In this document: in pieces, positions 1 to 64,000 of the stretch | Layout of the letters: every line of letters starts with the position of its first letter | How positions within the stretch are numbered: position 1 is the first letter of the stretch | DNA from: Rhodovarius crocodyli | GTDB taxonomy: Bacteria; Pseudomonadota; Alphaproteobacteria; Acetobacterales; Acetobacteraceae | Length of the DNA stretch: 64,000 nucleotides | Assembly (NCBI GenBank): GCA_945901085.1 | Contig: CAMDJV010000002.1 | Span: 1 to 64,000, forward strand | Reading direction: 5' to 3' | Program-made: the position numbers and the translations under genes | Notes under the pieces: model-generated | The model's database searches: none | What the model saw: only the letters and a program-made list of their open reading frames with translations | What the model was told of the DNA's origin: nothing

Positions 1-1
1 T

Positions 2-77
2 TGGTGGGCGCTCACGGGCTCGAACCGTGGACCCGATGATTAAGAGTCATCTGCTCTACCAACTGAGCTAAGCGCCC
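2..77 (-). tRNA. tRNA-Lys (anticodon CTT)
   Basis: On the minus strand the segment folds as a full cloverleaf. The 7-bp acceptor stem pairs GGGCGCT with AGCGCCC, the D arm contains AGCTCAGTTGGTAGAGC, the anticodon stem GATGA/TCATC encloses loop CTCTTAA (anticodon CTT, reading AAG lysine), and the T arm contains GGTTCGAGCC. The discriminator base is A, and CCA is encoded at positions 4-2. No integrase or other mobile gene lies beside it. Confidence 0.97.
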
Positions 78-186
78 GCCGAAGCCTGGGTTCTACAGGC
101 TAAGACCGGTTTGTCCAGCCCCCGTCCCCATATCGCCTTTGCACAGGGCGCATGGCAGCCAAGAGATGCGGGGTTCGGCCCAGGCT

Positions 187-573
187 CTACTCCGTCGCCC
201 AGCGCCGGCGCATCACGCCGCCTTCGTCAAAAGCCTCGAAGACCGGCGCAGCCAGCGTGGCCTGCACATGCAGCACAGCCTCACCGATATTGATGAAGCC
301 ATGGCGCAGCCCCGCAGGGATCACCGCCGACTGGCCCGCTTTCAGCGGGTGGCGCCCCTCCCCCAGCGTGATCTCCGCACTGCCCTGCAGCACCGTCAGC
401 ACCTCCTCCACCGTGTGGATATGGATGGGCGCGCCGCAGCCTGGGTCACAGAATTGCTCGAAGATGCAAAGCTCGGCAGCACCGGTGACGGCAGAGACCA
501 GCATGCGGGTCAGCACCCCCTCCCGCCACTGCTCGGTAGGCAGGCCTGCATGGTCGAGCAGGCGGCCCGTCAT
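187..573 (-). CDS. cupin-domain protein coupled to rodA
   Basis: This 128-residue single-domain cupin has the first metal-binding motif as H-I-H-T-V-E-E near residues 51-57 and a second motif around GLRHGF near residue 90. Small cupins of this kind bind a divalent metal and act as isomerases, dioxygenases or sensors, so the substrate is unknown. Its ATG overlaps the rodA stop by four bases (ATGA), so it is probably translated as the last gene of the mre-mrd operon. No role in cell-wall synthesis can be read from the sequence, and the linkage may simply reflect read-through. The fold call is firm; the function is open. Confidence 0.8.
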   Translation of the reverse strand: MTGRLLDHAGLPTEQWREGVLTRMLVSAVTGAAELCIFEQFCDPGCGAPIHIHTVEEVLTVLQGSAEITLGEGRHPLKAGQSAVIPAGLRHGFINIGEAVLHVQATLAAPVFEAFDEGGVMRRRWATE

Positions 574-1724
574 TCTCGCGCCGCGCCGAATTCGGCATCA
601 CGATGGACATAGGCCGAGATCAATATGCCAAAACCTATCATGGTGGTGAGCATGGCCGAGCCGCCATGGCTGATCAATGGCAGGGGCACACCGCCCACCG
701 GGATCGAGCCCGTCACCATCGCCACATTGACGAAGATATAGAGAAAGTAGTTGGTCCCCAGGCCAATCCCCAGAAGGCGGCCGAATTGGTGCTTGGCACG
801 CAGCCCAACCAGGAAGCAGAACGCCACCACCAGCATGAGCAGCCCCAAGGTGGTGACGGCCCCGACCAGGCCGAATTCCTCGGCGATCATGGTGAAGATG
901 AAATCGGTCTGCTTCTCGGGCAGGAAGTTCAGGTGTCCCTGGGTGCCCTGCAAAAAACCCTTGCCCCAGAAGCCGCCCGAACCCAGCGCAATCTTGGATT
1001 GGATGATGTTATAGCCCGTGCCCAGAGGGTCGCTCTCGGGGTCGAGGAAGGTGTGGATGCGGGCGCGCTGATACTCGCGCAGATTGTCATAGACTATGGG
1101 CGCGGCCACAGCCGCAGCGCCACCGGCCAGGGCGAAGTTCCACCACCGCATGCCAGCCGCCCAGAACATCGCCCCCCCCAGCGCCGCAGTGATCATCGAA
1201 GTGCCCAAATTGGGCTGTTTGAAAATCAGCGCCACCGGCACCAGCACCGCCACAATGGGCGGGATCAGGAAGATGGGATTGCCCATCCTCTCCCACGAGG
1301 CGCGAGAGAACCAGGCTGCCAGCGCCGCCACCAGCATGATCTTCATCAATTCAGAGGGTTGCAGCTGCAGTGGGCCGAGGTCGATCCAGCGCTGCGCACC
1401 TTTTCCCACCTCGCCATGCAATGCCACCAGCAGCAGCAGCAGCAGCGCCCCGGCATAGCCCAGCCAGGCCAGCTTCGCGATGAGGCGGATATCCACAAGG
1501 CCGATGCACAGCATCATCACCAGGCAAAAACCAAAGCGCAGCGCATGCTTGGTGGCATAAAGATCAGGGTTGCCCGACCCTGCCGAATACAGCGCCACAT
1601 AGCCAATCGCCCCAATGGCGCAGAGCAGCAGGACGAAACTGTAAGGTATCCGCCACAGCTTCTGGAACACCCCAGCACCACGGTCACCCGTCAGCAGCCG
1701 CTTTTCGAAGACCTGCGACATCAC
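570..1724 (-). CDS. rodA: rod-shape SEDS glycosyltransferase RodA (MrdB)
   Basis: The 384-residue polytopic membrane protein belongs to the SEDS family, which polymerises lipid II into peptidoglycan during lateral growth, working with the class B PBP encoded upstream. Seen directly: about ten hydrophobic segments, the family block QPNLGTSMI near residue 170, the DFIFTMIAEEFGLVGA block in the second half, and a C-terminal GGVPLPLISHGGSAMLTTMIGFGI block typical of RodA/FtsW. It overlaps the mrdA stop by four bases and is followed by an equally overlapping cupin gene. FtsW is the alternative SEDS protein, but the mreBCD-mrdA context identifies RodA. Confidence 0.96.
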   Translation of the reverse strand: MMSQVFEKRLLTGDRGAGVFQKLWRIPYSFVLLLCAIGAIGYVALYSAGSGNPDLYATKHALRFGFCLVMMLCIGLVDIRLIAKLAWLGYAGALLLLLLVALHGEVGKGAQRWIDLGPLQLQPSELMKIMLVAALAAWFSRASWERMGNPIFLIPPIVAVLVPVALIFKQPNLGTSMITAALGGAMFWAAGMRWWNFALAGGAAAVAAPIVYDNLREYQRARIHTFLDPESDPLGTGYNIIQSKIALGSGGFWGKGFLQGTQGHLNFLPEKQTDFIFTMIAEEFGLVGAVTTLGLLMLVVAFCFLVGLRAKHQFGRLLGIGLGTNYFLYIFVNVAMVTGSIPVGGVPLPLISHGGSAMLTTMIGFGILISAYVHRDAEFGAARE

Positions 1725-3634
1725 CCGCCTCTCCCCTCGGCCATGCGCGGCCCGCTCGGCGCCACGCGAAAGCGGTTGAAGGTATCCACCATGATATCCT
1801 TGGCCAGCGGTGCCGCCGCGCCGGAGCCCGACATGCCGTGCTCCACCACCACCGAGACGGCGTATTGCGGATTGTCATAGGGGGCATAGGCCACGAAGAG
1901 CGCATGCGGGCGCCACTCCCGCGGCACAGCATTGACATTGTAGCCACGCTCGCGCTGTTCGCGGGAGACGCGGCGGACCTGGGTGGTGCCGGTCTTGCCG
2001 GCAATCTGGCCATAGCCCGCCGGCAAGCGGGCGCTGGCCGCGGTGCCACCGGCCTCATTCACCACCGCCCACATGGATTCGCGGATCAGCCGCAGATCAC
2101 GGTCAGGAATGCCAAGCATGGGCCAATCCTCCGCCCGGCCACCGCGCACCGCCCGGCCGCCAATGCTGCGGGTGAGATGCGGCTGCAACGCCCGCCCGGT
2201 CGCCAGACGCGCCGTCATGGTGGCGAGCGAGAGGGGGGTGAGCTGGTAAAATCCCTGGCCGATGCCATGGACGATGGTATCGCCAATATTCCATGGCCGG
2301 CCCTGGGCCTCGCGCCATTCGCGCGTTGGCATCAGGCCACGGCGGGTGCCGGGCAATTCCACATCCAGATCCACGCCCATGCCAAAACGCCGGCCCATCG
2401 CCGCAATGCGGTTGATGCCCACCCGCCGCGCCATTTCGTAGAAATACACGTCGCAGCTGAGCTTGATGGCGGTACGCATATCCTGCCCGCCATGGCCCGA
2501 GCGGTTCCAGCAATGGAAGCGGGTATCGCCGAAATCCAGATGCCCAGGGCAGGAGATGCGCTCGCCTGGGGTCGTCACCCGCGCCTCCAGCGCCGCCAGC
2601 GCCACCACCATCTTGAAGGTGGAGCCAGGCGCATAGAGGCCGTTGGTGGCCTTATTAATCAGCGGCGTTGCGCGATTGGCCGTCCATTGCCGCCACTGCG
2701 CGCCGGAGACGCCCGAATTGAAGATATTGGGGTCAAAGCTCGGTTGACTGGCCATGGCCAGGACCTCGCCATTACGGGCATCGAGCACCACGACAGAGGT
2801 GCCCTCCTCAATCTTGCCGCGCAGCGTCTTCTGCAATTCGGCGTCGATGCTGATCTCGATATCCTGGCCGGCCACACCCTCGCGCCGGTCAAGCTCGCGA
2901 ATCACCCGGCCAACGGCATTGACCTCGAGTTGCACCGCCCCGGCGCGGCCACGCAATGCCAGGTCATGATACTGCTCGATGCCGGAGCGCCCGACGCGCA
3001 CGCCGGGCAATTGCAGCAGCGGGTCGCCATCCATGTCGCGCTCGGCCGGCGGCGCCACATAGCCCACCATATGGGCCAGGTGCTCCCCCTCGGGGTAGAG
3101 GCGCGTGGTGCCGACATCAATCAGGATGCCGGGCAGGTCGGGCGAATTGACCTCGATGCGGGCCATCTCCTCCCAGGTGAGGAATTCGCGCACAATGGTG
3201 GGAACGAAGCGGCGGCGGCGGCGGAGTTCGCGCTCAACCCGCGCCCTCTCATTCTCGGTCAGCGGCACGATCCGCGAAAACGTCTCCAGCGAGGCGGCAA
3301 TATCCTGGGTCTGCTCAGCCACCAGCAGGACCCGCCAGTTCAGCCGGTTGCCGGCCACCACCTGGCCATTGCGGTCCAGGATGCGCCCGCGCGGCGGGCT
3401 CAGCAGGCGGGCAGACAGCCGGTTTTCTTCCGCCAGCGTGGCAAAGCGCGCCCCCTCCTCCACCTGCAGCTTGTGCAGACGGTAGCCCAGAAAGCCAAAG
3501 GCGCCGAGTTGAATGCCGCCCAGCACCAGCGCGCGGCGGGTGAAGACGCTGCGCCGCTGCTCCTCCTCGCGCTTCACACCGCGCATCGAGAAGCCACCAA
3601 TGCCGCGTTCGGATTTTTTCCAGGGCAGCCTCAT
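1721..3634 (-). CDS. mrdA: penicillin-binding protein 2 (transpeptidase of the elongasome)
   Basis: This class B PBP crosslinks peptidoglycan during cell elongation. I start it at the ATG at 3634, which overlaps the mreD stop as ATGA and gives MRLPWKKSER and 637 residues, normal for PBP2; the longer upstream frame runs through mreD and is spurious. One N-terminal membrane anchor lies near residues 34-51, followed by the pedestal region with PPRGRILDRNG (80-90). The transpeptidase motifs are S338-T-F-K341 (nucleophile Ser), S393-C-D395 and K547-T-G-T550. All three catalytic motifs are intact. It sits between mreD and rodA and is coupled to both. Confidence 0.96.
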   Translation of the reverse strand: MRLPWKKSERGIGGFSMRGVKREEEQRRSVFTRRALVLGGIQLGAFGFLGYRLHKLQVEEGARFATLAEENRLSARLLSPPRGRILDRNGQVVAGNRLNWRVLLVAEQTQDIAASLETFSRIVPLTENERARVERELRRRRRFVPTIVREFLTWEEMARIEVNSPDLPGILIDVGTTRLYPEGEHLAHMVGYVAPPAERDMDGDPLLQLPGVRVGRSGIEQYHDLALRGRAGAVQLEVNAVGRVIRELDRREGVAGQDIEISIDAELQKTLRGKIEEGTSVVVLDARNGEVLAMASQPSFDPNIFNSGVSGAQWRQWTANRATPLINKATNGLYAPGSTFKMVVALAALEARVTTPGERISCPGHLDFGDTRFHCWNRSGHGGQDMRTAIKLSCDVYFYEMARRVGINRIAAMGRRFGMGVDLDVELPGTRRGLMPTREWREAQGRPWNIGDTIVHGIGQGFYQLTPLSLATMTARLATGRALQPHLTRSIGGRAVRGGRAEDWPMLGIPDRDLRLIRESMWAVVNEAGGTAASARLPAGYGQIAGKTGTTQVRRVSREQRERGYNVNAVPREWRPHALFVAYAPYDNPQYAVSVVVEHGMSGSGAAAPLAKDIMVDTFNRFRVAPSGPRMAEGRGG

Positions 3635-4170
3635 GCCTCGGCGTTCTGCATCGCACGGTGGGCCCGGCTCAGCACCCAGGCCAGCATGGGGTAGAGACCC
3701 ATCGAGATGCCCAGTTGGTGCATGGCCGGGGTTGATGGCGGCAATTGCCAATTCAGCAGCCCGGTCAGCGCCCAGGCCAGGGCTGCGCCTGCCACCGCCA
3801 CAGCGGCATAGACGAGCCAGACCAGCCAAAAGCTCTGCCGCACCAGCAGGCTGCGAAACCGCATAATGACGCCATGCACCAGCAGCAGCACCAGCACGCC
3901 AGAACCCAGTGGCGCCAGCGTCAGCAAATCCTGCGCCAGGCCGATAGCGAATATCGCAGGCGGGGGCATCGCGCTGGGCCGAAAGATCGTCCAGAAAAAC
4001 ACCGAAGGCAGGCATACCGCCATCACCAGCCCCGGCGCCCCCACCGGCACCGCCGCGAGCACGATCAAGCCCAGCGTGACAAGGGAGGGGAATGCGCCAC
4101 GCAATATGGCGTCAATGCGCCGCAGCAGCCCGGCCGGCGGCTCGGTCCTGCCGCGGATCGGGGGTTTCAT
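3631..4170 (-). CDS. mreD: rod-shape determining membrane protein MreD
   Basis: This 179-residue integral membrane protein has roughly five to six hydrophobic segments, and its small size and poorly conserved sequence are typical of MreD. It begins MKPPIRGRTEPPAG and contains the PSVFFWTIFRPSAMPP stretch resembling the MreD motif around residue 60. MreD bridges MreC and the elongasome synthases in the inner membrane. Assignment rests mainly on topology and on its place between mreC and mrdA, overlapping both by four bases. Confidence 0.9.
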   Translation of the reverse strand: MKPPIRGRTEPPAGLLRRIDAILRGAFPSLVTLGLIVLAAVPVGAPGLVMAVCLPSVFFWTIFRPSAMPPPAIFAIGLAQDLLTLAPLGSGVLVLLLVHGVIMRFRSLLVRQSFWLVWLVYAAVAVAGAALAWALTGLLNWQLPPSTPAMHQLGISMGLYPMLAWVLSRAHRAMQNAEA

Positions 4171-5030
4171 CGCCGGCCGCGCGGCTCGGGGCGGGCGACG
4201 GATTCGGGAGGCAGAATCCCGGTGAGACCAAAATCGAACAGGCGGACAACATCCAGCCGGTCAAGCCGGGCAAAGAGTTCCACCTCCGGCGCGCCACTAT
4301 CGGACCAGCGGACAACGCCCACCGGCAAACCGGAGGGGAATGCGCCGGCCTCGGCGCTGGTCACCACCCGGTCACCCTCGCGCGGGGCCTGGCCCTCGGG
4401 CCAATGCTGCAGCCGGGGGCGGACGGCATTATTGCCCACCATGATGGCACGCGCCCGGCTATTCTCCAGCGTGATGGGAATGCGGGAATTGATGTCCGTG
4501 GCCAGCAGCACACGGGCGGAGCGGCTGCCCACCTCGGTCACCCGGCCGACGAAGCCGCGCTCGTCCAGCGCCACCTGGCCTTTTCTGGCGGGCATCGCGA
4601 CTGCTGTGGCCAGCAGCACGGCACGGGCATAGGTGCCACCGCCATCCGCCACCACGCGGGCGGTGAAGAAATTCGGCGCCGGGTCCGGCACCCAGGCCAA
4701 TTGCCGCCGCAGCAGGGCGTTTTCAGATTCCAGCGCCAGGGCGGTGGCCTGCCAGCGATGCAGCCGGTCATTCTCCTCCCGCAGGCGGGCATTCTCGGCG
4801 CGTATATTCCACAGCGCCTCTGCCTCGCGCACGGCATTATTCACCGCCCCCACCGGCTCCTGCACCACGGACCAAACCGGCATCAGCGCATCGGCCAGCA
4901 CCATGCGGGCCCGCTCGACCAGCAGGGTATCCGCCTTGCCCAGCAGCATCACGCCGAACGCCGCGGCGATCAGCATCGGCAGGGACAGCCGCGCCAGGGC
5001 CTGGCGCAAAGGGATGCTGAGTCGGAGCAT
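4167..5030 (-). CDS. mreC: rod-shape determining protein MreC
   Basis: The 287-residue bitopic protein has an N-terminal membrane segment (about residues 10-30), then a periplasmic coiled coil (about 65-110, rich in E/A/L/R heptads), then the beta-barrel MreC domain. MreC forms periplasmic filaments that activate the PBP2-RodA pair. The start ATG at 5030 follows GGTAGG at short spacing. The last residues carry a proline/arginine-rich tail (ESVARPEPRGRR). mreB ends 30 bases upstream, and the mreD start overlaps this stop. Confidence 0.93.
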   Translation of the reverse strand: MLRLSIPLRQALARLSLPMLIAAAFGVMLLGKADTLLVERARMVLADALMPVWSVVQEPVGAVNNAVREAEALWNIRAENARLREENDRLHRWQATALALESENALLRRQLAWVPDPAPNFFTARVVADGGGTYARAVLLATAVAMPARKGQVALDERGFVGRVTEVGSRSARVLLATDINSRIPITLENSRARAIMVGNNAVRPRLQHWPEGQAPREGDRVVTSAEAGAFPSGLPVGVVRWSDSGAPEVELFARLDRLDVVRLFDFGLTGILPPESVARPEPRGRR

Positions 5031-5060
5031 AGGCCTACCCGCTCTGAGAGTTCATGAACC

Positions 5061-6203
<1,143 letters not shown>

Positions 6204-6264
6204 TCAAGGCCTGGGGGCGCGGGAGGGGGAAAATGCCCCCGGCCCGCCGGCGCCGCCGCCGCCC

Positions 6265-7218
6265 TCAATGGGTGGCGAGGGCGGTGGTGAACCATGGGCA
6301 ATCGGCCACATAGACCGGCGCGCGCAGGCCCTTCGCCGCGGCATCCAGGCGCAACTGCCGCATCGCCTGGCGCGGGCCATCCGGCAGGCTCAGCCTTTCA
6401 TGGCCCCAAAGGCTTGGCCCATCATGGAATTCGCTGGCCTGCCAGTTCGGCGGGTCGATCACCCGCCCGCCCCAACCATACTCGACGAAAAAGCCCGAGG
6501 GGGTGTTCACGTAGAAGCTGGTCATATGGTCATTGGTGTGGCGGCCGAGGGTATAGGCGATGCGCCCGGGCTGCAGCTGCGCCAGATCATAGCCCTGGCC
6601 CACATCATCGAGGCAGCCGAGTTCAACCATGAAATGATGCAGCCCGGCCTGGCCGGAGCCCACCATGGCAAAGGAATGGTGCCGGCCATTCACATGGAAG
6701 AAATACAGCGGATAGGGCGTGAGCCCATAATCGCTCACCGCGAAGCCCAGCACATCGCGGTAAAAGGGCAGCAGCATATTGGCATCCGCCACATGCAGCA
6801 CGGCATGGCCCATGCCCAAAGGTCCGGTATTGAAGCCCGAGATCGGCCGGCCCGGGGTGAAGGGCGTCTGGGCCAGATGCGCCCCGGTGAAGATTTCCAG
6901 CCGATTGCCGGCGGGGTCATGGAAATAAGCCATTTCGATGACATGCCGCTCGGCGGCGTGGCCGCGCTGGACCCGCACCCCCTTGGCTTCGAGATCGGCG
7001 ATGGTGGCGGCGAAATCATCCACCTCCCAGCCCATGAAATGCAGACCATCGCTGGCTTCGGGCGTGACGATCAGGCGCTGGGCACGGTCATCCATGCGAA
7101 AGAGGCTGGTGCCGCCGCCGCTATCAACCTGCTGCATTCCCAGAAATTTGCCGGCAAAATCCGGCCATTCCTCCGGCTTGGTGGCCCGGATGCCGATATA
7201 GCCCAATGCGGTGATCAT
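6265..7218 (-). CDS. VOC-superfamily extradiol dioxygenase-like protein
   Basis: This 317-residue protein contains two tandem vicinal-oxygen-chelate modules (about 3-120 and 133-290), the architecture of type I extradiol catechol dioxygenases such as BphC. Likely Fe(II) ligands are H138 (in GMGHAVLH), H196 (in LHHFMVE) and E247 (in GFFVEYGWG); their spacing matches the BphC family. It would cleave a catecholic ring meta to the hydroxyls. Its ATG overlaps the stop of a 30-codon frame, and the flavin monooxygenase gene lies just upstream, suggesting hydroxylation followed by ring cleavage. The substrate is unknown. A steroid or naphthalene-type diol dioxygenase is equally possible. Confidence 0.85.
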   Translation of the reverse strand: MITALGYIGIRATKPEEWPDFAGKFLGMQQVDSGGGTSLFRMDDRAQRLIVTPEASDGLHFMGWEVDDFAATIADLEAKGVRVQRGHAAERHVIEMAYFHDPAGNRLEIFTGAHLAQTPFTPGRPISGFNTGPLGMGHAVLHVADANMLLPFYRDVLGFAVSDYGLTPYPLYFFHVNGRHHSFAMVGSGQAGLHHFMVELGCLDDVGQGYDLAQLQPGRIAYTLGRHTNDHMTSFYVNTPSGFFVEYGWGGRVIDPPNWQASEFHDGPSLWGHERLSLPDGPRQAMRQLRLDAAAKGLRAPVYVADCPWFTTALATH

Positions 7219-7307
7219 GCTGCCCGCTCCAGCCTGTTGCGAGGAATATCATGGCCCAAGATTGCCGGCAGCGTGCCATCGGGGCCGAGACGGGTGAGAA
7301 GCGACAT
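7215..7307 (-). CDS. possible 30-residue peptide between monooxygenase and dioxygenase
   Basis: A short frame starting ATG at 7307 encodes MSLLTRLGPDGTLPAILGHD and ten further residues ending RLERAA. It starts 12 bases after the monooxygenase stop with GGAA at 7315-7312 as a weak ribosome site. Its TGA overlaps the dioxygenase ATG as ATGA. Both junctions look like operonic translational coupling. I recognise no family. It could be a genuine small protein, a leader that couples translation, or the leftover end of a lost gene. Confidence 0.4.
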   Translation of the reverse strand: MSLLTRLGPDGTLPAILGHDIPRNRLERAA

Positions 7308-7319
7308 AGGGTTTCCGTT

Positions 7320-8678
7320 TCAGAGCAGCGTTGCGAGTTCGGCAGGCGTTCGGGCAAAGGCCACGACCTGGCGGTCAGGCCGCATCAGCGCCGCTAGAGC
7401 CTGATGCGTGGCGAGAAAAGCTTCAAGAGCAGGGTCAGAGACCAGCACGGCGCCGCGACCATCCAGCGCGGTGGTATCCGCCATGTCGCCGCGCAGCAGC
7501 ACGGCGTGGCGGGGGCCAATCCGCTCATCCAGCAAGCTGCCGTCAGACAGGCGCGGCTGTGGGGCCGGCCGACCCAATGGCGCGGTAAAGCCGCCCAGGG
7601 CGGGGGCGATGCTCGCCATCTTCACCGGCCCCGCAGGCGCCTCGCCCAGCGCCGGCGCCATGGCGCGGGTATTGATCAGCCCACCCAGCCGCATCGCGGC
7701 CTCGATATAGGCGCGCGCATGCGGGGCGCGTTCCGCCTGATAGGTGTCGAGCAGCGCCGCATTAGCGCCGCGCAGCACCGCCACCAGCTTCCAGCCCAGA
7801 TTGGCCACATCGCGAATCCCCGCGCACATGCCCTGGCCCATGAAGGGCGGCGTGAGATGGGCGGCGTCGCCGGCAATCAGCAGCCGCCCCTCCCGCCATT
7901 TGCGGGCCACCGCCGAGCGGAAGGTGTAGATGGCGGCACGCTCCAAAATGGCATCCTCGGGGGTGATCCAGCGCGCCAGCAAGGGCCATGGGTCGCTCGG
8001 CGCCTCGCCCGGATGCAGGGCAATCTCCCAGCGGCGGCGTTCGCCCACGCCGCGCACATAGGTTGCCGGCCTCGCCGGGTCGCAATGCTGGATGGAATGG
8101 TCACCCAAATCAGGGCGCGGGCGCTTGAGGATGAGGTCAGTCACCAGCCAAGGCTCCGCAAAGCCCAGATCCTCGAAGCCCTCGCCAATCGAGGCCCGGG
8201 TGAGAGAATGGGCGCCATCGCAGCCCACCACCCATCTGGCCTGCAAGGGCCCGGCCGAGGTTTCCAGCGCGCCCTCAGCATTCATCGCCCTCACCTGGGT
8301 GCGGGCGCGGAGCTGCACATTGCCAAACCGCGCCACACCCGCCCGCAGCGCATCCTCCAGCGCCGGCTGATGAAAACGATAGGAGGCCTGCCAGCCCTGC
8401 GGCCCAATGCCAACGGGGCGCGACCAATCCAGCAGCAGCCGGCCCTCAGCATCGACAAATTTCATCCCCGGCGAGGTGATGGTGAGCGGCAGGATGGTCT
8501 CGGCCAGGCCCAGCCCCTGGAAGACGCGCATCACCTCATCATCGAAATGCACCGCGCGCGGCAGGTGATAGGCCGCCGCCTCGCGCTCCAGCACCACCAC
8601 ATCGAGCCCCGCCTGGCCCAGAATATTGGCCAGCGTGGCACCCACCGGGCCATAGCCGATGATAGCGACGTCGTGCAT
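7320..8678 (-). CDS. FAD-dependent aromatic monooxygenase (MhpA/PheA family)
   Basis: This 452-residue class A flavin monooxygenase probably ortho-hydroxylates a phenolic or phenylpropanoid substrate using NAD(P)H and O2. The start ATG at 8678 is preceded by GGGGAGGAAAC, an excellent ribosome site; a 20-codon upstream extension is rejected. Motifs are the dinucleotide fold G8-Y-G-P-V-G13, the DG motif C153-D-G-A-H-S158, and GDAAHLTPPFMGQGMCAG from residue 270, which binds the FAD ribityl chain. The C-terminal part is the thioredoxin-like extension common in this family. It heads the operon with the extradiol dioxygenase and is divergent from an SDR 102 bases away. Confidence 0.88.
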   Translation of the reverse strand: MHDVAIIGYGPVGATLANILGQAGLDVVVLEREAAAYHLPRAVHFDDEVMRVFQGLGLAETILPLTITSPGMKFVDAEGRLLLDWSRPVGIGPQGWQASYRFHQPALEDALRAGVARFGNVQLRARTQVRAMNAEGALETSAGPLQARWVVGCDGAHSLTRASIGEGFEDLGFAEPWLVTDLILKRPRPDLGDHSIQHCDPARPATYVRGVGERRRWEIALHPGEAPSDPWPLLARWITPEDAILERAAIYTFRSAVARKWREGRLLIAGDAAHLTPPFMGQGMCAGIRDVANLGWKLVAVLRGANAALLDTYQAERAPHARAYIEAAMRLGGLINTRAMAPALGEAPAGPVKMASIAPALGGFTAPLGRPAPQPRLSDGSLLDERIGPRHAVLLRGDMADTTALDGRGAVLVSDPALEAFLATHQALAALMRPDRQVVAFARTPAELATLL

Positions 8679-8780
8679 GTTTCCTCCCCGACGCTGAGCA
8701 TGCAGCGGCGAGGGCGCGAGCGCAAAGAATTTGGCCAAGATCGCCCCGCCGCGGGCTGTGCCAAAAAAGGGAGAGACGTG

Positions 8781-9584
8781 ATGCTGCGATTGGATGGAAA
8801 AGTGGCCTTTGTGTCAGGCGCGGGCTCGGTGGGCCCGGGCTGGGGCAATGGCCGGGCCACAGCGGTGCTGCTGGCACGGCAGGGTGCGAAGCTGTTCTGC
8901 ACCGATTTCTCCCGCGAGGGGCTGGATGAAACCCAGCGTCTGCTAGCGGCTGAGGGCCTGTCAGCCACCGCCCATATTTGCGACGCCACCGACAGCGCGG
9001 CCATGGCCGAGGCGATGGCCGAATGCGCCCGGGTCTTTGGTGGGCTGGACCTTTTGGTGAACAATGTCGGCGGCAGCGCGCCCGGCGGGGCCGAGGATAT
9101 GGCCGAGGAGATTTTCGACCGGCAATTGCAGCAAAACCTGAAAACCGCCTTCCTGGGCTGCAAGCACGCCATTCCCTTGATGCGGGCGCGGGGCGGCGGG
9201 GCGATTGTGAACCTCGCCTCCATCGCCGCGCTGCGGGTTTCAGCAACGCGCCCGCATGTTGGCTATACCGCCTCGAAAATGGCGGTGATCGGGCTCTCCC
9301 GCTCGGTGGCTATCCGCCACGCCAAGGAAAAAATCCGCTGCAACACGGTCATCCCCGGCCTGATGCACACACCGCTGGTGGAACACCGCCTGGTGCCGCA
9401 ACTCGGCGCCAATGACGCGGCGGAGTTGATCGCCAAACGTCACGCCATGGTGCCGATGGGCCATATGGGTGATGGCTGGGATGTGGCGCATGCCGCGCTG
9501 TTTCTGCTGAGCGATGAAGCGCGCTTCATCACGGCGACGGAAATTCTGGTGGATGGCGGCGCCGCGGCCGCCGGCGGCACATGA
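8781..9584 (+). CDS. short-chain dehydrogenase/reductase
   Basis: The 267-residue classical SDR has the cofactor-binding motif SGAGSVGPGWGNG near residues 11-23, NNVGG near residue 91, and the catalytic Ser (NLASIAAL) and Y-T-A-S-K pair around 142-161. It ends with the usual EILVDGGAAAAGGT substrate-loop and dimer tail. The ATG at 8781 follows AAGGGAGAGA; a GTG one codon earlier is possible. The extra glycine-rich insert in the nucleotide-binding loop is a variant of TGxxxGxG. It is divergent from the aromatic monooxygenase and may belong to the same pathway, for example as a dihydrodiol or 3-oxoacyl-type dehydrogenase, which is inference. Confidence 0.88.
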   Translation: MLRLDGKVAFVSGAGSVGPGWGNGRATAVLLARQGAKLFCTDFSREGLDETQRLLAAEGLSATAHICDATDSAAMAEAMAECARVFGGLDLLVNNVGGSAPGGAEDMAEEIFDRQLQQNLKTAFLGCKHAIPLMRARGGGAIVNLASIAALRVSATRPHVGYTASKMAVIGLSRSVAIRHAKEKIRCNTVIPGLMHTPLVEHRLVPQLGANDAAELIAKRHAMVPMGHMGDGWDVAHAALFLLSDEARFITATEILVDGGAAAAGGT

Positions 9585-9612
9585 AAAAGCCGGCGGGGTC
9601 TCCCCCGCCGGC
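9584..9612 (-). terminator. rho-independent terminator of hppA
   Basis: A perfect 10-bp stem GCCGGCGGGG (9589-9598) pairs with CCCCGCCGGC (9603-9612) around a TCTC loop. On the minus strand it is followed by five T residues (complement of A at 9584-9588), twelve bases after the hppA stop. It has no T-run on the plus strand, so it serves hppA rather than the SDR gene. Confidence 0.85.
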
Positions 9613-9623
9613 CGTCAGGCGCT

Positions 9624-11741
9624 TCAATGCGCCAGCATCGCCAACAGCAACAGTGCCACGATGTTGGTGATCTTGATCATCGGGTTCACCGCCGGGCCCG
9701 AGGTGTCCTTATAGGGGTCACCCACCGTGTCACCCGTCACGGCGGCTTTATGGGCATCGCTGCCTTTGCCGCCGTAATGGCCTTCCTCGATGTATTTCTT
9801 CGCATTATCCCAGGCGCCGCCGCCCGTGGTCATGGAGACGGCGACGAAGAAGCCGGTCACGATCACGCCCAGCAGCATGGCCCCCAGCGCCGAGAAGGCA
9901 GCACCCTTGCCGGCAATGGCATAGACCACGAAGTAGCAGACAATGGGCGAGAGAACCGGCAGCAGTGAGGGGATGATCATCTCCTTGATGGCCGATTTGG
10001 TCAGCATATCCACCGCGCGGCCGTAATCCGGCTTCTCGGTGCCCAACATGATGCCGGGCTTTTCCTTGAATTGCCGGCGCACTTCCTCAACCACGCTCTG
10101 CGCCGCGCGGCCCACCGCCGTCATGGCCATGCCACCGAAGAGATAAGGCAGCATGCCACCAAATAGCAGGCCGACCACGACATAGGGGTTGGCCAGGCTA
10201 AAATCGATCGCCGTCATCCCGGCAAAATACGGGAACTGCGCCGAATTGGTGATGAAGTAGTTGAGGTCCTGCGTGTAAGCCGCGAATAGCACCACCGCAC
10301 CCAGCGCAGCCGAGCCAATGGCATAGCCCTTGGTCACTGCCTTGGTGGTATTGCCCACCGCGTCCAGCGCATCGGTTGTCACCCGGGTTTCGGGCGGCAG
10401 CCCCGCCATCTCGGCGATGCCGCCGGCATTATCCGTCACCGGGCCGAAAGCATCCAAGGCCACGATCATGCCGGCCAGCGCCAGCATCGTGGTTGTGGCA
10501 ATGGCCACGCCGTACAGCCCCGCCAGCGAATAGGTGCTGATGATGCCGAAGATGATGATCAGCGCGGGTATCGCCGTGCTCTCCATCGAGACGGCAAGGC
10601 CGCGGATCACATTGGTGCCGTGGCCGGTCTGCGAGGCCTCGGCAATGCTCTTCACCGGGCGGAACTGGGTGCCGGTATAGTATTCGGTGATCATGACGAT
10701 CATCGCGGTAACCGCGAGGCCCACGGCGCCGCAGAGGAACATGCTAAAGGCCCCAAACGTGGAGCCCCCCACCGTCACCGAGCCAAAGCCGAAGACGATG
10801 AAGCTGAGCGGCAGCAGCGCCGCCAGCGAGAGCCCGCCGGTCACGATCAGGCCGCGATACATCGCACCCATGATCGAGTTATTCGCCGGCAGCTTCACAA
10901 AATAGGTGCCGACGATCGAGGTGATGACGCAGACCGCACCGATCAGCAGTGGGAAGAGCATCGCCCCCGCCCGGCCAGCATCGGGGAATGTGATGGCGGC
11001 CAGCACCATCGTCGCCACCATGGTCACTGCATAGGTCTCGAACAGATCGGCCGCCATGCCGGCGCAATCACCAACATTGTCACCCACATTATCGGCAATG
11101 GTGGCGGGGTTGCGGGGGTCATCCTCGGGGATGCCAGCTTCGACCTTGCCCACCATATCGCCGCCGACATCCGCACCCTTGGTGAAAATGCCGCCGCCCA
11201 GCCGGGCAAAAATCGAAATCAGCGAGGCACCGAAGCCTAGCGCCACCAGGCTGTCGATCACGGTTCGGGAATTGATCTCATGCCCGCCCACGCAGACGAG
11301 AGCAAAGAAATACACCGCCACCCCCAGCAGGGCGAGGCCAGCCACCAGCATGCCGGTGATGGCGCCCGACTTGAAGGCAAGGTCCAGCCCCGCGGCCAGG
11401 CCATGGGTAGAGGCCTCGGCCGTGCGCACATTGGCCCGGACCGAGACGTTCATCCCGATAAAGCCCGCCAGGCCCGACAGCACGGCCCCGATGAGGAAGC
11501 CCACCGCCACGGCGGCGCCCAGCACCAGGAAAATGCCGATGAACAGCACCACCCCCACGGCCGCGATGGTGATATATTGCCGCTTCAAATAGGCCGAGGC
11601 GCCTTCCTGGATCGCCTGGGCGATCTCCTGCATGCGGGCATTGCCCGCCGGCCTTGCCATGATGTCCTTCGTGGTGATCCAGCCATAGGCGAGCGAAGTT
11701 GCCCCCAGCAGGATGACCAGCAACAAAGTCACTGCGATCAC
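9624..11741 (-). CDS. hppA: membrane proton-translocating pyrophosphatase, K+-independent type
   Basis: This 705-residue protein with about sixteen membrane segments couples pyrophosphate hydrolysis to proton export. The substrate-binding signatures [21 protein letters not shown] and [16 protein letters not shown] (residues about 195-230) are intact. The subfamily position in [10 protein letters not shown] carries Lys467 and Thr470, the known signature of K+-independent enzymes (K+-dependent ones carry Ala there), so H+ rather than Na+ pumping is expected. The start codon is GTG at 11741 with AAGGGAGAG six bases upstream. It is monocistronic, ended by a strong hairpin. In phototrophic alphaproteobacteria it conserves energy from biosynthetic pyrophosphate. 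Confidence 0.96.
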
Positions 11742-11883
11742 TTAATGCTCTCCCTTCCGTTTTTTGTTCCGGCCCGGTCTTAGTCCGCGCCGCTCGGATG
11801 ATCGAAGTAAGGCAGAGCTTTACCGCCACTGCAACCAATACAATGGCTGGACGCCGCAGCGCCCGCGTGCCACGCCGTTGGCT

Positions 11884-13065
11884 GTGAGACGTTTTCGTGA
11901 TCCCGCCCTGGCCCTTGGCCTCTTCCTGGCCGTGGCGCCGATAGCCGCCGTGCTGCAATACCGCGCCCTGGCGCCGCTGGCGCTGGCCGCTTTGGCAGGG
12001 GCCGCGCTTGCCAGCACCCGGCCCCGGCAGCCTGGATTGGTCATATCGCTCGCGCTCGCCTTAATGGCCTGGGGCATGGTCTCGGCGCTTTGGGCGGTGG
12101 AGCCGGGGCGCAGCCTTTTTGAGGGTGCGCGCATGGCAGCTTTGGTGTTGCTGGCCGCCGCCGCCGGCCAGGCCCTGGAATCGGGCCCGCCACGGCGCCT
12201 TTCGCCCTGGCTGCTGGGCGGGCTGCTGCTCGGCGCCATCCTCGCCATTGCCGACCAGCAAAGCGGCCATTGGCTGCGCGCCATGGTGCGGGGCCGGCGC
12301 GAATGGGATGTGGTGATGGGGTTTGGCCTGAAGCCCGCAGCCACCGTGCTGGCGCTGCTGCTGCCGCTGGCCCTGGCACTGCCCATTGGCCGGGCCTGGA
12401 AGGCGCTGGCCCTGGTCCTCGCCCTGGCCGGAATTTTCGGCATGCCGGCGCAATCGGCCAAGATCGGCGTGGTGGTGGGGCTGGCAGCTTTTGTGCTGGT
12501 ATGGCTGGGCGGGCGGCTGGCGGCGCGCGGCATCGCACTCGCCGCAGCTTTGGGCGTGCTGCTCACGCCCCTGCTGCTGGGGGCCATCCTGGCCCGCAAC
12601 CCCGATGTCTCCGCCATGCAGGGCAGTGCCGCGCATCGGGTCATGATCTGGGATTTCACCCTCGCCCGCATTGCCGAACGGCCAATCCTGGGTTGGGGCA
12701 TGGAGGCGGCGCGGGCCATCCCCGGCGGCGAGGCGCAAATCGCCGCCGAGGCGCTGCAGCGCTTCGGCCTGGGCAGCCAGCGTGAATGGTTCGAGGCGGT
12801 GCGCGCCCAACGCCTGCCTTTGCACACCCATAACGGCGCCTTGCAAATCTGGCTGGAACTCGGCCTGGTGGGCGCGCTGCTGGCCACCGCCCTGGTGCTG
12901 GCGCTGGGCTGGCAGGCCACCAGCCCGGGCAGCGCCGGGGCCTTCGCCTGCGCCATCGCCATAGCCTCGCTGAGCTATGGCGTTTGGCAGGGCTGGTGGC
13001 TCTGCCTGCTGGCTATGCTGGCGCTGGTGTCACGGCAACTGACGCGGGAACCCCCGCCTCGCTGA
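11884..13065 (+). CDS. O-antigen ligase family membrane protein
   Basis: About 393 residues with ten or more hydrophobic segments and the large periplasmic loop characteristic of the Wzy_C/WaaL family. That loop contains SAAHRVMIWDFTLARI, RPILGWGMEAAR, IPGG and LPLHTHNGALQIWLELG; the histidine in HTHN and the upstream arginines are the conserved ligase residues. Such enzymes transfer lipid-linked glycans to lipid A-core or polymerise polysaccharide. The start is uncertain: GTG 11884 (VRRFRDPALALG) begins right before the first membrane helix, whereas the open frame extends 40 codons upstream without ribosome site. Its 3' end overlaps the convergent kinase gene by 53 bases. No other glycan genes are adjacent. 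Confidence 0.8.
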   Translation: MRRFRDPALALGLFLAVAPIAAVLQYRALAPLALAALAGAALASTRPRQPGLVISLALALMAWGMVSALWAVEPGRSLFEGARMAALVLLAAAAGQALESGPPRRLSPWLLGGLLLGAILAIADQQSGHWLRAMVRGRREWDVVMGFGLKPAATVLALLLPLALALPIGRAWKALALVLALAGIFGMPAQSAKIGVVVGLAAFVLVWLGGRLAARGIALAAALGVLLTPLLLGAILARNPDVSAMQGSAAHRVMIWDFTLARIAERPILGWGMEAARAIPGGEAQIAAEALQRFGLGSQREWFEAVRAQRLPLHTHNGALQIWLELGLVGALLATALVLALGWQATSPGSAGAFACAIAIASLSYGVWQGWWLCLLAMLALVSRQLTREPPPR

Positions 13066-14413
13066 GGGCGGCGGCCTGACGCTCGGCCAGCTTCTCTTCC
13101 GAGAAGCCATCAATCAGCTCATTGAACATGCGGTGCCAGTTCTGCTCCGCCCGCAGGCGGGAGAAAGCGGAACCCAGGCCAATCGCCGCGCGGTCCATCA
13201 GCGGGAATTCCCGCGGGATGCGGACGCTCTTGCCGGTGCGGGCACTCTCTTCCTTCAGGCCCTTATGCACGCTCTCCGCCACCCGGCGGCCCTGTTGCAA
13301 ATCGTCGAGGTTCTGAATGGGGCGCACCCGATCATCGATCAGCGGCTCATAGAGGAATTCGGCCCAGCGCTTGAGGTGGCCCATCATCTCCTTGGACAGA
13401 TCGCGGAACCCCCATTCCTCGAAGGCGTGGCGGGCCTTTTCCTCATCATGGTCGCGCACGGCCTCAAACAGACGAATCACCCCGCCAATGAAATGCGGCG
13501 CGAAGACGCGGATGGTGCCGAAATCCAGCAGATTGATGCCGCCGGCATCATCGCCCTCAGGCTTGCGGACCAGGTAATTGCCCAGATGCGGGTCACCATG
13601 GATGACACCGAAATTATACAAGGGCTGATACCAGGCCCGGAAAAGCCCGGCGGCGTAGATATTGCGCTCCTCCATCGGCGGGTTTTCCTCCAGCCGCTTC
13701 ATCAAGGCCCGGCCGGGCAGCCAGGTCATGGTCAGAAGGCGGCGGGTGGTCAGTTCCTCGATCGGCCGCGGCACCTGCACCAGGGGGTTGCTGCCCAGCA
13801 TGATGGCATAGAGGCGCTGCTGTGCGGCCTCACGCGTGTAATCCAGTTCCTCACGCAGGCGGTCGCGCAGCTCTTCATAGACATCGCCATTCTCCAGCGT
13901 GCGGTCCATGCGCTGATAAAGGCTCATGCCGATCTTCAGCTGCTTGAGGTCCGCCTCCACCACGCTGGCCATATCGGGGTATTGCAGCTTGCAGGCGACT
14001 TCGCGGCCATCATGCAGCCGCGCGCGGTGCACCTGGCCGAGCGAAGCGGCGGCTGCCGCCTCGGGGGCGAATTCGGCGAAGCGGCTTTGCCATTGCGGCC
14101 CCAGCTCCGCCGTCATCCGCCGCTTGACGAAGGCCCAGCCCATGGGAGGGGCGTTGGATTGCAGCGTGGCGAGTTCGGCGGCGTATTCCTCCGGCAGCAT
14201 ATCGGGCACGGTGGAGAGGAACTGCGCCACCTTCATCATCGGCCCCTTCAGCCCGCCCAGAATGGCCTTTAGGTCATTGGCATGGGCCGATTTATCGGTC
14301 TTGATGCCCAGATAGCGCTGGCCCGCCACCCGCGCGGCAATGCCGGTGACGGCGCCCGAGGTGCGCGCCATGCGGCGGATTTCGCCAAAGAAAGTATTAT
14401 CAGCCACCGGCAT
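13013..14413 (-). CDS. ABC1/UbiB-family atypical kinase (AarF-like)
   Basis: The 466-residue soluble member of the UbiB/ADCK atypical kinase family shows the KxxQ-type motif as MKVAQFLST followed by LPEEY, the Ala-rich nucleotide loop in AAAAASLGQVHRA, the lysine in VACKLQYP, the catalytic loop VHGDPHLGNYLV and the metal-binding LLDFGTIR. Family members support ubiquinone biosynthesis or lipid distribution. It lacks the C-terminal membrane helices of UbiB, so the AarF/ABC1 description is safer. The ATG at 14413 overlaps the pepF stop by 14 bases; a TTG five codons earlier is an alternative. The pair is probably cotranscribed. Confidence 0.86.
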   Translation of the reverse strand: MPVADNTFFGEIRRMARTSGAVTGIAARVAGQRYLGIKTDKSAHANDLKAILGGLKGPMMKVAQFLSTVPDMLPEEYAAELATLQSNAPPMGWAFVKRRMTAELGPQWQSRFAEFAPEAAAAASLGQVHRARLHDGREVACKLQYPDMASVVEADLKQLKIGMSLYQRMDRTLENGDVYEELRDRLREELDYTREAAQQRLYAIMLGSNPLVQVPRPIEELTTRRLLTMTWLPGRALMKRLEENPPMEERNIYAAGLFRAWYQPLYNFGVIHGDPHLGNYLVRKPEGDDAGGINLLDFGTIRVFAPHFIGGVIRLFEAVRDHDEEKARHAFEEWGFRDLSKEMMGHLKRWAEFLYEPLIDDRVRPIQNLDDLQQGRRVAESVHKGLKEESARTGKSVRIPREFPLMDRAAIGLGSAFSRLRAEQNWHRMFNELIDGFSEEKLAERQAAALSEAGVPASVAVTPAPA

Positions 14414-16229
14414 GTTCCAATTCGTCAATGAAGCCCGCGATCACATCGAGGCCGCGCTGCCAGAATGCCGGGTCGGAGGCATCGAGACCGAAGGGGGCCA
14501 GAAGCTCCTTGTGGCGCAGCGTGCCGCCAGCGCGCAGCAATTGGAGGTATTTTTCCTCAAAACCCGCCACCTTGCCGTCCTGGAACACGCCATAAAGCGC
14601 ATTCACCAGGCAATCGCCAAAGGCATAGGCATAGACATAGAAGGGTGAGTGGACAAAATGCGGGATATAGGCCCAGTAGCAGGCATAATCCGGCGTGAAC
14701 TCAAAGGCCGGGCCCAGGCTCTCAGTCTGCACCTGCATCCATAATTCGCCAATCGCCTCGGCCGAGAGTTCGCCCTGGCGGCGGGCATCATGCAGCAATG
14801 TCTCGAAACGGTAGAAGGCGATCTGACGGACCACCGTGTTCAGCATATCCTCCACCTTGCCAGCCAATAGCAGCCGGCGGCGTGCCGGATCCTTTTCGGC
14901 ATCGAGCATCGCCCGAAAGGTCAGCATCTCGCCAAACACGCTGGCGGTCTCAGCCAGGGTGAGCGGCGTGGAGGACATCAGATAGCCCTGCTCCGCCGCC
15001 AGGCGCTGATGCACGCCATGGCCCAGCTCATGCGCCAGCGTCATCACATCGCGCGCCTTGCCATGATAATTCAGCAGCAGATAAGGGTGGGCGGCAGGCA
15101 CGGTGGGGTGGGCAAAGGCGCCCGATGCCTTGCCCGGCCGCAAGGCCGCGTCGATCCAGGGTTTTTCGAAGAAGGGATCGGCCATCTCAGCCAGTTTCGG
15201 CGAAAACCCGGCATAAGCGGCGCGCACCTGGGCCACGGCATCGGGCCAGGCGATGGTGCTGTCGGCATCGCTGCCCAGCGGCGCATTGCGGTCCCAATGC
15301 TGCAGCTTTTCCAGCCCCAGCCATTTTGCCTTCATGGCGTAGTAGCGGTGCGACAGCTTGGGAAAACTGGCGCGCACCGCTTCCACCAGCGCATCCACCA
15401 CCTCATCCTCGACCATATTGGAGAGGTTGCGGGCCGAGGCCGGGCGCTTGTAGCGGCGCCAATTGTCCATCACCTCCTTGTCCTTGGCCAAGGTGTTGGT
15501 GATGAGGCCAAATAGCCGGATGCGGGACTGGAAGGCCTCTGACACGCCCTGGGCCGCCGCCTGGCGCTTCGCCCGATCCCGGTCGGAAAGCTGGTTCAGC
15601 GCGGCGCTGACGGAAACCTCCTGGCCCGCCACCGGCACGGTCATATTGGCCATGGTCTCGTCGAAAAGGCGGTTCCAGGCGGCGCGGCCCGTCACTTCCT
15701 TTTCATGCAGCAGGCGTTCCATCTCGTCGGAGAGTTGATGCTCGCGCCAGACCCGCAGGTCACGCAGCCAGGGCCGGTAGCGGGCGAGTGCTGCCGAAGC
15801 CGCCATTTTCGCCTCCAGCGCGGCCTGCTCCAGCCGGTTCAATTCCAGCGTAAAGAAGACGAGGTGGCTGCTGATCGCCGTCACCCGCTCCTGCATGGTC
15901 TGATAGAAGCGGCCATTGGCGCTGTCCTGCGCATTGCCGGCGAAGATCAGGCTGGCAAAGCTCATGGCCCGGCCGAGGATTTCCTCGATCCGCTCATATT
16001 CGGCGATGGCAGCCGCCAGACCATCGCCCGAAAGCGTCTCCAGCCGGCCATTATGCTTGATATTGAACGCACTGGCGGCACTCTCCGCACCGGTGAGATC
16101 GGCCTCAAGCCCAGGGTCATCCTGGCCCTTATAGAGGTCGGCCAGGTCCCAACTGGGCAGTTCTGGCGCGGCCTGCGCGGCGTCCAGCGGCGAGCGGAGA
16201 ATGGATGGGGGGCCTGGGCGGTGATGCAT
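14400..16229 (-). CDS. pepF: M3-family oligoendopeptidase F
   Basis: This 609-residue zinc metallopeptidase is predicted to hydrolyse short cytoplasmic peptides. The active-site helix is TLAHELGHGVHQ with H400-E-L-G-H404, and the third ligand glutamate lies in the downstream LAETASVFGEML block. Length and the N-terminal WDLADLYKGQDDP block fit the alphaproteobacterial PepF group. I place the start at ATG 16229 (MHHRPGPPSILRSPL); ATG 16238 and longer extensions exist but lack ribosome sites. It is divergent from an acyl-CoA synthetase gene with 59 bases between them, and cotranscribed with the downstream UbiB-type kinase. Confidence 0.93.
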   Translation of the reverse strand: MHHRPGPPSILRSPLDAAQAAPELPSWDLADLYKGQDDPGLEADLTGAESAASAFNIKHNGRLETLSGDGLAAAIAEYERIEEILGRAMSFASLIFAGNAQDSANGRFYQTMQERVTAISSHLVFFTLELNRLEQAALEAKMAASAALARYRPWLRDLRVWREHQLSDEMERLLHEKEVTGRAAWNRLFDETMANMTVPVAGQEVSVSAALNQLSDRDRAKRQAAAQGVSEAFQSRIRLFGLITNTLAKDKEVMDNWRRYKRPASARNLSNMVEDEVVDALVEAVRASFPKLSHRYYAMKAKWLGLEKLQHWDRNAPLGSDADSTIAWPDAVAQVRAAYAGFSPKLAEMADPFFEKPWIDAALRPGKASGAFAHPTVPAAHPYLLLNYHGKARDVMTLAHELGHGVHQRLAAEQGYLMSSTPLTLAETASVFGEMLTFRAMLDAEKDPARRRLLLAGKVEDMLNTVVRQIAFYRFETLLHDARRQGELSAEAIGELWMQVQTESLGPAFEFTPDYACYWAYIPHFVHSPFYVYAYAFGDCLVNALYGVFQDGKVAGFEEKYLQLLRAGGTLRHKELLAPFGLDASDPAFWQRGLDVIAGFIDELEHAGG

Positions 16230-16288
16230 TGCTCTCATATATGGGGAAAAATGCCCTGGCCAAGCCGCTAGCGGGAGGAGATCACGAA

Positions 16289-18013
16289 ATGAACCAGGAA
16301 AGCCGCGTCGAGGGCGAATGGCAAAGCTTGCCCGCCATGATGCTAAGGCTGGCGGCAACCTGGCCCAACCGTGTCCTGGCGCGGCATTGGCAGGGTGGCG
16401 CCTGGCGCGAGACCCTATGGGGCGATTTCGCCATCCAGGTGGCCCAGGCCGCCGCCGGGCTGCGCGCCCTGGGCGTGATGCCCGGTGACAGGGTGATGCT
16501 GGTCAGTGAAAACAGGCCGGAATTCATGATCGCCGATAATGCAATCATGTCCATCGGCGCCATCACCGTGCCCACCTATACCACCAATACCCTGGCTGAC
16601 CACGCGCATGTGCTGCGCGATTGCGGCGCGCGGGTGGCCATCACCAGCCAGCGCGCATTGGCCGAGCGGGTGATGCAGGCCGCCGCCGAGGTGGCGGGGC
16701 TGGATGCGCTGATATGCATGGACGCGGCCCCACCAAGCGCCGCCGGCACCCAGGCGGTGCTGTGGTCGCAGCTTTTGGTGGCGGAGGCCGACCCGGCCAT
16801 GCTTTTGGCCGAGGTGGAGCATATACCCGCCGGCAGGCTGGCCTGTCTGATCTATACCTCCGGCACCGGCGGCGCACCCAAGGGGGTCATGCTGCCGCAT
16901 CGCGCCATGCTCTCCAACGCCACCGGCGCCACGCCCCTGCTCTCCCGCCTGCAACTCCAGGGCGAGCGCTACCTCTCCTTTTTGCCGATGTCGCATAGCT
17001 ATGAGCACACGGTGGGGGGCTTCCTGCTGCCGAAAATGGGCATGGAAGTGGTATTTTCCCGCGGCGCCGACCGTATCGGCGCCGAGATGACACAATTCCA
17101 GCCCGCCATCATCACCGCCGTGCCGCGGCTCTTCGAGGTGCTGCGGGCGCGGATCGAGGCGCAGTTGGAAAAGGATGGCGGGCTGAAGCAGGCGCTGTTC
17201 CGCCGCGCGCTGGCGCTGGGGCTGCGCCGGCTGGATGGCCCGGCCCTCGGCCCGCTGGAGCGCATTCAGCTTATGATCCTCGACCGGCTGGTGGGCGAAA
17301 AGATCCGCGCCCGCTTTGGCGGACGCATCAAAGGAATGATCTCGGGCGGCGCGCGGCTCGACCCCGATCTATCAGGCTTCTTCCTCGCCCTCGGCCTGCC
17401 GGTGATCCAGGGTTATGGCCAGAGCGAGGCCGGCCCGGTGGTGAGCGTGAACCTGCCCTGGTTCAATGACCGCCACACTGTGGGCCCGCCGCTGCCCGGC
17501 GTCACCGCCCGGATTGCCGATGATGGCGAATTGCTCATCCAGGGCGGCCTGGTGATGGATGGCTATTGGAACAACCCCGAGGCCACGGCCGCAACCATCC
17601 AGAATGGCTGGCTGCACACCGGCGATGTCGGCCGGATTGATGAGGCCGGCCGGATCAGCATCACCGACCGTAAGCGCGACTTCATCAAGCTGATGGGGGG
17701 CGACATGGTGGCACCCGCCAAGCTGGAGGCGCTGCTCATGGCAGAGGCCGAAATCGCCCAGGCGGTTGTGGCCGGCGAGGGCCAACCCGGCATATTGGCG
17801 CTCATCATTCCCGCCGAAGGCATGGCCGACAGGCTGGAGGCGGCGGTCAAGCGGGTGAATGCAAAACTCTCCGCCATCGAGCGCATTCGCCGCTGGCGGG
17901 GCTTGGAGGAGCCCTTCACCATTGAGAATGGCCTGCTCACCGCATCCATGAAGGTGCGGCGCCGGGCGGTGCTGGAACGCCATGCCGAGGCGCTTCTTGC
18001 CTTGCAGAAATAG
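16289..18013 (+). CDS. long-chain acyl-CoA synthetase (AMP-binding)
   Basis: The 574-residue adenylate-forming enzyme activates a fatty or other carboxylic acid to its CoA thioester. The AMP/phosphate loop is IYTSGTGGAPKGVMLPH, a slight variant of TSGTTGxPKG. The adenosine-binding block is IQGYGQSEAGP, the hinge is WLHTGDVGRIDEAGRISITDRKRD, and the C-terminal part covers the small domain. The start ATG 16289 follows GGGAGGAG at 16273-16280. Similarity is to the FadD/FAA (AMP-dependent long-chain) group used for fatty-acid recycling. A possible weak terminator follows immediately. Confidence 0.9.
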   Translation: MNQESRVEGEWQSLPAMMLRLAATWPNRVLARHWQGGAWRETLWGDFAIQVAQAAAGLRALGVMPGDRVMLVSENRPEFMIADNAIMSIGAITVPTYTTNTLADHAHVLRDCGARVAITSQRALAERVMQAAAEVAGLDALICMDAAPPSAAGTQAVLWSQLLVAEADPAMLLAEVEHIPAGRLACLIYTSGTGGAPKGVMLPHRAMLSNATGATPLLSRLQLQGERYLSFLPMSHSYEHTVGGFLLPKMGMEVVFSRGADRIGAEMTQFQPAIITAVPRLFEVLRARIEAQLEKDGGLKQALFRRALALGLRRLDGPALGPLERIQLMILDRLVGEKIRARFGGRIKGMISGGARLDPDLSGFFLALGLPVIQGYGQSEAGPVVSVNLPWFNDRHTVGPPLPGVTARIADDGELLIQGGLVMDGYWNNPEATAATIQNGWLHTGDVGRIDEAGRISITDRKRDFIKLMGGDMVAPAKLEALLMAEAEIAQAVVAGEGQPGILALIIPAEGMADRLEAAVKRVNAKLSAIERIRRWRGLEEPFTIENGLLTASMKVRRRAVLERHAEALLALQK

Positions 18014-18052
18014 GGCCTGCGTGCTGGGGTCAGGTCTGGATCGCCGCAGGCC
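18014..18052 (+). terminator. possible weak terminator after acyl-CoA synthetase
   Basis: An 8-bp perfect inverted repeat, GGCCTGCG (18014-18021) and CGCAGGCC (18045-18052), encloses a 23-base loop and is followed by TCTTGTGTCT. The long loop and interrupted T-run make it a poor intrinsic terminator; it could instead be a structured leader of the next gene. Confidence 0.3.
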
Positions 18053-18091
18053 TCTTGTGTCTGGTGGCGCGACATCGCCCGGAGACACCGC

Positions 18092-19474
18092 ATGCCCGAT
18101 ACGAACCTGACAAATTCCGCCATCATCAACGCCTATATCGGCCGCACGCCCGGTTCCGCCGCGCTGCACCGCGAGGCGCTTGGCATGCTGCCCAGCGGCA
18201 TCGCCCATGACAGCCGCTGGATGAAACCCCACCCGCTCTATGTCGAGCGCGGCCAGGGCCCGCTGAAATGGGATGTGGACGGCAATCGGCTGGTCGATCT
18301 CTTCGGCGGCCATGGCAGCCATCTACTGGGCCATTGCCCGCCGGGCGTGACCGAGGCGGTGCAGGCGCAAATCGCCAAAGGCAGCCAATTCGGCGCCGGC
18401 CATGCGCTGGAAATCGAATGGACCCGCCTCATCCAGCAGATGGTGCCCTGCGCCGAGCGTGTGCGCTTCGTTGCCAGCGGCACCGAGGCCACGCATATGG
18501 CCGTGCGCCTTTGCCGTGCCTTCACCGGCCGCAAGAAGATTTTGCGCTTTCACCGCCATTATCATGGCTGGCATGATGTGATGGCCTTCGGCGTGGATGG
18601 CCATTTCGATGGCACCGCCACACCCGGCGTGCCCGACGCCACGGCCGAGGGCGTGGTGCTGCTGCCGCCCAATGACATCGATGCCGTCCGAGCCCTATTC
18701 GAGAACGACCCCGATATCGCCGCCGTGATCCTCGAGCCGATTGGCAATACCACCGGTGCGGTGCCCATCCCCGGCAGCTTCCTCCATGCGCTCCGCGCGC
18801 TGACCGAGGCGCATGGCGTGCTGCTGATCATGGATGAGGTGGTCACCGGCTTCCGTCTTGCCCCAGGCGGCGCGCAGGAGGCGCGCGGAATCAAGGCCGA
18901 TATCTGCACCCTGGCGAAAGTGGTGGCCGGTGGCATGCCCGGCGGCGCGGTGGCCGGCCGCAAGGACCTGCTGGACTTCCTCGATTTCGAGGTGAGCGCT
19001 CAAAAGGGCCGGGAAAAAATCCGCCACCCAGGCACCTACAACGCCAATCCGGTGAGTGCCACGGCCGGTATCGAGACGCTGAAACTCATCCGCGACACCG
19101 ATGCCTGCGGCCGCGCCAATGCAGCGGGCGATACGATGCGCAAGGCTCTCAACGCAGTGCTGGCGGGCGAGAACCTGCCCTGGGCGGTCTATGGCGAATT
19201 CAGCTTCTTCCACATCTTTACCAACCCCGATGGGCTGGATATCGACCCGGAGAATTTCGACGCCTTCGCCCTGCCCACCGCCGCCTTCAAAGCCGACCCG
19301 CGCAAATCGCTCGGTCAAAAATTATATCTCGGCATGGTGGTCAATGGCGTGGATGCCATGGGCCATCGCGGCGGCATCCTATCGGCCACCCATGGCAGTG
19401 ATGTGATCGGCGAAACCGCCGAGGCCTTCCGCGCCACCATCCGCGCCCTGAAGGAAGAGCGCGAATTGGTGTGA
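18092..19474 (+). CDS. class III PLP aminotransferase, glutamate-1-semialdehyde mutase-like
   Basis: This 460-residue fold-type I PLP enzyme resembles HemL-type aminomutases and omega-transaminases. The PLP lysine is K276 in DICTLAKVVAGGMPGG. The ring-nitrogen aspartate is D248 in MDEVVTGFR, and the SGTEATHMA phosphate-binding loop lies near residue 129. It differs from true HemL in its longer N-terminus and in having no chlorophyll or heme gene nearby, so a paralogue acting on another amino or keto acid is more likely. The start ATG 18092 follows CGGAGACACC. It is a single gene, converging with mccA with six bases between stops. Confidence 0.82.
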   Translation: MPDTNLTNSAIINAYIGRTPGSAALHREALGMLPSGIAHDSRWMKPHPLYVERGQGPLKWDVDGNRLVDLFGGHGSHLLGHCPPGVTEAVQAQIAKGSQFGAGHALEIEWTRLIQQMVPCAERVRFVASGTEATHMAVRLCRAFTGRKKILRFHRHYHGWHDVMAFGVDGHFDGTATPGVPDATAEGVVLLPPNDIDAVRALFENDPDIAAVILEPIGNTTGAVPIPGSFLHALRALTEAHGVLLIMDEVVTGFRLAPGGAQEARGIKADICTLAKVVAGGMPGGAVAGRKDLLDFLDFEVSAQKGREKIRHPGTYNANPVSATAGIETLKLIRDTDACGRANAAGDTMRKALNAVLAGENLPWAVYGEFSFFHIFTNPDGLDIDPENFDAFALPTAAFKADPRKSLGQKLYLGMVVNGVDAMGHRGGILSATHGSDVIGETAEAFRATIRALKEERELV

Positions 19475-19480
19475 GCCGCC

Positions 19481-21451
19481 TCAGGCCGAGGGCGCGGCCA
19501 GGGTCACGAGTTCCGTGCCCTCCTCCACGCCCTCGCCCATGGCGCAGCCTAATGCCTCCACAATTCCATCGCGCGGCGCGGTGATGCGCAATTCAGTCTT
19601 CATCGCCTCGATGATGACGAGAATATCGCCGCGCTTCACCACATCGCCCGGGGCCACCAGAAGCTGCACCACCCGGCCCGGAATGGGTGCTGAGAGACGA
19701 TGATCGGCGCCCGCCGCCTCACCCACCGGGGCATAGGGGTCGAGCAGGGAGAATTCATACGGCTCGAAGGCATCCACCACCCGCCATACAGGGCCGGGGA
19801 AGCGGGACATGGCACCAAGGCGGCGCGGCACGCCATCCACAGTGAAGGCCACATGCCCAGCGCCAGTGTGCTGCGCCACCTGCAGCGCAGAGCCGCCATC
19901 GATGCTGACCCGCACCATGCCCGCCCCTGGCCGAGCCACCACCTGGCGTGGCGCGCCACCCGCCGCGAGGCGGAACACCAACTCTGCCGCGCCAAACACC
20001 CGCCAGGCATCGCCGCGCGCCCAGGGATTGGCACATGCCGCATCCAGCCCGGCGCAATGGTCGGCAACAATGGCCGCCACCATCCAGTCCGGTGCCGCAT
20101 CCGGTTGTTGTAGCAACCTACCGGCATGGCGGGCGATATGGCCGGTATCCGCCACCTCACCATGCATGACAGGCTCACGCAGCAGCCGCCGCAACAGCGC
20201 GGCATTGGTGGTCACGCCCGCAATCCTCGCCTCGGCCAGACTGGCCTGCAGGCTAGCCACTGCCGCCTCGCGGCGCTCACCCCAGGCGATCAGCTTGGCA
20301 ATCATCGGATCGTAATGCGAACTGACCGCATCACCTTGCGACACGCCCGCATCAATCCGCCCGGCATCGGGGGGGACCAAATGCAGGGTATTCAGCCGCC
20401 CAATCGAGGGCCGAAAATCCTCGGCTGGATCCTCGGCATATAAACGCACCTCAACCGCATGGCCCTGCGGCGCGGGTGGCCATGCCGCCGGCAGCGCCTC
20501 ACCGGCCGCCACCCGCAATTGCCATTCCACAAGGTCAAGGCCGGTGATCATTTCCGTCACCGGATGCTCCACCTGCAGGCGGGTGTTCATTTCCAGGAAA
20601 TAGGCCTCGGTGCCCTCCACGATGAACTCCACCGTGCCGGCATTGGTATAGCCCACGGCGCGAGCGGCATTTTCGGCTGCGTCATGCAGTTGCTTTCGCA
20701 ACATATTGGACAGCGCCGGCGCCGGCGCCTCCTCGATCACCTTCTGGTGCCGCCGCTGCAATGAGCAGTCGCGGGTGTGCAAATGGGTGATGCGGCCATG
20801 GTTGTCGCCAAACACCTGCACCTCCACATGGCGCGGGCGTTGCAGGTATTTTTCCAGTAGCACGCGATCATCGCCAAAGGCCGCCCGGGCCTCGCGCCGC
20901 GCCCCGGCCAATTCGGCGGCAAAATCCTCCGCCCGCAACACCGGGCGCATGCCCTTGCCACCACCGCCCGCACTCGCCTTGATCAGCACGGGAAAGCCAA
21001 TACGCGCTGCCTCGGCGGCGAGCAGCGCCTCACCCTGCCCATCGCCGTGATAGCCCGGCACGGTCGGCACACCCGCCTCCACCATGATCCGCTTTGCTTC
21101 CGCCTTGCTGCCCATGGCGCGGATGGCCGCAGGCGAAGGGCCGATGAAGGTAACGCCAGCGGCCGCGCAAGCCTCGGCGAATTCGGCATTTTCCGACAGA
21201 AACCCATAGCCCGGATGGATGGCCTCAGCGCCCGCGCGGCGCGCAACCTCCAAAATCACATCTCCCCGCAGATAGGATTGCGCCGCTGCCGCAGGGCCGA
21301 TTGGGTATGCCTCATCCGCCTGGCGCACATGCAGCGCCAGGGCGTCCGCCTCCGAAAACACGGCGATGCTGCGCAGCCCCATCCGCCGCGCGGTGCGGAT
21401 AATGCGGCAGGCGATTTCGCCGCGATTGGCGATCAGGAGCGTCTTGAACAT
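19481..21451 (-). CDS. mccA: methylcrotonyl-CoA carboxylase, biotin carboxylase/carrier subunit
   Basis: The 656-residue alpha subunit has an N-terminal biotin carboxylase (ATP-grasp; residues 1-450, with FKTLLIANRGEIACRI, the glycine-rich loop KASAGGGGKGMR and EMNTRLQVEHPVTE). A linker domain follows, then a C-terminal biotinyl domain with carrier lysine about K618 in EAMKTE. It carboxylates biotin for transfer to 3-methylcrotonyl-CoA in leucine/isovalerate breakdown. The start ATG 21451 shares its A with the mccB stop (TGATG). The context of ivd and mccB separates it from acetyl- and propionyl-CoA carboxylase. No hydratase (liuC) or lyase (liuE) gene follows. Confidence 0.94.
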   Translation of the reverse strand: MFKTLLIANRGEIACRIIRTARRMGLRSIAVFSEADALALHVRQADEAYPIGPAAAAQSYLRGDVILEVARRAGAEAIHPGYGFLSENAEFAEACAAAGVTFIGPSPAAIRAMGSKAEAKRIMVEAGVPTVPGYHGDGQGEALLAAEAARIGFPVLIKASAGGGGKGMRPVLRAEDFAAELAGARREARAAFGDDRVLLEKYLQRPRHVEVQVFGDNHGRITHLHTRDCSLQRRHQKVIEEAPAPALSNMLRKQLHDAAENAARAVGYTNAGTVEFIVEGTEAYFLEMNTRLQVEHPVTEMITGLDLVEWQLRVAAGEALPAAWPPAPQGHAVEVRLYAEDPAEDFRPSIGRLNTLHLVPPDAGRIDAGVSQGDAVSSHYDPMIAKLIAWGERREAAVASLQASLAEARIAGVTTNAALLRRLLREPVMHGEVADTGHIARHAGRLLQQPDAAPDWMVAAIVADHCAGLDAACANPWARGDAWRVFGAAELVFRLAAGGAPRQVVARPGAGMVRVSIDGGSALQVAQHTGAGHVAFTVDGVPRRLGAMSRFPGPVWRVVDAFEPYEFSLLDPYAPVGEAAGADHRLSAPIPGRVVQLLVAPGDVVKRGDILVIIEAMKTELRITAPRDGIVEALGCAMGEGVEEGTELVTLAAPSA

Positions 21452-23028
21452 CACATCCGGAACAGTCCGAAACGGGTTTCACCAATCGGCGCCATGGTAG
21501 CCGCGGCAAGGGCAAGCCCCAACACATCCCGCGTGGCGGCGGGCGGGATGATGCCATCATCCCAAAGGCGTGCCGTGGCGTAATATGGGTCACCCTCGGT
21601 TTCATATTTCGCCCGGATGGGCGCCTTGAACGCCTCCTCCTCACCCGGGCCCCAGTCACGGTCCTGAATGGTGGCCATCACGCTGGCAGCCTGTTCGCCG
21701 CCCATCACCGAGATGCGCGCATTGGGCCAGCTGAAGAGAAACCGCGGTGAATAGGCCCGCCCGCACATGCCGTAATTTCCCGCACCAAAACTGCCGCCCA
21801 CCAGCACCGTCAGCTTCGGCACAGAAGCGGTGGCAACGGCGGTGACCAGCTTTGCCCCATCCTTGGCAATGCCGCCGCTCTCGTATTTTCGGCCCACCAT
21901 GAAGCCGGCAATATTCTGCAGGAATAGCAGCGGGATTTTCCGCTGGCAGCACAGCTCGATGAAATGCGCCCCCTTCTGCGCACTCTCGGAAAACAGGATG
22001 CCGTTATTGGCCAAAATACCCACCATCTGGCCATGGATACGCGCAAAGCCGGTGACCAGGGTGGTACCATAGCGCGGCTTGAACTCATCAAGCTCCGAGG
22101 CATCGACGATACGGGCAATCACCTCGCGCACGTCAAAGGGCTCGCGCAAATCGGCAGGAATAATGCCGGCCAGTTCAGCGGGGTCATAAAGCGGCGGCCG
22201 GGCCTCACCGGGCAGCGGCAGCCCGGGCAAGTTCAGGTTGCGCACAATGCCGCGCAATAACCCCAGCGCATGCATGTCATCCACCGCCATATGGTCCGCC
22301 ACGCCAGAGAGCCGGGTATGGACGTCCGCACCGCCCAGATCCTCGGCACTCACCACCTCGCCCGTGGCCGCCTTCACGAGCGGCGGGCCGCCGAGGAAAA
22401 TCGTCGCCTGGTTGCGCACCATGATGCTCTCGTCACACATCGCCGGCACATAGGCGCCACCCGCGGTGCAACTGCCCATCACCGCCGCCAACTGCGCAAT
22501 TCCTGCCGCCGACATATTGGCCTGATTGAAGAAAATCCGGCCGAAATGGTCACGATCAGGAAATATCTCATCCTGATTGGGCAGGTTGGCGCCGCCACTA
22601 TCCACCAGATAGAGGCAGGGCAGCCGGTTCTGCGCCGCCACCTCCTGCGCGCGCAAGTGTTTCTTGACCGTGATGGGGTAGTAGCTGCCGCCCTTCACCG
22701 TCGCGTCATTGGCCACGATCACGCAAAGCCGGCCCGATACGCGGCCAAGGCCGGTGATAATGCCCCCGCCCGGCACCTCGTCGCCATACATGCCATGCGC
22801 GGCCAGCGGCGAGAGTTCCAGGAAGGGCGAGCCCGCATCCAGCAGCCGCTCCACCCGTTGCCTAGGCAATAATTTACCGCGGGCGGTATGCCTGGCGCGG
22901 GCACGCTCATTGCCCCCCAGCGCCGCCAGCGCCGTGCGCGCGGCGAGGGTTTCCAGCAGGGCATTGTTATGTGCCGCGCGCGTGCGGAACTCAGCGCTGC
23001 GGGTATTGATGGCGGATTGGAGGATCAT
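21451..23028 (-). CDS. mccB: methylcrotonyl-CoA carboxylase, carboxyltransferase subunit
   Basis: This 525-residue carboxyltransferase beta subunit carries two crotonase-like halves. Visible blocks are the N-terminal [58 protein letters not shown] (typical of MCC beta), and the C-terminal [27 protein letters not shown] and [37 protein letters not shown]. Together with MccA it converts 3-methylcrotonyl-CoA to 3-methylglutaconyl-CoA in the cytoplasm. It overlaps ivd by four bases upstream and mccA by one base downstream, indicating a tightly coupled operon. Confidence 0.95.
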
Positions 23029-24200
23029 GCGGATTCGCGGAACAATTCCCGCCCGATCAGCATCCGGCGGATCTCACTCGTGCCAGCGCCGATCTCGTAG
23101 AGCTTTGCGTCGCGCAGCAGCCGCCCTGTGGGGTAGTCGTTGATATAGCCATTGCCGCCCAAAATCTGGATGGCGTCGAGCGCCAATTTGGTCGCGGTTT
23201 CGGCGGCGAACAAAATCGCCCCGGCCGCGTCCTTGCGTGAGGCGCGCCCGGCATCACAGGCCCGCGCCACGGCATAAACATAGGCCCGCGCTGCATTCAT
23301 CTGGGTGTACATATCGGCCACCTTGCCCTGGATCAGCTGAAACTCGCCAATCGCCTGGCCGAATTGCCGACGCTCGTGGATATAGGGCAGCACCACATCC
23401 ATCGCCGCCTGCATAATGCCCAAGGGCCCGGCGGCCAGCACAGCGCGCTCGTAATCCAGGCCACTCATCAATACGCGCACGCCGCCATTCACCGCGCCCA
23501 GCACATTCTCCTCCGGCACCTCGCAATCCTGGAAGACGAGTTCCGAAGTGGGGCTGCCGCGCATGCCCAGCTTGTCCAGCTTTTGCGCCGGGGTGAAACC
23601 GGCAAATCCGCGCTCGACAATGAAGGCGGTGATGCCCTTCGCGCCGGCGGCCGGGTCGGTCTTGGCATAGACCACCAGCGTCTCGGCATAATGCGCATTG
23701 GTGATCCACATCTTGGTGCCGTTCAGCACCCAGCGGTCGCCGCGTTTTTCGGCACGCAGCTTCATGCTCACCACGTCGCTGCCTGCAGCTGGTTCGCTCA
23801 TCGCCAGCGCGCCCAGATGCTCGCCGGAGATGAGCTTGGGCAGGTATCTGCGCCGCTGCTCCTCGCTGCCATTGCGAAAAATCTGGTTGATGCAAAGGTT
23901 GGAATGCGCGCCATAACTCAGCCCCACCGAGGCGCTGGCGCGGCTCACCTCCTCGATGGCGATGCAATGCGCAAGATAGCCCTGCCCCGCCCCGCCATAC
24001 TCTTCCGAGACGGTGATGCCATGCAGGCCGAGCGCACCCATTTCAGGCCAAAGATAGCGCGGAAATTCATCGCTCCGGTCGATCTCGGCAGCGATGGGCG
24101 CCACGCGGTCCTGGCTGAAGCCGCGCACGCTGTCGCGCAGCATGTCCAGCTCCTCACCCAGGCCGAAATCGAGCCCTGGAGGAAGGGAATTGGGGAGCAT
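23025..24200 (-). CDS. ivd: isovaleryl-CoA dehydrogenase
   Basis: The 391-residue acyl-CoA dehydrogenase oxidises isovaleryl-CoA to 3-methylcrotonyl-CoA, passing electrons to ETF. The ATG at 24200 ([18 protein letters not shown]) has AGGAGACAG upstream, so the longer open frame is rejected. It shows [27 protein letters not shown], the WITNAHYAE block, the catalytic glutamate in [15 protein letters not shown] (the position used by IVD rather than by most acyl-CoA dehydrogenases), and the C-terminal [35 protein letters not shown]. It is the first complete gene of the leucine block, preceded by a remnant of an acyl-CoA synthetase. Confidence 0.94.
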
Positions 24201-24201
24201 C

Positions 24202-24360
24202 TCAGGCTGTCTCCTGGCTGAATTGGCGGCGTAACAGGCCGCGCATGATTTTACCCGTGGCCGTGCTCGGCACGAAATGCACCTCGGGCGGATAGGCATG
24301 GGCCGCAACCCGCGAGCAGCGATGATCCGGCAATGCCGCAGCCAAGCAGTGCAGCCTTCG
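24202..24360 (-). pseudogene. C-terminal remnant of an AMP-binding acyl-CoA synthetase
   Basis: Between the livF stop and the ivd start the minus strand reads, in one frame ending TGA at 24204-24202, about fifty residues that include [20 protein letters not shown] and then [12 protein letters not shown]. This is the end of the small domain of acyl-CoA synthetases: a YPPEV block, then TATGKIMR carrying the catalytic lysine. No start codon, core motifs or remaining 500 residues are present. The TGA lies two bases from the ivd ATG, and the ivd ribosome site is inside the remnant, suggesting the lost gene was once translationally coupled to ivd. Confidence 0.75.
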
Positions 24361-24365
24361 GGGCC

Positions 24366-25153
<788 letters not shown>

Positions 25154-25154
<1 letters not shown>

Positions 25155-26422
25155 TACCAGCCCAGCCAATCGGCGCGGCGGTCGAGGGTGATGGTCGTCA
25201 CCGGCTCCAGCCGAATGGTACCAGCCGCAACCAGTTCGGCCACACTGCCCGTCGCCGTATCGCCCGTCACCCGGGCGCGGTAGAGCGGCACGGCCAAGGT
25301 GCCGCGATGGTCGGTCGCGGTGAAATTGGAGGGAGCGCAAACACCATCAAAGCCCCGCGGCACCCAATTCTGCCGGGCATAGAAACCGTTGCGAATGCGC
25401 TCGCCGGTCATCGCCCCGCCATTCTCACCCGCACTCTCCATGGCTTCCACCATCAGCATCGCGGCACAGACGCCGGCGATGTAATGCACCGGCCGATAGG
25501 CAGTGCCGGCTGCATCGGAGATGCGCGAAATCGCCTGCACATTCGCCATCCCCGGCGCCTGCTGGCCCCAGACCGCAAGGCTGCGCACCGGGAAGACCAC
25601 ACCATTGGCGGCGATGCCCGCCGCCTTCATCGCATTCTCATCCATGCCCCAGACATTGCCGAGGAACTGCACCTGCACCCCCGCCGTCTGGCAGGCGCGC
25701 AGCACCGAGATATTGGAGCCCGCCGTATTGCCCAGATAAGCGTAATGCGCCCCGCCAGAGCGCAAGGTCAGGCATTGCGCGGTGTAATCACCCGGCGTCA
25801 GGGCAAACTGGATCGCCGGCAGAACCTCGAACCCCAACTCCCGCGCCAGGGTCTCACCAGCCTCCTTCGGGCTATTCGGATAGGGGTGGTTGGCGCCCAT
25901 ATGGACGTAGCGCGGCGCACCGGCCTGGCCGCGCGCCCGCCAGTCATCGCGCGCCCAAAGCAGCATCGCCCGCAGCGCATCGGAATAGGACGGGCCATAG
26001 AAGAAGTTATAGGGTGCCGCCTCCACGCCCTGCCGGCCCGAGCGCCCACCGGCATCGGTCAGCGCCGCCGAATAGGAGCCCGACACAAAGGGTATCCGGT
26101 CACGGGTCACGAAGCGGACCAACGCCTCGGTATCCACCGTGCCCCAGCCCTGGATGGCGGCAACACGGTCACGGCTCCAGGCCTGATATTGGCTGACAGC
26201 GCGCGGCGCCTGATAGCCATAATCAAAGCCCAGCACATTGGTCGGCCGGCCACGATTATTGGCATTGGCCCAGGCCAGGGTATCGGTCACACCCTGGCCA
26301 TAGGGCACACCGACATCGGAGGTGGGGCCGGAATTATCCATCAAATGACCGATGGGCGTGCGCGTCTGCGCCATTGCCGGCAGCGATAGTGCCAGGGCGG
26401 CGGCGAGGATGGTCTTTTTCAT
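25154..26422 (-). CDS. periplasmic substrate-binding protein of HAAT ABC importer
   Basis: The 422-residue binding protein starts with a cleavable signal peptide (MKKTILAAALALSLPAMAQ, cleavage after AMA-Q). The mature part has the type I periplasmic-binding fold (Peripla_BP_6), with a start reading GHLMDNSGPTSDVGVPYGQG and IQGWGTVDTEALVRFVTRDRIPFVSGSYSAALTDAGG. The ATG at 26422 has CGGAGGAACG as a strong ribosome site, which is why the 39-codon upstream extension is rejected. It resembles the LivK-like proteins located beside acyl-CoA synthetases and may bind an aromatic or acyl substrate. It overlaps livF by one base. Confidence 0.88.
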
Positions 26423-26435
26423 TGTCGTTCCTCCG

Positions 26436-27500
26436 TTAATGCGAAAAGGGATAGAGCTTCCAATAGGCTTTGATCTGCTTCCAGCGATGCGCGAGCCCGT
26501 CGGGCTCGAAGACGAGGAAGATGATGATGGCGGCACCAATCGCCATCTCCCGTAGGAAGGAGATCGAGGCGCCGAGTTTGAGCGTCCGGTCGATCCAGCC
26601 CCCGGCCAGCATATCGGCCAGCGCCTGCACGCCTTCAGGCATCAGCACCATGAAGGCAGCCCCCATCAGGCTGCCCATCACGCTGCCCAGGCCACCGATG
26701 ATGACCATCGCCAGAAACTGGATGGAGAAGAGAATATTGAACGCCTCCACCGAGACGAAGAACAGGTAATGCGCGTAAAGCGCGCCCGCGATGCCGGCAT
26801 AGAAGCTGGAAATCGCGAAGGACAGCGTCCGGTAGTAGGCGAGGTTGATGCCCATCACCTCAGCGCTGAGATAATGGTCGCGCACCGCGATCAGGGCGCG
26901 GCCGTCGCGCGTGCGCATCAAATTCGCCGCCATGACGAACATGATGATGGTGAAGGCCAGCACTATGTAGAAGTAACTCTCCTCCCGGTCGAAGCGGATG
27001 CCGAAAAGTTCCACCGCCTCGGTCATCCGCCCGGACACGCCGCCGGTGAACCACTGCGCACGGGCAAAGAAATCCTCAAGGATGAACTGCGCCGCAAGTG
27101 TGGCAATCGCCAGATACAGCCCCTTCAACCGCGCCGCCGGCAGGCCAAAGACCAGCCCGACAAGCGCAGTACCCAGCCCCGCCAGAGGAATGCACAGGAT
27201 GACCGGGATATGAAACCGCTCATGCAGATAGGCCGAGAGAAAAGCCCCCACGCCAAAAAACGCCGCATGGCCAATGCTGATCTGCCCGGTGAAGCCCACA
27301 AGGATATTCAGCCCCAGCGCCGCAATCCCCATGAAGCCAATATTGATCAGCAGGCCCAGCTCATAGCGGCCCAGAACCAGCGGCGCGAAACACAGCAGCA
27401 CAATACCCAGCAGCAAGGCCCGCCGCGAGTTGCGCGTGGGCATGATGGTCATATCGGCGCGGTAACTGGCGTGGAATTCTCCGGCGGGGGCGAGGGCCAT
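26436..27500 (-). CDS. livM: HAAT ABC importer permease LivM
   Basis: This 354-residue inner-membrane permease has eight to ten hydrophobic segments and the conserved HAAT block GFTGQISIGHAAFFGVGAFLSAYL in its first third, plus LVIGGLGSVMG-like sequence (MVIIGGLGSVMGSLMGAAFM) in its last third. The start is ATG 27500, sharing its A with the livH stop (TGATG). It partners LivH to form the translocation channel. The binding-protein gene starts 13 bases downstream. Confidence 0.92.
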   Translation of the reverse strand: MALAPAGEFHASYRADMTIMPTRNSRRALLLGIVLLCFAPLVLGRYELGLLINIGFMGIAALGLNILVGFTGQISIGHAAFFGVGAFLSAYLHERFHIPVILCIPLAGLGTALVGLVFGLPAARLKGLYLAIATLAAQFILEDFFARAQWFTGGVSGRMTEAVELFGIRFDREESYFYIVLAFTIIMFVMAANLMRTRDGRALIAVRDHYLSAEVMGINLAYYRTLSFAISSFYAGIAGALYAHYLFFVSVEAFNILFSIQFLAMVIIGGLGSVMGSLMGAAFMVLMPEGVQALADMLAGGWIDRTLKLGASISFLREMAIGAAIIIFLVFEPDGLAHRWKQIKAYWKLYPFSH

Positions 27501-28393
27501 CAGACGCGCTCGATATTCTTCGTGCCGAACAGCCCATAGGGCTTGATCAGCAGGATGATGATCAGCGCGTAGAAGGGCGCGATATTCGTCATATTGCCCC
27601 AGTTCAGCCACTGGCTATCCACGTATTGCGCCAGATTCTCCAGCACCCCCACGATGATGCCGCCCAACATGGCGCCCACCACCGAATCCAACCCGCCCAG
27701 GATCACCGCCGGAAACACCTTGATGCCGTAGAAGGACAGGCCGGAGGACACCCCGGACACCACCCCTACCACCACCCCGGCCACGGCGGAGACCACCGCC
27801 GAAATCGCCCAACTCATGGCAAAAACCTGCGGCACGGAAATGCCGAGCGACTGCGCCACCTGCTGGTCAAACGCCGTCGCGCGCATGGCCAGCCCATGCT
27901 TGGAGAAATTGAAGAACCACCAAAACCCCAGCATGATCATCAGCGACAGCGCGATGGAGAGCAGATAAACGCTCTGCACCTCCAGCCCCATGATCCTGAT
28001 GCGCTCGACCGGAAAAATCGCCGGGAAGGGCTGGGCGAAGACGCCAAACATCCACTTCATCAGCGCCTGGAAGAAGATGGAAAGCCCCACGGTGGCCATG
28101 ATGACCGAGATCACCGGTTCACCAATCAATGGCCGCAACACCATCACCTGCAGCACCACGCCAAACACCGTCATGAAGGCGAGTGCCACCGGAAAACCAA
28201 TCCAGAACGGCAATTGCCAATAGGTCAGCAGCCACCAGCACGCCCAGGCGCCGATCAGCATGAACTCCCCTTGGGCGAAATTCACCACCTGCGACGCCTT
28301 GTAGATCAGCACGAAACTCATCGCGACAACGCCATACAGCGCCCCCACGATCAGCCCATTGAGCACCAGTTGGAACAGCAATCCGGTTTCCAT
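27500..28393 (-). CDS. livH: HAAT ABC importer permease LivH
   Basis: The 297-residue permease begins METGLLFQLVLNGLIVGALYGVVAMSFVLIYKASQVVNFAQGEFMLIGA, the classical LivH N-terminus, with about eight membrane segments and the PAVILGGLDSVVGAMLGGIIVGV block near the C-terminus. The ATG at 28393 overlaps the acyl-CoA synthetase stop (TGATG); a GTG one codon earlier is also open. It forms the channel with LivM and is energised by LivG and LivF. Confidence 0.93.
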   Translation of the reverse strand: METGLLFQLVLNGLIVGALYGVVAMSFVLIYKASQVVNFAQGEFMLIGAWACWWLLTYWQLPFWIGFPVALAFMTVFGVVLQVMVLRPLIGEPVISVIMATVGLSIFFQALMKWMFGVFAQPFPAIFPVERIRIMGLEVQSVYLLSIALSLMIMLGFWWFFNFSKHGLAMRATAFDQQVAQSLGISVPQVFAMSWAISAVVSAVAGVVVGVVSGVSSGLSFYGIKVFPAVILGGLDSVVGAMLGGIIVGVLENLAQYVDSQWLNWGNMTNIAPFYALIIILLIKPYGLFGTKNIERV

Positions 28394-30246
28394 CACGCGG
28401 CTTTCCTCACGGTCAGGGTGGTGCGAATGCGGCTCCTCGTGCCGTCCTGAAACTTGATCTCGGTATCCACCGGAATGGCTACGGCGCCGGAATAGATCGC
28501 CTCGATGATATCGGCATATTTCTGGTTCACCACGCCGCGGCGCACCTTTCGCGTGCGCGTCAACTCGTCATCATCCGCGTCCAGCTCTTTGTAGAGCAGG
28601 ATAAAATCCCGTACCCGCGAATGCTCCGGCAGCGTGGCATTCACCCGCGCCACCTCGCCGGCCAGCAATTCCAGCACCTCGGGCCGCGAGGAGAGATCGG
28701 TATAGGTGGTAAAGGCAATGCGGTTGCGCTCGGCCCATTTGCTGACAATCGAAAACCGGATGCACAGCATGGCCGAAAGATGCGGCCGGCCATCACCCAA
28801 CACCACTGCCTCAGCCACATAAGGGCTGAATTTCAACTTGTTTTCAATGAATTGTGGCGAAAAACGCTCGCCGCCCCGGGTGGTGGCAATATCCTTTATC
28901 CGGTCGATCACCACCAATTGGCCGCGCTTGTCGAAATACCCGGCATCACCCGTGTGCATCCAGCCATCGCGCACATCGCCGGTATCGGCCATGCCATGAT
29001 AGCCCAGAAACATATTGGGGTGGCGCGTCACAATCTCGCCCACCCCATTCACATCCGGCTCCTTCACCTGCAGCTCGATATCGGCATTGAAGGGCACGCC
29101 CACCGTATCAAAATCCACCTCGCCCGGGCGATGCAGGGTATAGGCGCCGAGCAGCTCGGTCTGGCCATAAAGCTGGCGCATCGGCACCCCCATCGCCTGG
29201 AAAAACCGGAATGTATCCGGCCCCAGCGCGGCGCCACCCGTCGCCGCCGAGCGCAGGCGCGAAAACCCCAGCCGGTCGCGTAGGGCGCGGAAGGCGAAGA
29301 GATCAGCCAGGCGCGAATGCCCCCCCCGCTCCAGCGCCGCCAGCCCGCGCGCCATGCCAAACTCATACATCCGCCGCTTGAGCGGGCTGGCATCGAGCAT
29401 GCGCGCGCGCACATCGGCGGCAATCGCCTCCCACATACGCGGCGCGAAGAGCACGAAGCTGGGCCCGATCTCGCGGAAATCCGCCATCATCGTCTCGGGC
29501 TCTTCGACGAAATTCACCCGCATCCGCGCGATCAGCCCCCAGCCGAGGACGTAAATCTGCTCCATGATCCAGGGCAGCGGCAGCACGCTCACATAATCAT
29601 CATCCGGCCCCTTGGGGTCTGCTGCCAGATAGGCCTGGCAATGGCGCACCAGCGCGCCCGCGCTCAACATGGCAAGCTTCGGCCGTGCCGTGGTGCCCGA
29701 GGTGGTGCAGAGCACCGCCACCGCCTCCGGGTCCTGCTGGTCGAGCAGGGCCTCATAGGCACCAGGCGCCGCCGCCTCCCCCAAGGCCACAAGCGCCGCC
29801 GCCGAAATCAGCCGTGGGTCCTGCAGCTTCCACATGCCGCGCGGGTCGGAGAACACGATGTGCCGCAGCGCCGGCAACTCGGAAGAGAGCAGCTTATCCA
29901 CCTGCTCCTCATCCTCGGCAAAAACCGCCACGGCGCCGGAGAAGGCCAGCAGATACGCCACCTCATCATCCAACGCGTCACGGTAAAGGCCCAGCGACTT
30001 GCAGCCGAGCGCATGGGCGGCAATCTCGCCCATCACCCAATCCGGCCGATTATCGCCAATCAGCCCCACCACCTCGCCGCGCGCCACACCCAGCGCCTGC
30101 AGGCCCAGCGCAAAGAGCCGAGTCCGCCGGTCATAATCCGCCCAGGTGATGCTGCGCCAAATGCCCAATTCCTTCTCGCGCAGCGCCACCTCCGGGCCAT
30201 GCTCCCGGGCATTGCGCGCCAGGATTTGCGGCAGCGTCGGCGTCAT
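28393..30246 (-). CDS. acyl-CoA synthetase embedded in the ABC importer operon
   Basis: The 617-residue adenylate-forming enzyme lies between livG and livH, overlapping both by one to four bases, so it is coupled to transport. The phosphate loop reads TTSGTTARPKLAML, deviating from TSGTTGxPKG in two positions. Downstream are QLYGQTELLGAYTLHRPGEVDFDTVG, the hinge GWMHTGDAGYFDKRGQLVVIDRIKD, and the small domain with FSPQFIENKLKFSPYVAEAVVLGD. Length and sequence fit FadD15/FAA-like long-chain ligases. Probable role: trap the imported carboxylic acid as a CoA ester (vectorial acylation). Which acid is used is inference only. Confidence 0.88.
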   Translation of the reverse strand: MTPTLPQILARNAREHGPEVALREKELGIWRSITWADYDRRTRLFALGLQALGVARGEVVGLIGDNRPDWVMGEIAAHALGCKSLGLYRDALDDEVAYLLAFSGAVAVFAEDEEQVDKLLSSELPALRHIVFSDPRGMWKLQDPRLISAAALVALGEAAAPGAYEALLDQQDPEAVAVLCTTSGTTARPKLAMLSAGALVRHCQAYLAADPKGPDDDYVSVLPLPWIMEQIYVLGWGLIARMRVNFVEEPETMMADFREIGPSFVLFAPRMWEAIAADVRARMLDASPLKRRMYEFGMARGLAALERGGHSRLADLFAFRALRDRLGFSRLRSAATGGAALGPDTFRFFQAMGVPMRQLYGQTELLGAYTLHRPGEVDFDTVGVPFNADIELQVKEPDVNGVGEIVTRHPNMFLGYHGMADTGDVRDGWMHTGDAGYFDKRGQLVVIDRIKDIATTRGGERFSPQFIENKLKFSPYVAEAVVLGDGRPHLSAMLCIRFSIVSKWAERNRIAFTTYTDLSSRPEVLELLAGEVARVNATLPEHSRVRDFILLYKELDADDDELTRTRKVRRGVVNQKYADIIEAIYSGAVAIPVDTEIKFQDGTRSRIRTTLTVRKAA

Positions 30247-31037
30247 GCTTCGGCCGTCACATCATCGGCCTCACCCAGATAGGCGCGCCTCACCTGCGGG
30301 TCGGCCAGCACCGCCGCCGGCGCGCCCTCGGCCAGTTTGCGGCCGAAATCCAGCACCATCACCCGGTGGGATATATCCATCACCACGCCCATATCATGCT
30401 CGATCATCAGCACTGTCATGCCCCATTCCTGGTTCAGGTCGATGATGAAGCGGGCCATATCCTCCTTCTCCTCGAGGTTCATGCCCGCCATGGGTTCATC
30501 GAGGAGGATCAGCTTGGGGTTCACCGCCACCGCGCGCGCCAGCTCCACCCGCTTGCGCAACCCATAGCTGAGCGTGCCGGCCGGCGCCTTGCGCACATGG
30601 GCAATCTCAAGGAAATCAATAATCTCCTCTACTGCGCGCCGGTGGAGCACCTCCTCGCGCTCGGCCCCGCCCAGCCAATAGAGCATGCCGCGGGCGAAGC
30701 CGCTTTTCATCAGGTGGTGCCGACCCACCATGATATTGTCCAGCACGCTCATATGGCCAAACAGCGCCAGGTTCTGAAAGGTCCGCCCCAGCCCCAGCGC
30801 GGCGCGCCGGTTTGCGCCCATCCGGGTGATATCCTGGCCCTGGAATATCACCCGCCCCTCGCTCGGCCGGTAGCGGCCGGAGATGCAATTGACCATCGAG
30901 GTCTTGCCAGCCCCATTGGGGCCGATAATGGAGAAAATCTCGCCCGGGCGAACAGAAAAGCTCACATCGCTCAGCGCCCGAACGCCGCCAAAGCGCAGAG
31001 ACAGGTTTTCCGCCGCCAGGATCCTCGCCTCGTCCAA
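30243..31037 (-). CDS. livG: HAAT-family ABC importer ATPase LivG
   Basis: The ABC ATPase has Walker A GPNGAGKTSM, the LivG-specific insertion GMLYWLGGAEREEVLHRRAVEEIIDFLEIAHVRKAPAGTLSYGLRKRVELARA (carrying the signature region) and Walker B KLILLDEPMAGM. No ATG is available: I use TTG 31037, preceded by AAGGGGCGG, giving 264 residues; a TTG 18 codons upstream is also open. It is the first gene of the importer operon and diverges from the helicase gene 140 bases away, where the promoter must lie. It overlaps the synthetase start by four bases. Confidence 0.9.
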   Translation of the reverse strand: MDEARILAAENLSLRFGGVRALSDVSFSVRPGEIFSIIGPNGAGKTSMVNCISGRYRPSEGRVIFQGQDITRMGANRRAALGLGRTFQNLALFGHMSVLDNIMVGRHHLMKSGFARGMLYWLGGAEREEVLHRRAVEEIIDFLEIAHVRKAPAGTLSYGLRKRVELARAVAVNPKLILLDEPMAGMNLEEKEDMARFIIDLNQEWGMTVLMIEHDMGVVMDISHRVMVLDFGRKLAEGAPAAVLADPQVRRAYLGEADDVTAEA

Positions 31038-31177
31038 TTTCCGCCCCTTGTTCTTGGCCGCGACGCTAGGCAAAACCCAAAGCCCGGGCAAGGGCGTTGT
31101 GGTGGCAGCGCCGGGCCTGGGTGCAATGAGCGCAAAACCGGTAAACTCACGGCCGAATTGGGCCGAAAGGAACCTCC

Positions 31178-34100
31178 ATGGCTTCCGACCTCATCGCCGC
31201 GCTGGAAGAGGCGCGTCGCGGCCTGCTCGACCTCTCGACCCGCAACCGCCTGCTGGCCCTGCCAGCACCGGGCCGCGCGCGGGGGGTGCTGCTGCTCGAT
31301 GAGGAGAATGCCACCGCCATCCTGGCCAAGCTCAAGGCGGCCAAGCCCTTCGGCTTCGAAGCGGTGGGCGAGGCACCGCCGCCCAAACGCGGCACCAAAG
31401 CCGAGGGCGTCACCCTGGCCGGCGCAACCCCGCGCGAGGAATGGCAGCAGGATAACAGGCTTCGCGTCCGCCTGCCGCCGGCCGAACTGGCCAGAAAACT
31501 GCGCGACATCATCGCCGATGCCCGCACCGCGCGGGAGGAAAGCGGCGTCCCCAGCCTGTTCCTCGCCCTCGGCGCTCTCGCCTGGCGGGACCCCGGCACG
31601 CCACAGACCGAACGCCTCGCCCCGCTCATCCTCATCCCCGCCACGATCGAGCGCGAGGGCGTCTCCAACCAATTCCGCCTGCGCGCCAATGCCGAGGAGG
31701 CGGCGGAGAACCTCTCCCTGCGCGAAAAACTCGCCAGCATGGGCCTGGAACTGCCGGAATTCGAGGCCGAGGATTACGACCCCAGCCGCTGGGCCGACGC
31801 CATCGCCACGATCATCGCCCCGCGCGAGGGCTGGCGGGTGCAGGCCGATACCATCGCCATCGGCCTATTCTCCTTCGGCAAATTCCTGATGTGGCGCGAC
31901 CTTTCGCCCCAGGCCAATCCGGGGCTGGCCGAGCACCCGCTGGTCCGCACCCTGGTGGGCGGCGAGCCCCTGCCGCCCCAGCCCGCCGCCTTTGCCGATG
32001 ATGCCGATGTGGATGAGGTCATCAGCGTCGAGCGGCTCGACCATGTGGTGGAGGTGGATGGCAGCCAGGCCCTGGCCACCGAATTGGCCAGGCGCGGCGG
32101 CCATGTCGTCATCCAGGGCCCACCGGGCACGGGCAAGAGCCAGTCCATCTGCAATATCCTGGCCCAGGCGGTGCTGGATGGCCGCTCCGTGCTTTTCGTG
32201 GCGGAAAAACTGGCAGCGCTGGAGGTGGTGCAGCGCCGGCTGACCAATCTAGGCCTCGGCGCCGCCTGCCTGGAACTGCATAGCGAGAAGCAATCCAAAC
32301 GCGCCGTGCTGGATGAGTTGCGCGCCACCCTGGCCCTGCCAATGCCTCCCGCGCCCGACGCGGCACAAGTGGTCAAACGCCTGGGCGAAATGCGCGGCCG
32401 GCTCAACCGCCATGCGGCGGCCATGCGCGCGCCGGTCGGCAATTCCGCCATGGCCCTGCATCTTGTACTGGGCGGGCTGGTGGCGCTGCGCCAGCGCGGG
32501 GTGGCGGCGCCGCCATTCTCCCTGCCCGCGCCCGATGCCGGGCAAATCCAGGCATGGCGGGACGCCGCGCGTGAATTGGCCGCCCGCGCGGCCGAGGGTG
32601 GCGCCGCCAGCGTCTGGCAGGGCGTGACCACGCCCCTCGACGCCACCGCCACCGAGCGCCTCTTATCCCGACTGCCGGGCTGGATTCGCAGCCTCGCCGC
32701 AGCACCCGGCACCCCCACCGAGGCCGAAATGGCCATCGCCCGGGCCGAGGCCGTGGCCGCAGCCCTTGGCGAGCCACCGCCCGAGGATGGAGGCTACCAG
32801 GGCGGCCAGACGAGGCTCGAGGCCCTGTGCGCCGATCTGGCCCTGCTCGCCAAACCCGATCCACGCATCAAACCCGAAGCCTGGCGGCACCCCGGCCTCG
32901 ATGAAGCCCGCGCCACCCTGGCTGAACCCGGGGGCATATTCGGCTTCCTCTCCGCCGCGCGCCGCGCCGCCCTGGCCTGCCTCGCCGAGGTGGCGCAGGA
33001 TGGAGCCACGGCAGACCCGCTGCCGGTGCTCGACGCTGCCCTCGCCCTTCGCGCCGCCGCCCAAAGGCTGGATGCGGCAGAGCCCTGGGCCCGCATCGCC
33101 CTGGGCGAGGGCTGGCGGCATGGCTTCACCCCAGCGCCGCCCAGCCCCATCGCCCCGCTGCGCGCAGCACTCGCCGCCTGCGCCGAATTGCGCGCCGCCA
33201 CGGGCTTTGCCGAGGAGGCCACCTTCCAGGCCCTGGCGCAGCGCCTCACCGCCTGGGCCAGCGAGGCCGAGGCGCTGCAGCCCTGGCTGGCCTGGCAGCG
33301 CGCCCGCCAGGCGGCGCCGGAACTGGCCCCCCTGGCCCTGGCCCTGGCCGAGGGAAGCCTGCCGCCGGAAGCCGCCAGCGACGGCTGCGAATACGCCATG
33401 CTGGAGGCGCTGCTGCGGCTCGCAATGCGCGACAACCCAGCCCTCGCCGCCTTCGATGGCACCGCCATGGACCGCGTGGTGGAGGATTTCCGCGCCGCCG
33501 ACGCCGCCCGCGTCACCCTCGCCCGCGCGCAAGCCACCCATGCCCATGCCCAGCGCCTCAAACGGGTGCGCGAGGGCGAAGTGCCCGGGCTGACGGTGCT
33601 GCGCGGCGAAATGGAAAAGCGCCGCGGCCATTTGCCGGTGCGCGAATTGCTGCTCCGGGCCGCCCCGGCGATTCAGGCCGCCAAACCGATCTTCATGATG
33701 AGCCCGCTCTCGGTCGCGCAATTCCTGGCACCGCCGCATGGCCTCAAACCCGGGCTGACCTTCGACCTGCTGGTGATGGATGAGGCCAGCCAGATCGAGC
33801 CGGTGGATGCGCTGGGCGCCATAGCCCGCTGCCGGCAAATGGTGGTGGTGGGCGATGACAAGCAAATGCCGCCAACCCGCTTTTTCCAGCGCATGATGAG
33901 CGATGAGGAAGAAGCACCCGAAACCGCCAGCGACACGGTGGCCGCGCGCGAGGTGGAGAGCATTCTGGGCCTCGCCAATGCCCGCGGCGTGCCCAATGCC
34001 ATGCTGCGCTGGCACTACCGTAGCCGCCATGAGAGCCTGATCGCCACCTCCAACCAGGAATTCTACGGCAATCGGCTCTTGGTCCTGCCCAGCCCCAGGC

Positions 34101-35539
34101 CGCGCAGCCCCGCCTTGGGGCTCTCGCTGGTGCGGGTGGAGGGCAGCTTCGACAGTGGCGGCACCGGCACCAATGCCATCGAAGCCGCCGCCCTGGCCGC
34201 AGCGGTGATCGCCCATGCCCGCACCACGCCTGGCGATACGCTGGGCGTGGCCACCTTCAGCATCAAACAGCGCGACGCCATTATCGAGGCGCTCGAAGAA
34301 TTGCGCCGCCAATCGCCCGATACCGAAGCCTTCTTCACCGCCCATCCGGCCGAACCCTTCTTCATCAAGAACCTGGAAAACGTCCAGGGCGATGAGCGGG
34401 ACAGCATCCTCATCTCCGTGGGCTATGGCCGTGATGCCAGGGGCCGGCTGGCCATGCGCTTCGGCCCACTCTCGGCAGAGGGCGGCGAGCGGCGGCTGAA
34501 TGTGCTGATCACCCGGGCGAAAAAGCGCTGCATCGTCTTCAGTGGCATCGGCGCGGAGGAAATTGACCTTGAGCGCGCCACCGGCCGGGGGGTGGCGGCG
34601 CTAAAAACCTTCCTGGCCTTCGCCGCACAAAGCGGCGCGGCGCTGCGTGCCGCCGGCAAGGCCAGTGATTCGCCCCTCGGCGCCGCCATTGCCCGGGTGG
34701 TGGAAGCGGCCGGCAAGCGGGTGGTGCAGCGCGTCGGCCTCTCCGGCCTCTTCCTCGATGTGGCCGCCGCCGGCGAGGCCGGCTTCGAACTCGGGGTGGA
34801 AACCGATGGCGCCGATTGGGCCGCGCTGCGCTGCGCGCGTGACCGGGACCGTGGGCGGCAGGCCGCGCTGGCCGGCATGGGCTGGAAACTCGCCCGCAGT
34901 TGGAGCCTAGACTGGCTGAACCGCCCGGCCGAGGCCGAGGCAAGGCTGCGCGCGGCCCTGGGCGCGCCAGAACCCCCAGAAGCCATCCTCGCCGCCGCCC
35001 CCGAAACCGGCCTCGCCCAGCCCTATATCGAGGCTGCATTCGAGGTGCCGCGCGAGACCGCCATCGCCGATATGCCCTTCGCCAGCCTGGCTGAGTGCCT
35101 CGCCAGGATCATCGGCATCGAGGCCCCGGTGCATGGCGATGTGGTGATGGAGCGCGCCCGCCTGCTCTGGGGCGCCGAGAGCCTGAGTGCGGCGGAGCGC
35201 AGCAAGCTTCAACAGGCGCTGCGCCTGTCAGGCCAATTGCACGGCGTGCAGGCGGTGGAAGGCTTCTGGTCCACCGAGGCCGCCAGCCCCGCGCCCATCC
35301 CGCGTGACCGCCGCGCCAGCATCGCCATGCTGCGGCGGCCGGCCATGCTGCCCCCAGCCGAAGTGGAGGCCGCAGCACTCGCCCTGCAAGCGGCCGCCCC
35401 CACCGCGAGTGAGGTCGAACTCGCCATGGGCCTTACCAGGATGCTGGGCCTGGAAGCCACAGCCGCCATCGCATTGCAGGCCAGGCTAGCCGCCATGGTG
35501 GGCTCCGGGCGGCTCAAACTGCTAGGCATGGTACCATGA
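31178..35539 (+). CDS. DUF4011-SF1 helicase-REase(MTES_1575)-DUF3320 protein
   Basis: This 1453-residue multidomain protein resembles large SF1 helicase-nucleases found in defence loci. Domains in order are DUF4011 (about 5-200, LDLSTRNRLLALPAP near residue 18); an SF1 helicase split around a long alpha-helical insert, with Walker A G314-PPGTGKS321, Walker B VMD868-E869-AS and VVVGDDKQMPP; and the C-terminal RecA part with LENVQGDERDSI and LITRAKKRC. Next is a Vsr-like MTES_1575 nuclease (about 1170-1265) with D1194 and E1208-T-D1210, then RDRDRGRQ and WSLDWLNRP; then DUF3320 (about 1305-1370). ATG 31178 has AAAGGAACC upstream. It is divergent from livG and coupled to a VOC gene. No methylase or other defence partner is adjacent. 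Confidence 0.86.
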   Translation: MASDLIAALEEARRGLLDLSTRNRLLALPAPGRARGVLLLDEENATAILAKLKAAKPFGFEAVGEAPPPKRGTKAEGVTLAGATPREEWQQDNRLRVRLPPAELARKLRDIIADARTAREESGVPSLFLALGALAWRDPGTPQTERLAPLILIPATIEREGVSNQFRLRANAEEAAENLSLREKLASMGLELPEFEAEDYDPSRWADAIATIIAPREGWRVQADTIAIGLFSFGKFLMWRDLSPQANPGLAEHPLVRTLVGGEPLPPQPAAFADDADVDEVISVERLDHVVEVDGSQALATELARRGGHVVIQGPPGTGKSQSICNILAQAVLDGRSVLFVAEKLAALEVVQRRLTNLGLGAACLELHSEKQSKRAVLDELRATLALPMPPAPDAAQVVKRLGEMRGRLNRHAAAMRAPVGNSAMALHLVLGGLVALRQRGVAAPPFSLPAPDAGQIQAWRDAARELAARAAEGGAASVWQGVTTPLDATATERLLSRLPGWIRSLAAAPGTPTEAEMAIARAEAVAAALGEPPPEDGGYQGGQTRLEALCADLALLAKPDPRIKPEAWRHPGLDEARATLAEPGGIFGFLSAARRAALACLAEVAQDGATADPLPVLDAALALRAAAQRLDAAEPWARIALGEGWRHGFTPAPPSPIAPLRAALAACAELRAATGFAEEATFQALAQRLTAWASEAEALQPWLAWQRARQAAPELAPLALALAEGSLPPEAASDGCEYAMLEALLRLAMRDNPALAAFDGTAMDRVVEDFRAADAARVTLARAQATHAHAQRLKRVREGEVPGLTVLRGEMEKRRGHLPVRELLLRAAPAIQAAKPIFMMSPLSVAQFLAPPHGLKPGLTFDLLVMDEASQIEPVDALGAIARCRQMVVVGDDKQMPPTRFFQRMMSDEEEAPETASDTVAAREVESILGLANARGVPNAMLRWHYRSRHESLIATSNQEFYGNRLLVLPSPRPRSPALGLSLVRVEGSFDSGGTGTNAIEAAALAAAVIAHARTTPGDTLGVATFSIKQRDAIIEALEELRRQSPDTEAFFTAHPAEPFFIKNLENVQGDERDSILISVGYGRDARGRLAMRFGPLSAEGGERRLNVLITRAKKRCIVFSGIGAEEIDLERATGRGVAALKTFLAFAAQSGAALRAAGKASDSPLGAAIARVVEAAGKRVVQRVGLSGLFLDVAAAGEAGFELGVETDGADWAALRCARDRDRGRQAALAGMGWKLARSWSLDWLNRPAEAEARLRAALGAPEPPEAILAAAPETGLAQPYIEAAFEVPRETAIADMPFASLAECLARIIGIEAPVHGDVVMERARLLWGAESLSAAERSKLQQALRLSGQLHGVQAVEGFWSTEAASPAPIPRDRRASIAMLRRPAMLPPAEVEAAALALQAAAPTASEVELAMGLTRMLGLEATAAIALQARLAAMVGSGRLKLLGMVP

Positions 35540-35958
35540 ACACAGCAATGCCGCCCCTCGATCAGCAGGTCACCTTCCTCTACGCGCAGGACGCACCAGC
35601 CTGCTGGGCGTTCTACGAAAATCTGCTCGGCCTGCCCCTGGTGCAGGACCAGGAGCGGGTGCGGATTTATGCCGTGGCCGGGGGCCGGGCCTTTCTGGGG
35701 CTTTGCATGGCTGGCGCGCCCCGCGCCAGCGCCAATCCCCGCATGGAGGGTGGGGTGTGCTTCACCTTCGTCACCCAGGATGTGGATGGCTGGTACGACT
35801 ATCTGCAGGCGCGCGGCGCCACCATTCCCAAGCCGCCTGAGCATTCCGCGCAATGGCGCATCTACCACTTCTTCCTGCACGACCCGGCCGGCAATTTGCT
35901 GGAATTCCAGCGCTTTGAACGGCCGGACTGGCCAGCACCCGACAGCGGCGAGTTCTAA
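35536..35958 (+). CDS. small VOC/glyoxalase-family protein
   Basis: The 140-residue single-module vicinal-oxygen-chelate protein begins with the beta-strand TFLYAQDAPACWAFYENLLGLPLVQDQE. It has GVCFTFVTQDVDGWYDYLQARGATIPKPPE in the middle and ends with HDPAGNLLEFQRFERPDWP, carrying the usual metal-ligand glutamate. Two such modules would normally dimerise to make the active site; the reaction cannot be inferred. Its ATG overlaps the helicase stop (ATGA), so it is translated with it, and its stop overlaps the convergent TRAP gene by four bases. Confidence 0.82.
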   Translation: MNTAMPPLDQQVTFLYAQDAPACWAFYENLLGLPLVQDQERVRIYAVAGGRAFLGLCMAGAPRASANPRMEGGVCFTFVTQDVDGWYDYLQARGATIPKPPEHSAQWRIYHFFLHDPAGNLLEFQRFERPDWPAPDSGEF

Positions 35959-37259
35959 CGCGCCAGCAGCCATTCCGGCAGCCCGGTCACCAGCGTGACG
36001 GGGAAGAGGGTGATGAGCACCACCGTGATCACCAGCATCAGGAAGAATGGCATGGAGGCCCAGGCCACCTCAGTCTGCTCCTTGCCCGTCATGGTCTGCA
36101 TGACGAAGAGGTTGAAGCCGAGCGGTGGCGTGATCTCGGCAATCTCCACCAGCAGCACGATGAAAATGCCAAACCACACCAGGTCAAACCCAGCCAGCTG
36201 CACGATGGGAATGACCACCGAGGTGGTCAGCACGATCATCGACACACCATCAAGCGCCATGCCGAGAATGACATAAACACCGGTCAAAATGGCAATGATC
36301 GCATAGGGCCCAAGCCCGGCCGAGGCCACTTGCTGCGCCAGGGCATTGGGGATGCCAGTCAGCGCCATCGCCTTGGTCAGAAAGGCCGCGCCAGCCAGAA
36401 TGAACAGGATCATGCAGGAGAGCCGCGTCGCGGCGGCCAGGCTTTCGAAAAAACTGCGAAAGCTGAGCGTCCCCGTCACACCCGCCAGGATCAGGCTGCC
36501 CAGCACGCCAAAGGCAGCAGCCTCGGTCGCCGTGGCCCAGCCGATGAACATGGTGCCGATCACACCGATGATCAGCAGCCCGCAGGGAATGAGCTGGCTC
36601 GAGGCGCGCAGCTTTTCCATGAAACTCAGCCGCGGCTCTGGCGGCGGCTGCTTATCCGGGTTCAGCAGCGCCCAGATAATAATGTAGCCGCTGAACAGCA
36701 GCATCACCAAAAGCCCCGGCAGAAGGCCAGCAATAAACACCCGCACAATCGAGACCTCAGCCGCCACGGCATAGATCACCATGATGATTGAGGGCGGGAT
36801 CATGATGCCCAGCGTGCCAGCCGTGGCCAGGCTGCCGATGGAAATGCTCTCATCATAGCCACGGCGCCGCAATTCCGGCAGCGCAATGCGCGACACGGTG
36901 GCGCATGTGGCGGCGGAGGAACCAGAGACCGAGCCGAAAATACCGCAGGCCAGAATATTCACATGCAACAACCGGCCAGGCACACGCCGCACCCAGGGCG
37001 CGAGGCCGTTGAACAATTCCTCAGATAGCTTGGTGCGAAACAGGATTTCACCCATCCACACGAACATCGGCAGTGCCGCCAAGGTCCAGGAGCCAGTGCT
37101 CTCCCAATAGGCCGAGGCAAGAAACAGCCCCGGGCTCGGATTGGCCACCAGCATGGCAATGTAACCCGTGCCGGCCAGGGCCAGGGCAATCCACAAGCCA
37201 CTGCCAAGCAGCAGGCAGAGAACGGTCAGCAGCAGCAGCGAAAGCGTGATGTGATCCAT
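35955..37259 (-). CDS. dctM: TRAP transporter large permease (DctM)
   Basis: The 434-residue membrane protein with about twelve hydrophobic segments is the ion-coupled transport subunit of a tripartite periplasmic transporter. It contains AALPMFVWMGEILFRTKLSEELFNGLAPWVRRVPGRLLHVNILACGIFGSVSGSSAATCATVSRIALPELRRRGYD, the classical DctM core, and ITPPLGFNLFVMQTMTG near the end. It lies six bases downstream of dctQ in a dctP-dctQ-dctM operon on the minus strand. The substrate is presumably a carboxylate, but is unknown. Confidence 0.94.
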   Translation of the reverse strand: MDHITLSLLLLTVLCLLLGSGLWIALALAGTGYIAMLVANPSPGLFLASAYWESTGSWTLAALPMFVWMGEILFRTKLSEELFNGLAPWVRRVPGRLLHVNILACGIFGSVSGSSAATCATVSRIALPELRRRGYDESISIGSLATAGTLGIMIPPSIIMVIYAVAAEVSIVRVFIAGLLPGLLVMLLFSGYIIIWALLNPDKQPPPEPRLSFMEKLRASSQLIPCGLLIIGVIGTMFIGWATATEAAAFGVLGSLILAGVTGTLSFRSFFESLAAATRLSCMILFILAGAAFLTKAMALTGIPNALAQQVASAGLGPYAIIAILTGVYVILGMALDGVSMIVLTTSVVIPIVQLAGFDLVWFGIFIVLLVEIAEITPPLGFNLFVMQTMTGKEQTEVAWASMPFFLMLVITVVLITLFPVTLVTGLPEWLLAR

Positions 37260-37265
37260 GATGCC

Positions 37266-37802
37266 TTACACTTCCGCCGAGAAATCGCCACGCGCGGCAC
37301 GCTCTTCCGCGGCGCGGACATAATTGGGTTTTTGGCCGGAAAGCACGGTGACCATTTCATCAAGGATGGCCACGAGCAGCACGCCAGCACCCAGGGGCAT
37401 GGCCATTTTCGGAATCCAGAGCAGAAAGGGCACACTGCCCTGCGCCATATCCTCGATCTCGTAGCTGAACATCACGTCATTGGCGGTCCAGAACACGATG
37501 TAACCGGTCAGGGCCGCGGCCAGGCTCAGCGAAATGATTTCAAACATCCGCCGGACCGTGGGGCCCAGCCTTTCGATGAACAAACCCACCCGGATCAACT
37601 CCCCCCGCCGGAAAGTATAGGCAAGGGCGAAGAAGGTGGCGGCAACGCAGAGATAGGCGGTGACATCATCCGCCCCGGGGAAGGGGCGGTTCATGCTGCG
37701 CAGCGCCACCTGGATCATCATGATGGCAAAAATGCCGAAGAGGCATGCCGCCGCGACGGCGGCGCTGAGCCAGTAAAGCCCGTCCAGCGCGCGGCGGAGC
37801 AT
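37266..37802 (-). CDS. dctQ: TRAP transporter small permease (DctQ)
   Basis: This 178-residue protein with four membrane segments is the small subunit that binds DctM. I choose ATG 37802 (MLRRALDGLYWLSAAVAA), seven bases after the dctP stop; an ATG at 37853 would overlap dctP by 44 bases. Conserved features are the first helix, MNRPFPGADDVTAYLCVAATFFALAYTFRRGELIRVGLFIERL, and a final helix ending near LSGQKPNYVRAAEERAARGD. Its function depends on the adjacent dctP and dctM. Confidence 0.9.
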   Translation of the reverse strand: MLRRALDGLYWLSAAVAAACLFGIFAIMMIQVALRSMNRPFPGADDVTAYLCVAATFFALAYTFRRGELIRVGLFIERLGPTVRRMFEIISLSLAAALTGYIVFWTANDVMFSYEIEDMAQGSVPFLLWIPKMAMPLGAGVLLVAILDEMVTVLSGQKPNYVRAAEERAARGDFSAEV

Positions 37803-37809
37803 GGCCAAC

Positions 37810-38799
37810 TCAGCGCCGCGCGGCGCGGTACTGGGCGATGACGCGGGCGCCATCCTCGCCCGAGCGGGTAAGCCATTCGGTCACCATCTCGGCGCTCACC
37901 CGGTCCAGCGCTTCCATCAGCGCCGGGGTGGGGGTGGCCACATTCATGCCGCGCTGGCCCAGGATATTGGTATTGCCGGTATTGGCCTCCTCGGAGAGCG
38001 CCCAACCACGGGTCTCGGCCTCGGCGGCGAGGCGGCGGATGGTGGCCTGATCGGCCGCGCTCAGCGCATCAAAGGCGCGGCGCGACATGAAGACCGCGTT
38101 CTTGGTGTAGGTGAAGCCCACGGGCGTATAAACCCGGGCGTAATCCCAGGCTGAGCTGTCAACGCCGGTGGTGGCCGAGGTGACCATGGCATTGACCACG
38201 CCGGTGGCGAAGGCCTGCGGCAATTCGGCCGCCTGCACCAGGGTAGGCGTGGCGCCGATCAGCGTGGCGAAGCGGTTGGTCATGACCGAGAAGGTGCGGA
38301 AACGGGTGCCGCGCAGATTCTCAATCGTCTCGACCGGCGAATTGGTGTAAAAACCCGAGGAGGGCCAGGCCACCATATACAGCAGCGTCAGGCCCTGGCG
38401 GGCGAAGCGCGCCTCGATGAAAGGCTTGGTCATGTCCGACAGGCGCTTGGCATCGGCATAGGTGCGGCAAAGCTGCGGGATGCCATCGATCTCGAAGAAC
38501 GGGTCTTCATTGCCATAGGCGCTGAGCAGGATTTCGCCGAGTTGCACCTGGCCCTGCTGCACGCCGCGCTTGATGGCGGGCAGCGGCAGCAGCGAGCCAT
38601 TGCTGTGCATCTGGATAGAGACCCGGCCGGAGGTCGCAGCCTCGATCGCCTCAGAAAAGGTCTTGGCGTTGCGGGTGTGGAAATTGCCATCCGGATAGGC
38701 CAGGGCAAATTGCCAGCGGGCCTGGGCCGCGGCGTCCAGCGCCAAGGTGGCGGGAAGGGCTGCAGCGCCAGCAAGGGCCGCACGACGGGTAAAGGGCAT
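37810..38799 (-). CDS. dctP: TRAP transporter substrate-binding protein (DctP)
   Basis: The 329-residue periplasmic binding protein starts MPFTRRAALAGAAALPATLA, an N-terminus with a twin arginine that may be exported by Tat rather than Sec. The mature part shows the DctP fold: YPDGNFHTRNAKTFSEAIEAATSGRVSIQMHSNGSL, the conserved arginine region NLRGTRFRTFSVMTNRFATLIGATPT and GVVNAMVTSATTGVDSSAWDY. ATG 38799 follows GGGAGCC; the 38-codon upstream extension is unsupported. It heads the dctPQM operon, whose promoter must lie within 38800-39014. Confidence 0.92.
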   Translation of the reverse strand: MPFTRRAALAGAAALPATLALDAAAQARWQFALAYPDGNFHTRNAKTFSEAIEAATSGRVSIQMHSNGSLLPLPAIKRGVQQGQVQLGEILLSAYGNEDPFFEIDGIPQLCRTYADAKRLSDMTKPFIEARFARQGLTLLYMVAWPSSGFYTNSPVETIENLRGTRFRTFSVMTNRFATLIGATPTLVQAAELPQAFATGVVNAMVTSATTGVDSSAWDYARVYTPVGFTYTKNAVFMSRRAFDALSAADQATIRRLAAEAETRGWALSEEANTGNTNILGQRGMNVATPTPALMEALDRVSAEMVTEWLTRSGEDGARVIAQYRAARR

Positions 38800-39014
38800 G
38801 GAGGTGGCTCCCGAGGTTGATCTGGAAACTACCATCGGTTGGATTGCGGGGGACTGGCAAGCCCGCAAATCCGGCGGGTGTGGCGCGGCGGGGCAGGTTT
38901 TGCCTGCGGACACGGCAGGTGGTGCGCAAAGATGCCGCCCAGCGCCTTGCGGCGCTGATGGTTTTCGCGCGGATATCCCGCACCGCTTCCGCGCAAAGAA
39001 CCCCTTGCGGCAGG

Positions 39015-39452
39015 TCAGCCCGCGGTGGCGACGTAGTGCTTCAGTTCCTCGGCCTCATGCTCCGCCTCAGCGATGCGCGCCTTCACCAGGTCACCAATGG
39101 AGACCATGCCAACCAGCCGGCCTGCCTTCTCCAGCACCGGCAGGTGGCGCACCCGGCGGTCGGTCATCATCTGCAAGCCTTCCTGCACCGTGCTCTCGGG
39201 GGAGGCGGTGTGCAGCACCCGGGTCATCAATTGGCCCGCACTCATGCGGAAGGTGGCCTCACCCCCGCCGGCCATGGCGCGAACAATATCGCGTTCGCTC
39301 ACAATGCCCGAGACGGTGCCATCGCCCTCCACCACCAGCACCGCACCGATGCGATGTTGCGCCAGGGTTCGGGCGATGGAGGCCACACAATCATGCGGCG
39401 CCACACAAATCACCTGCCCGCCTTTTTGTTTCAGGATTAAGCCGATCATCAT
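39015..39452 (-). CDS. tandem CBS-domain protein
   Basis: The 145-residue cytoplasmic protein consists of two CBS motifs (about 5-65 and 75-135): ICVAPHDCVASIARTLAQHRIGAVLVVEGDGTVSGIVSERDIVRAMA, and RVLHTASPESTVQEGLQMMTDRRVRHLPVLEKAGRLVGMVSIGDLVKARI. A CBS pair binds adenine nucleotides and usually regulates a partner, not known here. The start is ATG 39452 with GGGAGC ten bases upstream; a second ATG follows immediately. It stands alone between the TRAP operon and the ABC exporter. Confidence 0.92.
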   Translation of the reverse strand: MMIGLILKQKGGQVICVAPHDCVASIARTLAQHRIGAVLVVEGDGTVSGIVSERDIVRAMAGGGEATFRMSAGQLMTRVLHTASPESTVQEGLQMMTDRRVRHLPVLEKAGRLVGMVSIGDLVKARIAEAEHEAEELKHYVATAG

Positions 39453-39574
39453 CGCTGCTCCCGTTGTTTTTTGGCAGCGGCATGTTGGCGGCTGGGCGGT
39501 GCCCAGGGCAAGAAAAACCTTGGTTTGCGCCGCCACCTAGCAGTGCGGCGCAACATTTCGTTGCGTTGTCGTTA

Positions 39575-41344
39575 TCAATGCCCGGGGGCCGATAGGCTGC
39601 CCATCAGCTGGGTCTTCACCAAAGCAGCAAAGCGGCCATCGCGCGCCACCAATTCCTGGAAGCCACCGCGCTCGGCAATGCCACCCGCCTCAAAGACCAG
39701 GATTTCATCGGCGTCGCGCACGGTGGAGAGCCGATGGGCGATGATGAAGGTGGTGCGCCCTTCCATCAGCGCCTTCAGTGCCTTCTGCACCCGCGCCTCG
39801 GTCGCGGCATCAAGCGCACTCGTCGCCTCATCCAGGATCAGCACCGGCGGGTCCTTCAGCAAGGCGCGGGCGATGGCCAGGCGCTGCCTCTGCCCGCCGG
39901 AGAGCGAGGCGCCGCGCTCTCCCACCAGCGTGTCATAGCCATGCGGCTGGCGGGTGATGAAATCATGCGCCTCGGCCATCCGGCAGGCGGCCTCGACCTC
40001 CTCCTGCGTCGCGCCAGGGCGGCCCACCAGCAAATTGTCCCGAATGGTGCGGTTGAACAGCATGCTCTCCTGAAAGACGACACCAACATTGCGGCGCAGC
40101 GCCTCGAGGCTGATGTCACGCAGATCCAGCCCATCAAGGGTAACCCGCCCCTCCACCGGGTCCCATAGCCGCTGCATCAGCGCCATGGCGGTGGATTTGC
40201 CGGCACCGGTCTGGCCCACCAGGGCGATGGTGCGGCCGGGCAGGGCCTCAAAATCAATACCGCTGAGAATTCTGCCGCCGCCGGGATAGGCAAAACCCAC
40301 ATTCTCAAACCGCACATGGCCTTGCGCGCGCGGGAGATCGAGGGCGTCCGCCCGCTCGGGCACGGTGCTCTTGGTATCAAGCACCTGGAAGAATTCGAGC
40401 AGGGAGGGCGACTGGAACAACAGGTTGGAGACAAAGGCCACCGCCCCTTCCAGCCGCGCCACCAGCAGGGTGGCGAAACCCATGAAGCTCACGATCTCGC
40501 CCACACTCGCCTGGCCGCGCAAATGCAGGATGGTACCAAAGACGAAAATGGCGATGGTGCTGATCGTGGCGGCAGCGCGGGTGAGCACATTGACCACCGC
40601 CCACCAGTTCAGCACCGGAAATTGATGCGCCAGCACCTGGCGCATGATGTCGGAGAACATTCTCGTCTCCGAGCGCATGCGGGTGAAGGATTGCACCACC
40701 ATGACATTACTCAACGCATCCTGCGCATTGCCGGCGAGTTGGGTGTGGAAGCGTTCCACCGCCATTTGCGCCGACTGGGTGCGGCGGATGACAAAAATGG
40801 TGACGGTGGTGGTGATGATGACCAGCACGATCAGCACCAGCGCCAGCCGCCAATTCAGGAACAGCGTGAGCGGCAGGAGCAATATGGCGCCAATGAAGGT
40901 GATGAGATGCTCCCGGAAGAAGGAGAGCCACATGCCAAACAGATTATCGGCACCCACCAGCATCACCTTCATCAGCCGGCCGGACTGCACATCGCCATGA
41001 AAGGCCAGCGGCAGGCCCAGCACATGCTCGAAATACCGGCTCATCATCTGCAGGCGGTTGCGATGGGCCATGCGGTCAGCCAGCAGCGCCACGGCGACAT
41101 TGGCGCCGATCGCGGTCAGCCCCACCGCGGCCCAGATTCCGAGCAGCACCGCCGCCTCGGCCCAGACATTGCTCTCCGTCATCCGCTCCGAGCGGGAAAG
41201 CAGGTCGATCACCCGGCCAAACAGCACAGGTTCGAGGAATTGCAGCCCGGCCAGCGCCATGGCCGAGAGGGCAAGGCCAATCGCCACCTGCCGATCGGCG
41301 GCGAGAAGGCCCAGAACGCGGGCATAGAGCCTGATGAACTTCAT
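39575..41344 (-). CDS. NdvA-type glucan/lipid ABC exporter (fused permease-ATPase)
   Basis: This 589-residue half-transporter has six membrane segments (about 20-300) and a C-terminal ATPase with Walker A VGQTGAGKSTA, the signature LSGGQRQRLAIARALL, Walker B VLILDEAT and the H-loop IIAHRLS. Length and sequence (VVFQESMLFNRTIRDNLLVGRPGA, GRLMKVMLVGADNLFGMWLSFFREHL) match the NdvA cyclic beta-1,2-glucan exporter family. No glucan synthase (ndvB) is adjacent, so the exported molecule is open. ATG 41344 follows CGGAG; the 23-codon extension is rejected. A 6-bp hairpin (39549-39565) lies just past the stop but lacks a T-run. Confidence 0.88.
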   Translation of the reverse strand: MKFIRLYARVLGLLAADRQVAIGLALSAMALAGLQFLEPVLFGRVIDLLSRSERMTESNVWAEAAVLLGIWAAVGLTAIGANVAVALLADRMAHRNRLQMMSRYFEHVLGLPLAFHGDVQSGRLMKVMLVGADNLFGMWLSFFREHLITFIGAILLLPLTLFLNWRLALVLIVLVIITTTVTIFVIRRTQSAQMAVERFHTQLAGNAQDALSNVMVVQSFTRMRSETRMFSDIMRQVLAHQFPVLNWWAVVNVLTRAAATISTIAIFVFGTILHLRGQASVGEIVSFMGFATLLVARLEGAVAFVSNLLFQSPSLLEFFQVLDTKSTVPERADALDLPRAQGHVRFENVGFAYPGGGRILSGIDFEALPGRTIALVGQTGAGKSTAMALMQRLWDPVEGRVTLDGLDLRDISLEALRRNVGVVFQESMLFNRTIRDNLLVGRPGATQEEVEAACRMAEAHDFITRQPHGYDTLVGERGASLSGGQRQRLAIARALLKDPPVLILDEATSALDAATEARVQKALKALMEGRTTFIIAHRLSTVRDADEILVFEAGGIAERGGFQELVARDGRFAALVKTQLMGSLSAPGH

Positions 41345-41502
41345 GGGCGATCTCCGTGCCCGCCTCGCATCGCGCAAAGCGCGGCGCCGGGCAAGGGATG
41401 TTTCTTGGGCCATGATTGTGGCGGTTTTCGTACCCAGCTATGGCCTTGAAACCCGCCCGCCACTGCGCCACTTTGATCACCGTAACGGGAGCGGGAAACG
41501 CC

Positions 41503-42474
41503 ATGGCCGCAAATCGGGCCAGTCTTGGACGGCGCGCGGCCTTTGGCATGGCCTGGGCGGGTGCTGCGGCGGCGCAGGCCTGGGCGCCCTCGCGCCCCTT
41601 GCGGATGATTGTCCCCTTCCCCCCCGGCGGCAGCACCGACACGCTGGCGCGGATGACGGCCGAAAGGCTGGGCGCGGCGCTGGGCCAGCCGGTGGTGATC
41701 GATAACCGCCCCGGTGCTGCGGGCAGTATCGCCGCCGATATCGCCGGCAAGACCGAACCCGATGGGCAGACCATCTTCTTCGCCAGCATCGGCACGGCGG
41801 CGACCAACCAGTTTCTCTACCCCTCCATCCCCCATAATGGCGAAGCCCTGGCCGAGGTGGCGGGGCTCTTCTCGCTGCCCAATATGGCCACCGTGGCGCC
41901 CTCGGCGCCTTGGCGCAGCCTTGGCGATTTCATCGCCGCCGCCCGGGCGCGGCCCGGCGCCCTGACCTTTGGCAGCAGCGGCGCGGGCAGCAGCCTCCAT
42001 CTCACCGGCGCCTTGGTGGCGGCCCGGGCTGGCATCGACATACTGCACGTGCCCTATCGCGGCGCGGGGCAAATGCTCAATGAATTGGTCGCCGGGCGCA
42101 TCTCCATCGCCTTTGGCAATATTTCCACCGCAATCGGCCTGGTGCGCGATGGCGCGCTGCGGCCATTGGCCACCACCGGGGCGCAGCGCAACCCGGCCTT
42201 GCCCAATGTGCCGAGCTTTGCGGAAACCCTGCCGGGCTTCGTCGCCACCGTCTGGTACGGGCTGCAGGTGCCGCGCGGCACGCCAGAAGCGGTGATCTCC
42301 CGCCTCAACCAGGAAGCCAATGCGATGCTGGCTGATGCGGCGGTGCTCGCCCGGCTGACCCATATCGGCGTCGCCCCCATGGGCGGCAGCGCCCAGGATT
42401 TCTCGCGCTTCATCGCCGCCGAGATCACCCAATGGAGAGAGGTGATCCGCACCGCCGGCATCACCGCAGAATAA
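41503..42474 (+). CDS. TctC/Bug-family periplasmic binding protein (1)
   Basis: The 323-residue tripartite tricarboxylate transporter (TTT) receptor has an N-terminal signal (about residues 1-26, with R-R before the hydrophobic stretch, possibly Tat). The mature protein shows the Bug signatures RMIVPFPPGGSTDTLARM, QPVVIDNRPGAAGSIAADI, FGSSGAGSSLHLTGAL and HVPYRGAGQMLNELVAGRISIAF. It delivers a carboxylate or related ligand to a TctAB membrane pair not present here. ATG 41503 follows GGGAGCGGG; the ORF extends 29 codons upstream without support. A second tctC starts ten bases after its stop. Confidence 0.9.
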   Translation: MAANRASLGRRAAFGMAWAGAAAAQAWAPSRPLRMIVPFPPGGSTDTLARMTAERLGAALGQPVVIDNRPGAAGSIAADIAGKTEPDGQTIFFASIGTAATNQFLYPSIPHNGEALAEVAGLFSLPNMATVAPSAPWRSLGDFIAAARARPGALTFGSSGAGSSLHLTGALVAARAGIDILHVPYRGAGQMLNELVAGRISIAFGNISTAIGLVRDGALRPLATTGAQRNPALPNVPSFAETLPGFVATVWYGLQVPRGTPEAVISRLNQEANAMLADAAVLARLTHIGVAPMGGSAQDFSRFIAAEITQWREVIRTAGITAE

Positions 42475-42484
42475 GGAAAACGCC

Positions 42485-43480
42485 ATGACCACGCCCCGCC
42501 GCGCCCTGCTCGCAAGCCCCGCCCTTCTCGCCTTCGGCCATGGGCCAGCACGGGCGCAATGGGCGCCATCGCGCTCCATCCGTCTGGTGGTGGGCTTCAC
42601 CCCCGCCGGCACCACCGACATCGCCGCCCGCATCCTGGCCGAGCGGCTGACCCAGCGCCTGGGGCAATCGGTGTTGGTGGAAAACCGCCCCGGTGCCGGT
42701 GGCAATCTCGGCGCCGAAGTGGTGTCCAAGGCCGAGCCCGACGGCCATACCCTGCTGATGACGACGGTGAGCTCCGGCGCCATCAATTTCCCGCTCTATG
42801 GCCGCCGGATGCCGATCCGCCCTGAGGATCTGGCCGCGGTGGGGCTGCTGCTGCGGGTGCCCAATGCGATTTTCGTCGCCAATGCGGTGCCGGCCAATAG
42901 CCTGGCCGAGCTGGTGGCACTGCTGCGCGCGCGCCCCGGCCAGCTCAATATCGGCTCGAGCGGCATCGGCACCTCGCTGCACATGACGGGTGAGTTGCTG
43001 AAGCTGGCCACCGGCGTGCAAGTCACCCATGTGCCCTTCCGCGGCTCTGGGCCGATGTTGCAGGAGATGATCGCCGGGCGCATCGAACTGGGCGTGGATA
43101 ATCTGCCCAGCGTGATTGGGCATCTGCGCGAAGGCAGGCTGCGGCCGCTGGCGGTGACCACCGCCACCCGCAGCCCCGCCCTGCCCGGTGTTCCCACCAC
43201 CGCCGAGGCCGGCTTCCCCGCCATCGAGGCCACCGCCTGGTTCGGCCTGCAGGCCCCCGCCCGCACCCCGGCACCCATCATCCAGCGCCTGGGTGCAGAA
43301 GTGAACGCCGCCGTGGCCGACCCGGCAACCTGGGCGAAGCTGGCCGATCTGGGCGGCATGAAGCCCGATCTTCAGCCCGATGGCGGCACCAACCCAGACG
43401 CTTTCGAAACCTTCATCCGGGCGGAAATCGCCAAATGGACCGAGGTGGTGCAGCGCTCCGGGGCTTCGGTCGAGGGCTGA
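42485..43480 (+). CDS. TctC/Bug-family periplasmic binding protein (2)
   Basis: This 331-residue Bug protein has a signal peptide ending near PARA-QW. Mature motifs are RLVVGFTPAGTTDIAARILAERL, VENRPGAGGNLGAEVVSKAEPDG, IGSSGIGTSLHMTGELLKLATG and VPFRGSGPMLQEMIAGRIELGVDN. It is ten bases downstream of the previous tctC and probably cotranscribed, so the two receptors may feed a distant TctAB or act in sensing. It differs enough from its neighbour that the pair is not a recent duplication. A putative intrinsic terminator follows at 43574. Confidence 0.9.
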   Translation: MTTPRRALLASPALLAFGHGPARAQWAPSRSIRLVVGFTPAGTTDIAARILAERLTQRLGQSVLVENRPGAGGNLGAEVVSKAEPDGHTLLMTTVSSGAINFPLYGRRMPIRPEDLAAVGLLLRVPNAIFVANAVPANSLAELVALLRARPGQLNIGSSGIGTSLHMTGELLKLATGVQVTHVPFRGSGPMLQEMIAGRIELGVDNLPSVIGHLREGRLRPLAVTTATRSPALPGVPTTAEAGFPAIEATAWFGLQAPARTPAPIIQRLGAEVNAAVADPATWAKLADLGGMKPDLQPDGGTNPDAFETFIRAEIAKWTEVVQRSGASVEG

Positions 43481-43573
43481 GGCCGAAACCTCACCTGCCA
43501 CGCCGGGGCTGGTGCAGTTTTGATATGATCTCGAGCCGGTTATTGAAAGACGAATAGCGCGGGAAAGCAAGAT

Positions 43574-43599
43574 CGAGAGGCTTTGCCCCTCGTTCTTTT
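43574..43599 (+). terminator. putative rho-independent terminator after tctC pair
   Basis: CGAGAGGC (43574-43581) pairs with GCCCCTCG (43585-43592) with one A/C mismatch and a TTT loop, followed by TTCTTTT (43593-43599). It lies 94 bases after the second tctC stop and would end the plus-strand transcript before the converging hypothetical gene. Confidence 0.6.
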
Positions 43600-43637
43600 C
43601 CCCCGCCACCCGCATCTTTCAGTAGCCTGCTCGATAT

Positions 43638-44738
43638 TTAGTCGCGGCGAATGATCTCTCCAGTCCGCCAATCTTCCAGGGCCCGCACCCGCCGACGCAG
43701 CAGAAGGGGCGCCTGCCGGGCGGCGTCGGCGGCAGGGCAGGTCCAACGCTCGGCCTCACGGGGAAGGGCGGGCGTGAGTGCGGCAATCTGCAGGCAGGTG
43801 GCCAGGCGCTCTGCCTCCGGCGCATCGCGCCACATCGCGCAGGGCAGCTCCCAGCCATCAAGCAGCCATTCGGGGCGCGATGCCAATTGCCGCAGCGCCG
43901 CGGGCTCATGCAGCCATCGGCGCAGCAGCGCCGTGGGGTCCGCCATCAACTCATCGAGTTCCGTGATGATATGGCTGCAACCCGCCAAGGTCCTTTCGGC
44001 CGAACCGGTGATGATGCCGCTCGCCGGGCTGCCGCACGCTTCTGGGCTTGTCTGGCTCCATTCCGACAGGCCCTGGGAGAGGGCTGCAACCGCCATCATC
44101 TTGCGCCGGATGAGGGCGGGTTCGTGGTGGCCGGATATGCCGATATCCTGCAGCAAAGCCACCAGCTCTTCGAGATGGCCGGCCATGGCATCGGCAGGGA
44201 CGCCGAGCACGCCCCCAACCCTGGCCAGGGCACGTTTGGCGCGCCGTTCAAGCTGTTCGGGATGATCCTGTTCCGGCGGCATCACCGCCTCTGCCGGCGT
44301 CTCATTTTGCCGGATCGTGAGCATCAGCAGCATGAAATTGGCCCGCACCCGGTCGCCATAGCGCCCGGTCTCCACCGCGGACCAACTGGCTTGGGCTGCC
44401 AGATCCGCAAGGCCCTCCTGCACGACCTGGCCGGCCGCGCGGCCGATACTGGCCGGGCTGGGCATCGGCTCAGCCGACACCAGCTCCCATAATCGCCGAT
44501 CATGCGGCGTGGGCGAACAAATATCCGGCAGGCCCGCCCATGGTAGAACGTAGAAACCCGCGCCGCCCGAGGGATTCTTGACCACCAGCTCCATCGCATT
44601 GCGCTCCCCCAGCCGCAGCCGAGCACCAACCAGCATCGGCGTGGTAAAGGGCAGGCTGATCCCGCGCTCAAGAAATGTCGCGGACTGCTGCTGCGTCAGC
44701 CAGAATCGATCAATCGGCGGGGGGCGGCCAGAAGACAT
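43638..44738 (-). CDS. hypothetical protein, unrecognised family
   Basis: I do not recognise this 366-residue protein. It has no signal peptide or clear membrane helix. The N-terminal third (about 1-90) is rich in beta-prone stretches (ISLPFTTPMLVGARLRLGERNAMELVVKNPS, AGFYVLPWAGLPDI), the rest looks alpha-helical with leucine/alanine-rich segments, and the C-terminus is arginine-rich (APLLLRRRVRALEDWRTGEIIRRD). Codon use looks like its neighbours and it has a normal third-position GC bias, so it is probably a real gene. It is on the minus strand with the TerB-like gene 52 bases upstream, possibly one transcript. Confidence 0.65.
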   Translation of the reverse strand: MSSGRPPPIDRFWLTQQQSATFLERGISLPFTTPMLVGARLRLGERNAMELVVKNPSGGAGFYVLPWAGLPDICSPTPHDRRLWELVSAEPMPSPASIGRAAGQVVQEGLADLAAQASWSAVETGRYGDRVRANFMLLMLTIRQNETPAEAVMPPEQDHPEQLERRAKRALARVGGVLGVPADAMAGHLEELVALLQDIGISGHHEPALIRRKMMAVAALSQGLSEWSQTSPEACGSPASGIITGSAERTLAGCSHIITELDELMADPTALLRRWLHEPAALRQLASRPEWLLDGWELPCAMWRDAPEAERLATCLQIAALTPALPREAERWTCPAADAARQAPLLLRRRVRALEDWRTGEIIRRD

Positions 44739-44790
44739 GTCGCGGCACCCTAGGCCGCATGAGCTTGCCGAAAGATTACCCGAGCGACGA

Positions 44791-45447
44791 TCAGGCCAAC
44801 CGCTTCTCGATCACGCCGCGCGCGGCGCCATCCAGCTTCAGCGCCACGCCCAGGCGGTCCAGCCAAAGCCGCTCGGCTGGGTTGATCTGTCCCATCGCGG
44901 CCACGCAGGCGGCGTAGAGCTGCGCCCGCAGCATCGGGTCACCCGCCTGCTGCGCCAGCGCCTCGGGTGTTGGCGGGTTGTCAAAACCGGCCAGAACATG
45001 CTCGCGCTCGGCCTCGTCAAGCCCGGCCGCATCCAATTGCCGGGCAATGGCGGCGCGCTCGGCCGCATCGCTCACGCCATCGGCGCGGGCGGCGGCCACC
45101 ATGGCCTGGGTCAGCAGCAGGGCCTCGGTGGCCTCGGCGCGGGGCGCATCGGCGGCTGGCGGCGCTGGCTGGGGCGTCCAGGGCGAGCCGCCAGTATCGG
45201 GGATGCGCGCCCGAGTGGCAGGCCGAGGGGGCGGCGGAGGGCCCGCCCGGCCCGGTTGGGCTGGCGAGGGCGGCGGCGGCTGCACCGCCTCGATCGCCAT
45301 ATCCGCCAGGCTGCCCAGCAGCCGGCCAATCTGCCGGGTTTCGCCCGCCGTCATGCCAAAGGGGCCATTGCCGCGCCGGGCAGTGGCCCGCCGCGGCGGG
45401 GTGGCGGCACCATCGAGCAGCGCGCCGAGCATTCGTGCGACATTCAT
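44791..45447 (-). CDS. TerB-like (DUF533/YebE) protein
   Basis: The 218-residue protein has three parts: an N-terminal basic region (about 1-50) beginning MNVARMLGALLDGA, a low-complexity proline-rich linker (about 55-95), and a C-terminal helical domain (about 103-218). That domain reads [44 protein letters not shown], the acidic helix pair typical of DUF533/TerB-like proteins. Their role is unclear; some associate with the envelope or metal stress. It is divergent from crtD1, so the TGT-N12-ACA site in the 136-base gap may also affect it. Confidence 0.78.
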   Translation of the reverse strand: MNVARMLGALLDGAATPPRRATARRGNGPFGMTAGETRQIGRLLGSLADMAIEAVQPPPPSPAQPGRAGPPPPPRPATRARIPDTGGSPWTPQPAPPAADAPRAEATEALLLTQAMVAAARADGVSDAAERAAIARQLDAAGLDEAEREHVLAGFDNPPTPEALAQQAGDPMLRAQLYAACVAAMGQINPAERLWLDRLGVALKLDGAARGVIEKRLA

Positions 45448-45536
45448 GGCCGCAGGCTACATCAAACCCAGCGCCCCGGCGATGGCCAGGATGGCGCGCT
45501 GGCAAAGCTGCAACGGGATCATCAGCCCGAAAAATC

Positions 45537-45554
45537 TGTCCAACAAACTTGACA
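45537..45554. promoter_or_regulatory. PpsR/CrtJ-type operator overlapping the crtD1 promoter
   Basis: The 18-base palindrome reads TGTCCAACAAACTTGACA, a perfect TGT-N12-ACA, here even TGTC-N10-GACA. This is the known binding consensus of PpsR/CrtJ, the redox/light repressor of photosynthesis and carotenoid genes in purple bacteria. Its right half contains TTGACA (45549-45554), a perfect sigma-70 -35 box, 30 bases before the crtD1 ATG, so bound repressor would block polymerase. The expected -10 around 45573-45578 is poor, and no Shine-Dalgarno precedes the ATG, so the transcript could be leaderless. The regulator gene itself is not in this window. Confidence 0.75.
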
Positions 45555-45583
45555 GTTTTGCCCTCCACCGCCTCACTACATCC

Positions 45584-46969
45584 ATGAATCAACCGCCGCA
45601 CCGCATCTGCATCCTGGGGGCGGGTATTGGCGGCTTGGCCGCGGCCATGCTGCTGGCGGCCGCAGGGCGGGAGGTCATGATCCTGGAGCGGGCCGAGACG
45701 CTCGGCGGCAAGGCCCGCGCCATGCCCCCCGCCCATGGCATCACCATGCTGCCGGTGTTCGAAGCACTTTTCGGCGCCGCTGCCATGCCGCCACTCACCC
45801 GGCAGCGCCTGCTGGCGCGGCATCTCTGGTCCGATGGCGCCACGCTCGACATCGTCGATGGCATACAGGCCAATGCCGATGCCATTGGCCGCTTCGCCGG
45901 CCCCGCCGCGTCGCAGGGTTATCGTGATTTCGCCGCCCGCGGCCAGCGCTATTTCGAAGCGCTGCAAAAGCCCTTCATCGAGACGCATCGGCCGGCTGCC
46001 ACGGCGCTTTCCACCAATGCCACCATGATGCGCCGCCTGGGGCTGGCCGCGCTGGCGCCCCTTTGGGAGGGTTTGGCCGAGCATTTCGCCGCCCCCCGGC
46101 TGCGCCAGGTCTTCGCCCGAGCGGCCTGCTGCGTCGGCGCCTCGCCCCTGCAGGCCCCGGCCACGCTGATGATGATCTCCCATATAGAACAGCAGGGCGT
46201 GTGGCAGGTGGAAGGCGGGGTGATGGCATTGGTGGAGGCCATGGCAGCGCATGCCATGGCACAGGGCGCCACCATTCGCCTGGGCACCGAGGCGGTGGAT
46301 ATCCGGCTGCGGGGCGGGCGCGTGGCCGGCGTCGCTTTGGCGAATGGCGAAATCCTGCCCGCCGATGCGGTGATCGCCAATGCCGATGCCGCCGCCATTG
46401 GCGCTGGGCTGCTGGGGCGTGAGGCAGCAAAGGCGGTGCCGGCCCTGCCGGCCAATAAGCGCTCCTTCTCGGCCATCATCTGGCGGCTCAAGCCACGCGA
46501 TATGCCGGCGCAAAGCATTTTCCTGCCCGATGAACCCACCGCCGAATTTACCGAACTGCATTACCGCAATAGGCTGGCCACCCAGCCCAGCCTGCAAATC
46601 TCCGGCGGCAGCACCGCCATGGTGATGGCGCCCGCCCGCACCGATACCCGCCCGCTACCGCCAGAAGCGCTCACCGCCTGCGCGGCTGCCGCGCGCGCGC
46701 TGGCTGCCGCCGCTGGTCACAATTTCGAATTCGAGGACGACGTGCCCCAAACACCCGATGATTTCACCCGCCAGTATCCCGGCACTGGCGGCGCGCTATA
46801 TGGCCAGGCGGCGCATGGCTGGTCAGCCAGCTTTGCCCGCCCGGTGGCGCGCACCTCGCTGCCCGGCTTTTACCTCTGCGGCGGTGGTACACATCCCGGC
46901 GCGGGGGTGGCGATGGCAGCCATATCCGGCCGCCTGGCCGCCGAGCGGGTGATGGAGAACCGGCCATGA
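45584..46969 (+). CDS. crtD: CrtD-like carotenoid 3,4-desaturase with FAD-domain deletion (crtD1)
   Basis: This 461-residue CrtI-superfamily flavoprotein is closest to CrtD, the hydroxyneurosporene/methoxyneurosporene desaturase. The dinucleotide fold G12-A-G-I-G-G17 and the C-terminal FYLCGGGTHPGAGVAMAAISGRLA block are present. However, the segment after GGKARAMPPAHG lacks the conserved (D)GGPTV strand found in its homologue at 53134, a clean in-frame loss of about six residues. It may therefore have altered activity. ATG 45584 has no ribosome site but lies just after a PpsR-type promoter. Its stop overlaps the crtC start (ATGA), and crtC-crtD pairing is typical of spirilloxanthin clusters. 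Confidence 0.8.
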   Translation: MNQPPHRICILGAGIGGLAAAMLLAAAGREVMILERAETLGGKARAMPPAHGITMLPVFEALFGAAAMPPLTRQRLLARHLWSDGATLDIVDGIQANADAIGRFAGPAASQGYRDFAARGQRYFEALQKPFIETHRPAATALSTNATMMRRLGLAALAPLWEGLAEHFAAPRLRQVFARAACCVGASPLQAPATLMMISHIEQQGVWQVEGGVMALVEAMAAHAMAQGATIRLGTEAVDIRLRGGRVAGVALANGEILPADAVIANADAAAIGAGLLGREAAKAVPALPANKRSFSAIIWRLKPRDMPAQSIFLPDEPTAEFTELHYRNRLATQPSLQISGGSTAMVMAPARTDTRPLPPEALTACAAAARALAAAAGHNFEFEDDVPQTPDDFTRQYPGTGGALYGQAAHGWSASFARPVARTSLPGFYLCGGGTHPGAGVAMAAISGRLAAERVMENRP

Positions 46970-47898
46970 TGCGCGGTTGGGAGTTCAACCAGCCCGTGCC
47001 CGAGCGCGGCTATTGCTGGTGGTATGTCGATGCGCTCTCCGATGATGGCAAGCACGGCATCACCATCATCGCCTTCATCGGCACCGTCTTCTCGCCCTGG
47101 TATGCCTGGGCTCGGCGCGGCGGCGGGGGGGACCCTTCCAACCATTGCTGCATCAATGTCTCGCTCTATGGCCGCCCCAGCCGCTGGGCGATGACCGACC
47201 GGCAAAGCTGGACCATGCGCCGCGATGAAAACAGCTTCACCGTGGGCCCGAGCGGGCTGGTCTGGGACGGCAATAGCCTGACCATTTCGATCAATGAGGT
47301 GACAGCACCCTTCCCCAGCCGCCTGCGCGGCACGTTGCGGCTCACGCCCCAGGCACTCTCCACCCGTGCCTTCCAGCTCGATGCCAAGGGCCGGCACAAA
47401 TGGCACCCCATCGCGCCCCGCTCGCGCGTTGAGGTGGAGTTCCAACAACCCGGCCTGCGCTGGTCCGGCCCCTCCTATTTCGACACCAATGCCGGTGCTG
47501 CGCCGCTGGAGGAGGATTTCTGCGACTGGGATTGGTGCCGCGCGCCCATGCCCGATGCCACGGCCATCCTCTACAACACCCAGCGGCGGGACGGCACCTC
47601 ACAGGCCCTGGCCCTGCGCGTCGGCCATGATGGCTCGGTTGAGGATTTTCCCTCGCCGCCGGTGGTGCAATTGCCCAAGACCCTATGGCGCATCGCCCGG
47701 CCCACACGATCGGAAAACGGCCAAGCCTCGGTGGTCAAAACCCTGGAGGACGCGCCCTTCTACTCCCGCTCGGTCATCAACACCCATTTGCTGGGCCGGG
47801 ATGTGACGGCGGTGCATGAAAGCCTGGAACTGGACCGCTTCGCCAATCTCGCCGTGCAGGCCCTGCTGCCGGTGAAGGTGCCGAGGCCCTTCTGGTAG
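46966..47898 (+). CDS. crtC: carotenoid 1,2-hydratase CrtC
   Basis: The 310-residue acyclic carotenoid hydratase adds water across the terminal C1-C2 double bond of neurosporene or lycopene, an early step toward spheroidene or spirilloxanthin. Family blocks are GYCWWYVDALSDDGKHGITIIAFIGTVFSPWYAWAR, NHCCINVSLYGRPSRWAMTDR, GRHKWHPIAPRSRVEVEF, DWDWCRAPM and LEDAPFYSRSVINTHLLG...HESLELDRF. It overlaps crtD1 by four bases, and its 3' end is overlapped by the yqaA-like frame. No signal peptide is seen. This gene makes the acyclic (non-zeaxanthin) nature of the cluster certain. Confidence 0.96.
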   Translation: MMRGWEFNQPVPERGYCWWYVDALSDDGKHGITIIAFIGTVFSPWYAWARRGGGGDPSNHCCINVSLYGRPSRWAMTDRQSWTMRRDENSFTVGPSGLVWDGNSLTISINEVTAPFPSRLRGTLRLTPQALSTRAFQLDAKGRHKWHPIAPRSRVEVEFQQPGLRWSGPSYFDTNAGAAPLEEDFCDWDWCRAPMPDATAILYNTQRRDGTSQALALRVGHDGSVEDFPSPPVVQLPKTLWRIARPTRSENGQASVVKTLEDAPFYSRSVINTHLLGRDVTAVHESLELDRFANLAVQALLPVKVPRPFW

Positions 47899-48332
47899 GC
47901 GATCTGGCCGCCTATGGAGGGCTGTTCGGCACCGCCTTCGGCGCCGCAACCCTGCTGCCCCTGGGCTCGGAGCCGGTCTTCATTGCCATGCTGCTGGGCG
48001 GCGTGGGCGTGCCGTGGCTACTGGTGGTGGTGGCCAGCCTGGGCAATATCCTGGGTGCGGTGCTGAATTGGTGGCTGGGCATGGAGTTGGAACGGTTTTC
48101 CGGCCGGCGCTGGTTTCCCGTCCCCCCGGCTGCGCTGGAACGGGCGAAGCGCTGGTATCACCGCTGGGGCCGCTGGACGCTGCTGCTGAGCTGGATGCCC
48201 ATCATTGGTGACCCGCTGACCATCATGGCCGGGGTGATGCGCGAGCGGCTCTGGATATTTTTGCTGCTGGTGAGCCTGGCCAAGACCTGCCGTTTCGCAA
48301 CACTGGCCTATATCACCTTGTATTGGGCATGA
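47892..48332 (+). CDS. YqaA/DedA (VTT)-family membrane protein with apparent CTG start
   Basis: The 146-residue membrane protein aligns end to end with Escherichia coli YqaA: GLFGTAFGAATLLPLGSEPVFIAMLLGGVGVPW, ASLGNILGAVLNWWLG, and WGRWTLLLSWMPIIGDPLTIMAGVMRE. The conserved first helix is encoded upstream of the first ATG (47988). The frame is open only from 47820 and contains no ATG, GTG or TTG there. CTG 47892 has GAGG (47883-47886) five bases upstream and overlaps the crtC stop by seven bases, so I propose it as the start. Family members are thought to act in lipid scrambling or membrane integrity. It lies 24 bases before crtI. Confidence 0.78.
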   Translation: MVGDLAAYGGLFGTAFGAATLLPLGSEPVFIAMLLGGVGVPWLLVVVASLGNILGAVLNWWLGMELERFSGRRWFPVPPAALERAKRWYHRWGRWTLLLSWMPIIGDPLTIMAGVMRERLWIFLLLVSLAKTCRFATLAYITLYWA

Positions 48333-48356
48333 TGCGCCCCAGGAGAGACCATCGCC

Positions 48357-49868
48357 ATGCTCGATAGCACCCACGACCCGCGGCCCCATGCCGTTGTCAT
48401 CGGCTCCGGCTTCGGTGGCCTGGCCGCCGCGGTGCGGCTTTCCGCCCGGGGCTGGCGGGTCAGTGTCGTCGAGAAGCTCGATGCCGCGGGCGGGCGGGCC
48501 TATGTCTATCGGCAGGATGGTTTCACCTTCGATGGCGGCCCCACCATCATCACCGCGCCCTATCTGCTCGAAGAGCTATGGGCGATGTGCGGCAAAACCA
48601 TGAGCGATGACATCACGCTCAAGCGCATGGACCCCTTCTACGAAATCCGCTTCGATGACGGCACGGTGTTCCGCGCCTTTGACGATGTCCAGCGCATGAA
48701 GGCCGAGGTGGCGCGCATCAATCCCAGCCAGGTCGAGGGTTTTGAGCGCTGCATCGCCGATAGCGAAAAAATCTACGAGGTCGCCTTCGCCAAGCTGGCC
48801 GATCAGCCCTTCCATAGTTTTTGGTCCATGCTGAAGGAAGCGCCCGATATGCTGCGCCTGGGCGGCATGCGCAGCGTCTTCAGCAAGGTGAGCGACTATT
48901 TCACCGATGAAAAACTGCGGGTGGCCTTCAGCTTCCACCCCCTGCTGATCGGCGGCAATCCGCTGACCACCACCGCCTATTACTGCCTGATCCAGCATCT
49001 GGAGCGGCTGCATGGGGTGCATTACGCAATGGGCGGCACGGGCGCGATCGCCGCCGGCCTGGTGCGCCTGGCCGAGGGCAATGGCGCCCAGTTCCGCTAC
49101 AATGCCGAAGTGGCCGAGATCACGGTCAAGAATGGCCGGGCGAGCGGCGTGCGGCTGGCCAATGGCGAGACCATCGCCGCCGATATTGTCGTCAGCAATG
49201 CCGATCCGGCCTGGACCTATTCCCGCCTGCTGAAGACCCAGAAGCGCAAGCGCTGGACCGATGGCAAACTCTCCCGCGCGAAATATTCGATGAGCCTCTT
49301 CGTCTGGTATTTCGGCACCAATCGGCGCTTCGAGGATGTCTATCACCACGCCATGGTGCTGGGGCCGCGTTATGAGGGGCTGCTGCGCGACATCTTCTCC
49401 GGCAAGCCGCTGGTCAATGATATGAGCCTGTATCTGCACCGCCCCTCGGCCAGCGATCCCTCAGTCGCCCCCCCAGGTTGTGATGCCTTCTATGTGCTCT
49501 CGCCGGTGCCGAACCTGACCAGCGGCACGGATTGGGCGGCCGAGGCGGAAGCCTATCGCGCCCGGGTGCAGAAGCGCCTGGAAGAGACCATCATGCCAGG
49601 GCTGGGCGAGACAATCATCACCTCACGCGTACTCACCCCGCAGGATTTCCGCGACCGGCTGCTCTCCTATCAGGGCGCCGCCTTCGCCATGCAGCCGCAA
49701 TTGTTCCAAAGCGCCTGGTTCCGCCCGCACAATAAGAGCGAGGAGGTCGAGGGGCTGTTCCTGGTCGGCGCCGGCACCCATCCGGGGGCCGGGGTGCCCG
49801 GGGTGATTTCCTCGGCCAAGATCCTCGATGAGTTGGTGCCGGCGGGGGCCGAATTCATCAGGCGGTGA
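48357..49868 (+). CDS. crtI: phytoene desaturase CrtI
   Basis: The 503-residue flavoprotein introduces three or four double bonds into phytoene to give neurosporene or lycopene. It has the FAD motif G16-S-G-F-G-G21, GFTFDGGPTIITAPYLLEELW (the GPT strand absent from crtD1), VSNADPAWTYSRLL and the C-terminal LFLVGAGTHPGAGVPGVISSAKI. ATG 48357 follows AGGAGAG at good spacing. It belongs to the crtD1-crtC-yqaA-like run. The partner gene crtB, normally adjacent, is not here, so phytoene synthesis is encoded elsewhere. Confidence 0.95.
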   Translation: MLDSTHDPRPHAVVIGSGFGGLAAAVRLSARGWRVSVVEKLDAAGGRAYVYRQDGFTFDGGPTIITAPYLLEELWAMCGKTMSDDITLKRMDPFYEIRFDDGTVFRAFDDVQRMKAEVARINPSQVEGFERCIADSEKIYEVAFAKLADQPFHSFWSMLKEAPDMLRLGGMRSVFSKVSDYFTDEKLRVAFSFHPLLIGGNPLTTTAYYCLIQHLERLHGVHYAMGGTGAIAAGLVRLAEGNGAQFRYNAEVAEITVKNGRASGVRLANGETIAADIVVSNADPAWTYSRLLKTQKRKRWTDGKLSRAKYSMSLFVWYFGTNRRFEDVYHHAMVLGPRYEGLLRDIFSGKPLVNDMSLYLHRPSASDPSVAPPGCDAFYVLSPVPNLTSGTDWAAEAEAYRARVQKRLEETIMPGLGETIITSRVLTPQDFRDRLLSYQGAAFAMQPQLFQSAWFRPHNKSEEVEGLFLVGAGTHPGAGVPGVISSAKILDELVPAGAEFIRR

Positions 49869-49882
49869 TCGCCGCCTGAACC

Positions 49883-50977
49883 TCACTCATACCAGCCCAC
49901 ATCCAGCGTCGCGACCTCGCCAAAGGTCGTCCCCCGCCGGCCAGCCTCGCGGATGATCGGCCAACTCGTGCCGGTCATGCTCAGAAACGGCCAAGGGTCC
50001 CGCCGGTCCCAACTGACATCGCGGGTCGTGGCCAGCCGCCGCGCCCGGCCGAAGAAGCCGGCGCGAAACGGCGCCAGATCGGTCAGCGCCGAATAGAATT
50101 GCTGCAGCACCCGCTCCGGCCGAAAGCGCGGCGGGCGGCCTTCCAGCAGCGCGGGCGCGATATCGGCGGTCTCGAAAAAATGCAGGCCTGAGGTGGTGCG
50201 CGGGTTGCACTCAATGCCCCAGGGCCGGTCATCCGCATCGAGGATGAAATCGAATGACAAAAAACCTGTCCAGCCCGTACCCGCAGCAAAGCGGGCAATC
50301 CAGGCCTCAGTCGCGGCATGGGCGATGCGCTCAAAGGCAATGGCCACCGAACCCGAAAATTGCGCGCCCTGATACAGCACATTGCCCACCACCTGCCCCT
50401 GCCGCGCAATCGCACAGGAGCTGACGATGCGGCCATGAATGCGCCGCTGCAGAATGGTTTCCTCCTCCGCCTCAGGCGGTGCCTGCCCGGCGGCGAAAAA
50501 GCGCACGCCACGGCCCGAGCATGAATGCACCGGCTTGGTGATAAAATCGCCCGAAGCCGCGAGCGCCGCGGCCTCGGGCGAGCCCAAGGCCGCGCTGGGC
50601 GGCACATCCAGCCCCAGCCCCTCTGCCAAAGTGATAAAGCCGCGCTTGTGATAGGCGCGCAGCACCGCCTCGGGCGGCATGGTCATCAGCCGTGCCGGGC
50701 TGCGCAAATGCGCCACATGCATCGTCTCCTCAGAGACGGGGACGACAAGCTCCACCCCCTCCGCCGCGATAACGCCCGCGAGATCTTGCAAATAACCCGC
50801 CTTGCTCACCGCCGGCGCCCTTACCTTATGGCTGGCGGCCACCGCGCGGGAGGCCCCGGCCAGGGTCCAGCCAAAGGGTTCGGCCACCACCACGCGCCAA
50901 TCATGGGCGGCGAAGCTGCGCGCGATATCCAGCGCCTTGGGCAACCGGCCCAGGGTGAGCAGCACCGTGCGCGTCAT
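49883..50977 (-). CDS. ATP-grasp ligase, carbamoyl-phosphate synthase-like
   Basis: This 364-residue ATP-grasp enzyme probably activates a carboxylate as acyl phosphate and joins it to an amine or thiol. It has an N-terminal Rossmann-like domain (TVLLTLGRLPKALDIARSFAAHDWRVVVAE), a central ATP-grasp core (KPVHSCSGRGVRFF near 145-160, then ILQRRIHGRIVSS), and the metal-binding block GFLSFDFILDADDRPWGIECNPRTTSGLHFFE near 250-285. The start ATG 50977 overlaps the P450 stop as ATGA, so the two are coupled. Family resemblance is to PylC/CarB-like ligases of unknown substrate. Its place between crtI and crtD2 suggests a carotenoid or membrane-related substrate, which is inference. Confidence 0.82.
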   Translation of the reverse strand: MTRTVLLTLGRLPKALDIARSFAAHDWRVVVAEPFGWTLAGASRAVAASHKVRAPAVSKAGYLQDLAGVIAAEGVELVVPVSEETMHVAHLRSPARLMTMPPEAVLRAYHKRGFITLAEGLGLDVPPSAALGSPEAAALAASGDFITKPVHSCSGRGVRFFAAGQAPPEAEEETILQRRIHGRIVSSCAIARQGQVVGNVLYQGAQFSGSVAIAFERIAHAATEAWIARFAAGTGWTGFLSFDFILDADDRPWGIECNPRTTSGLHFFETADIAPALLEGRPPRFRPERVLQQFYSALTDLAPFRAGFFGRARRLATTRDVSWDRRDPWPFLSMTGTSWPIIREAGRRGTTFGEVATLDVGWYE

Positions 50978-52338
50978 GCCCGGGGGGTGACGCGGCACAT
51001 CACCTGTTGGGTGGGGCGGGTGGTGAGCCGGGCGGCAGGGCGCACCCGGCCCGGCTCCAGCACGTGAAAATCAAAGCGGCGGAACAGCCGGGCAATCAGC
51101 AGCACCGCCTCGGTGGTGGCAAAGGCAGCACCGGCACAAACCCGCGGCCCCAGGCCAAAGGGGATATAGGTGCCCGGCGTCATTTCCGCCTCCCGCTCGG
51201 GGGTAAAACGGTCCGGGTCGAAGACATGCGGGTTGGTCCAGAAGGCCTGATGGCGATGCAGCACCCAGGGCGCCACCATGATCATGGCGCCGCGCTTGAC
51301 CTTATGGGTGCCAATGGTCGTCGCCTCCAGCGCCACCCGCGGCAGAAAGGTGATGGGCGGGTAGAGCCGCAAGGTCTCGCGAAAAATGTTGCGGATGAAG
51401 ACCAGGCTGCGGATATGCTCAAAGCCGATCTCGCCGGGCCCCACCACCGCATCGATCTCAGCACGCAGCCGCGCCACCATCGCTGGCTGCGTCGCCAGAA
51501 TGAAAAATACCCAAGTGAGCACCGAGGCAGAGGTCTCATGCCCGGCCAGGAACAGCACACCCAACTGGTCAATCAACTCCTCACGCGTAAAAGCCACCCC
51601 ATCGGTGCCACGGGCGGCGACCACGGCGGCGGTGATATCGTCAAACTTGGCCCCGGCCTCCAAATGGCTGTCCAGCAGCGCGCCAAGATGGCCGCGGATC
51701 AGCCCGCAGGCATCCAGCACGCTTTGCTTTTGCGGCGCGCTTTTCCAGGCCGGATCAAAAATCAGCCGGCTGATTTCCACCTGCGCCACGCTGCGCTCGA
51801 ATTCGGAAAACGCGTCGAACACATCATGCGCCGCCTGGGTTTCGAGGCTGGTGGAGAAGACGGTGCGGCAAATGATATCGGCGGTAAGGTGGCTCATCGC
51901 CAAATCAAGCGAGAAGGGCGTGCCCGCACCAGCGCCCAGCGTGGCCTCGGCCTGCTCCACGCCCGCCACCATATCGGGGAAGGCGCGGCTCACCCGCATC
52001 ATGGTCAATGACGGGTCGATCATCGCCCGCTGCCGCGCCCAGGTCGCGCCGGAACTGACGAAAATACTATCGCCGATCAAGGGCTCAAGCGCTTCGACCA
52101 TCAGGTCCGATTTGGGGAAAATCCCCTCCGGATCAGCCAGCACCCGCCGCACCTGCGCCGGTTCATTGACGATCAAAATCGACCGGCGGGACCAGCCGAG
52201 CCAGCCGATCTTCTGCCGAAAGGCAGCAGCCGGCAGCAGGCTCAACAAATCCCCATCACCCTGCAGGGCGAGGCGGATCAGCGAGATGACAGCCGCATAG
52301 GAGGTGGGCCGGGGCGGGGCATAAAGGGCTGCGCTCAT
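50974..52338 (-). CDS. cytochrome P450
   Basis: The 454-residue bacterial P450 shows the I-helix AGHETS (265-270), the ExxR pair E321-T-L-R324, HRHQAFWTNPHVFDPDRF and the heme loop FGLGPRVCAG with ligand C401. It has no membrane anchor. It heads the minus-strand pair with the ATP-grasp gene. Its ATG 52338 lacks a ribosome site and lies 32 bases after TTGACA of an imperfect PpsR-type palindrome, mirroring crtD1. The sequence resembles the CYP102/CYP4-like clan more than CrtS or CYP97-type proteins, but I cannot place it exactly. Terminal hydroxylation or carboxylation of a carotenoid end group is a plausible role. Confidence 0.88.
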   Translation of the reverse strand: MSAALYAPPRPTSYAAVISLIRLALQGDGDLLSLLPAAAFRQKIGWLGWSRRSILIVNEPAQVRRVLADPEGIFPKSDLMVEALEPLIGDSIFVSSGATWARQRAMIDPSLTMMRVSRAFPDMVAGVEQAEATLGAGAGTPFSLDLAMSHLTADIICRTVFSTSLETQAAHDVFDAFSEFERSVAQVEISRLIFDPAWKSAPQKQSVLDACGLIRGHLGALLDSHLEAGAKFDDITAAVVAARGTDGVAFTREELIDQLGVLFLAGHETSASVLTWVFFILATQPAMVARLRAEIDAVVGPGEIGFEHIRSLVFIRNIFRETLRLYPPITFLPRVALEATTIGTHKVKRGAMIMVAPWVLHRHQAFWTNPHVFDPDRFTPEREAEMTPGTYIPFGLGPRVCAGAAFATTEAVLLIARLFRRFDFHVLEPGRVRPAARLTTRPTQQVMCRVTPRA

Positions 52339-52369
52339 GATTGCGATTGCGAAACTTTACAGTGACAAC

Positions 52370-52387
52370 TGTCAAGTGGCATTGTCA
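52370..52387. promoter_or_regulatory. imperfect PpsR-type palindrome between P450 and membrane-protein genes
   Basis: The site reads TGTCAAGTGGCATTGTCA, matching TGT-N12-ACA except for the first A of the right half. The minus strand of its left half is TTGACA (52375-52370), a perfect -35 box for the P450 gene with 31 bases to its ATG, the same spacing as at crtD1 (29 bases). An overlapping shorter palindrome TGACA-AC-TGTCA occupies 52363-52374. The 73-base gap serves both divergent units, so one regulator could control the P450/ATP-grasp and membrane-protein/crtD2 genes together. Confidence 0.5.
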
Positions 52388-52411
52388 GCACCGGAGGACA
52401 AGAGAGGCCCC

Positions 52412-53137
52412 ATGCTGCTGATGTTTCATGCCCTGGTGGCAATCCATATCGTGGCGGGAACGACCGGCGCCATCACCTTCTGGGTGCCCGTGCTGGGCCG
52501 CAAAGGCGGCGTGGACCATCGCAAATGGGGCAAAATTTTCACCCTGGCCATGCTCATCACCGGCAGCCTCGCGATTTGCATGAGCATCATGACGCTGATC
52601 GACCCCATGGGGACCCACCCGCATATGCCCGCAGGCTATGATGAGGTCTTCGTGCGGGCCATTTTCGGCTGGTTGATGCTGCATATGGGCATTCTGACGG
52701 TCAATCTGGCCTGGTATGGCTGGCTCTGCGTGCTGAATCGGCGCGACCATCTGGCCAATCGCACGCCGCTCAATATGGGCCTGCAAGCCGCGGTGCTCAT
52801 CGCCGCGCTGAACTGCGCCCTGCAAGGCTGGCTGGCGGGAGAATATCTGATGATCGGCCTCGCCGTGGTGGGCATCGCCACCGGCGTGACCAATCTGGTC
52901 TTCCTGCTCAACCCCAAGCCTGCCCCACTGGTATGGCAAAAGGAGCATCTCAAGGCGCTCGTCGGTGCCGGAATCAGCGTCTATACGGCGTTCTTCGCCT
53001 TTGGCTCGGTGCGCATCCTGCCAGAACTGGCGCTCAACCCGGTGATGTGGGCCATCCCGCTCACCACCGGCGTGCTGATGATCCTCTACCACTGGCGGCA
53101 GATCGGCATGATGCGCCGGCGCGTGGTGACGCCCTGA
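52412..53137 (+). CDS. polytopic membrane protein (DUF2306-like) before crtD2
   Basis: This 241-residue protein has about seven hydrophobic segments, with an N-terminal HALVAIHIVAGTTGAITFWVPVLGRKGGVDHRKWGKIFTLAMLITG block resembling DUF2306-type proteins (conserved HIxxG, KGGxxHRxxG). No catalytic function is known for them. ATG 52412 follows GAGAGG; the 25-codon extension upstream would run through the operator and is rejected. Its TGA is overlapped by the CTG start of crtD2 (CTGA), so the two are coupled. It may scaffold or accompany carotenoid enzymes in the membrane, which is inference. Confidence 0.7.
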   Translation: MLLMFHALVAIHIVAGTTGAITFWVPVLGRKGGVDHRKWGKIFTLAMLITGSLAICMSIMTLIDPMGTHPHMPAGYDEVFVRAIFGWLMLHMGILTVNLAWYGWLCVLNRRDHLANRTPLNMGLQAAVLIAALNCALQGWLAGEYLMIGLAVVGIATGVTNLVFLLNPKPAPLVWQKEHLKALVGAGISVYTAFFAFGSVRILPELALNPVMWAIPLTTGVLMILYHWRQIGMMRRRVVTP

Positions 53138-54618
53138 AAATTCTGGTTGTGGGCGCCGGCGTGGCCGGCCTGACCGCGGCGGCGGACCTCGCGCGGCGCG
53201 GTGCCGACGTCACCATCCTGGAGCGCGCCGCCAGCCATGGCGGCAAGATGCGCCATGTCATGGTCGATGGCCGGGGCATTGATGGCGGACCCACCGTCTT
53301 CACCATGCGCTGGATTTTCGAAGGCCTCTTTGCCGATGCCGGCGAGAGCCTGAGCGATCATCTGGGCGTCTATTCCACCGATGTGCTGGCCCGCCATGCC
53401 TGGCGCGCCGGCGGCAGGCTTGATCTCTTCGCCGATATCGAGGCCTCGGTCGAGGCGATCGGCGATTTTGCCGGTGCTGCCGATGCCCGTGGCTATCGCG
53501 ATTTCTGCACCCGCGCAGCCGCCATCTACCGCACGCTGGAGGGCAGCTTCATCGGTGCGGAAAAACCCTCGCAGCTCGATCTCGTGCGCCGGGTGGGGCT
53601 CTCCCGCCTTGGCGAATTATGGCGCACGGCCCCCTTTCGCAGCATGTGGTCAGCGCTGGGCGATCATTTCAGTGACCCGAGACTGCGGCAATTATTCGGC
53701 CGCTACGCCACCTATGTGGGCGCCTCCCCCTGGTTCGCACCGGCCACGCTGATGCTGGTGGCCCATGTCGAGCAGGATGGGGTCTGGCTGGTGCAGGGCG
53801 GCATGCGGGCGGTGGCCGATGCCCTGCGCGGCCTCGCCGAACGGCAGGGCGCCAGATTGCGCTGCGGTGCCGATGTCACCCGCATCATCATCGAGGGTGG
53901 CCGCGCCAAAGGCGTGGAACTGGCCAATGGCGAGCGCCTCATGGCCGATGCGGTGCTGTTCAATGGCGATGCCGCAGCCCTTCCCAGCCTCGGCGCCCCA
54001 GGACCAAAACCAGCCCAGCGCAGCCTCTCCGCCATCACCTGGTGCGTCAACGCGCCCACATCCGGCTTTGATCTGGCGCATCACAATGTCTTCTTCGCCG
54101 AGGATTATGCCGAGGAATTTCGCGCCATTTTCAACCGGCGCGAGGTGACGGCCGCCCCCACCATCTATATCTGCGCCCAGGATCGTGGGCTGCAGCCGCC
54201 CCCACCGGGCACCCCCGAACGCCTGCTGCTGCTCATCAACGCCCCCGCCGATGGCGATAGCCGAGACTTCAACGCCAGCGACTACATCGAGCGCACCCAT
54301 TCCCTACTGGCATCCTGTGGCCTGCATATCGGCGAAGGCAGCGCGGTGGCGACCACCCCCTCCGGCTTCAATGCGCTGTTTCCCACAACCGGCGGCGCGC
54401 TCTATGGCATGGCCAGCCATGGCGCGACCGCGACATTGCGCCGCTCCGGCGCGCGGGGGAAAATTCCCGGCCTCTATCTGGCCGGCGGCTCGGTGCATCC
54501 GGGACCGGGCGTGCCCATGGCCGCCATGTCAGGCCGCCTCGCCGCCGCCCGCCTGCTCGAAGATGCCGCCGGGCGGAGCACATCGGTGGGTTTTGCCCCA
54601 GGACGCCACAGCCGCTGA
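53134..54618 (+). CDS. crtD: CrtD carotenoid desaturase (crtD2), apparent CTG start
   Basis: This 494-residue flavoprotein is the better match to classical CrtD (1-hydroxyneurosporene/methoxyneurosporene desaturase): fold motif G7-A-G-V-A-G12, GGKMRHVMVDGRGIDGGPTVFTMRWIFEGLFADAG, LARHAW, YATYVGASPWFAPATLMLVAHVEQDGVWLVQGGM and GLYLAGGSVHPGPGVPMAAMSGRLAAARLLED. The N-terminal beta strand ILVVGAG needs a start before 53140. The only candidate is CTG 53134, overlapping the preceding TGA as CTGA; GTG 53149 would remove most of the strand. Together with CrtC it would build the conjugated, hydroxylated end groups. It lies apart from crtC. Confidence 0.88.
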   Translation: MKILVVGAGVAGLTAAADLARRGADVTILERAASHGGKMRHVMVDGRGIDGGPTVFTMRWIFEGLFADAGESLSDHLGVYSTDVLARHAWRAGGRLDLFADIEASVEAIGDFAGAADARGYRDFCTRAAAIYRTLEGSFIGAEKPSQLDLVRRVGLSRLGELWRTAPFRSMWSALGDHFSDPRLRQLFGRYATYVGASPWFAPATLMLVAHVEQDGVWLVQGGMRAVADALRGLAERQGARLRCGADVTRIIIEGGRAKGVELANGERLMADAVLFNGDAAALPSLGAPGPKPAQRSLSAITWCVNAPTSGFDLAHHNVFFAEDYAEEFRAIFNRREVTAAPTIYICAQDRGLQPPPPGTPERLLLLINAPADGDSRDFNASDYIERTHSLLASCGLHIGEGSAVATTPSGFNALFPTTGGALYGMASHGATATLRRSGARGKIPGLYLAGGSVHPGPGVPMAAMSGRLAAARLLEDAAGRSTSVGFAPGRHSR

Positions 54619-54720
54619 TCAATCGGCCGCATTGTCACCGCCCGACGCCTCCATCCTCGGACGAAACCTGCCAAGCTTCCCCCGCGTTGCGTGCCTGCCC
54701 CACATGTCAGGACCACGCCC

Positions 54721-55536
54721 TTGCGGATCAGTGCCGGCTGCCAAATCACCTATGACTGCCCACAACCCACCCCCATGCTGCTCATGGTCAGCCCGCATGC
54801 CTCACGCATGCCCGACCTGATAGGCCCGCACAGCATCACCTTCGCCCCCCCGGTGGAGCCGCGCGGCTATATCGATGGCTTCGGCAATGCCTGCACCAGA
54901 ATCATGGCGCCGGCCGGCCGGATCACCATCACCACCCAGTTCATGATCGCCGATTCCGGCGCGCCCGAGACCATCCACCCCGAAGCCTGGCAGCGCCGGG
55001 TCGAAGAATTGCCCAATGACATCCTGGTCTATCTGCTGGGCAGCCATTATTGCGACACCGACCGCCTGGCGAATATCGCCTGGGAGCTCTTCGGCCAGAC
55101 CGCAACCGGCCATGCCAGGGTGCAGGCGATTTGCGACTTTGTGCATAACCACATCAGCTTCGGTTATGAGCATGCCCGCGCCACCCGCACCGCATCCGAA
55201 GCCTTTGTCGAGCGGCAGGGCGTATGCCGGGATTATGCCCATCTCGCCGTCACCCTCTGCCGCTGCGTGAATATCCCCGCCCGCTATTGCACCGGCTATC
55301 TGGGCGATATGGGCACGCCCCCGCCGCATGGGCCGATGGATTTCGCCGCCTGGTTCGAGGTCTTTCTCGATGACCGCTGGCATTGCTTCGATGCGCGCAA
55401 CAACACACCCAGGATTGGCCGCATCCTGATGGCGCGTGGGCGCGACGCGACGGATGTGGCCATTGCCACCACCTTCGGCCCCTGCACCTTGTCAGGCTTC
55501 GCGGTGTTTTGTGATGAGGCCGCTCGCATCACCTGA
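54721..55536 (+). CDS. bacterial transglutaminase-like protein
   Basis: The 271-residue protein has an N-terminal beta domain (about 1-95; ITYDCPQPTPMLLMVSPHASRMPDLIG) and a transglutaminase-like cysteine domain with the nucleophile C169 in RQGVCRDYAHLAVTLCR and the aspartate in CFDARNN. Where many transglutaminases show HAW, this protein has MDFAAWFEVFL, so the classical His is not obvious. Probably a cysteine peptidase or amide hydrolase, substrate unknown. The likely start is TTG 54721 with AGGACC upstream; GTG 54691 is also possible. It follows crtD2 by about 100 bases on the same strand. Confidence 0.8.
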   Translation: MRISAGCQITYDCPQPTPMLLMVSPHASRMPDLIGPHSITFAPPVEPRGYIDGFGNACTRIMAPAGRITITTQFMIADSGAPETIHPEAWQRRVEELPNDILVYLLGSHYCDTDRLANIAWELFGQTATGHARVQAICDFVHNHISFGYEHARATRTASEAFVERQGVCRDYAHLAVTLCRCVNIPARYCTGYLGDMGTPPPHGPMDFAAWFEVFLDDRWHCFDARNNTPRIGRILMARGRDATDVAIATTFGPCTLSGFAVFCDEAARIT

Positions 55537-55599
55537 AGGGGGGCGCAACTTCTGGCGCCGCGCTGGGTTTCCATCTCGCAAATCGAGAAGGCGCGCGCC

Positions 55600-56046
55600 A
55601 TGCTGAAAACCATCATCATCGCGGCCGGGGCGGTTCTGGCCACCACGCCGGCGATAGCCCAGCCCCAGCACAATCCCGGCCCGTCCCGCAACAATGCCGA
55701 ACATGTGACGCACGCGCAGAGCGTGGCCGATCTCGCCACCATATGCGACCCGCAGATCACCGGCGTGCCGCGGCTGGAATCCATCGCCTATTGCCAGGGC
55801 TTCCTGACCGGTGCGGGGCAATACCATGCCCTGCTGCATCCCAGCGGCGGCCGCAGCAGGCCCTCCTTCTGCATGCCCAGCCCCGGCCCCTCCGTGGCCG
55901 AAACCGGCATAGGCTTCGCCCGCTGGGCGCGGGAGAACCCGCAATACGCCCATGAGGCCGCGCTGGATGGGCTGCTGCGCTGGCAGCAGGCGAATTTCCC
56001 CTGCCCGGCAGAGGGCCATGCCCGGCCCCCACGTCACCCCCGCTGA
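55600..56046 (+). CDS. secreted Rap1a/Tai-like protein
   Basis: The 148-residue exported protein has a signal peptide (MLKTIIIAAGAVLATTPAIAQ). The mature helical domain has conserved cysteines: ICDP, YCQGFLTGAGQYHALL, SFCMPSP and NFPCPAE, with EN-PQYAHEAALDGLLRWQQ between. This spacing fits the Rap1a/Tai family, first described as immunity proteins to type VI secretion amidases, although most family members are simply periplasmic proteins. No type VI effector is adjacent. ATG 55600 follows GAGAAGG. A small lipoprotein gene starts 17 bases after its stop, probably in one transcript. Confidence 0.72.
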   Translation: MLKTIIIAAGAVLATTPAIAQPQHNPGPSRNNAEHVTHAQSVADLATICDPQITGVPRLESIAYCQGFLTGAGQYHALLHPSGGRSRPSFCMPSPGPSVAETGIGFARWARENPQYAHEAALDGLLRWQQANFPCPAEGHARPPRHPR

Positions 56047-56063
56047 ATACCAGGAGAATCCAG

Positions 56064-56312
56064 ATGCACGCCCTTCGCCTCACCATCATGCTCGCAGCCG
56101 GCCTGGGGTTGGCCAGTTGCGCCGGGCTCAATTCCACCCAGCAACGCACTGCAACCGGCGCGCTCGGCGGTGCCGCACTGGGCGGCATAGCGGGCTCCTT
56201 CAGCGGCAATGCCGGGCTGGGCGCCCTGCTCGGCGCCGGCGTAGGCGGTGTTGGTGGCTATCTCTATGACCAGTCGCAGCCGCGATATTCTGGCCAGGGC
56301 TATCGCCGCTAG
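56064..56312 (+). CDS. glycine-zipper lipoprotein
   Basis: The 82-residue lipoprotein has a lipobox L-A-S-C near residue 19. The mature part is a glycine-zipper domain (GALGGAALGGIAGSFSGNAGLGALLGAGVGGVGGYLYDQ) and a short basic, tyrosine-containing tail. Such proteins sit in the outer membrane and resemble Pal-interacting or YMGG/osmotically inducible lipoproteins. The start ATG 56064 has AGGAGA eight bases upstream. It is downstream of the Rap1a-like gene. Confidence 0.86.
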   Translation: MHALRLTIMLAAGLGLASCAGLNSTQQRTATGALGGAALGGIAGSFSGNAGLGALLGAGVGGVGGYLYDQSQPRYSGQGYRR

Positions 56313-56437
56313 GCCCATGGTTTGGGCGGCCATGGGCGCTCTCTGCCGCCCGCAGTGGCAGTCTCGGTGGATGGACGCTTCGCCCACCACCGCCCCCCCC
56401 TACCCGGCCGCGCCCGCCATGTGCACACTCCCCACCC

Positions 56438-57640
56438 ATGGCACAGATCGACACCACCCGCTTCCTCCAGGACCTGAACACGCTGCGCGAGTTCGGCCGC
56501 TTCAAGACCGGCGTCCACCGCCCCACCCTCTCGCCGCAGGACATGCAAAGCCGGCATTGGCTGGTGAAGCAGATGGAGGAGATCGGCCTTGAGGCCTCCA
56601 TCGATGGCATCGGCAATGTGCTCGGCAAACATCCCGGGCCGGGCATCAAGCTCCTCGCCGGCAGCCATCTCGAAAGCCAAAATGAGGCGGGTTGGCTCGA
56701 TGGTGCGCTCGGCGTGATGGCGGGCCTCGCCCTGGCCCGCGCCGGCCTGCCGGTGGATGTGGTGGCCTGCGCCGATGAGGAAGGCCATTTCGGCAGCTTC
56801 CTCGGCAGCAAAAGCCTGCTCGGCATTCTGGAAGAATCGCAGATCGACGCCGCGGTAAACCGCACCACCGGCCAATCCCTGCGCGACGCGCTGCGCGAAG
56901 CGGGGCTTGAGGGTGTCGCCCGGCCCAAGCTGGACCCCAGCCGCTATAAGGGTTTCTTCGAAATGCATATCGAGCAGGGCACCCAACTCGAACAGGCCGG
57001 CCTGCGCGCCGGCGTAGTGAGCGGCATCGTCGCCATCTGGCAATTCCGCATCATTATCGAGGGCAATCAGGACCATGCCGGCGGCACCACCATGGCCGAG
57101 CGCCGCGATGCCGGCCTGGCCGCCGTGCGGCTGCTCGCCGCCATCGATGCCGAATTCCCCCGCATCTGCGCCGAGCGCACGACCTGGACCTGCGGGCGCA
57201 TCGCGCTCGACCCCGGCGCACCCTCGATCATTCCAGGCCGGGCGGAAATCCTCTTCCAGTTCCGCGACATCTCGGTGGAGGTGCTGAACCGCCTGCGCCA
57301 CGGGCTGGAGCGCCTGGTGCAGGAGAGCAATCGGCGCGAGCGCTGCACAGCCACGCTGGAGGCGCAAAGCCTCTCAGTGCCCGTCGCCTGCGACGAGAAG
57401 ATGCAAACCGCCCTCTCCCGCGCAGCCGAAGCCAATGCGCCGGGCCTGTGGCAAACCATGCCGTCCGGTGCCGGGCATGACGCGCAATACCTCGCGCGCA
57501 TCATGCCTGCGGCCATGCTCTTCACCCCCAGCATCGGCGGCATCAGCCACCATTGGAAGGAAGACACCAAGCCCGAGGACCTGGCCATTTGCGCGCAAAT
57601 CCTGGGCGATGCGGCAGAGGCCTATCTCAAGGCCAATTGA
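56438..57640 (+). CDS. M20-family amidohydrolase (hydantoinase/carbamoylase type)
   Basis: The 400-residue zinc or manganese-dependent hydrolase belongs to the allantoate amidohydrolase/N-carbamoyl amino acid hydrolase group. Metal ligands are visible as H77 (AGSHLES), D88 (WLDGALGV) and E114/E115 (DEEG). A later GGISHHWKEDTKPEDL block contributes a C-terminal histidine. In most family members GSHLD precedes T/S; here the acid is Glu79. It probably removes a carbamoyl group from a beta- or alpha-amino acid. The HyuA-type gene at the window end makes a hydantoin or pyrimidine degradation role plausible. Confidence 0.85.
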   Translation: MAQIDTTRFLQDLNTLREFGRFKTGVHRPTLSPQDMQSRHWLVKQMEEIGLEASIDGIGNVLGKHPGPGIKLLAGSHLESQNEAGWLDGALGVMAGLALARAGLPVDVVACADEEGHFGSFLGSKSLLGILEESQIDAAVNRTTGQSLRDALREAGLEGVARPKLDPSRYKGFFEMHIEQGTQLEQAGLRAGVVSGIVAIWQFRIIIEGNQDHAGGTTMAERRDAGLAAVRLLAAIDAEFPRICAERTTWTCGRIALDPGAPSIIPGRAEILFQFRDISVEVLNRLRHGLERLVQESNRRERCTATLEAQSLSVPVACDEKMQTALSRAAEANAPGLWQTMPSGAGHDAQYLARIMPAAMLFTPSIGGISHHWKEDTKPEDLAICAQILGDAAEAYLKAN

Positions 57641-57652
57641 GGCGGCGGCTGC

Positions 57653-58402
57653 CTAAAACTCCTCCAGCAGCCGCCCCATCCCCTCAAAACGCTCGGTAAA
57701 GCCGCGCGTGCGCAGCGCATGCCAATAGGTCGCGGTATTGATCGCGATCACCGGCTTGCCGAGCCACATCTCCGCCGCCGCCGCCAACCGCACCATGGAG
57801 AGGTTGGTGCCCACCTGAATGATCGCATCCACATCATCACCATCGATCAGCCGCAGCGCCTCGCGGCATTGGGCGGTGGTGAAGGCGGCGATACCGGTCC
57901 AGCTTCGCGCCTGCATCGCGTGGTCGCGCACCACATCAAAGCCCATATCGTTGAAATACAGCTTCACCTGCTCATTCATCGCCGGCCAATAGGGGCTGAG
58001 AATGGCAATCCGCCGAATCCCGCCATAGGTGTTCAACGCCATGGTGCAGGAATGGCTGCCGATCGAAATGCCGATCCCCGACAAATCCTCCACCTCTTTC
58101 TGGAAGGCATCCGCCCCCCTCTTGCCATCGAAGAAGGTGACGGCGGACATCCCCATCACCAGATGATCAGGCGCGCAGGTCAGCACGCTGCGCACCGCAT
58201 CGAGGGTATTCTGGCCGATCAGCTTAGCCCCGGCGATGAAGCTCTCATTCGACATCGCCTGGGTGTCGGGGGTGAAAATCCGGCTGTAGTGATTGGTCAC
58301 CCCAAAGGGCCGCATCGCCTCGAAATCCGGCTGCACGATGGTGTTGGTGGAGGGGCCGATCACCCCAAATTTCTGCCGAAACCCCAGAACGTCGCGTGAC
58401 AT
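57653..58402 (-). CDS. maleate isomerase/arylmalonate decarboxylase-family protein lacking catalytic Cys
   Basis: This 249-residue protein of the Asp/Glu racemase superfamily begins FGVIGPSTNTIVQPDFE, typical of maleate isomerase. The two positions that normally hold catalytic cysteines read GMSAVTFF (near 84-91) and VGTNLSMV (near 197-204), so neither cysteine is present. Relatives of arylmalonate decarboxylase have GTSLSFY in the first place. It could be a decarboxylase or a cysteine-independent isomerase of maleate-like acids. The start ATG 58402 has AGGA upstream; the ten-codon extension is weak. It is divergent from a TctC gene 51 bases away. Confidence 0.72.
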   Translation of the reverse strand: MSRDVLGFRQKFGVIGPSTNTIVQPDFEAMRPFGVTNHYSRIFTPDTQAMSNESFIAGAKLIGQNTLDAVRSVLTCAPDHLVMGMSAVTFFDGKRGADAFQKEVEDLSGIGISIGSHSCTMALNTYGGIRRIAILSPYWPAMNEQVKLYFNDMGFDVVRDHAMQARSWTGIAAFTTAQCREALRLIDGDDVDAIIQVGTNLSMVRLAAAAEMWLGKPVIAINTATYWHALRTRGFTERFEGMGRLLEEF

Positions 58403-58453
58403 GAAAAATCCTGATAACCGTGTGCCACTCAACAGAAACGGAATTTTTCAACG

Positions 58454-59410
58454 ATGCAAGCCATCTCCCGCCGCGCCATGGGCCTGCTGGCCATTGCCAC
58501 ACCCGCCTGGGCCCAGGCCGATTATCCCAGCCGCCCTGTCCGTTTCATCGTGCCCGGCCCGGCCGGTGGCGCGGGGGATGTGCTGGGTCGGTTGGTGATG
58601 GAGCGGCTGGGCCAGACACTCGGGCAATCCTTCCTCATCGAGAACCGCGCCGGGGCGGGCACCAATATCGGCATGACGGTGGTGGCCCGCGCCGCGCCTG
58701 ATGGCTATGTGCTCGGCCTCGCCTCCATCGCCGCCAATGCGGTCAATCGCTGGCTCTACCGCAACCTGCCCTTCAACCCGGAGACGGATTTCGCCCCGGT
58801 GGCGATGATAGCCCTGGTGCCCAACCTCATGGTCATCGCCCCGGCAATCCCCGCCCGCAATGTCGCCGAATTCATCGCCTATGCCCGCCGCAACCCCGTC
58901 GCCTTCGGCTCGGTCGGCGCGGGCTCCTCGCAGCATCTCGCCGGCGCGCAATTCGCCCAGGCCACCGGGCTGGACATGACCCATGTGGCCTATACCTCCA
59001 ATGGCGCCATGGCGACGGACCTGATGGAAAACCGAGTGCAGGTGGTGTTCCAGTCGATCTCGGCGGTGGCGGAACTCGCCCGCGCCGGCCGCGTCCGCCC
59101 CCTCGCCGTCACCGGCGAAAGCCGCGCCCCCGCCTTCCCCGATGTGCCCACCCTGCAGCAGGCGGGGCTCGACATCATCAGCACCGGCTGGTTTGGCGTC
59201 TGCGCCCCAGGCGGCACGCCGGATGCCATCACCCAGCGGCTGAATGAGGCGGTCAATGACATCATCCGCAGCCCCGAGATTCAGGCCCGCATCATCGCCG
59301 GCGGCGCGGTGCCCAAAATCACCACAAGGGCCGAAATGGCGGCCTTCATGGCCGCCGAAAGCGCGCGCTGGCGCCCGGTGGTGCTGGCCACCGGGCTGAC
59401 GGTGGATTGA
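58454..59410 (+). CDS. TctC/Bug-family periplasmic binding protein (3)
   Basis: The 318-residue Bug receptor has a signal peptide ending TPAWAQ-A. Mature motifs are RFIVPGPAGGAGDVLGRLVMERL, LIENRAGAGTNIGMTVVARAAPDGYVLGL, FGSVGAGSSQHLAGAQFAQATG and VPTLQQAGLDI. ATG 58454 has no strong ribosome site. It is divergent from the maleate-isomerase-like gene and may share a promoter region and substrate with it. No TctA or TctB is present, as with all four TctC proteins in this window. Confidence 0.9.
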   Translation: MQAISRRAMGLLAIATPAWAQADYPSRPVRFIVPGPAGGAGDVLGRLVMERLGQTLGQSFLIENRAGAGTNIGMTVVARAAPDGYVLGLASIAANAVNRWLYRNLPFNPETDFAPVAMIALVPNLMVIAPAIPARNVAEFIAYARRNPVAFGSVGAGSSQHLAGAQFAQATGLDMTHVAYTSNGAMATDLMENRVQVVFQSISAVAELARAGRVRPLAVTGESRAPAFPDVPTLQQAGLDIISTGWFGVCAPGGTPDAITQRLNEAVNDIIRSPEIQARIIAGGAVPKITTRAEMAAFMAAESARWRPVVLATGLTVD

Positions 59411-59519
59411 ACGCAACCCCCATCCCCGCCCCCTGAGTGGCGCCAGCGCCCGAAGGGGCCTCTAGTCTCCTGGCGAAGCTGTGCCATGCTGGCCTTCCAA
59501 CGAAAGCGCGGAGCCCCCC

Positions 59520-60587
59520 ATGCTGAAAAAAACTCTGACCCTGATGGCGCTCTGCGCCAGCCTGCCGGCCTTGGCCCAGGTGCCAGCCAGCCTGCCCGCC
59601 GGCCCGCGGGTGACCATCGCCGCCGTCACCCAGCCGGTGCCCACCCAGCCGCAATACACCCGGGTGGACCAACCCATTCTGCGCGACCTGGTTCGCCAGC
59701 GTTCGGGCGGGCGCATCGAGGTGAGCCTCTCCACCCATGCCGAGCGCAACCTCGCCGGCAATGAAATCGTCCGTCTGGTGCGCTCTGGCCAGGTGGAAAT
59801 CGGCGCTGGTACCCTCTCCACCCTCTCGGGCGATGTGCCCATCCTCGATGGCATCGACCTCGCAGGCCTCGCCCCCGACATCACGAATGCGCGGCGCATC
59901 GCCGATGACATGATGGCGGTCGCCAATCGTGACCTGGAGCGCTTCAACACCCGCCTCGTCGCCACCTACCCCTTCCCGGCGCAGGTGCTGTTCTGCCGCC
60001 AGCCCTTCACCAGCCTCGCTGATCTGCGCGGCCGGCGCATCCGCACCTTCGGCAATTCGCTGGTGGATTTCTTCACCGCCATCGGCGCCCAGCCCACCTC
60101 CATCGGCTTCCCCGAAGTCTATTCCGCCCTCGAACGCGGCGTGGTGGATTGCGCCATCACCGGCAGCGGCTCGGGTGCGGCGGCGCGTTGGCCGGAGGTT
60201 TCAACCCATATCTCCAACCTGCCGCTCGCCTGGGCGGTGGCCGGCTATATGGTGAACCTGCAATGGTGGAACCGCCTGGCGCCCGAAGTCCGCGCCTTCC
60301 TCGAAGCCACCATGAAACAGGTGAGCGATGAGCAATGGGCGCTGGGCCTCGCCGCCACGCGTGATGGCATTGACTGCAATATCGGCCGCACCGCCGAATG
60401 CCGCATCCACAACGTCGCCGCCCGGCCGATGACCGAGGTGGTGGCCACCGACGCGGACCGCGCCCTGGTGCGGCAGGTCTTTGAGCAGACCGTGCTGCCC
60501 GGCTGGGTGCGCCGCTGCGGCGCGCGCTGCGGCGAGGTGTATAATCAGGTGATCGCGCCCATCGCTGGCATGCGCTTCGGCGGTTGA
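59520..60587 (+). CDS. dctP: TRAP transporter substrate-binding protein (second DctP)
   Basis: The 355-residue binding protein has a signal peptide (MLKKTLTLMALCASLPALAQ). The mature protein shows the TRAP pattern QRSGGRIEVSLSTHAERNLAGNEIVRLVRSGQVEIGAGTLSTLSGDVPILDGIDLAGLAP, LRGRRIRTFGNSLVDFFTAIGAQPTSIGFPEVYSALERGVVDCAITGSGSG. Five cysteines scattered through the second half (CNIG, CRIH, RRCGARCGEVY) are unusual for this class and may form disulfides. ATG 59520 lies at the end of a proline-rich leader. dctQ starts two bases after its stop. Confidence 0.9.
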   Translation: MLKKTLTLMALCASLPALAQVPASLPAGPRVTIAAVTQPVPTQPQYTRVDQPILRDLVRQRSGGRIEVSLSTHAERNLAGNEIVRLVRSGQVEIGAGTLSTLSGDVPILDGIDLAGLAPDITNARRIADDMMAVANRDLERFNTRLVATYPFPAQVLFCRQPFTSLADLRGRRIRTFGNSLVDFFTAIGAQPTSIGFPEVYSALERGVVDCAITGSGSGAAARWPEVSTHISNLPLAWAVAGYMVNLQWWNRLAPEVRAFLEATMKQVSDEQWALGLAATRDGIDCNIGRTAECRIHNVAARPMTEVVATDADRALVRQVFEQTVLPGWVRRCGARCGEVYNQVIAPIAGMRFGG

Positions 60588-60589
60588 GC

Positions 60590-61186
60590 ATGTTGCTGCA
60601 AGCCGCCTCCGGCTTGCGCCGGGGCGTGGCCATGGTGGCGGCGGTGATGGCGTATCTGGCAGGCTGGAATTATCTGGCCTGCGCTCTGTTCATCACCTTT
60701 GACATCGTGGCGCGGAATTTCTTCGGCTTCTCCTCCCGCGCCACGGTGGAGGTCACCGGCTATGCCCTGGCCTGCGGCATTGCCTGGGGCCTCGCCCATA
60801 CCCTGGCAGCGCGGGCGCATATCCGGGTGGATGTGCTGGTGAACCGCTTTCCGGTGGGTATTCGCGCACCACTCCATCTCTTTTCGCTGCTGCTGCTGGG
60901 CGGCTTCGCCCTCTTCATCGCCTGGGCGGCCTATTCACTCTATGACGAAAGCGCGCTCTTCGATGCGCATGACAATTCCGCCCTGCGCATTCCCATGGTG
61001 ATCCCGCAGGGGATCTGGATGGTCGGCATTTTCGCCTTCGTCACCATGGTGGCGGTTTTGCTGCTGGAATCGCTGCTGGCCCTGCTCGCCGGCCAGCCGG
61101 AACGCCTCGATGGCCTGCTCGCCAGCCGCAGCATCGATGACGAGGCGGCCGAGGCGCTGGACGCGCTGAAAATGGCCCAACCATGA
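60590..61186 (+). CDS. dctQ: TRAP transporter small permease (second DctQ)
   Basis: This 198-residue protein has four membrane segments and the family pattern WNYLACALFITFDIVARNFFGFSSRATVEVTGYALACGIAWGLAHTLAARAHIRVDVLVNRFP. I choose ATG 60590, two bases after the dctP stop; a TTG at 60584 overlapping it is unlikely. Its stop overlaps the dctM start by four bases. It forms the transporter with DctP 59520 and DctM 61183. Confidence 0.92.
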   Translation: MLLQAASGLRRGVAMVAAVMAYLAGWNYLACALFITFDIVARNFFGFSSRATVEVTGYALACGIAWGLAHTLAARAHIRVDVLVNRFPVGIRAPLHLFSLLLLGGFALFIAWAAYSLYDESALFDAHDNSALRIPMVIPQGIWMVGIFAFVTMVAVLLLESLLALLAGQPERLDGLLASRSIDDEAAEALDALKMAQP

Positions 61187-62550
61187 TAGCGGTATTTTTT
61201 CTGCTCGGCCTGCTGGGCGTGCTGGTCTTCGCCGCCGCCTCGGGCGCGGCCGCGGTGCCGATCGCCGAAATCCTGATGCTGATCGGCATCTTCGTCGTCT
61301 TCTTCAGCTCGGGCGTCTATATCGCCGCCGTGCTGGGCGTGCTGGCCTTCCTCACCGGCTTTCTGTTCAGCGACAGGCCATGGTGGAATTTCGCCGGCCA
61401 GACGCTTTGGGGCCCCTCCTCCAATTTCGTCCTGGTGGCGGTGCCGCTGTTTCTGCTGATGGGCGAAATCCTGCTCCGCGCGGGCCTGTCGGATAGGCTC
61501 TACCGCGCGCTGAATGTCTGGCTCAACCGCATGCCCGGCGGCTTGCTGCACACCAATATCGTCTCCTGCGCGGTGTTCTCGGCCATCAGCGGCTCCTCAG
61601 TGGCCACGGCGGCAACAATGGGCTCCGTCGCCCTGCCATATTTCAAGGGCAGCCAGTATTCGCCGCGCTGGGTGCTGGGCTCCCTCGCCGCCGGCGGCGC
61701 GCTGGGCAATCTCATCCCACCTGGCATCACCTTCATCATCTATGGGCTGATCACCGAGACATCGGTGGGCGCGCTCTATATCGCCGCCCTGCTGCCCGCA
61801 GCCCTGGTCGTCGCACTCTTCACCCTGCTGATCCTGGCGCATGGGCTGCGCCACCCGATGGAAAAGCCCGCCAAACTCCCCATGCGGGAAAAACTGGCGG
61901 CGCTGAAGGACCTCACCCCCACCGCCATCCTCATCTTCCTCGTGCTCGGCTCGATCTATGGCGGCTTCGCCACGCCAACCGAGGCGGCGGCCCTGGGCGT
62001 GGTGGGCGCCATCTTCTTCGCCGCCCTCGAGGGCCGGCTGAATTTCCGCATGCTCAATGCCTCGGCCGAGGCCACGGCGCGCAACACCGCCCTGCTCGGC
62101 CTCATCATCTTCGGCGCCTATCTGCTGAACTACATTCTCACCATCATCAACGTGCCCCAGGCACTCGCCGGGCTGATCGCAGATTTGCCGCTGCCGCCCT
62201 GGGCCATCATGGCCTGCATCATCGCGCTCTACTTCGCGCTCGGCACCTTCATGGAGGGCTTCTCCATGATCATCACCACCGTGCCGGTGATTTTCCCCGT
62301 GGTGGTGGCGCTGGGCTATGACCCGATCTGGTTCGGCGTGGTGGTGACCATGCTGGTGGAAATCGCCCAAATCAGCCCGCCAGACGGCACCGTGATGTAT
62401 GTGCTGCAAGGCATGCGGCCCAAACCCGGCGGGCCCATCACCGATGTCTTTGTGGGCGTGATGCCCTTCCTCCTCGCCTATCTGGGCGCTGTGCTGCTGC
62501 TGGTGATTTTCCCCGAAATCGCACTCTGGCTGCCACGCCTCCTCACCTAA
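61183..62550 (+). CDS. dctM: TRAP transporter large permease (second DctM)
   Basis: The 455-residue ion-coupled permease has about twelve membrane segments and DctM blocks: VLVAVPLFLLMGEILLRAGLSDRLYRALNVWLNRMPGGLLHTNIVSCAVFSAISGSSVATAATMGSVALPYFKGSQYS, PTEAAALGVVGAIFFAALEGRLNFRML and ISPPDGTVMYVLQGMRPKPG. It overlaps dctQ by four bases. The C-terminal half resembles mannitol/chloroaromatic-type TRAP permeases. A TctC gene follows after 19 bases, an arrangement mixing two transporter classes in one transcript. Confidence 0.94.
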   Translation: MIAVFFLLGLLGVLVFAAASGAAAVPIAEILMLIGIFVVFFSSGVYIAAVLGVLAFLTGFLFSDRPWWNFAGQTLWGPSSNFVLVAVPLFLLMGEILLRAGLSDRLYRALNVWLNRMPGGLLHTNIVSCAVFSAISGSSVATAATMGSVALPYFKGSQYSPRWVLGSLAAGGALGNLIPPGITFIIYGLITETSVGALYIAALLPAALVVALFTLLILAHGLRHPMEKPAKLPMREKLAALKDLTPTAILIFLVLGSIYGGFATPTEAAALGVVGAIFFAALEGRLNFRMLNASAEATARNTALLGLIIFGAYLLNYILTIINVPQALAGLIADLPLPPWAIMACIIALYFALGTFMEGFSMIITTVPVIFPVVVALGYDPIWFGVVVTMLVEIAQISPPDGTVMYVLQGMRPKPGGPITDVFVGVMPFLLAYLGAVLLLVIFPEIALWLPRLLT

Positions 62551-62569
62551 CCCTTTGGAGCTTCTTCCT

Positions 62570-63529
62570 ATGTTCAAACGCATGCTTCTCCTCGCCGCCA
62601 TGGCGCTGGCCACGCCCGCTATGGCCCAGAGCCCTGGCTTTGAGCGGCCAATCCGCATCATCGTGCCCATCGCGCCTGGCGGTGGCACGGATGTCTTCGC
62701 CCGGCTGCTGGCCGAGATCATCGGCACCTCCCTTGGCCAACCCATCGTGGTGGAGAACCGCCCCGGCGCCTCCTCCACCATCGGCACGCAATTCGTGGCC
62801 GAGCAGCGGGCGGATGGCACAACACTGCTCTTCACCGCCAATGCGCCGATCACCGCGGCACCGCATGTGATGACCACGCGCTACACGCTGGACCAATTGG
62901 ACCCCATGTTCATCGTCGGCCATACCGGCTTCACACTCTGCGTGCGGCAAGACAGCCCGATCACCACGGCGCAAGAACTGGTTGCCGCCATGCGCGCCGC
63001 ACCCGGCCGCATGACCTATGGCACCGATGGCGTGGGCGGCAATATGCATCTGGCCGCCGAGCGGCTGTTCCGGGCGCTGGGGCTGGAGGCGACGATGGTG
63101 CCCTTCCAGGGCGCGGCGCAAACGCTGACTGCCTTCAGCGGCGGGCATATCGACCTCTATGGCGGCTCCATCGCCGTTGCCATGCCGGCCATCCGTGACG
63201 GCCGCGCCCGCTGCCTGGTACTGACCCAGCGCGCCCAGCACCCGGAGGTGCCCACCGCCGCCGGCCTCGATGCCCTGGGCGTGCCGAATGAGGAGACGCT
63301 GATCTGGTGGGGCATGCTGGCGCCGCGCGGCATGCCGGCCGACCGCCGTGCCGCCCTGATGACGGCCTTCGAGGCCGCCTGGCGCACCGAGCGTTTCCAG
63401 ACCCAGCTCGCCCGCTCCGGCGTCACGCAGGTTTTCCGCAATTCGGCAGCCTCGGCGGCGCTGATCACCGAGGAGAACGAGGCGCTGGCGCGCGTCGTGC
63501 GGCAGATCGGCATCGAACGGCAGCGCTGA
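62570..63529 (+). CDS. TctC/Bug-family periplasmic binding protein (4)
   Basis: The 319-residue Bug receptor has signal MFKRMLLLAAMALATPAMAQ and mature motifs RIIVPIAPGGGTDVFARLLAEII, VVENRPGASSTIGTQFVAEQRADGTTLLF, YGTDGVGGNMHLAAERLFRALG and VPFQGAAQTLTAFSGGHIDLYGG. ATG 62570 has TTTGGAG upstream. It is cotranscribed with the TRAP genes and precedes the HyuA-type gene by one base, so it probably binds the substrate or product of that enzyme set. Confidence 0.9.
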   Translation: MFKRMLLLAAMALATPAMAQSPGFERPIRIIVPIAPGGGTDVFARLLAEIIGTSLGQPIVVENRPGASSTIGTQFVAEQRADGTTLLFTANAPITAAPHVMTTRYTLDQLDPMFIVGHTGFTLCVRQDSPITTAQELVAAMRAAPGRMTYGTDGVGGNMHLAAERLFRALGLEATMVPFQGAAQTLTAFSGGHIDLYGGSIAVAMPAIRDGRARCLVLTQRAQHPEVPTAAGLDALGVPNEETLIWWGMLAPRGMPADRRAALMTAFEAAWRTERFQTQLARSGVTQVFRNSAASAALITEENEALARVVRQIGIERQR

Positions 63530-63530
63530 G

Positions 63531-64000
63531 ATGGAAACCCGCCCCGTCCGCATCGCCGTCGATATCGGCGGCACCTTCACCGATCTGCAGATCCTCGATG
63601 CCCGCAGCAGCAACATCGTGGCGTGGAAAACCCCAACCACCCCTGCCGACCCATCGGAAGGGCTGATGATCGGGGTGCGGGAGGCGGCGGAGAAATTCGG
63701 TTTCGCACTCAGCGATGTGGGCCTGCTGCTGCATGGCACCACCATCGCCACCAATGCGGTGCTGGAACGCAAGCTGGCGAATGGTGTGCTGCTCACCACC
63801 GCAGGCTTCGAGGATGTGCTCGAAATCACCCGCCATGTCCGGCGCGACATCTACGGCCTGGCCCCCGACCCCTTCCCCTGCCTCATCGCGCGTGACCGCA
63901 GGCTGGGCGTCACCGAGCGCATCAAGGCCGATGGCAGCGTCGAAACCCCGCTCGATATCGGCACCACGCTGCAAGCCCTGGCCGCGCTGCAACCCGAAGC
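63531..64000 (+). CDS. hydantoinase/oxoprolinase A subunit (HyuA-type), partial at window end
   Basis: Only the first 156 codons are in the window. METRPVRIAVDIGGTFTDLQILDAR is the hydantoinase A N-terminus with the actin-like phosphate-1 loop DIGGTFTD. Next comes LLLHGTTIATNAVLERK, the conserved nucleotide-linked block, and GVLLTTAGFEDVLEITRHVRRDIYG. The family includes ATP-dependent N-methylhydantoinase, 5-oxoprolinase and acetophenone carboxylase A subunits; a HyuB partner should follow beyond the window. The ATG starts one base after the tctC stop. It extends the carbamoylase-like theme of this island. Confidence 0.9.
   Translation, partial: METRPVRIAVDIGGTFTDLQILDARSSNIVAWKTPTTPADPSEGLMIGVREAAEKFGFALSDVGLLLHGTTIATNAVLERKLANGVLLTTAGFEDVLEITRHVRRDIYGLAPDPFPCLIARDRRLGVTERIKADGSVETPLDIGTTLQALAALQPE

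Follow-up and report, generated by a model that had tools for sequence, protein, structure and literature searches.

In the carotenoid gene cluster of Rhodovarius crocodyli, crtD1 (D1) encodes a CrtD-type protein from which a conserved strand of the flavin site has been deleted, and a second, canonical CrtD with the strand intact (crtD2, D2) is encoded in the same cluster. By descent and fold D1 lies within CrtD, yet it falls below the curated CrtD score and lacks the GPT strand, hence the most fitting label is that of a paralogue derived from CrtD whose flavin-site strand is gone. As to function, there seems to be an even chance that D2 took over 3,4-desaturation and that D1 is now a non-canonical, probably non-desaturating paralogue coupled to crtC, either FAD-binding or apo, which may assist CrtC. 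The window, that is, the whole stretch of DNA analysed, comprises the first 64,000 nucleotides of contig CAMDJV010000002.1, and the features discussed below are collected in Table 1.

Table 1. Features of the carotenoid cluster around crtD1, in window coordinates.
Feature	Position	Strand	Basis
crtD1 (D1), CrtD paralogue with flavin-site strand deleted	45584..46969	+	ORF; NF045637 412 bits, cut-off 580; alignment
Deletion junction, codons Gly52 and Ile53	45737..45742	+	canonical CrtD has [IV]D[AG]GPTVF here; identical in 7/7 genus orthologues
Further shortened substrate-binding sheet stretches of D1	46490..46625 (approximate)	+	alignment with D2
ATGA overlap, crtD1 stop/crtC start	46966..46969	+	4- or 1-base overlap in 21/21 testable D1 loci
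crtC, carotenoid 1,2-hydratase	46966..47898	+	NF045922 308 bits, under the curated cut-off of 400
crtI, phytoene desaturase	48357..49868	+	TIGR02734 610 bits, cut-off 238
ATP-grasp protein	49883..50998	-	PF02655; conserved in cluster
Cytochrome P450	50974..52338	-	PF00067, 221 bits
Predicted membrane protein, DUF2306-like	52337..53137	+	PF10067 20.6 bits, below Pfam cut-off 31.6
crtD2 (D2), canonical CrtD, intact IDGGPTVF	53134..54618	+	NF045637 631 bits, cut-off 580; alignment

The D1 reading frame runs from an ATG at 45584 to a TGA at 46967-46969, encodes 461 aa, and is open throughout. Alignment with D2 confirms the loss of the conserved GGPTV strand described in the first-pass annotation, and also its retention in the two neighbours named there, D2 having an intact IDGGPTVF and CrtI keeping D[AG]GPT. 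The loss is in frame, as had been stated, but its size, given as about six residues, is eight residues or 24 bases: the stretch that reads [IV]D[AG]GPTVF in ordinary CrtD, IDGGPTVF in its entirety, is gone. The cut falls between Gly52 and Ile53 (bases 45739/45740), where D1 passes from GGKARAMPPAHG directly to ITMLPVFEALF, the D2 counterpart being GGKMRHVMVDGRGIDGGPTVFTMRWIFEGLF. The rest of the gene had been described as intact, which holds for the reading frame but not for the residues, since D1 is also shorter than D2 by about 4 aa before its residue 307 and by about 14 aa near its residue 343, and conserved CrtD residues are replaced.

The identical gap is present in all seven D1 orthologues of the genus, which come from separate assemblies and of which the six others are 55-69% identical to the D1 of the window; faulty sequencing or assembly, or a mutation confined to the strain, is thereby ruled out and retains practically no probability. 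A strand that is generally variable in CrtD is ruled out as well, since GPT is kept by each of the family's 45 canonical CrtD proteins and by 76 of the best 80 named public-genome loci, the four exceptions being members of the D1 clade. Among close CrtD homologues, therefore, the strand is lacking in D1 orthologues only, which dates the deletion and does not explain it away.

In a tree of 68 CrtD proteins together with CrtI, the 22 D1 proteins form one clade (support 100/99), sister (100/96) to the canonical CrtD that related genera have as a single copy; D2 forms a separate clade (100/100). The D1 grouping is kept at 99 after removal of the strand columns. A recent duplication within the genus is ruled out, as D1 and D2 are separate clades common to several genera. 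The strand is deleted only in this genus (7 copies); sister genera keep it with GPT mostly altered, so that 11 copies have GPA, GPG, GPP or GAS, three copies of g69 have GPTQ, and the region is absent in one, a copy whose N-terminus is missing at a contig edge and which is left out of the strand counts and included in the tree and in the counts over 22 rows. These three states require only two changes on the tree, and the deletion in the genus occurred once.

The fold of D1 is that of the family. Its AF2 model has a pLDDT of 92.3, and its best PDB match is 4rep (TM 0.86, Z 41.6, rmsd 2.2 over 442), which the D2 model also matches (TM 0.85). The D2 model has a beta-hairpin formed by E41-44 and E47-50, and neither a counterpart nor a replacement of it is found in the D1 AF2 model; the structural argument is based on secondary structure and on the published CRTI pocket (PMC3382138). 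The score against NF045637 (cut-off 580) is 412 for D1 and 631 for D2, the four other copies of the genus tested score 353-455, and outside the genus one of five D1 proteins tested exceeds the cut-off (G182, 587). D1 also falls below the cut-off of the phytoene desaturase model TIGR02734 (172 bits, cut-off 238) and exceeds the gathering score of the flavin-containing amine oxidoreductase family PF01593 (77 bits over residues 15-457, gathering score 19.8). Thus, D1 shares with CrtD (NF045637, solved relative 4rep) the fold, the tree position, the place 5' of crtC, and the motifs GG[KR] and HPGxG, whereas it differs in the deleted strand, the replaced pocket residues, P461->A, the two shortened stretches, and the score. 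CrtI (4dgk; 48357-49868 in the window), which served to map the pocket, shares with D1 the superfamily and the FAD domain but has its D[AG]GPT strand intact and the pocket histidines in place. The CRTI report (PMC3382138) also provides, in CRTISO and other carotenoid enzymes that use reduced flavin without net redox change, a precedent for proteins that resemble CrtI without being desaturases; D1 is nevertheless excluded from the CRTISO family by its 51 bits to TIGR02730, for which the cut-off is 587. No description of a CrtD copy of this kind turned up in literature searches of open-licence papers.

The missing segment belongs to the flavin site. According to the report on the Pantoea CRTI crystal structure (PMC3382138), residues 53-55 lie where the isoalloxazine must sit, G53-P54-T55-V56 are located at the isoalloxazine and the pocket, the active pocket comprises P54, T55, V56, H323, Y351, and H353, and G53 is one of six residues invariant in the six flavoprotein structures compared there. 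By alignment to these published residues, the D2 equivalents are G52, P53, T54, V55, H317, Y345, and C347. T54, H317, Y345, and C347 are each conserved in all 45 canonical CrtD proteins and V55 in 44; among the 22 D1 proteins, one of which lacks the T54 and V55 positions because its contig ends, T54 is kept in three, V55 in four, and H317, Y345, and C347 in none. This low retention shows the pocket to be remodelled across the D1 clade as a whole, even where the strand persists. Moreover, some replacements are fixed in D1, namely L298->F in 21 of 22 (Y in one), P461->A in 21 of 22 (S in one), and Y325->P or A in all 22, and this favours new constraints over loss alone. Pocket replacements in D1 differ between genera. 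P461->A is weakened as a mark unique to D1, since the canonical-type copy L160 also has Ala there with GPT intact. The catalytic residues proposed for CRTI, R148/D149/R152, are not matched consistently in CrtD, not even in its canonical form, in alignments inspected by eye, and no argument is based on them. The FAD motifs GG[KR] and HPGxG are retained in 21/21 D1 proteins, and GxGxxG in the seven of the genus; the clade-wide GxGxxG count of 15/21 is lowered by automatic starts that are too short and is not used.

D1 is under purifying selection, constrained but less so than D2. Synonymous-biased evolution, which the first-pass annotation had proposed to look for, is found: pairwise dN/dS of D1 in the genus ranges from 0.11 to 0.53, is below 1 in 21/21 pairs, and is above that of D2 in 19 of them. 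Over 15 pairs, from which the copy cut at a contig end in G003 is excluded, the median dN/dS is 0.39 for D1 and 0.22 for D2, with a higher dN for D1 in all 15; the g119 pairs exclude G333. Overall, the rate of evolution of D1 is about 1.7 times that of D2, with D1/D2 dN ratios of 1.87 in the FAD domain, 1.78 in the substrate domain, and 1.25 in the helical domain, the borders being transferred from the domain description in the CRTI paper (PMC3382138). Columns still conserved in at least 20 of 21 D1 proteins amount to 76 of the 159 conserved in canonical CrtD and to 19 of the 283 others. Every D1 copy seen has an open reading frame. In a neutral simulation with d = 0.35, the probability of no stop was 0/2000 with equal base change and 0.03 with GC-biased change, and the latter value makes the lack of stops in a single lineage weak evidence, so the case for constraint is carried by dN/dS and the seven copies together.

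In whole-genome searches, D1 is found in seven of the nine genomes of the genus, each of which also has a canonical D2. The two others, G005 and G006, lack D2, the reaction-centre genes, and a crtF-type methyltransferase match as well, and they retain squalene/phytoene-synthase matches; both appear non-phototrophic, consistent with loss of phototrophy. In the family, a D1-like match at E <= 1e-60 is found in 118 of 397 genomes, and two CrtD copies occur in 22 of these 118 (seven in this genus, one in g53, 11 in g119, and three in g69), with D2 present in every one of the 22 D1 genomes. A partial D1-like copy with the motif GGATQF also lies at a contig edge in G400 (C360, bases 1-864), with a canonical D2 on another contig; it is counted neither among the 22 nor among the losses.

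In 21 loci the D1-type copy immediately precedes crtC on its 5' side, and the 22nd (G003) stops at a contig edge. The coupling of crtD1 to crtC proposed in the first-pass annotation is conserved in all 21 testable loci, where the D1 stop and the crtC start overlap by four bases or one. Canonical crtD-crtC pairs of the sister group carry the same overlap, so the coupling is inherited and gives no evidence for a new role. In the single-CrtD genera looked at, the canonical copy is mostly 5' of crtC. Where its surroundings are visible on the contig, D2 follows the DUF2306-like gene and lies opposite the P450/ATP-grasp pair, and in four single-CrtD genomes (G238, G273, G298, and G121) the P450, ATP-grasp, and DUF2306 genes are already there without D2. 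At one locus (L202, in G420), D2 and crtI are present and no crtC lies next to the ATP-grasp gene, where it is normally located.

The start of D2 in the window is probably a CTG at 53134-53137, overlapping the upstream TGA as CTGA, and no ATG, GTG, or TTG is found at the conserved start position. The P450, ATP-grasp, and DUF2306-like genes (49883-53137) accompany the carotenoid cluster in many family genomes. Identity to the corresponding proteins of G004 is 93% for the P450, 89% for crtI, 88% for crtC, 80% for D2, and 67% for D1; the P450 is the most conserved of the set, and a carotenoid-modifying role is therefore suggested for it. Two adjacent, similar ORFs at 41416-43480 (352 and 331 aa) presumably resemble periplasmic tripartite-tricarboxylate-type binding proteins, and relatives of the second occur near crtD1 in several genomes of the genus.

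D2 without D1 is found by whole-genome profile search in nine g126 genomes and in G375 of g69. These are phototrophic by their reaction-centre genes (14 of 14 searched were positive), and D1 is therefore dispensable for phototrophy where D2 is present. At eight loci, the 3 kb on the 5' side of crtC give no D1 remnant at E < 0.03, whichever D1 query is used. The remaining weaker hits of D1 queries in g126 and G375 are, to judge from position and tandem arrangement, CrtI or CrtI-like. Three further genomes (G178, G115, and G111) give no D1 hit and have the crtC neighbourhood off the contig, and they are not counted as losses. The D1-less genomes are placed at three spots among D1 holders on the D2 tree (SH-aLRT only, some forks weak), which suggests that D1 was lost at least two and probably three times if the D2 tree follows the cluster.

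Regarding the role of D1, we rank a non-desaturating partner of CrtC first in likelihood, a new flavin reaction second, and slow decay third. As a CrtC partner, crtD1 would be the old crtC-linked crtD of the lineage; comparison between genomes shows that a second, canonical CrtD became established in the same cluster, and that the D1 clade lost isoalloxazine-ring and substrate-pocket residues in graded steps. In this genus the GPT strand was deleted as a whole, in a single event, and the gene kept its overlap with crtC and the protein its FAD-binding fold. D2 would now perform 1-hydroxycarotenoid 3,4-desaturation, and canonical hydride-transfer desaturation would no longer be done by D1. With less certainty, D1 may persist as a pseudo-desaturase, a protein at the membrane periphery that binds FAD or is apo, does not desaturate, and acts as a partner of CrtC. 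It could help CrtC to work next to D2 or hand on 1-hydroxy intermediates. We infer from the constant company of both copies that D2 arrived and D1 then eroded; the partner role is drawn with less certainty from gene order, coupling, and the retained fold. GDI and REP proteins have the same flavoprotein fold without enzymatic function and would set a precedent, in that the fold outlasts its flavin chemistry. The narrower proposal, that D1 is a pseudo-desaturase without flavin chemistry that was selected as a CrtC partner after the second CrtD took over, is held tentatively and at somewhat less than an even chance; such a protein would place the hydratase at the membrane or pass 1-hydroxy intermediates to D2, and D1, with its lost pocket residues and purifying selection, may be a pseudoenzyme whose fold is kept and whose catalysis is gone. 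Against the preferred reading, D1 is also faster than D2 in the FAD domain (dN ratio 1.87), which weakens a strict FAD-binding constraint, the D1 of G182 passes the CrtD cut-off (587 against 580), three g69 copies keep GPT, and the overlap with crtC is shared with canonical sister pairs.

The replacements fixed across the clade (L298->F and P461->A in 21/22, Y325->P/A in 22/22) could instead indicate that D1 binds FAD and was neofunctionalised to catalyse another carotenoid reaction in a rebuilt pocket, such as a non-redox isomerisation with reduced flavin, for which the CRTI report (PMC3382138) offers a parallel in that CRTI itself can be a cis-trans isomerase with reduced FAD, or the desaturation of a different substrate. 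This is a rather unlikely outcome, however, given that the equivalent of G53 is gone with the entire strand in this genus, that the substrate sheet is shortened, that pocket replacements vary among genera, and that the gene was lost in several lineages. Slow decay, in which D1 became redundant after the arrival of D2 and its frame stays open mainly since crtC translation needs it, would agree with the roughly 1.7-fold faster evolution, with the absence of D1 from nine g126 genomes and G375 and of any remnant 5' of crtC in eight loci, and with the stop/start overlap in 21/21 loci. Nevertheless, dN/dS (0.11-0.53) is never near 1, at least 20 of 21 D1 proteins still agree in 76 of the 159 columns conserved in canonical CrtD, and coupling alone does not constrain amino acids, so decay is improbable; it keeps some weight because D1 evolves faster than D2 and was lost outright elsewhere. 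The first-pass annotation had preferred a shifted or lost activity to random decay, and this preference seems to be borne out by the genus-fixed gap, the open reading frames, the dN/dS range, the coupling to crtC in 21/21 loci, and the intermediate motif states in related genera. Finally, retention of the fold and the ADP-binding motifs, and of the strand in sister-genus D1, might be taken to mean that D1 is still a working 3,4-desaturase whose flavin site is rebuilt by neighbouring segments, active at one end of the carotenoid molecule, or else in different conditions. This seems very improbable, as the equivalents of T54, V55, H317, Y345, and C347, all conserved in canonical CrtD, were lost simultaneously, the predicted D1 structure offers no replacement hairpin, and D1 is dispensable in phototrophs holding D2 alone.

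The D1 clade is a natural series, from an intact motif through an altered motif and a deleted strand to a lost gene, within one family and at one crtC-coupled locus, and it displays the fate of a flavin desaturase once a second copy exists. D1 and D2 allow a direct test of whether a CrtD-type protein has a job besides desaturation, namely assisting CrtC, and labelling both copies as 3,4-desaturases would mislead pathway reconstruction in these phototrophs.

Follow-up and report, generated by a model that had tools for sequence, protein, structure and literature searches.

Gemmatoxanthin, the carotenoid of Gemmatimonas phototrophica, bears a carboxyl group at C16, a 1′-methoxy group, and a 3′,4′-double bond; the gene for its carboxylation was not identified, the authors' guess being a CruH-like protein, and the gene cluster of this organism was received horizontally from Proteobacteria (PMC8342508). 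Gemmatoxanthin is a photosynthetic carotenoid of the acyclic C40 type that is oxidised at one end, shows features of the hydratase, methyltransferase, and CrtD type, and comes from a phototroph with a Proteobacteria-like gene cluster; in these respects it resembles the product that we propose for the locus described here, but no conjugate has been reported for it. We regard it as the sole chemical precedent for a carboxylate of this kind. In purple bacteria, the ends of acyclic carotenoids are tailored in an O2-dependent manner by the spheroidene monooxygenase CrtA, for which we know of no ligase partner. CrtA is not a P450, and the genes for rhodopinal formation and glycosylation were called unknown in a 2023 review (PMC10604819).

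Among the enzyme families concerned, the CYP97-type hydroxylases (LUT5 of plants; PDB 6j94) have carotenoids as substrates. They hydroxylate cyclic end groups, however. On the ligase side, the closest family is PRK06849/ATP-grasp_3 (NF005315, PF02655), which is without an assigned function. A search of the open-access literature revealed no paper linking an ATP-grasp protein with a photosynthesis gene cluster, and for a P450 in this setting only a passing gene label was found there. The component families are known. Judging from the open-access literature, the unit reported below and the role that we propose for it appear to be new.

Gene organisation in the window

The window analysed here, a stretch of 64,000 nucleotides from Rhodovarius crocodyli, contains the genes listed in Table 1. 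The ligase and P450 genes overlap by 4 bases in the form ATGA (TCAT on the top strand at 50974-50977), the ligase start codon being located within the last codons of the P450 reading frame. Coordinates and sequence therefore agree with the overlap claimed in the original prediction, and the ligase is predicted to be translationally coupled to the P450. The same −4 ATGA overlap was seen again in 68 of 103 ligase-P450 pairs. The pair had also been placed between crtI and a second crtD gene (crtD2). While crtI does adjoin the ligase gene, the P450 gene is separated from crtD2 by the gene at 52412-53137 (+) for a membrane protein, here named MEMB, which the prediction had overlooked, as it had the breadth of the distribution and the P450 loci without a ligase.

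Table 1. Features of the P450/ATP-grasp locus and its surroundings (positions in the window)
Feature	Position	Strand	Remarks
crtD_B, crtC-linked CrtD paralogue	45581..46969	+	NF045637, 412 bits, under cut-off 580
crtC-like carotenoid 1,2-hydratase	46966..47898	+	NF045922, 308 bits, under cut-off 400
crtI-family phytoene desaturase	48357..49868	+	TIGR02734, 610 bits; convergent with ligase gene
ATP-grasp ligase, 364 aa	49883..50977	-	ATG at 50977; Pfam and NCBIfam matches; relative of PRK06849/PF02655
Cytochrome P450, 454 aa	50974..52338	-	PF00067 match
P450/MEMB intergenic region	52339..52411		Conserved element TTTACA-N8-TGTC at 52356
MEMB, 7-helix membrane protein, 241 aa	52412..53137	+	Divergent from P450; sub-threshold DUF2306 match
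crtD_A, 1-hydroxycarotenoid 3,4-desaturase, MEMB-linked clade	53140..54618	+	NF045637, 631 bits, over cut-off 580

The two CrtD proteins encoded in the window are paralogues that fall into different clades: in a phylogenetic tree, the MEMB-linked CrtDs grouped together (96/100) and separately from those linked to crtC. The start codon of crtD_A is uncertain, and the crtC-linked crtD_B lies on a long branch of the tree. One idea is that in genomes with both CrtDs the two carotenoid ends may be treated differently. The host is a phototroph, as a second contig carries crtE, crtF, bchC, bchX, bchY, bchZ, pufL, pufM, and pufC; the puf genes were called from PF00124 and the other photosynthesis gene names were read from sequence and gene order. 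No convincing lycopene cyclase was found in this genome. Directly before crtI, at 47988-48332, a short gene for a VTT-domain (DedA-like) protein is located, and members of this family were present in ten clustered loci, mostly adjoining crtI. A gene for a transglutaminase-like protein follows crtD_A (54721-55536); it also adjoins crtD in the close relative L103 and was not seen in the other loci.

The intergenic region between P450 and MEMB contains the element TT[T/G]ACA-N7-9-TGTC, which occurs in a single copy in the whole window, at 52356. It recurs in 63 of the 94 homologous regions compared, where 0.02 would be expected. This element could represent a divergent pair of −35 regions or an operator. 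The original prediction had described a PpsR-like palindrome shared with carotenoid genes at the P450 promoter. A conserved element is indeed present at 52356, but the palindrome TGT-N12-ACA occurs in the window only 4 times, compared to about 6 times expected by shuffling, and as its frequency is not above chance, it was discarded as evidence for regulation in this window. Among the homologous intergenic regions, 18 of 94 contained the TGT-N12-ACA box compared to 1.2 expected, mainly those of Sphingomonadaceae among the rows listed. Judged from these motifs, control of the P450/MEMB promoter by PpsR is plausible.

Spread of the unit and its association with phototrophy

Ligase and P450 were each searched in 299 genomes of the same family (family sample), the neighbourhoods were fetched, and the genes were clustered. 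A scan with one genome per species yielded 80 further loci, whose taxa were taken from the record titles. A full-flank set was defined by at least 4 kb on either side of the P450 and comprised 80 loci. As loci were selected for their resemblance to either the ligase or the P450, the counts describe orthologues rather than P450s in general. The usual order, found in nearly all loci, was ligase-P450 facing MEMB-crtD, hereafter called the unit, and it was often adjoined by crtC, crtI, and the puf operon. Within the full-flank set, MEMB was present in all 80 loci and is thus by presence the steadiest member of the unit; a crt gene was found within 5 kb in 78 loci and the ligase in 75. The crtC gene lay beside the P450 in 39 of the 80 loci, and some loci had no crtC nearby. 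The adjacency of P450 and ATP-grasp genes near carotenoid genes is therefore conserved.

Carriers of the unit belong to the Acetobacteraceae, including Paracraurococcus ruber (locus L138), the Sphingomonadaceae (Novosphingobium), Caulobacterales-type bacteria (Aquidulcibacter, Phycosocius), the Hyphomicrobiales, and the gammaproteobacterial Halieaceae (Luminiphilus), and in alpha- as well as gammaproteobacteria the unit adjoins puf, bch, and crt operons. In the Halieaceae the ligase gene has the opposite orientation. Chance adjacency of the pair and the carotenoid genes is ruled out by this conservation across classes: the ATGA overlap in 68/103 pairs and the neighbourhood kept in 78/80 full-flank loci show that the setting of the pair is not accidental. 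In a phylum sample of 398 genomes, we detected only one further orthologue (49% identity), which is located inside a bch-crt cluster, whereas all other matches had at most 37% identity; in this sample the pair is thus not widespread away from carotenoid genes, and a wide occurrence there would have spoken against the prediction. No orthologue was found in plasmid and viral collections.

Reaction-centre genes (PF00124, L/M subunits) were present in 26 of 27 ligase carriers of the family sample compared to 98 of all 299 genomes (Fisher p 4e-13). The sole ligase carrier without PF00124 is an 80% complete genome. Outside the family sample, other loci led to 38 carrier genomes, and PF00124 was detected in 35 of these. 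Since the tests take no account of how the genomes are related, the p value makes them look more independent than they are; the same pattern was nevertheless seen in two classes. That the orthologues form a widespread pair of secondary metabolism with no relation to phototrophy was considered and is ruled out by the reaction-centre genes in 35/38 carriers and by the phylum sample. About two thirds of the family's phototrophs do not possess the unit. By name, the carriers belong to aerobic genera such as Novosphingobium, Falsiroseomonas, Paracraurococcus, Rubritepida, and Luminiphilus, which fits the O2 dependence of a P450. The unit occurs almost only in aerobic bacteria with bacteriochlorophyll-based photosynthesis. 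Neighbourhood counts and PF00124 enrichment together bear out the view that the pair belongs with acyclic-carotenoid genes and phototrophy.

The P450 was present in all 27 ligase carriers of the family sample (69-100% identity). Six genomes of the family contained a P450 with 56-59% identity and no ligase, five of them in the order crtD-crtC-P450, and four sampled Halieaceae had kept P450-MEMB-crtD with no detectable ligase. Since the ligase was never found without the P450 in the family sample, while the P450 does occur without the ligase, there is a somewhat better than even chance that the ligase works on a product of the P450, which would be the first to act. The distance matrices of ligase, P450, and MEMB were correlated with r values of 0.88-0.92, compared to at most 0.16 after shuffling, as expected for jointly inherited genes; ligase divergence correlated with that of the P450 and MEMB with r values of 0.89 and 0.92, respectively. 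Between alpha- and gammaproteobacteria, the P450 was by sequence the most constant member of the unit (60% identity) and the ligase the least constant (41%), which would fit one conserved oxidation followed by a less constrained conjugation.

Predicted properties of the encoded proteins

The P450 (PF00067, E value 2.9e-65) contains the haem-binding cysteine loop FGLGPRVCAG, the ExxR motif as ETLR, and the I-helix motif AGHET. About 135 of some 450 positions, including the key columns of these motifs, were at least 97% conserved in 101 homologues. In a phmmer search against PDB sequences, the best match with a solved structure was plant CYP97A (171 bits), which is a single database rank and does not prove a common substrate. 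The ligase matched PF02655 with an E value of 3.6e-7 and the PRK06849 equivalog NF005315 with 198 bits (cut-off 406), sharing with this family the full-length profile match and the catalytic residues. Its AlphaFold2 model (pLDDT 92.7) shows a full-length ATP-grasp fold and was superimposed on PurK by VIA-align with a Z value of about 25 over 312 residues (rmsd 3.3). No close PDB relatives of the ligase were obtained by single-sequence search, and a profile search led to distant ones (2pn1). The residues K111, K148, E256, N258, and R260 were invariant in 38 homologues; from general knowledge of the ATP-grasp fold, we take K111 and K148 to be the ATP-binding lysines and E256 and N258 to be metal ligands. 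The intact catalytic residues of both proteins point to active enzymes and do not indicate the substrate.

For MEMB, a match to DUF2306 (PF10067) was obtained with 20.6 bits, which is under the gathering cut-off of 31.6, and 24 of 37 MEMB homologues matched DUF2306 at E values up to 0.01. Histidines 12, 36, 69, and 179 are invariant. The predicted structure (pLDDT 90.3) gave no clear fold match in the PDB. A role as a dihaem electron donor similar to cytochrome b561 was considered and rejected, as the match to duodenal cytochrome b was weak (Z 6.4) and no better than those to unrelated helical bundles.

Proposed carotenoid tailoring and its alternatives

The unit probably adds a chemical group to the light-harvesting carotenoid, and we are fairly confident that it serves in tailoring of a carotenoid end group. 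In the scheme that we infer, with regard to substrate, order of reactions, carboxylate, acceptor, and role of MEMB alike, CrtI would form an acyclic polyene, CrtC and CrtD would hydrate and desaturate one of its ends, and the P450 would oxidise an end group with O2, assisted by MEMB, which might donate electrons or handle the substrate. The product of this oxidation, in the simplest case a terminal carboxylate, would then be activated by the ATP-grasp ligase and joined to an amine or a similar nucleophile. A tailoring unit of this kind, combining P450 oxidation and ligase conjugation of an acyclic carotenoid in aerobic anoxygenic phototrophs, is our best explanation overall, and we give it slightly more credence than doubt. 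The specific conversion of a carboxylate to an amide is doubtful. The best explanation is opposed by the lack of a conserved aldehyde dehydrogenase in the unit, as a result of which the P450 would have to turn over three times to yield a carboxylate, unless an enzyme encoded elsewhere took part, by the nearest solved P450 sequences, which are CYP97A ring hydroxylases and thus alcohol makers, and by the spirilloxanthin reported in the Halieaceae, a unit-carrying family.

The relationship to ring hydroxylases would equally suit a P450 that only hydroxylates the carotenoid, with the ligase esterifying the hydroxyl group with an activated acid, e.g., an amino acid, to give an aminoacyl ester instead of an amide. 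The acyl-phosphate chemistry of the ATP-grasp fold, which serves varied nucleophiles, is compatible with such a product, and D-Ala-D-lactate ligases form an ester. Nevertheless, we consider an ester unlikely, because a few ligase homologues showed weak profile similarity to the carboxylate-amine ligases MfnD and MptN, whereas none of the ligase homologue profiles had a similarity specific to depsipeptide ligases. It is also conceivable that P450, MEMB, and CrtD act on the carotenoid while the ligase has a different substrate and shares no more than its regulation with photosynthesis. The persistence of P450-MEMB-crtD without a ligase in several lineages, the faster evolution of the ligase (alpha-gamma identity 0.41 compared to 0.60 for the P450), and its opposite orientation in the Halieaceae are in agreement with this assumption. 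However, in the family sample the ligase was never found without the P450 (27/27), it is predicted to be translationally coupled to it, and its divergence tracks that of P450 and MEMB (r 0.89 and 0.92), so that a ligase with a separate task appears improbable.

The strict link to phototrophy and the puf and bch neighbours in many genomes would fit just as well if the unit modified a lipid of the photosynthetic membrane other than a carotenoid, such as a bacteriochlorophyll side chain, a quinone, or a hopanoid. As the conserved direct neighbours are carotenoid genes, with crtD in 78/80 loci, MEMB is linked to a CrtD clade of its own, and the ligase-less clade has the order crtD-crtC-P450, we judge a non-carotenoid substrate to be just as improbable as the separate ligase. 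Slightly less probable still is that P450 and MEMB carry out one of the ordinary steps of spirilloxanthin synthesis in an O2-dependent form, the product being plain spirilloxanthin and the ligase an accessory. Spirilloxanthin is the pigment reported for the unit-carrying Halieaceae, and a nearby crtC is missing from some loci, but in 39/80 loci crtC and P450 lie side by side. Moreover, with crtC, crtD, crtE, and crtF in the window's genome no ordinary step is missing, and about two thirds of the family's phototrophs manage without the unit.

The pigment reports for the Halieaceae allow a comparison at the level of the family. For Luminiphilus and relatives, spirilloxanthin and no additional pigment were observed by UV/vis spectroscopy (PMC3679898), and for Congregibacter litoralis spirilloxanthin was identified by HPLC with a UV-VIS detector (PMC3176799). 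Identification by UV/vis does not settle the end groups, because the absorption bands may stay in place when the chain end is altered beyond the conjugated system. A strongly polar product, however, should shift the HPLC retention, and the HPLC report therefore counts against a conjugate if Congregibacter litoralis carries the unit. The original prediction mentions carotenoic acids in some Acetobacteraceae phototrophs, and Paracraurococcus ruber, a carrier of the unit, is one such case; for a carotenoic acid in Craurococcus, nothing was found in the open-access literature.

Few genes have been assigned to the end-group chemistry of photosynthetic carotenoids in aerobic phototrophs, and the unit, which is carried by aerobic anoxygenic phototrophic bacteria from two classes and several orders, provides named candidates. 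Taken furthest, the tailoring proposal would mean that many alpha- and gammaproteobacterial aerobic anoxygenic phototrophs make a nitrogen-containing carotenoid, an acyclic carotenoic acid formed by the P450 and amidated by the ligase, which would have been overlooked since the absorption spectrum is what spirilloxanthin is mostly recognised by. We regard this as a speculation, marginally less probable than the amide chemistry itself. According to a compilation of 2012, no natural hetero-carotenoid had been found by that time (PMC6268381). Against this background, an amide product would be notable as a natural carotenoid bearing nitrogen, and, if true, spectrum-based assignments of spirilloxanthin in carriers would need rechecking.

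Some loci showed additional genes. In one genome, a gene for a GMC oxidoreductase (L096:12118-13761) has a 4-base overlap with crtC, and proteins of similar length adjoin crtC in L093 and L097; if the P450 forms an alcohol, the enzyme of L096 could oxidise it further. In the Halieaceae loci L217, L223, L224, and L216, a 131-aa gene and a gene for a 295-aa membrane protein are found at the position of the relatives' ligase, the small gene not being called in L216. Paralogues of the ligase with at most 37% identity are encoded together with a Rieske oxygenase in biosynthetic clusters of an unrelated kind. Such distant paralogues (about 30-37% identity) are part of a recurring cluster in L207, L208, L209, and partly L205 and L206, which comprises the Rieske oxygenase, an MBL-fold protein, and an adenylate-forming-looking enzyme without a Pfam match, and in L207 and L209 also an epimerase and a ketosynthase III. 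This cluster represents another pairing of an oxygenase with an ATP-grasp protein.
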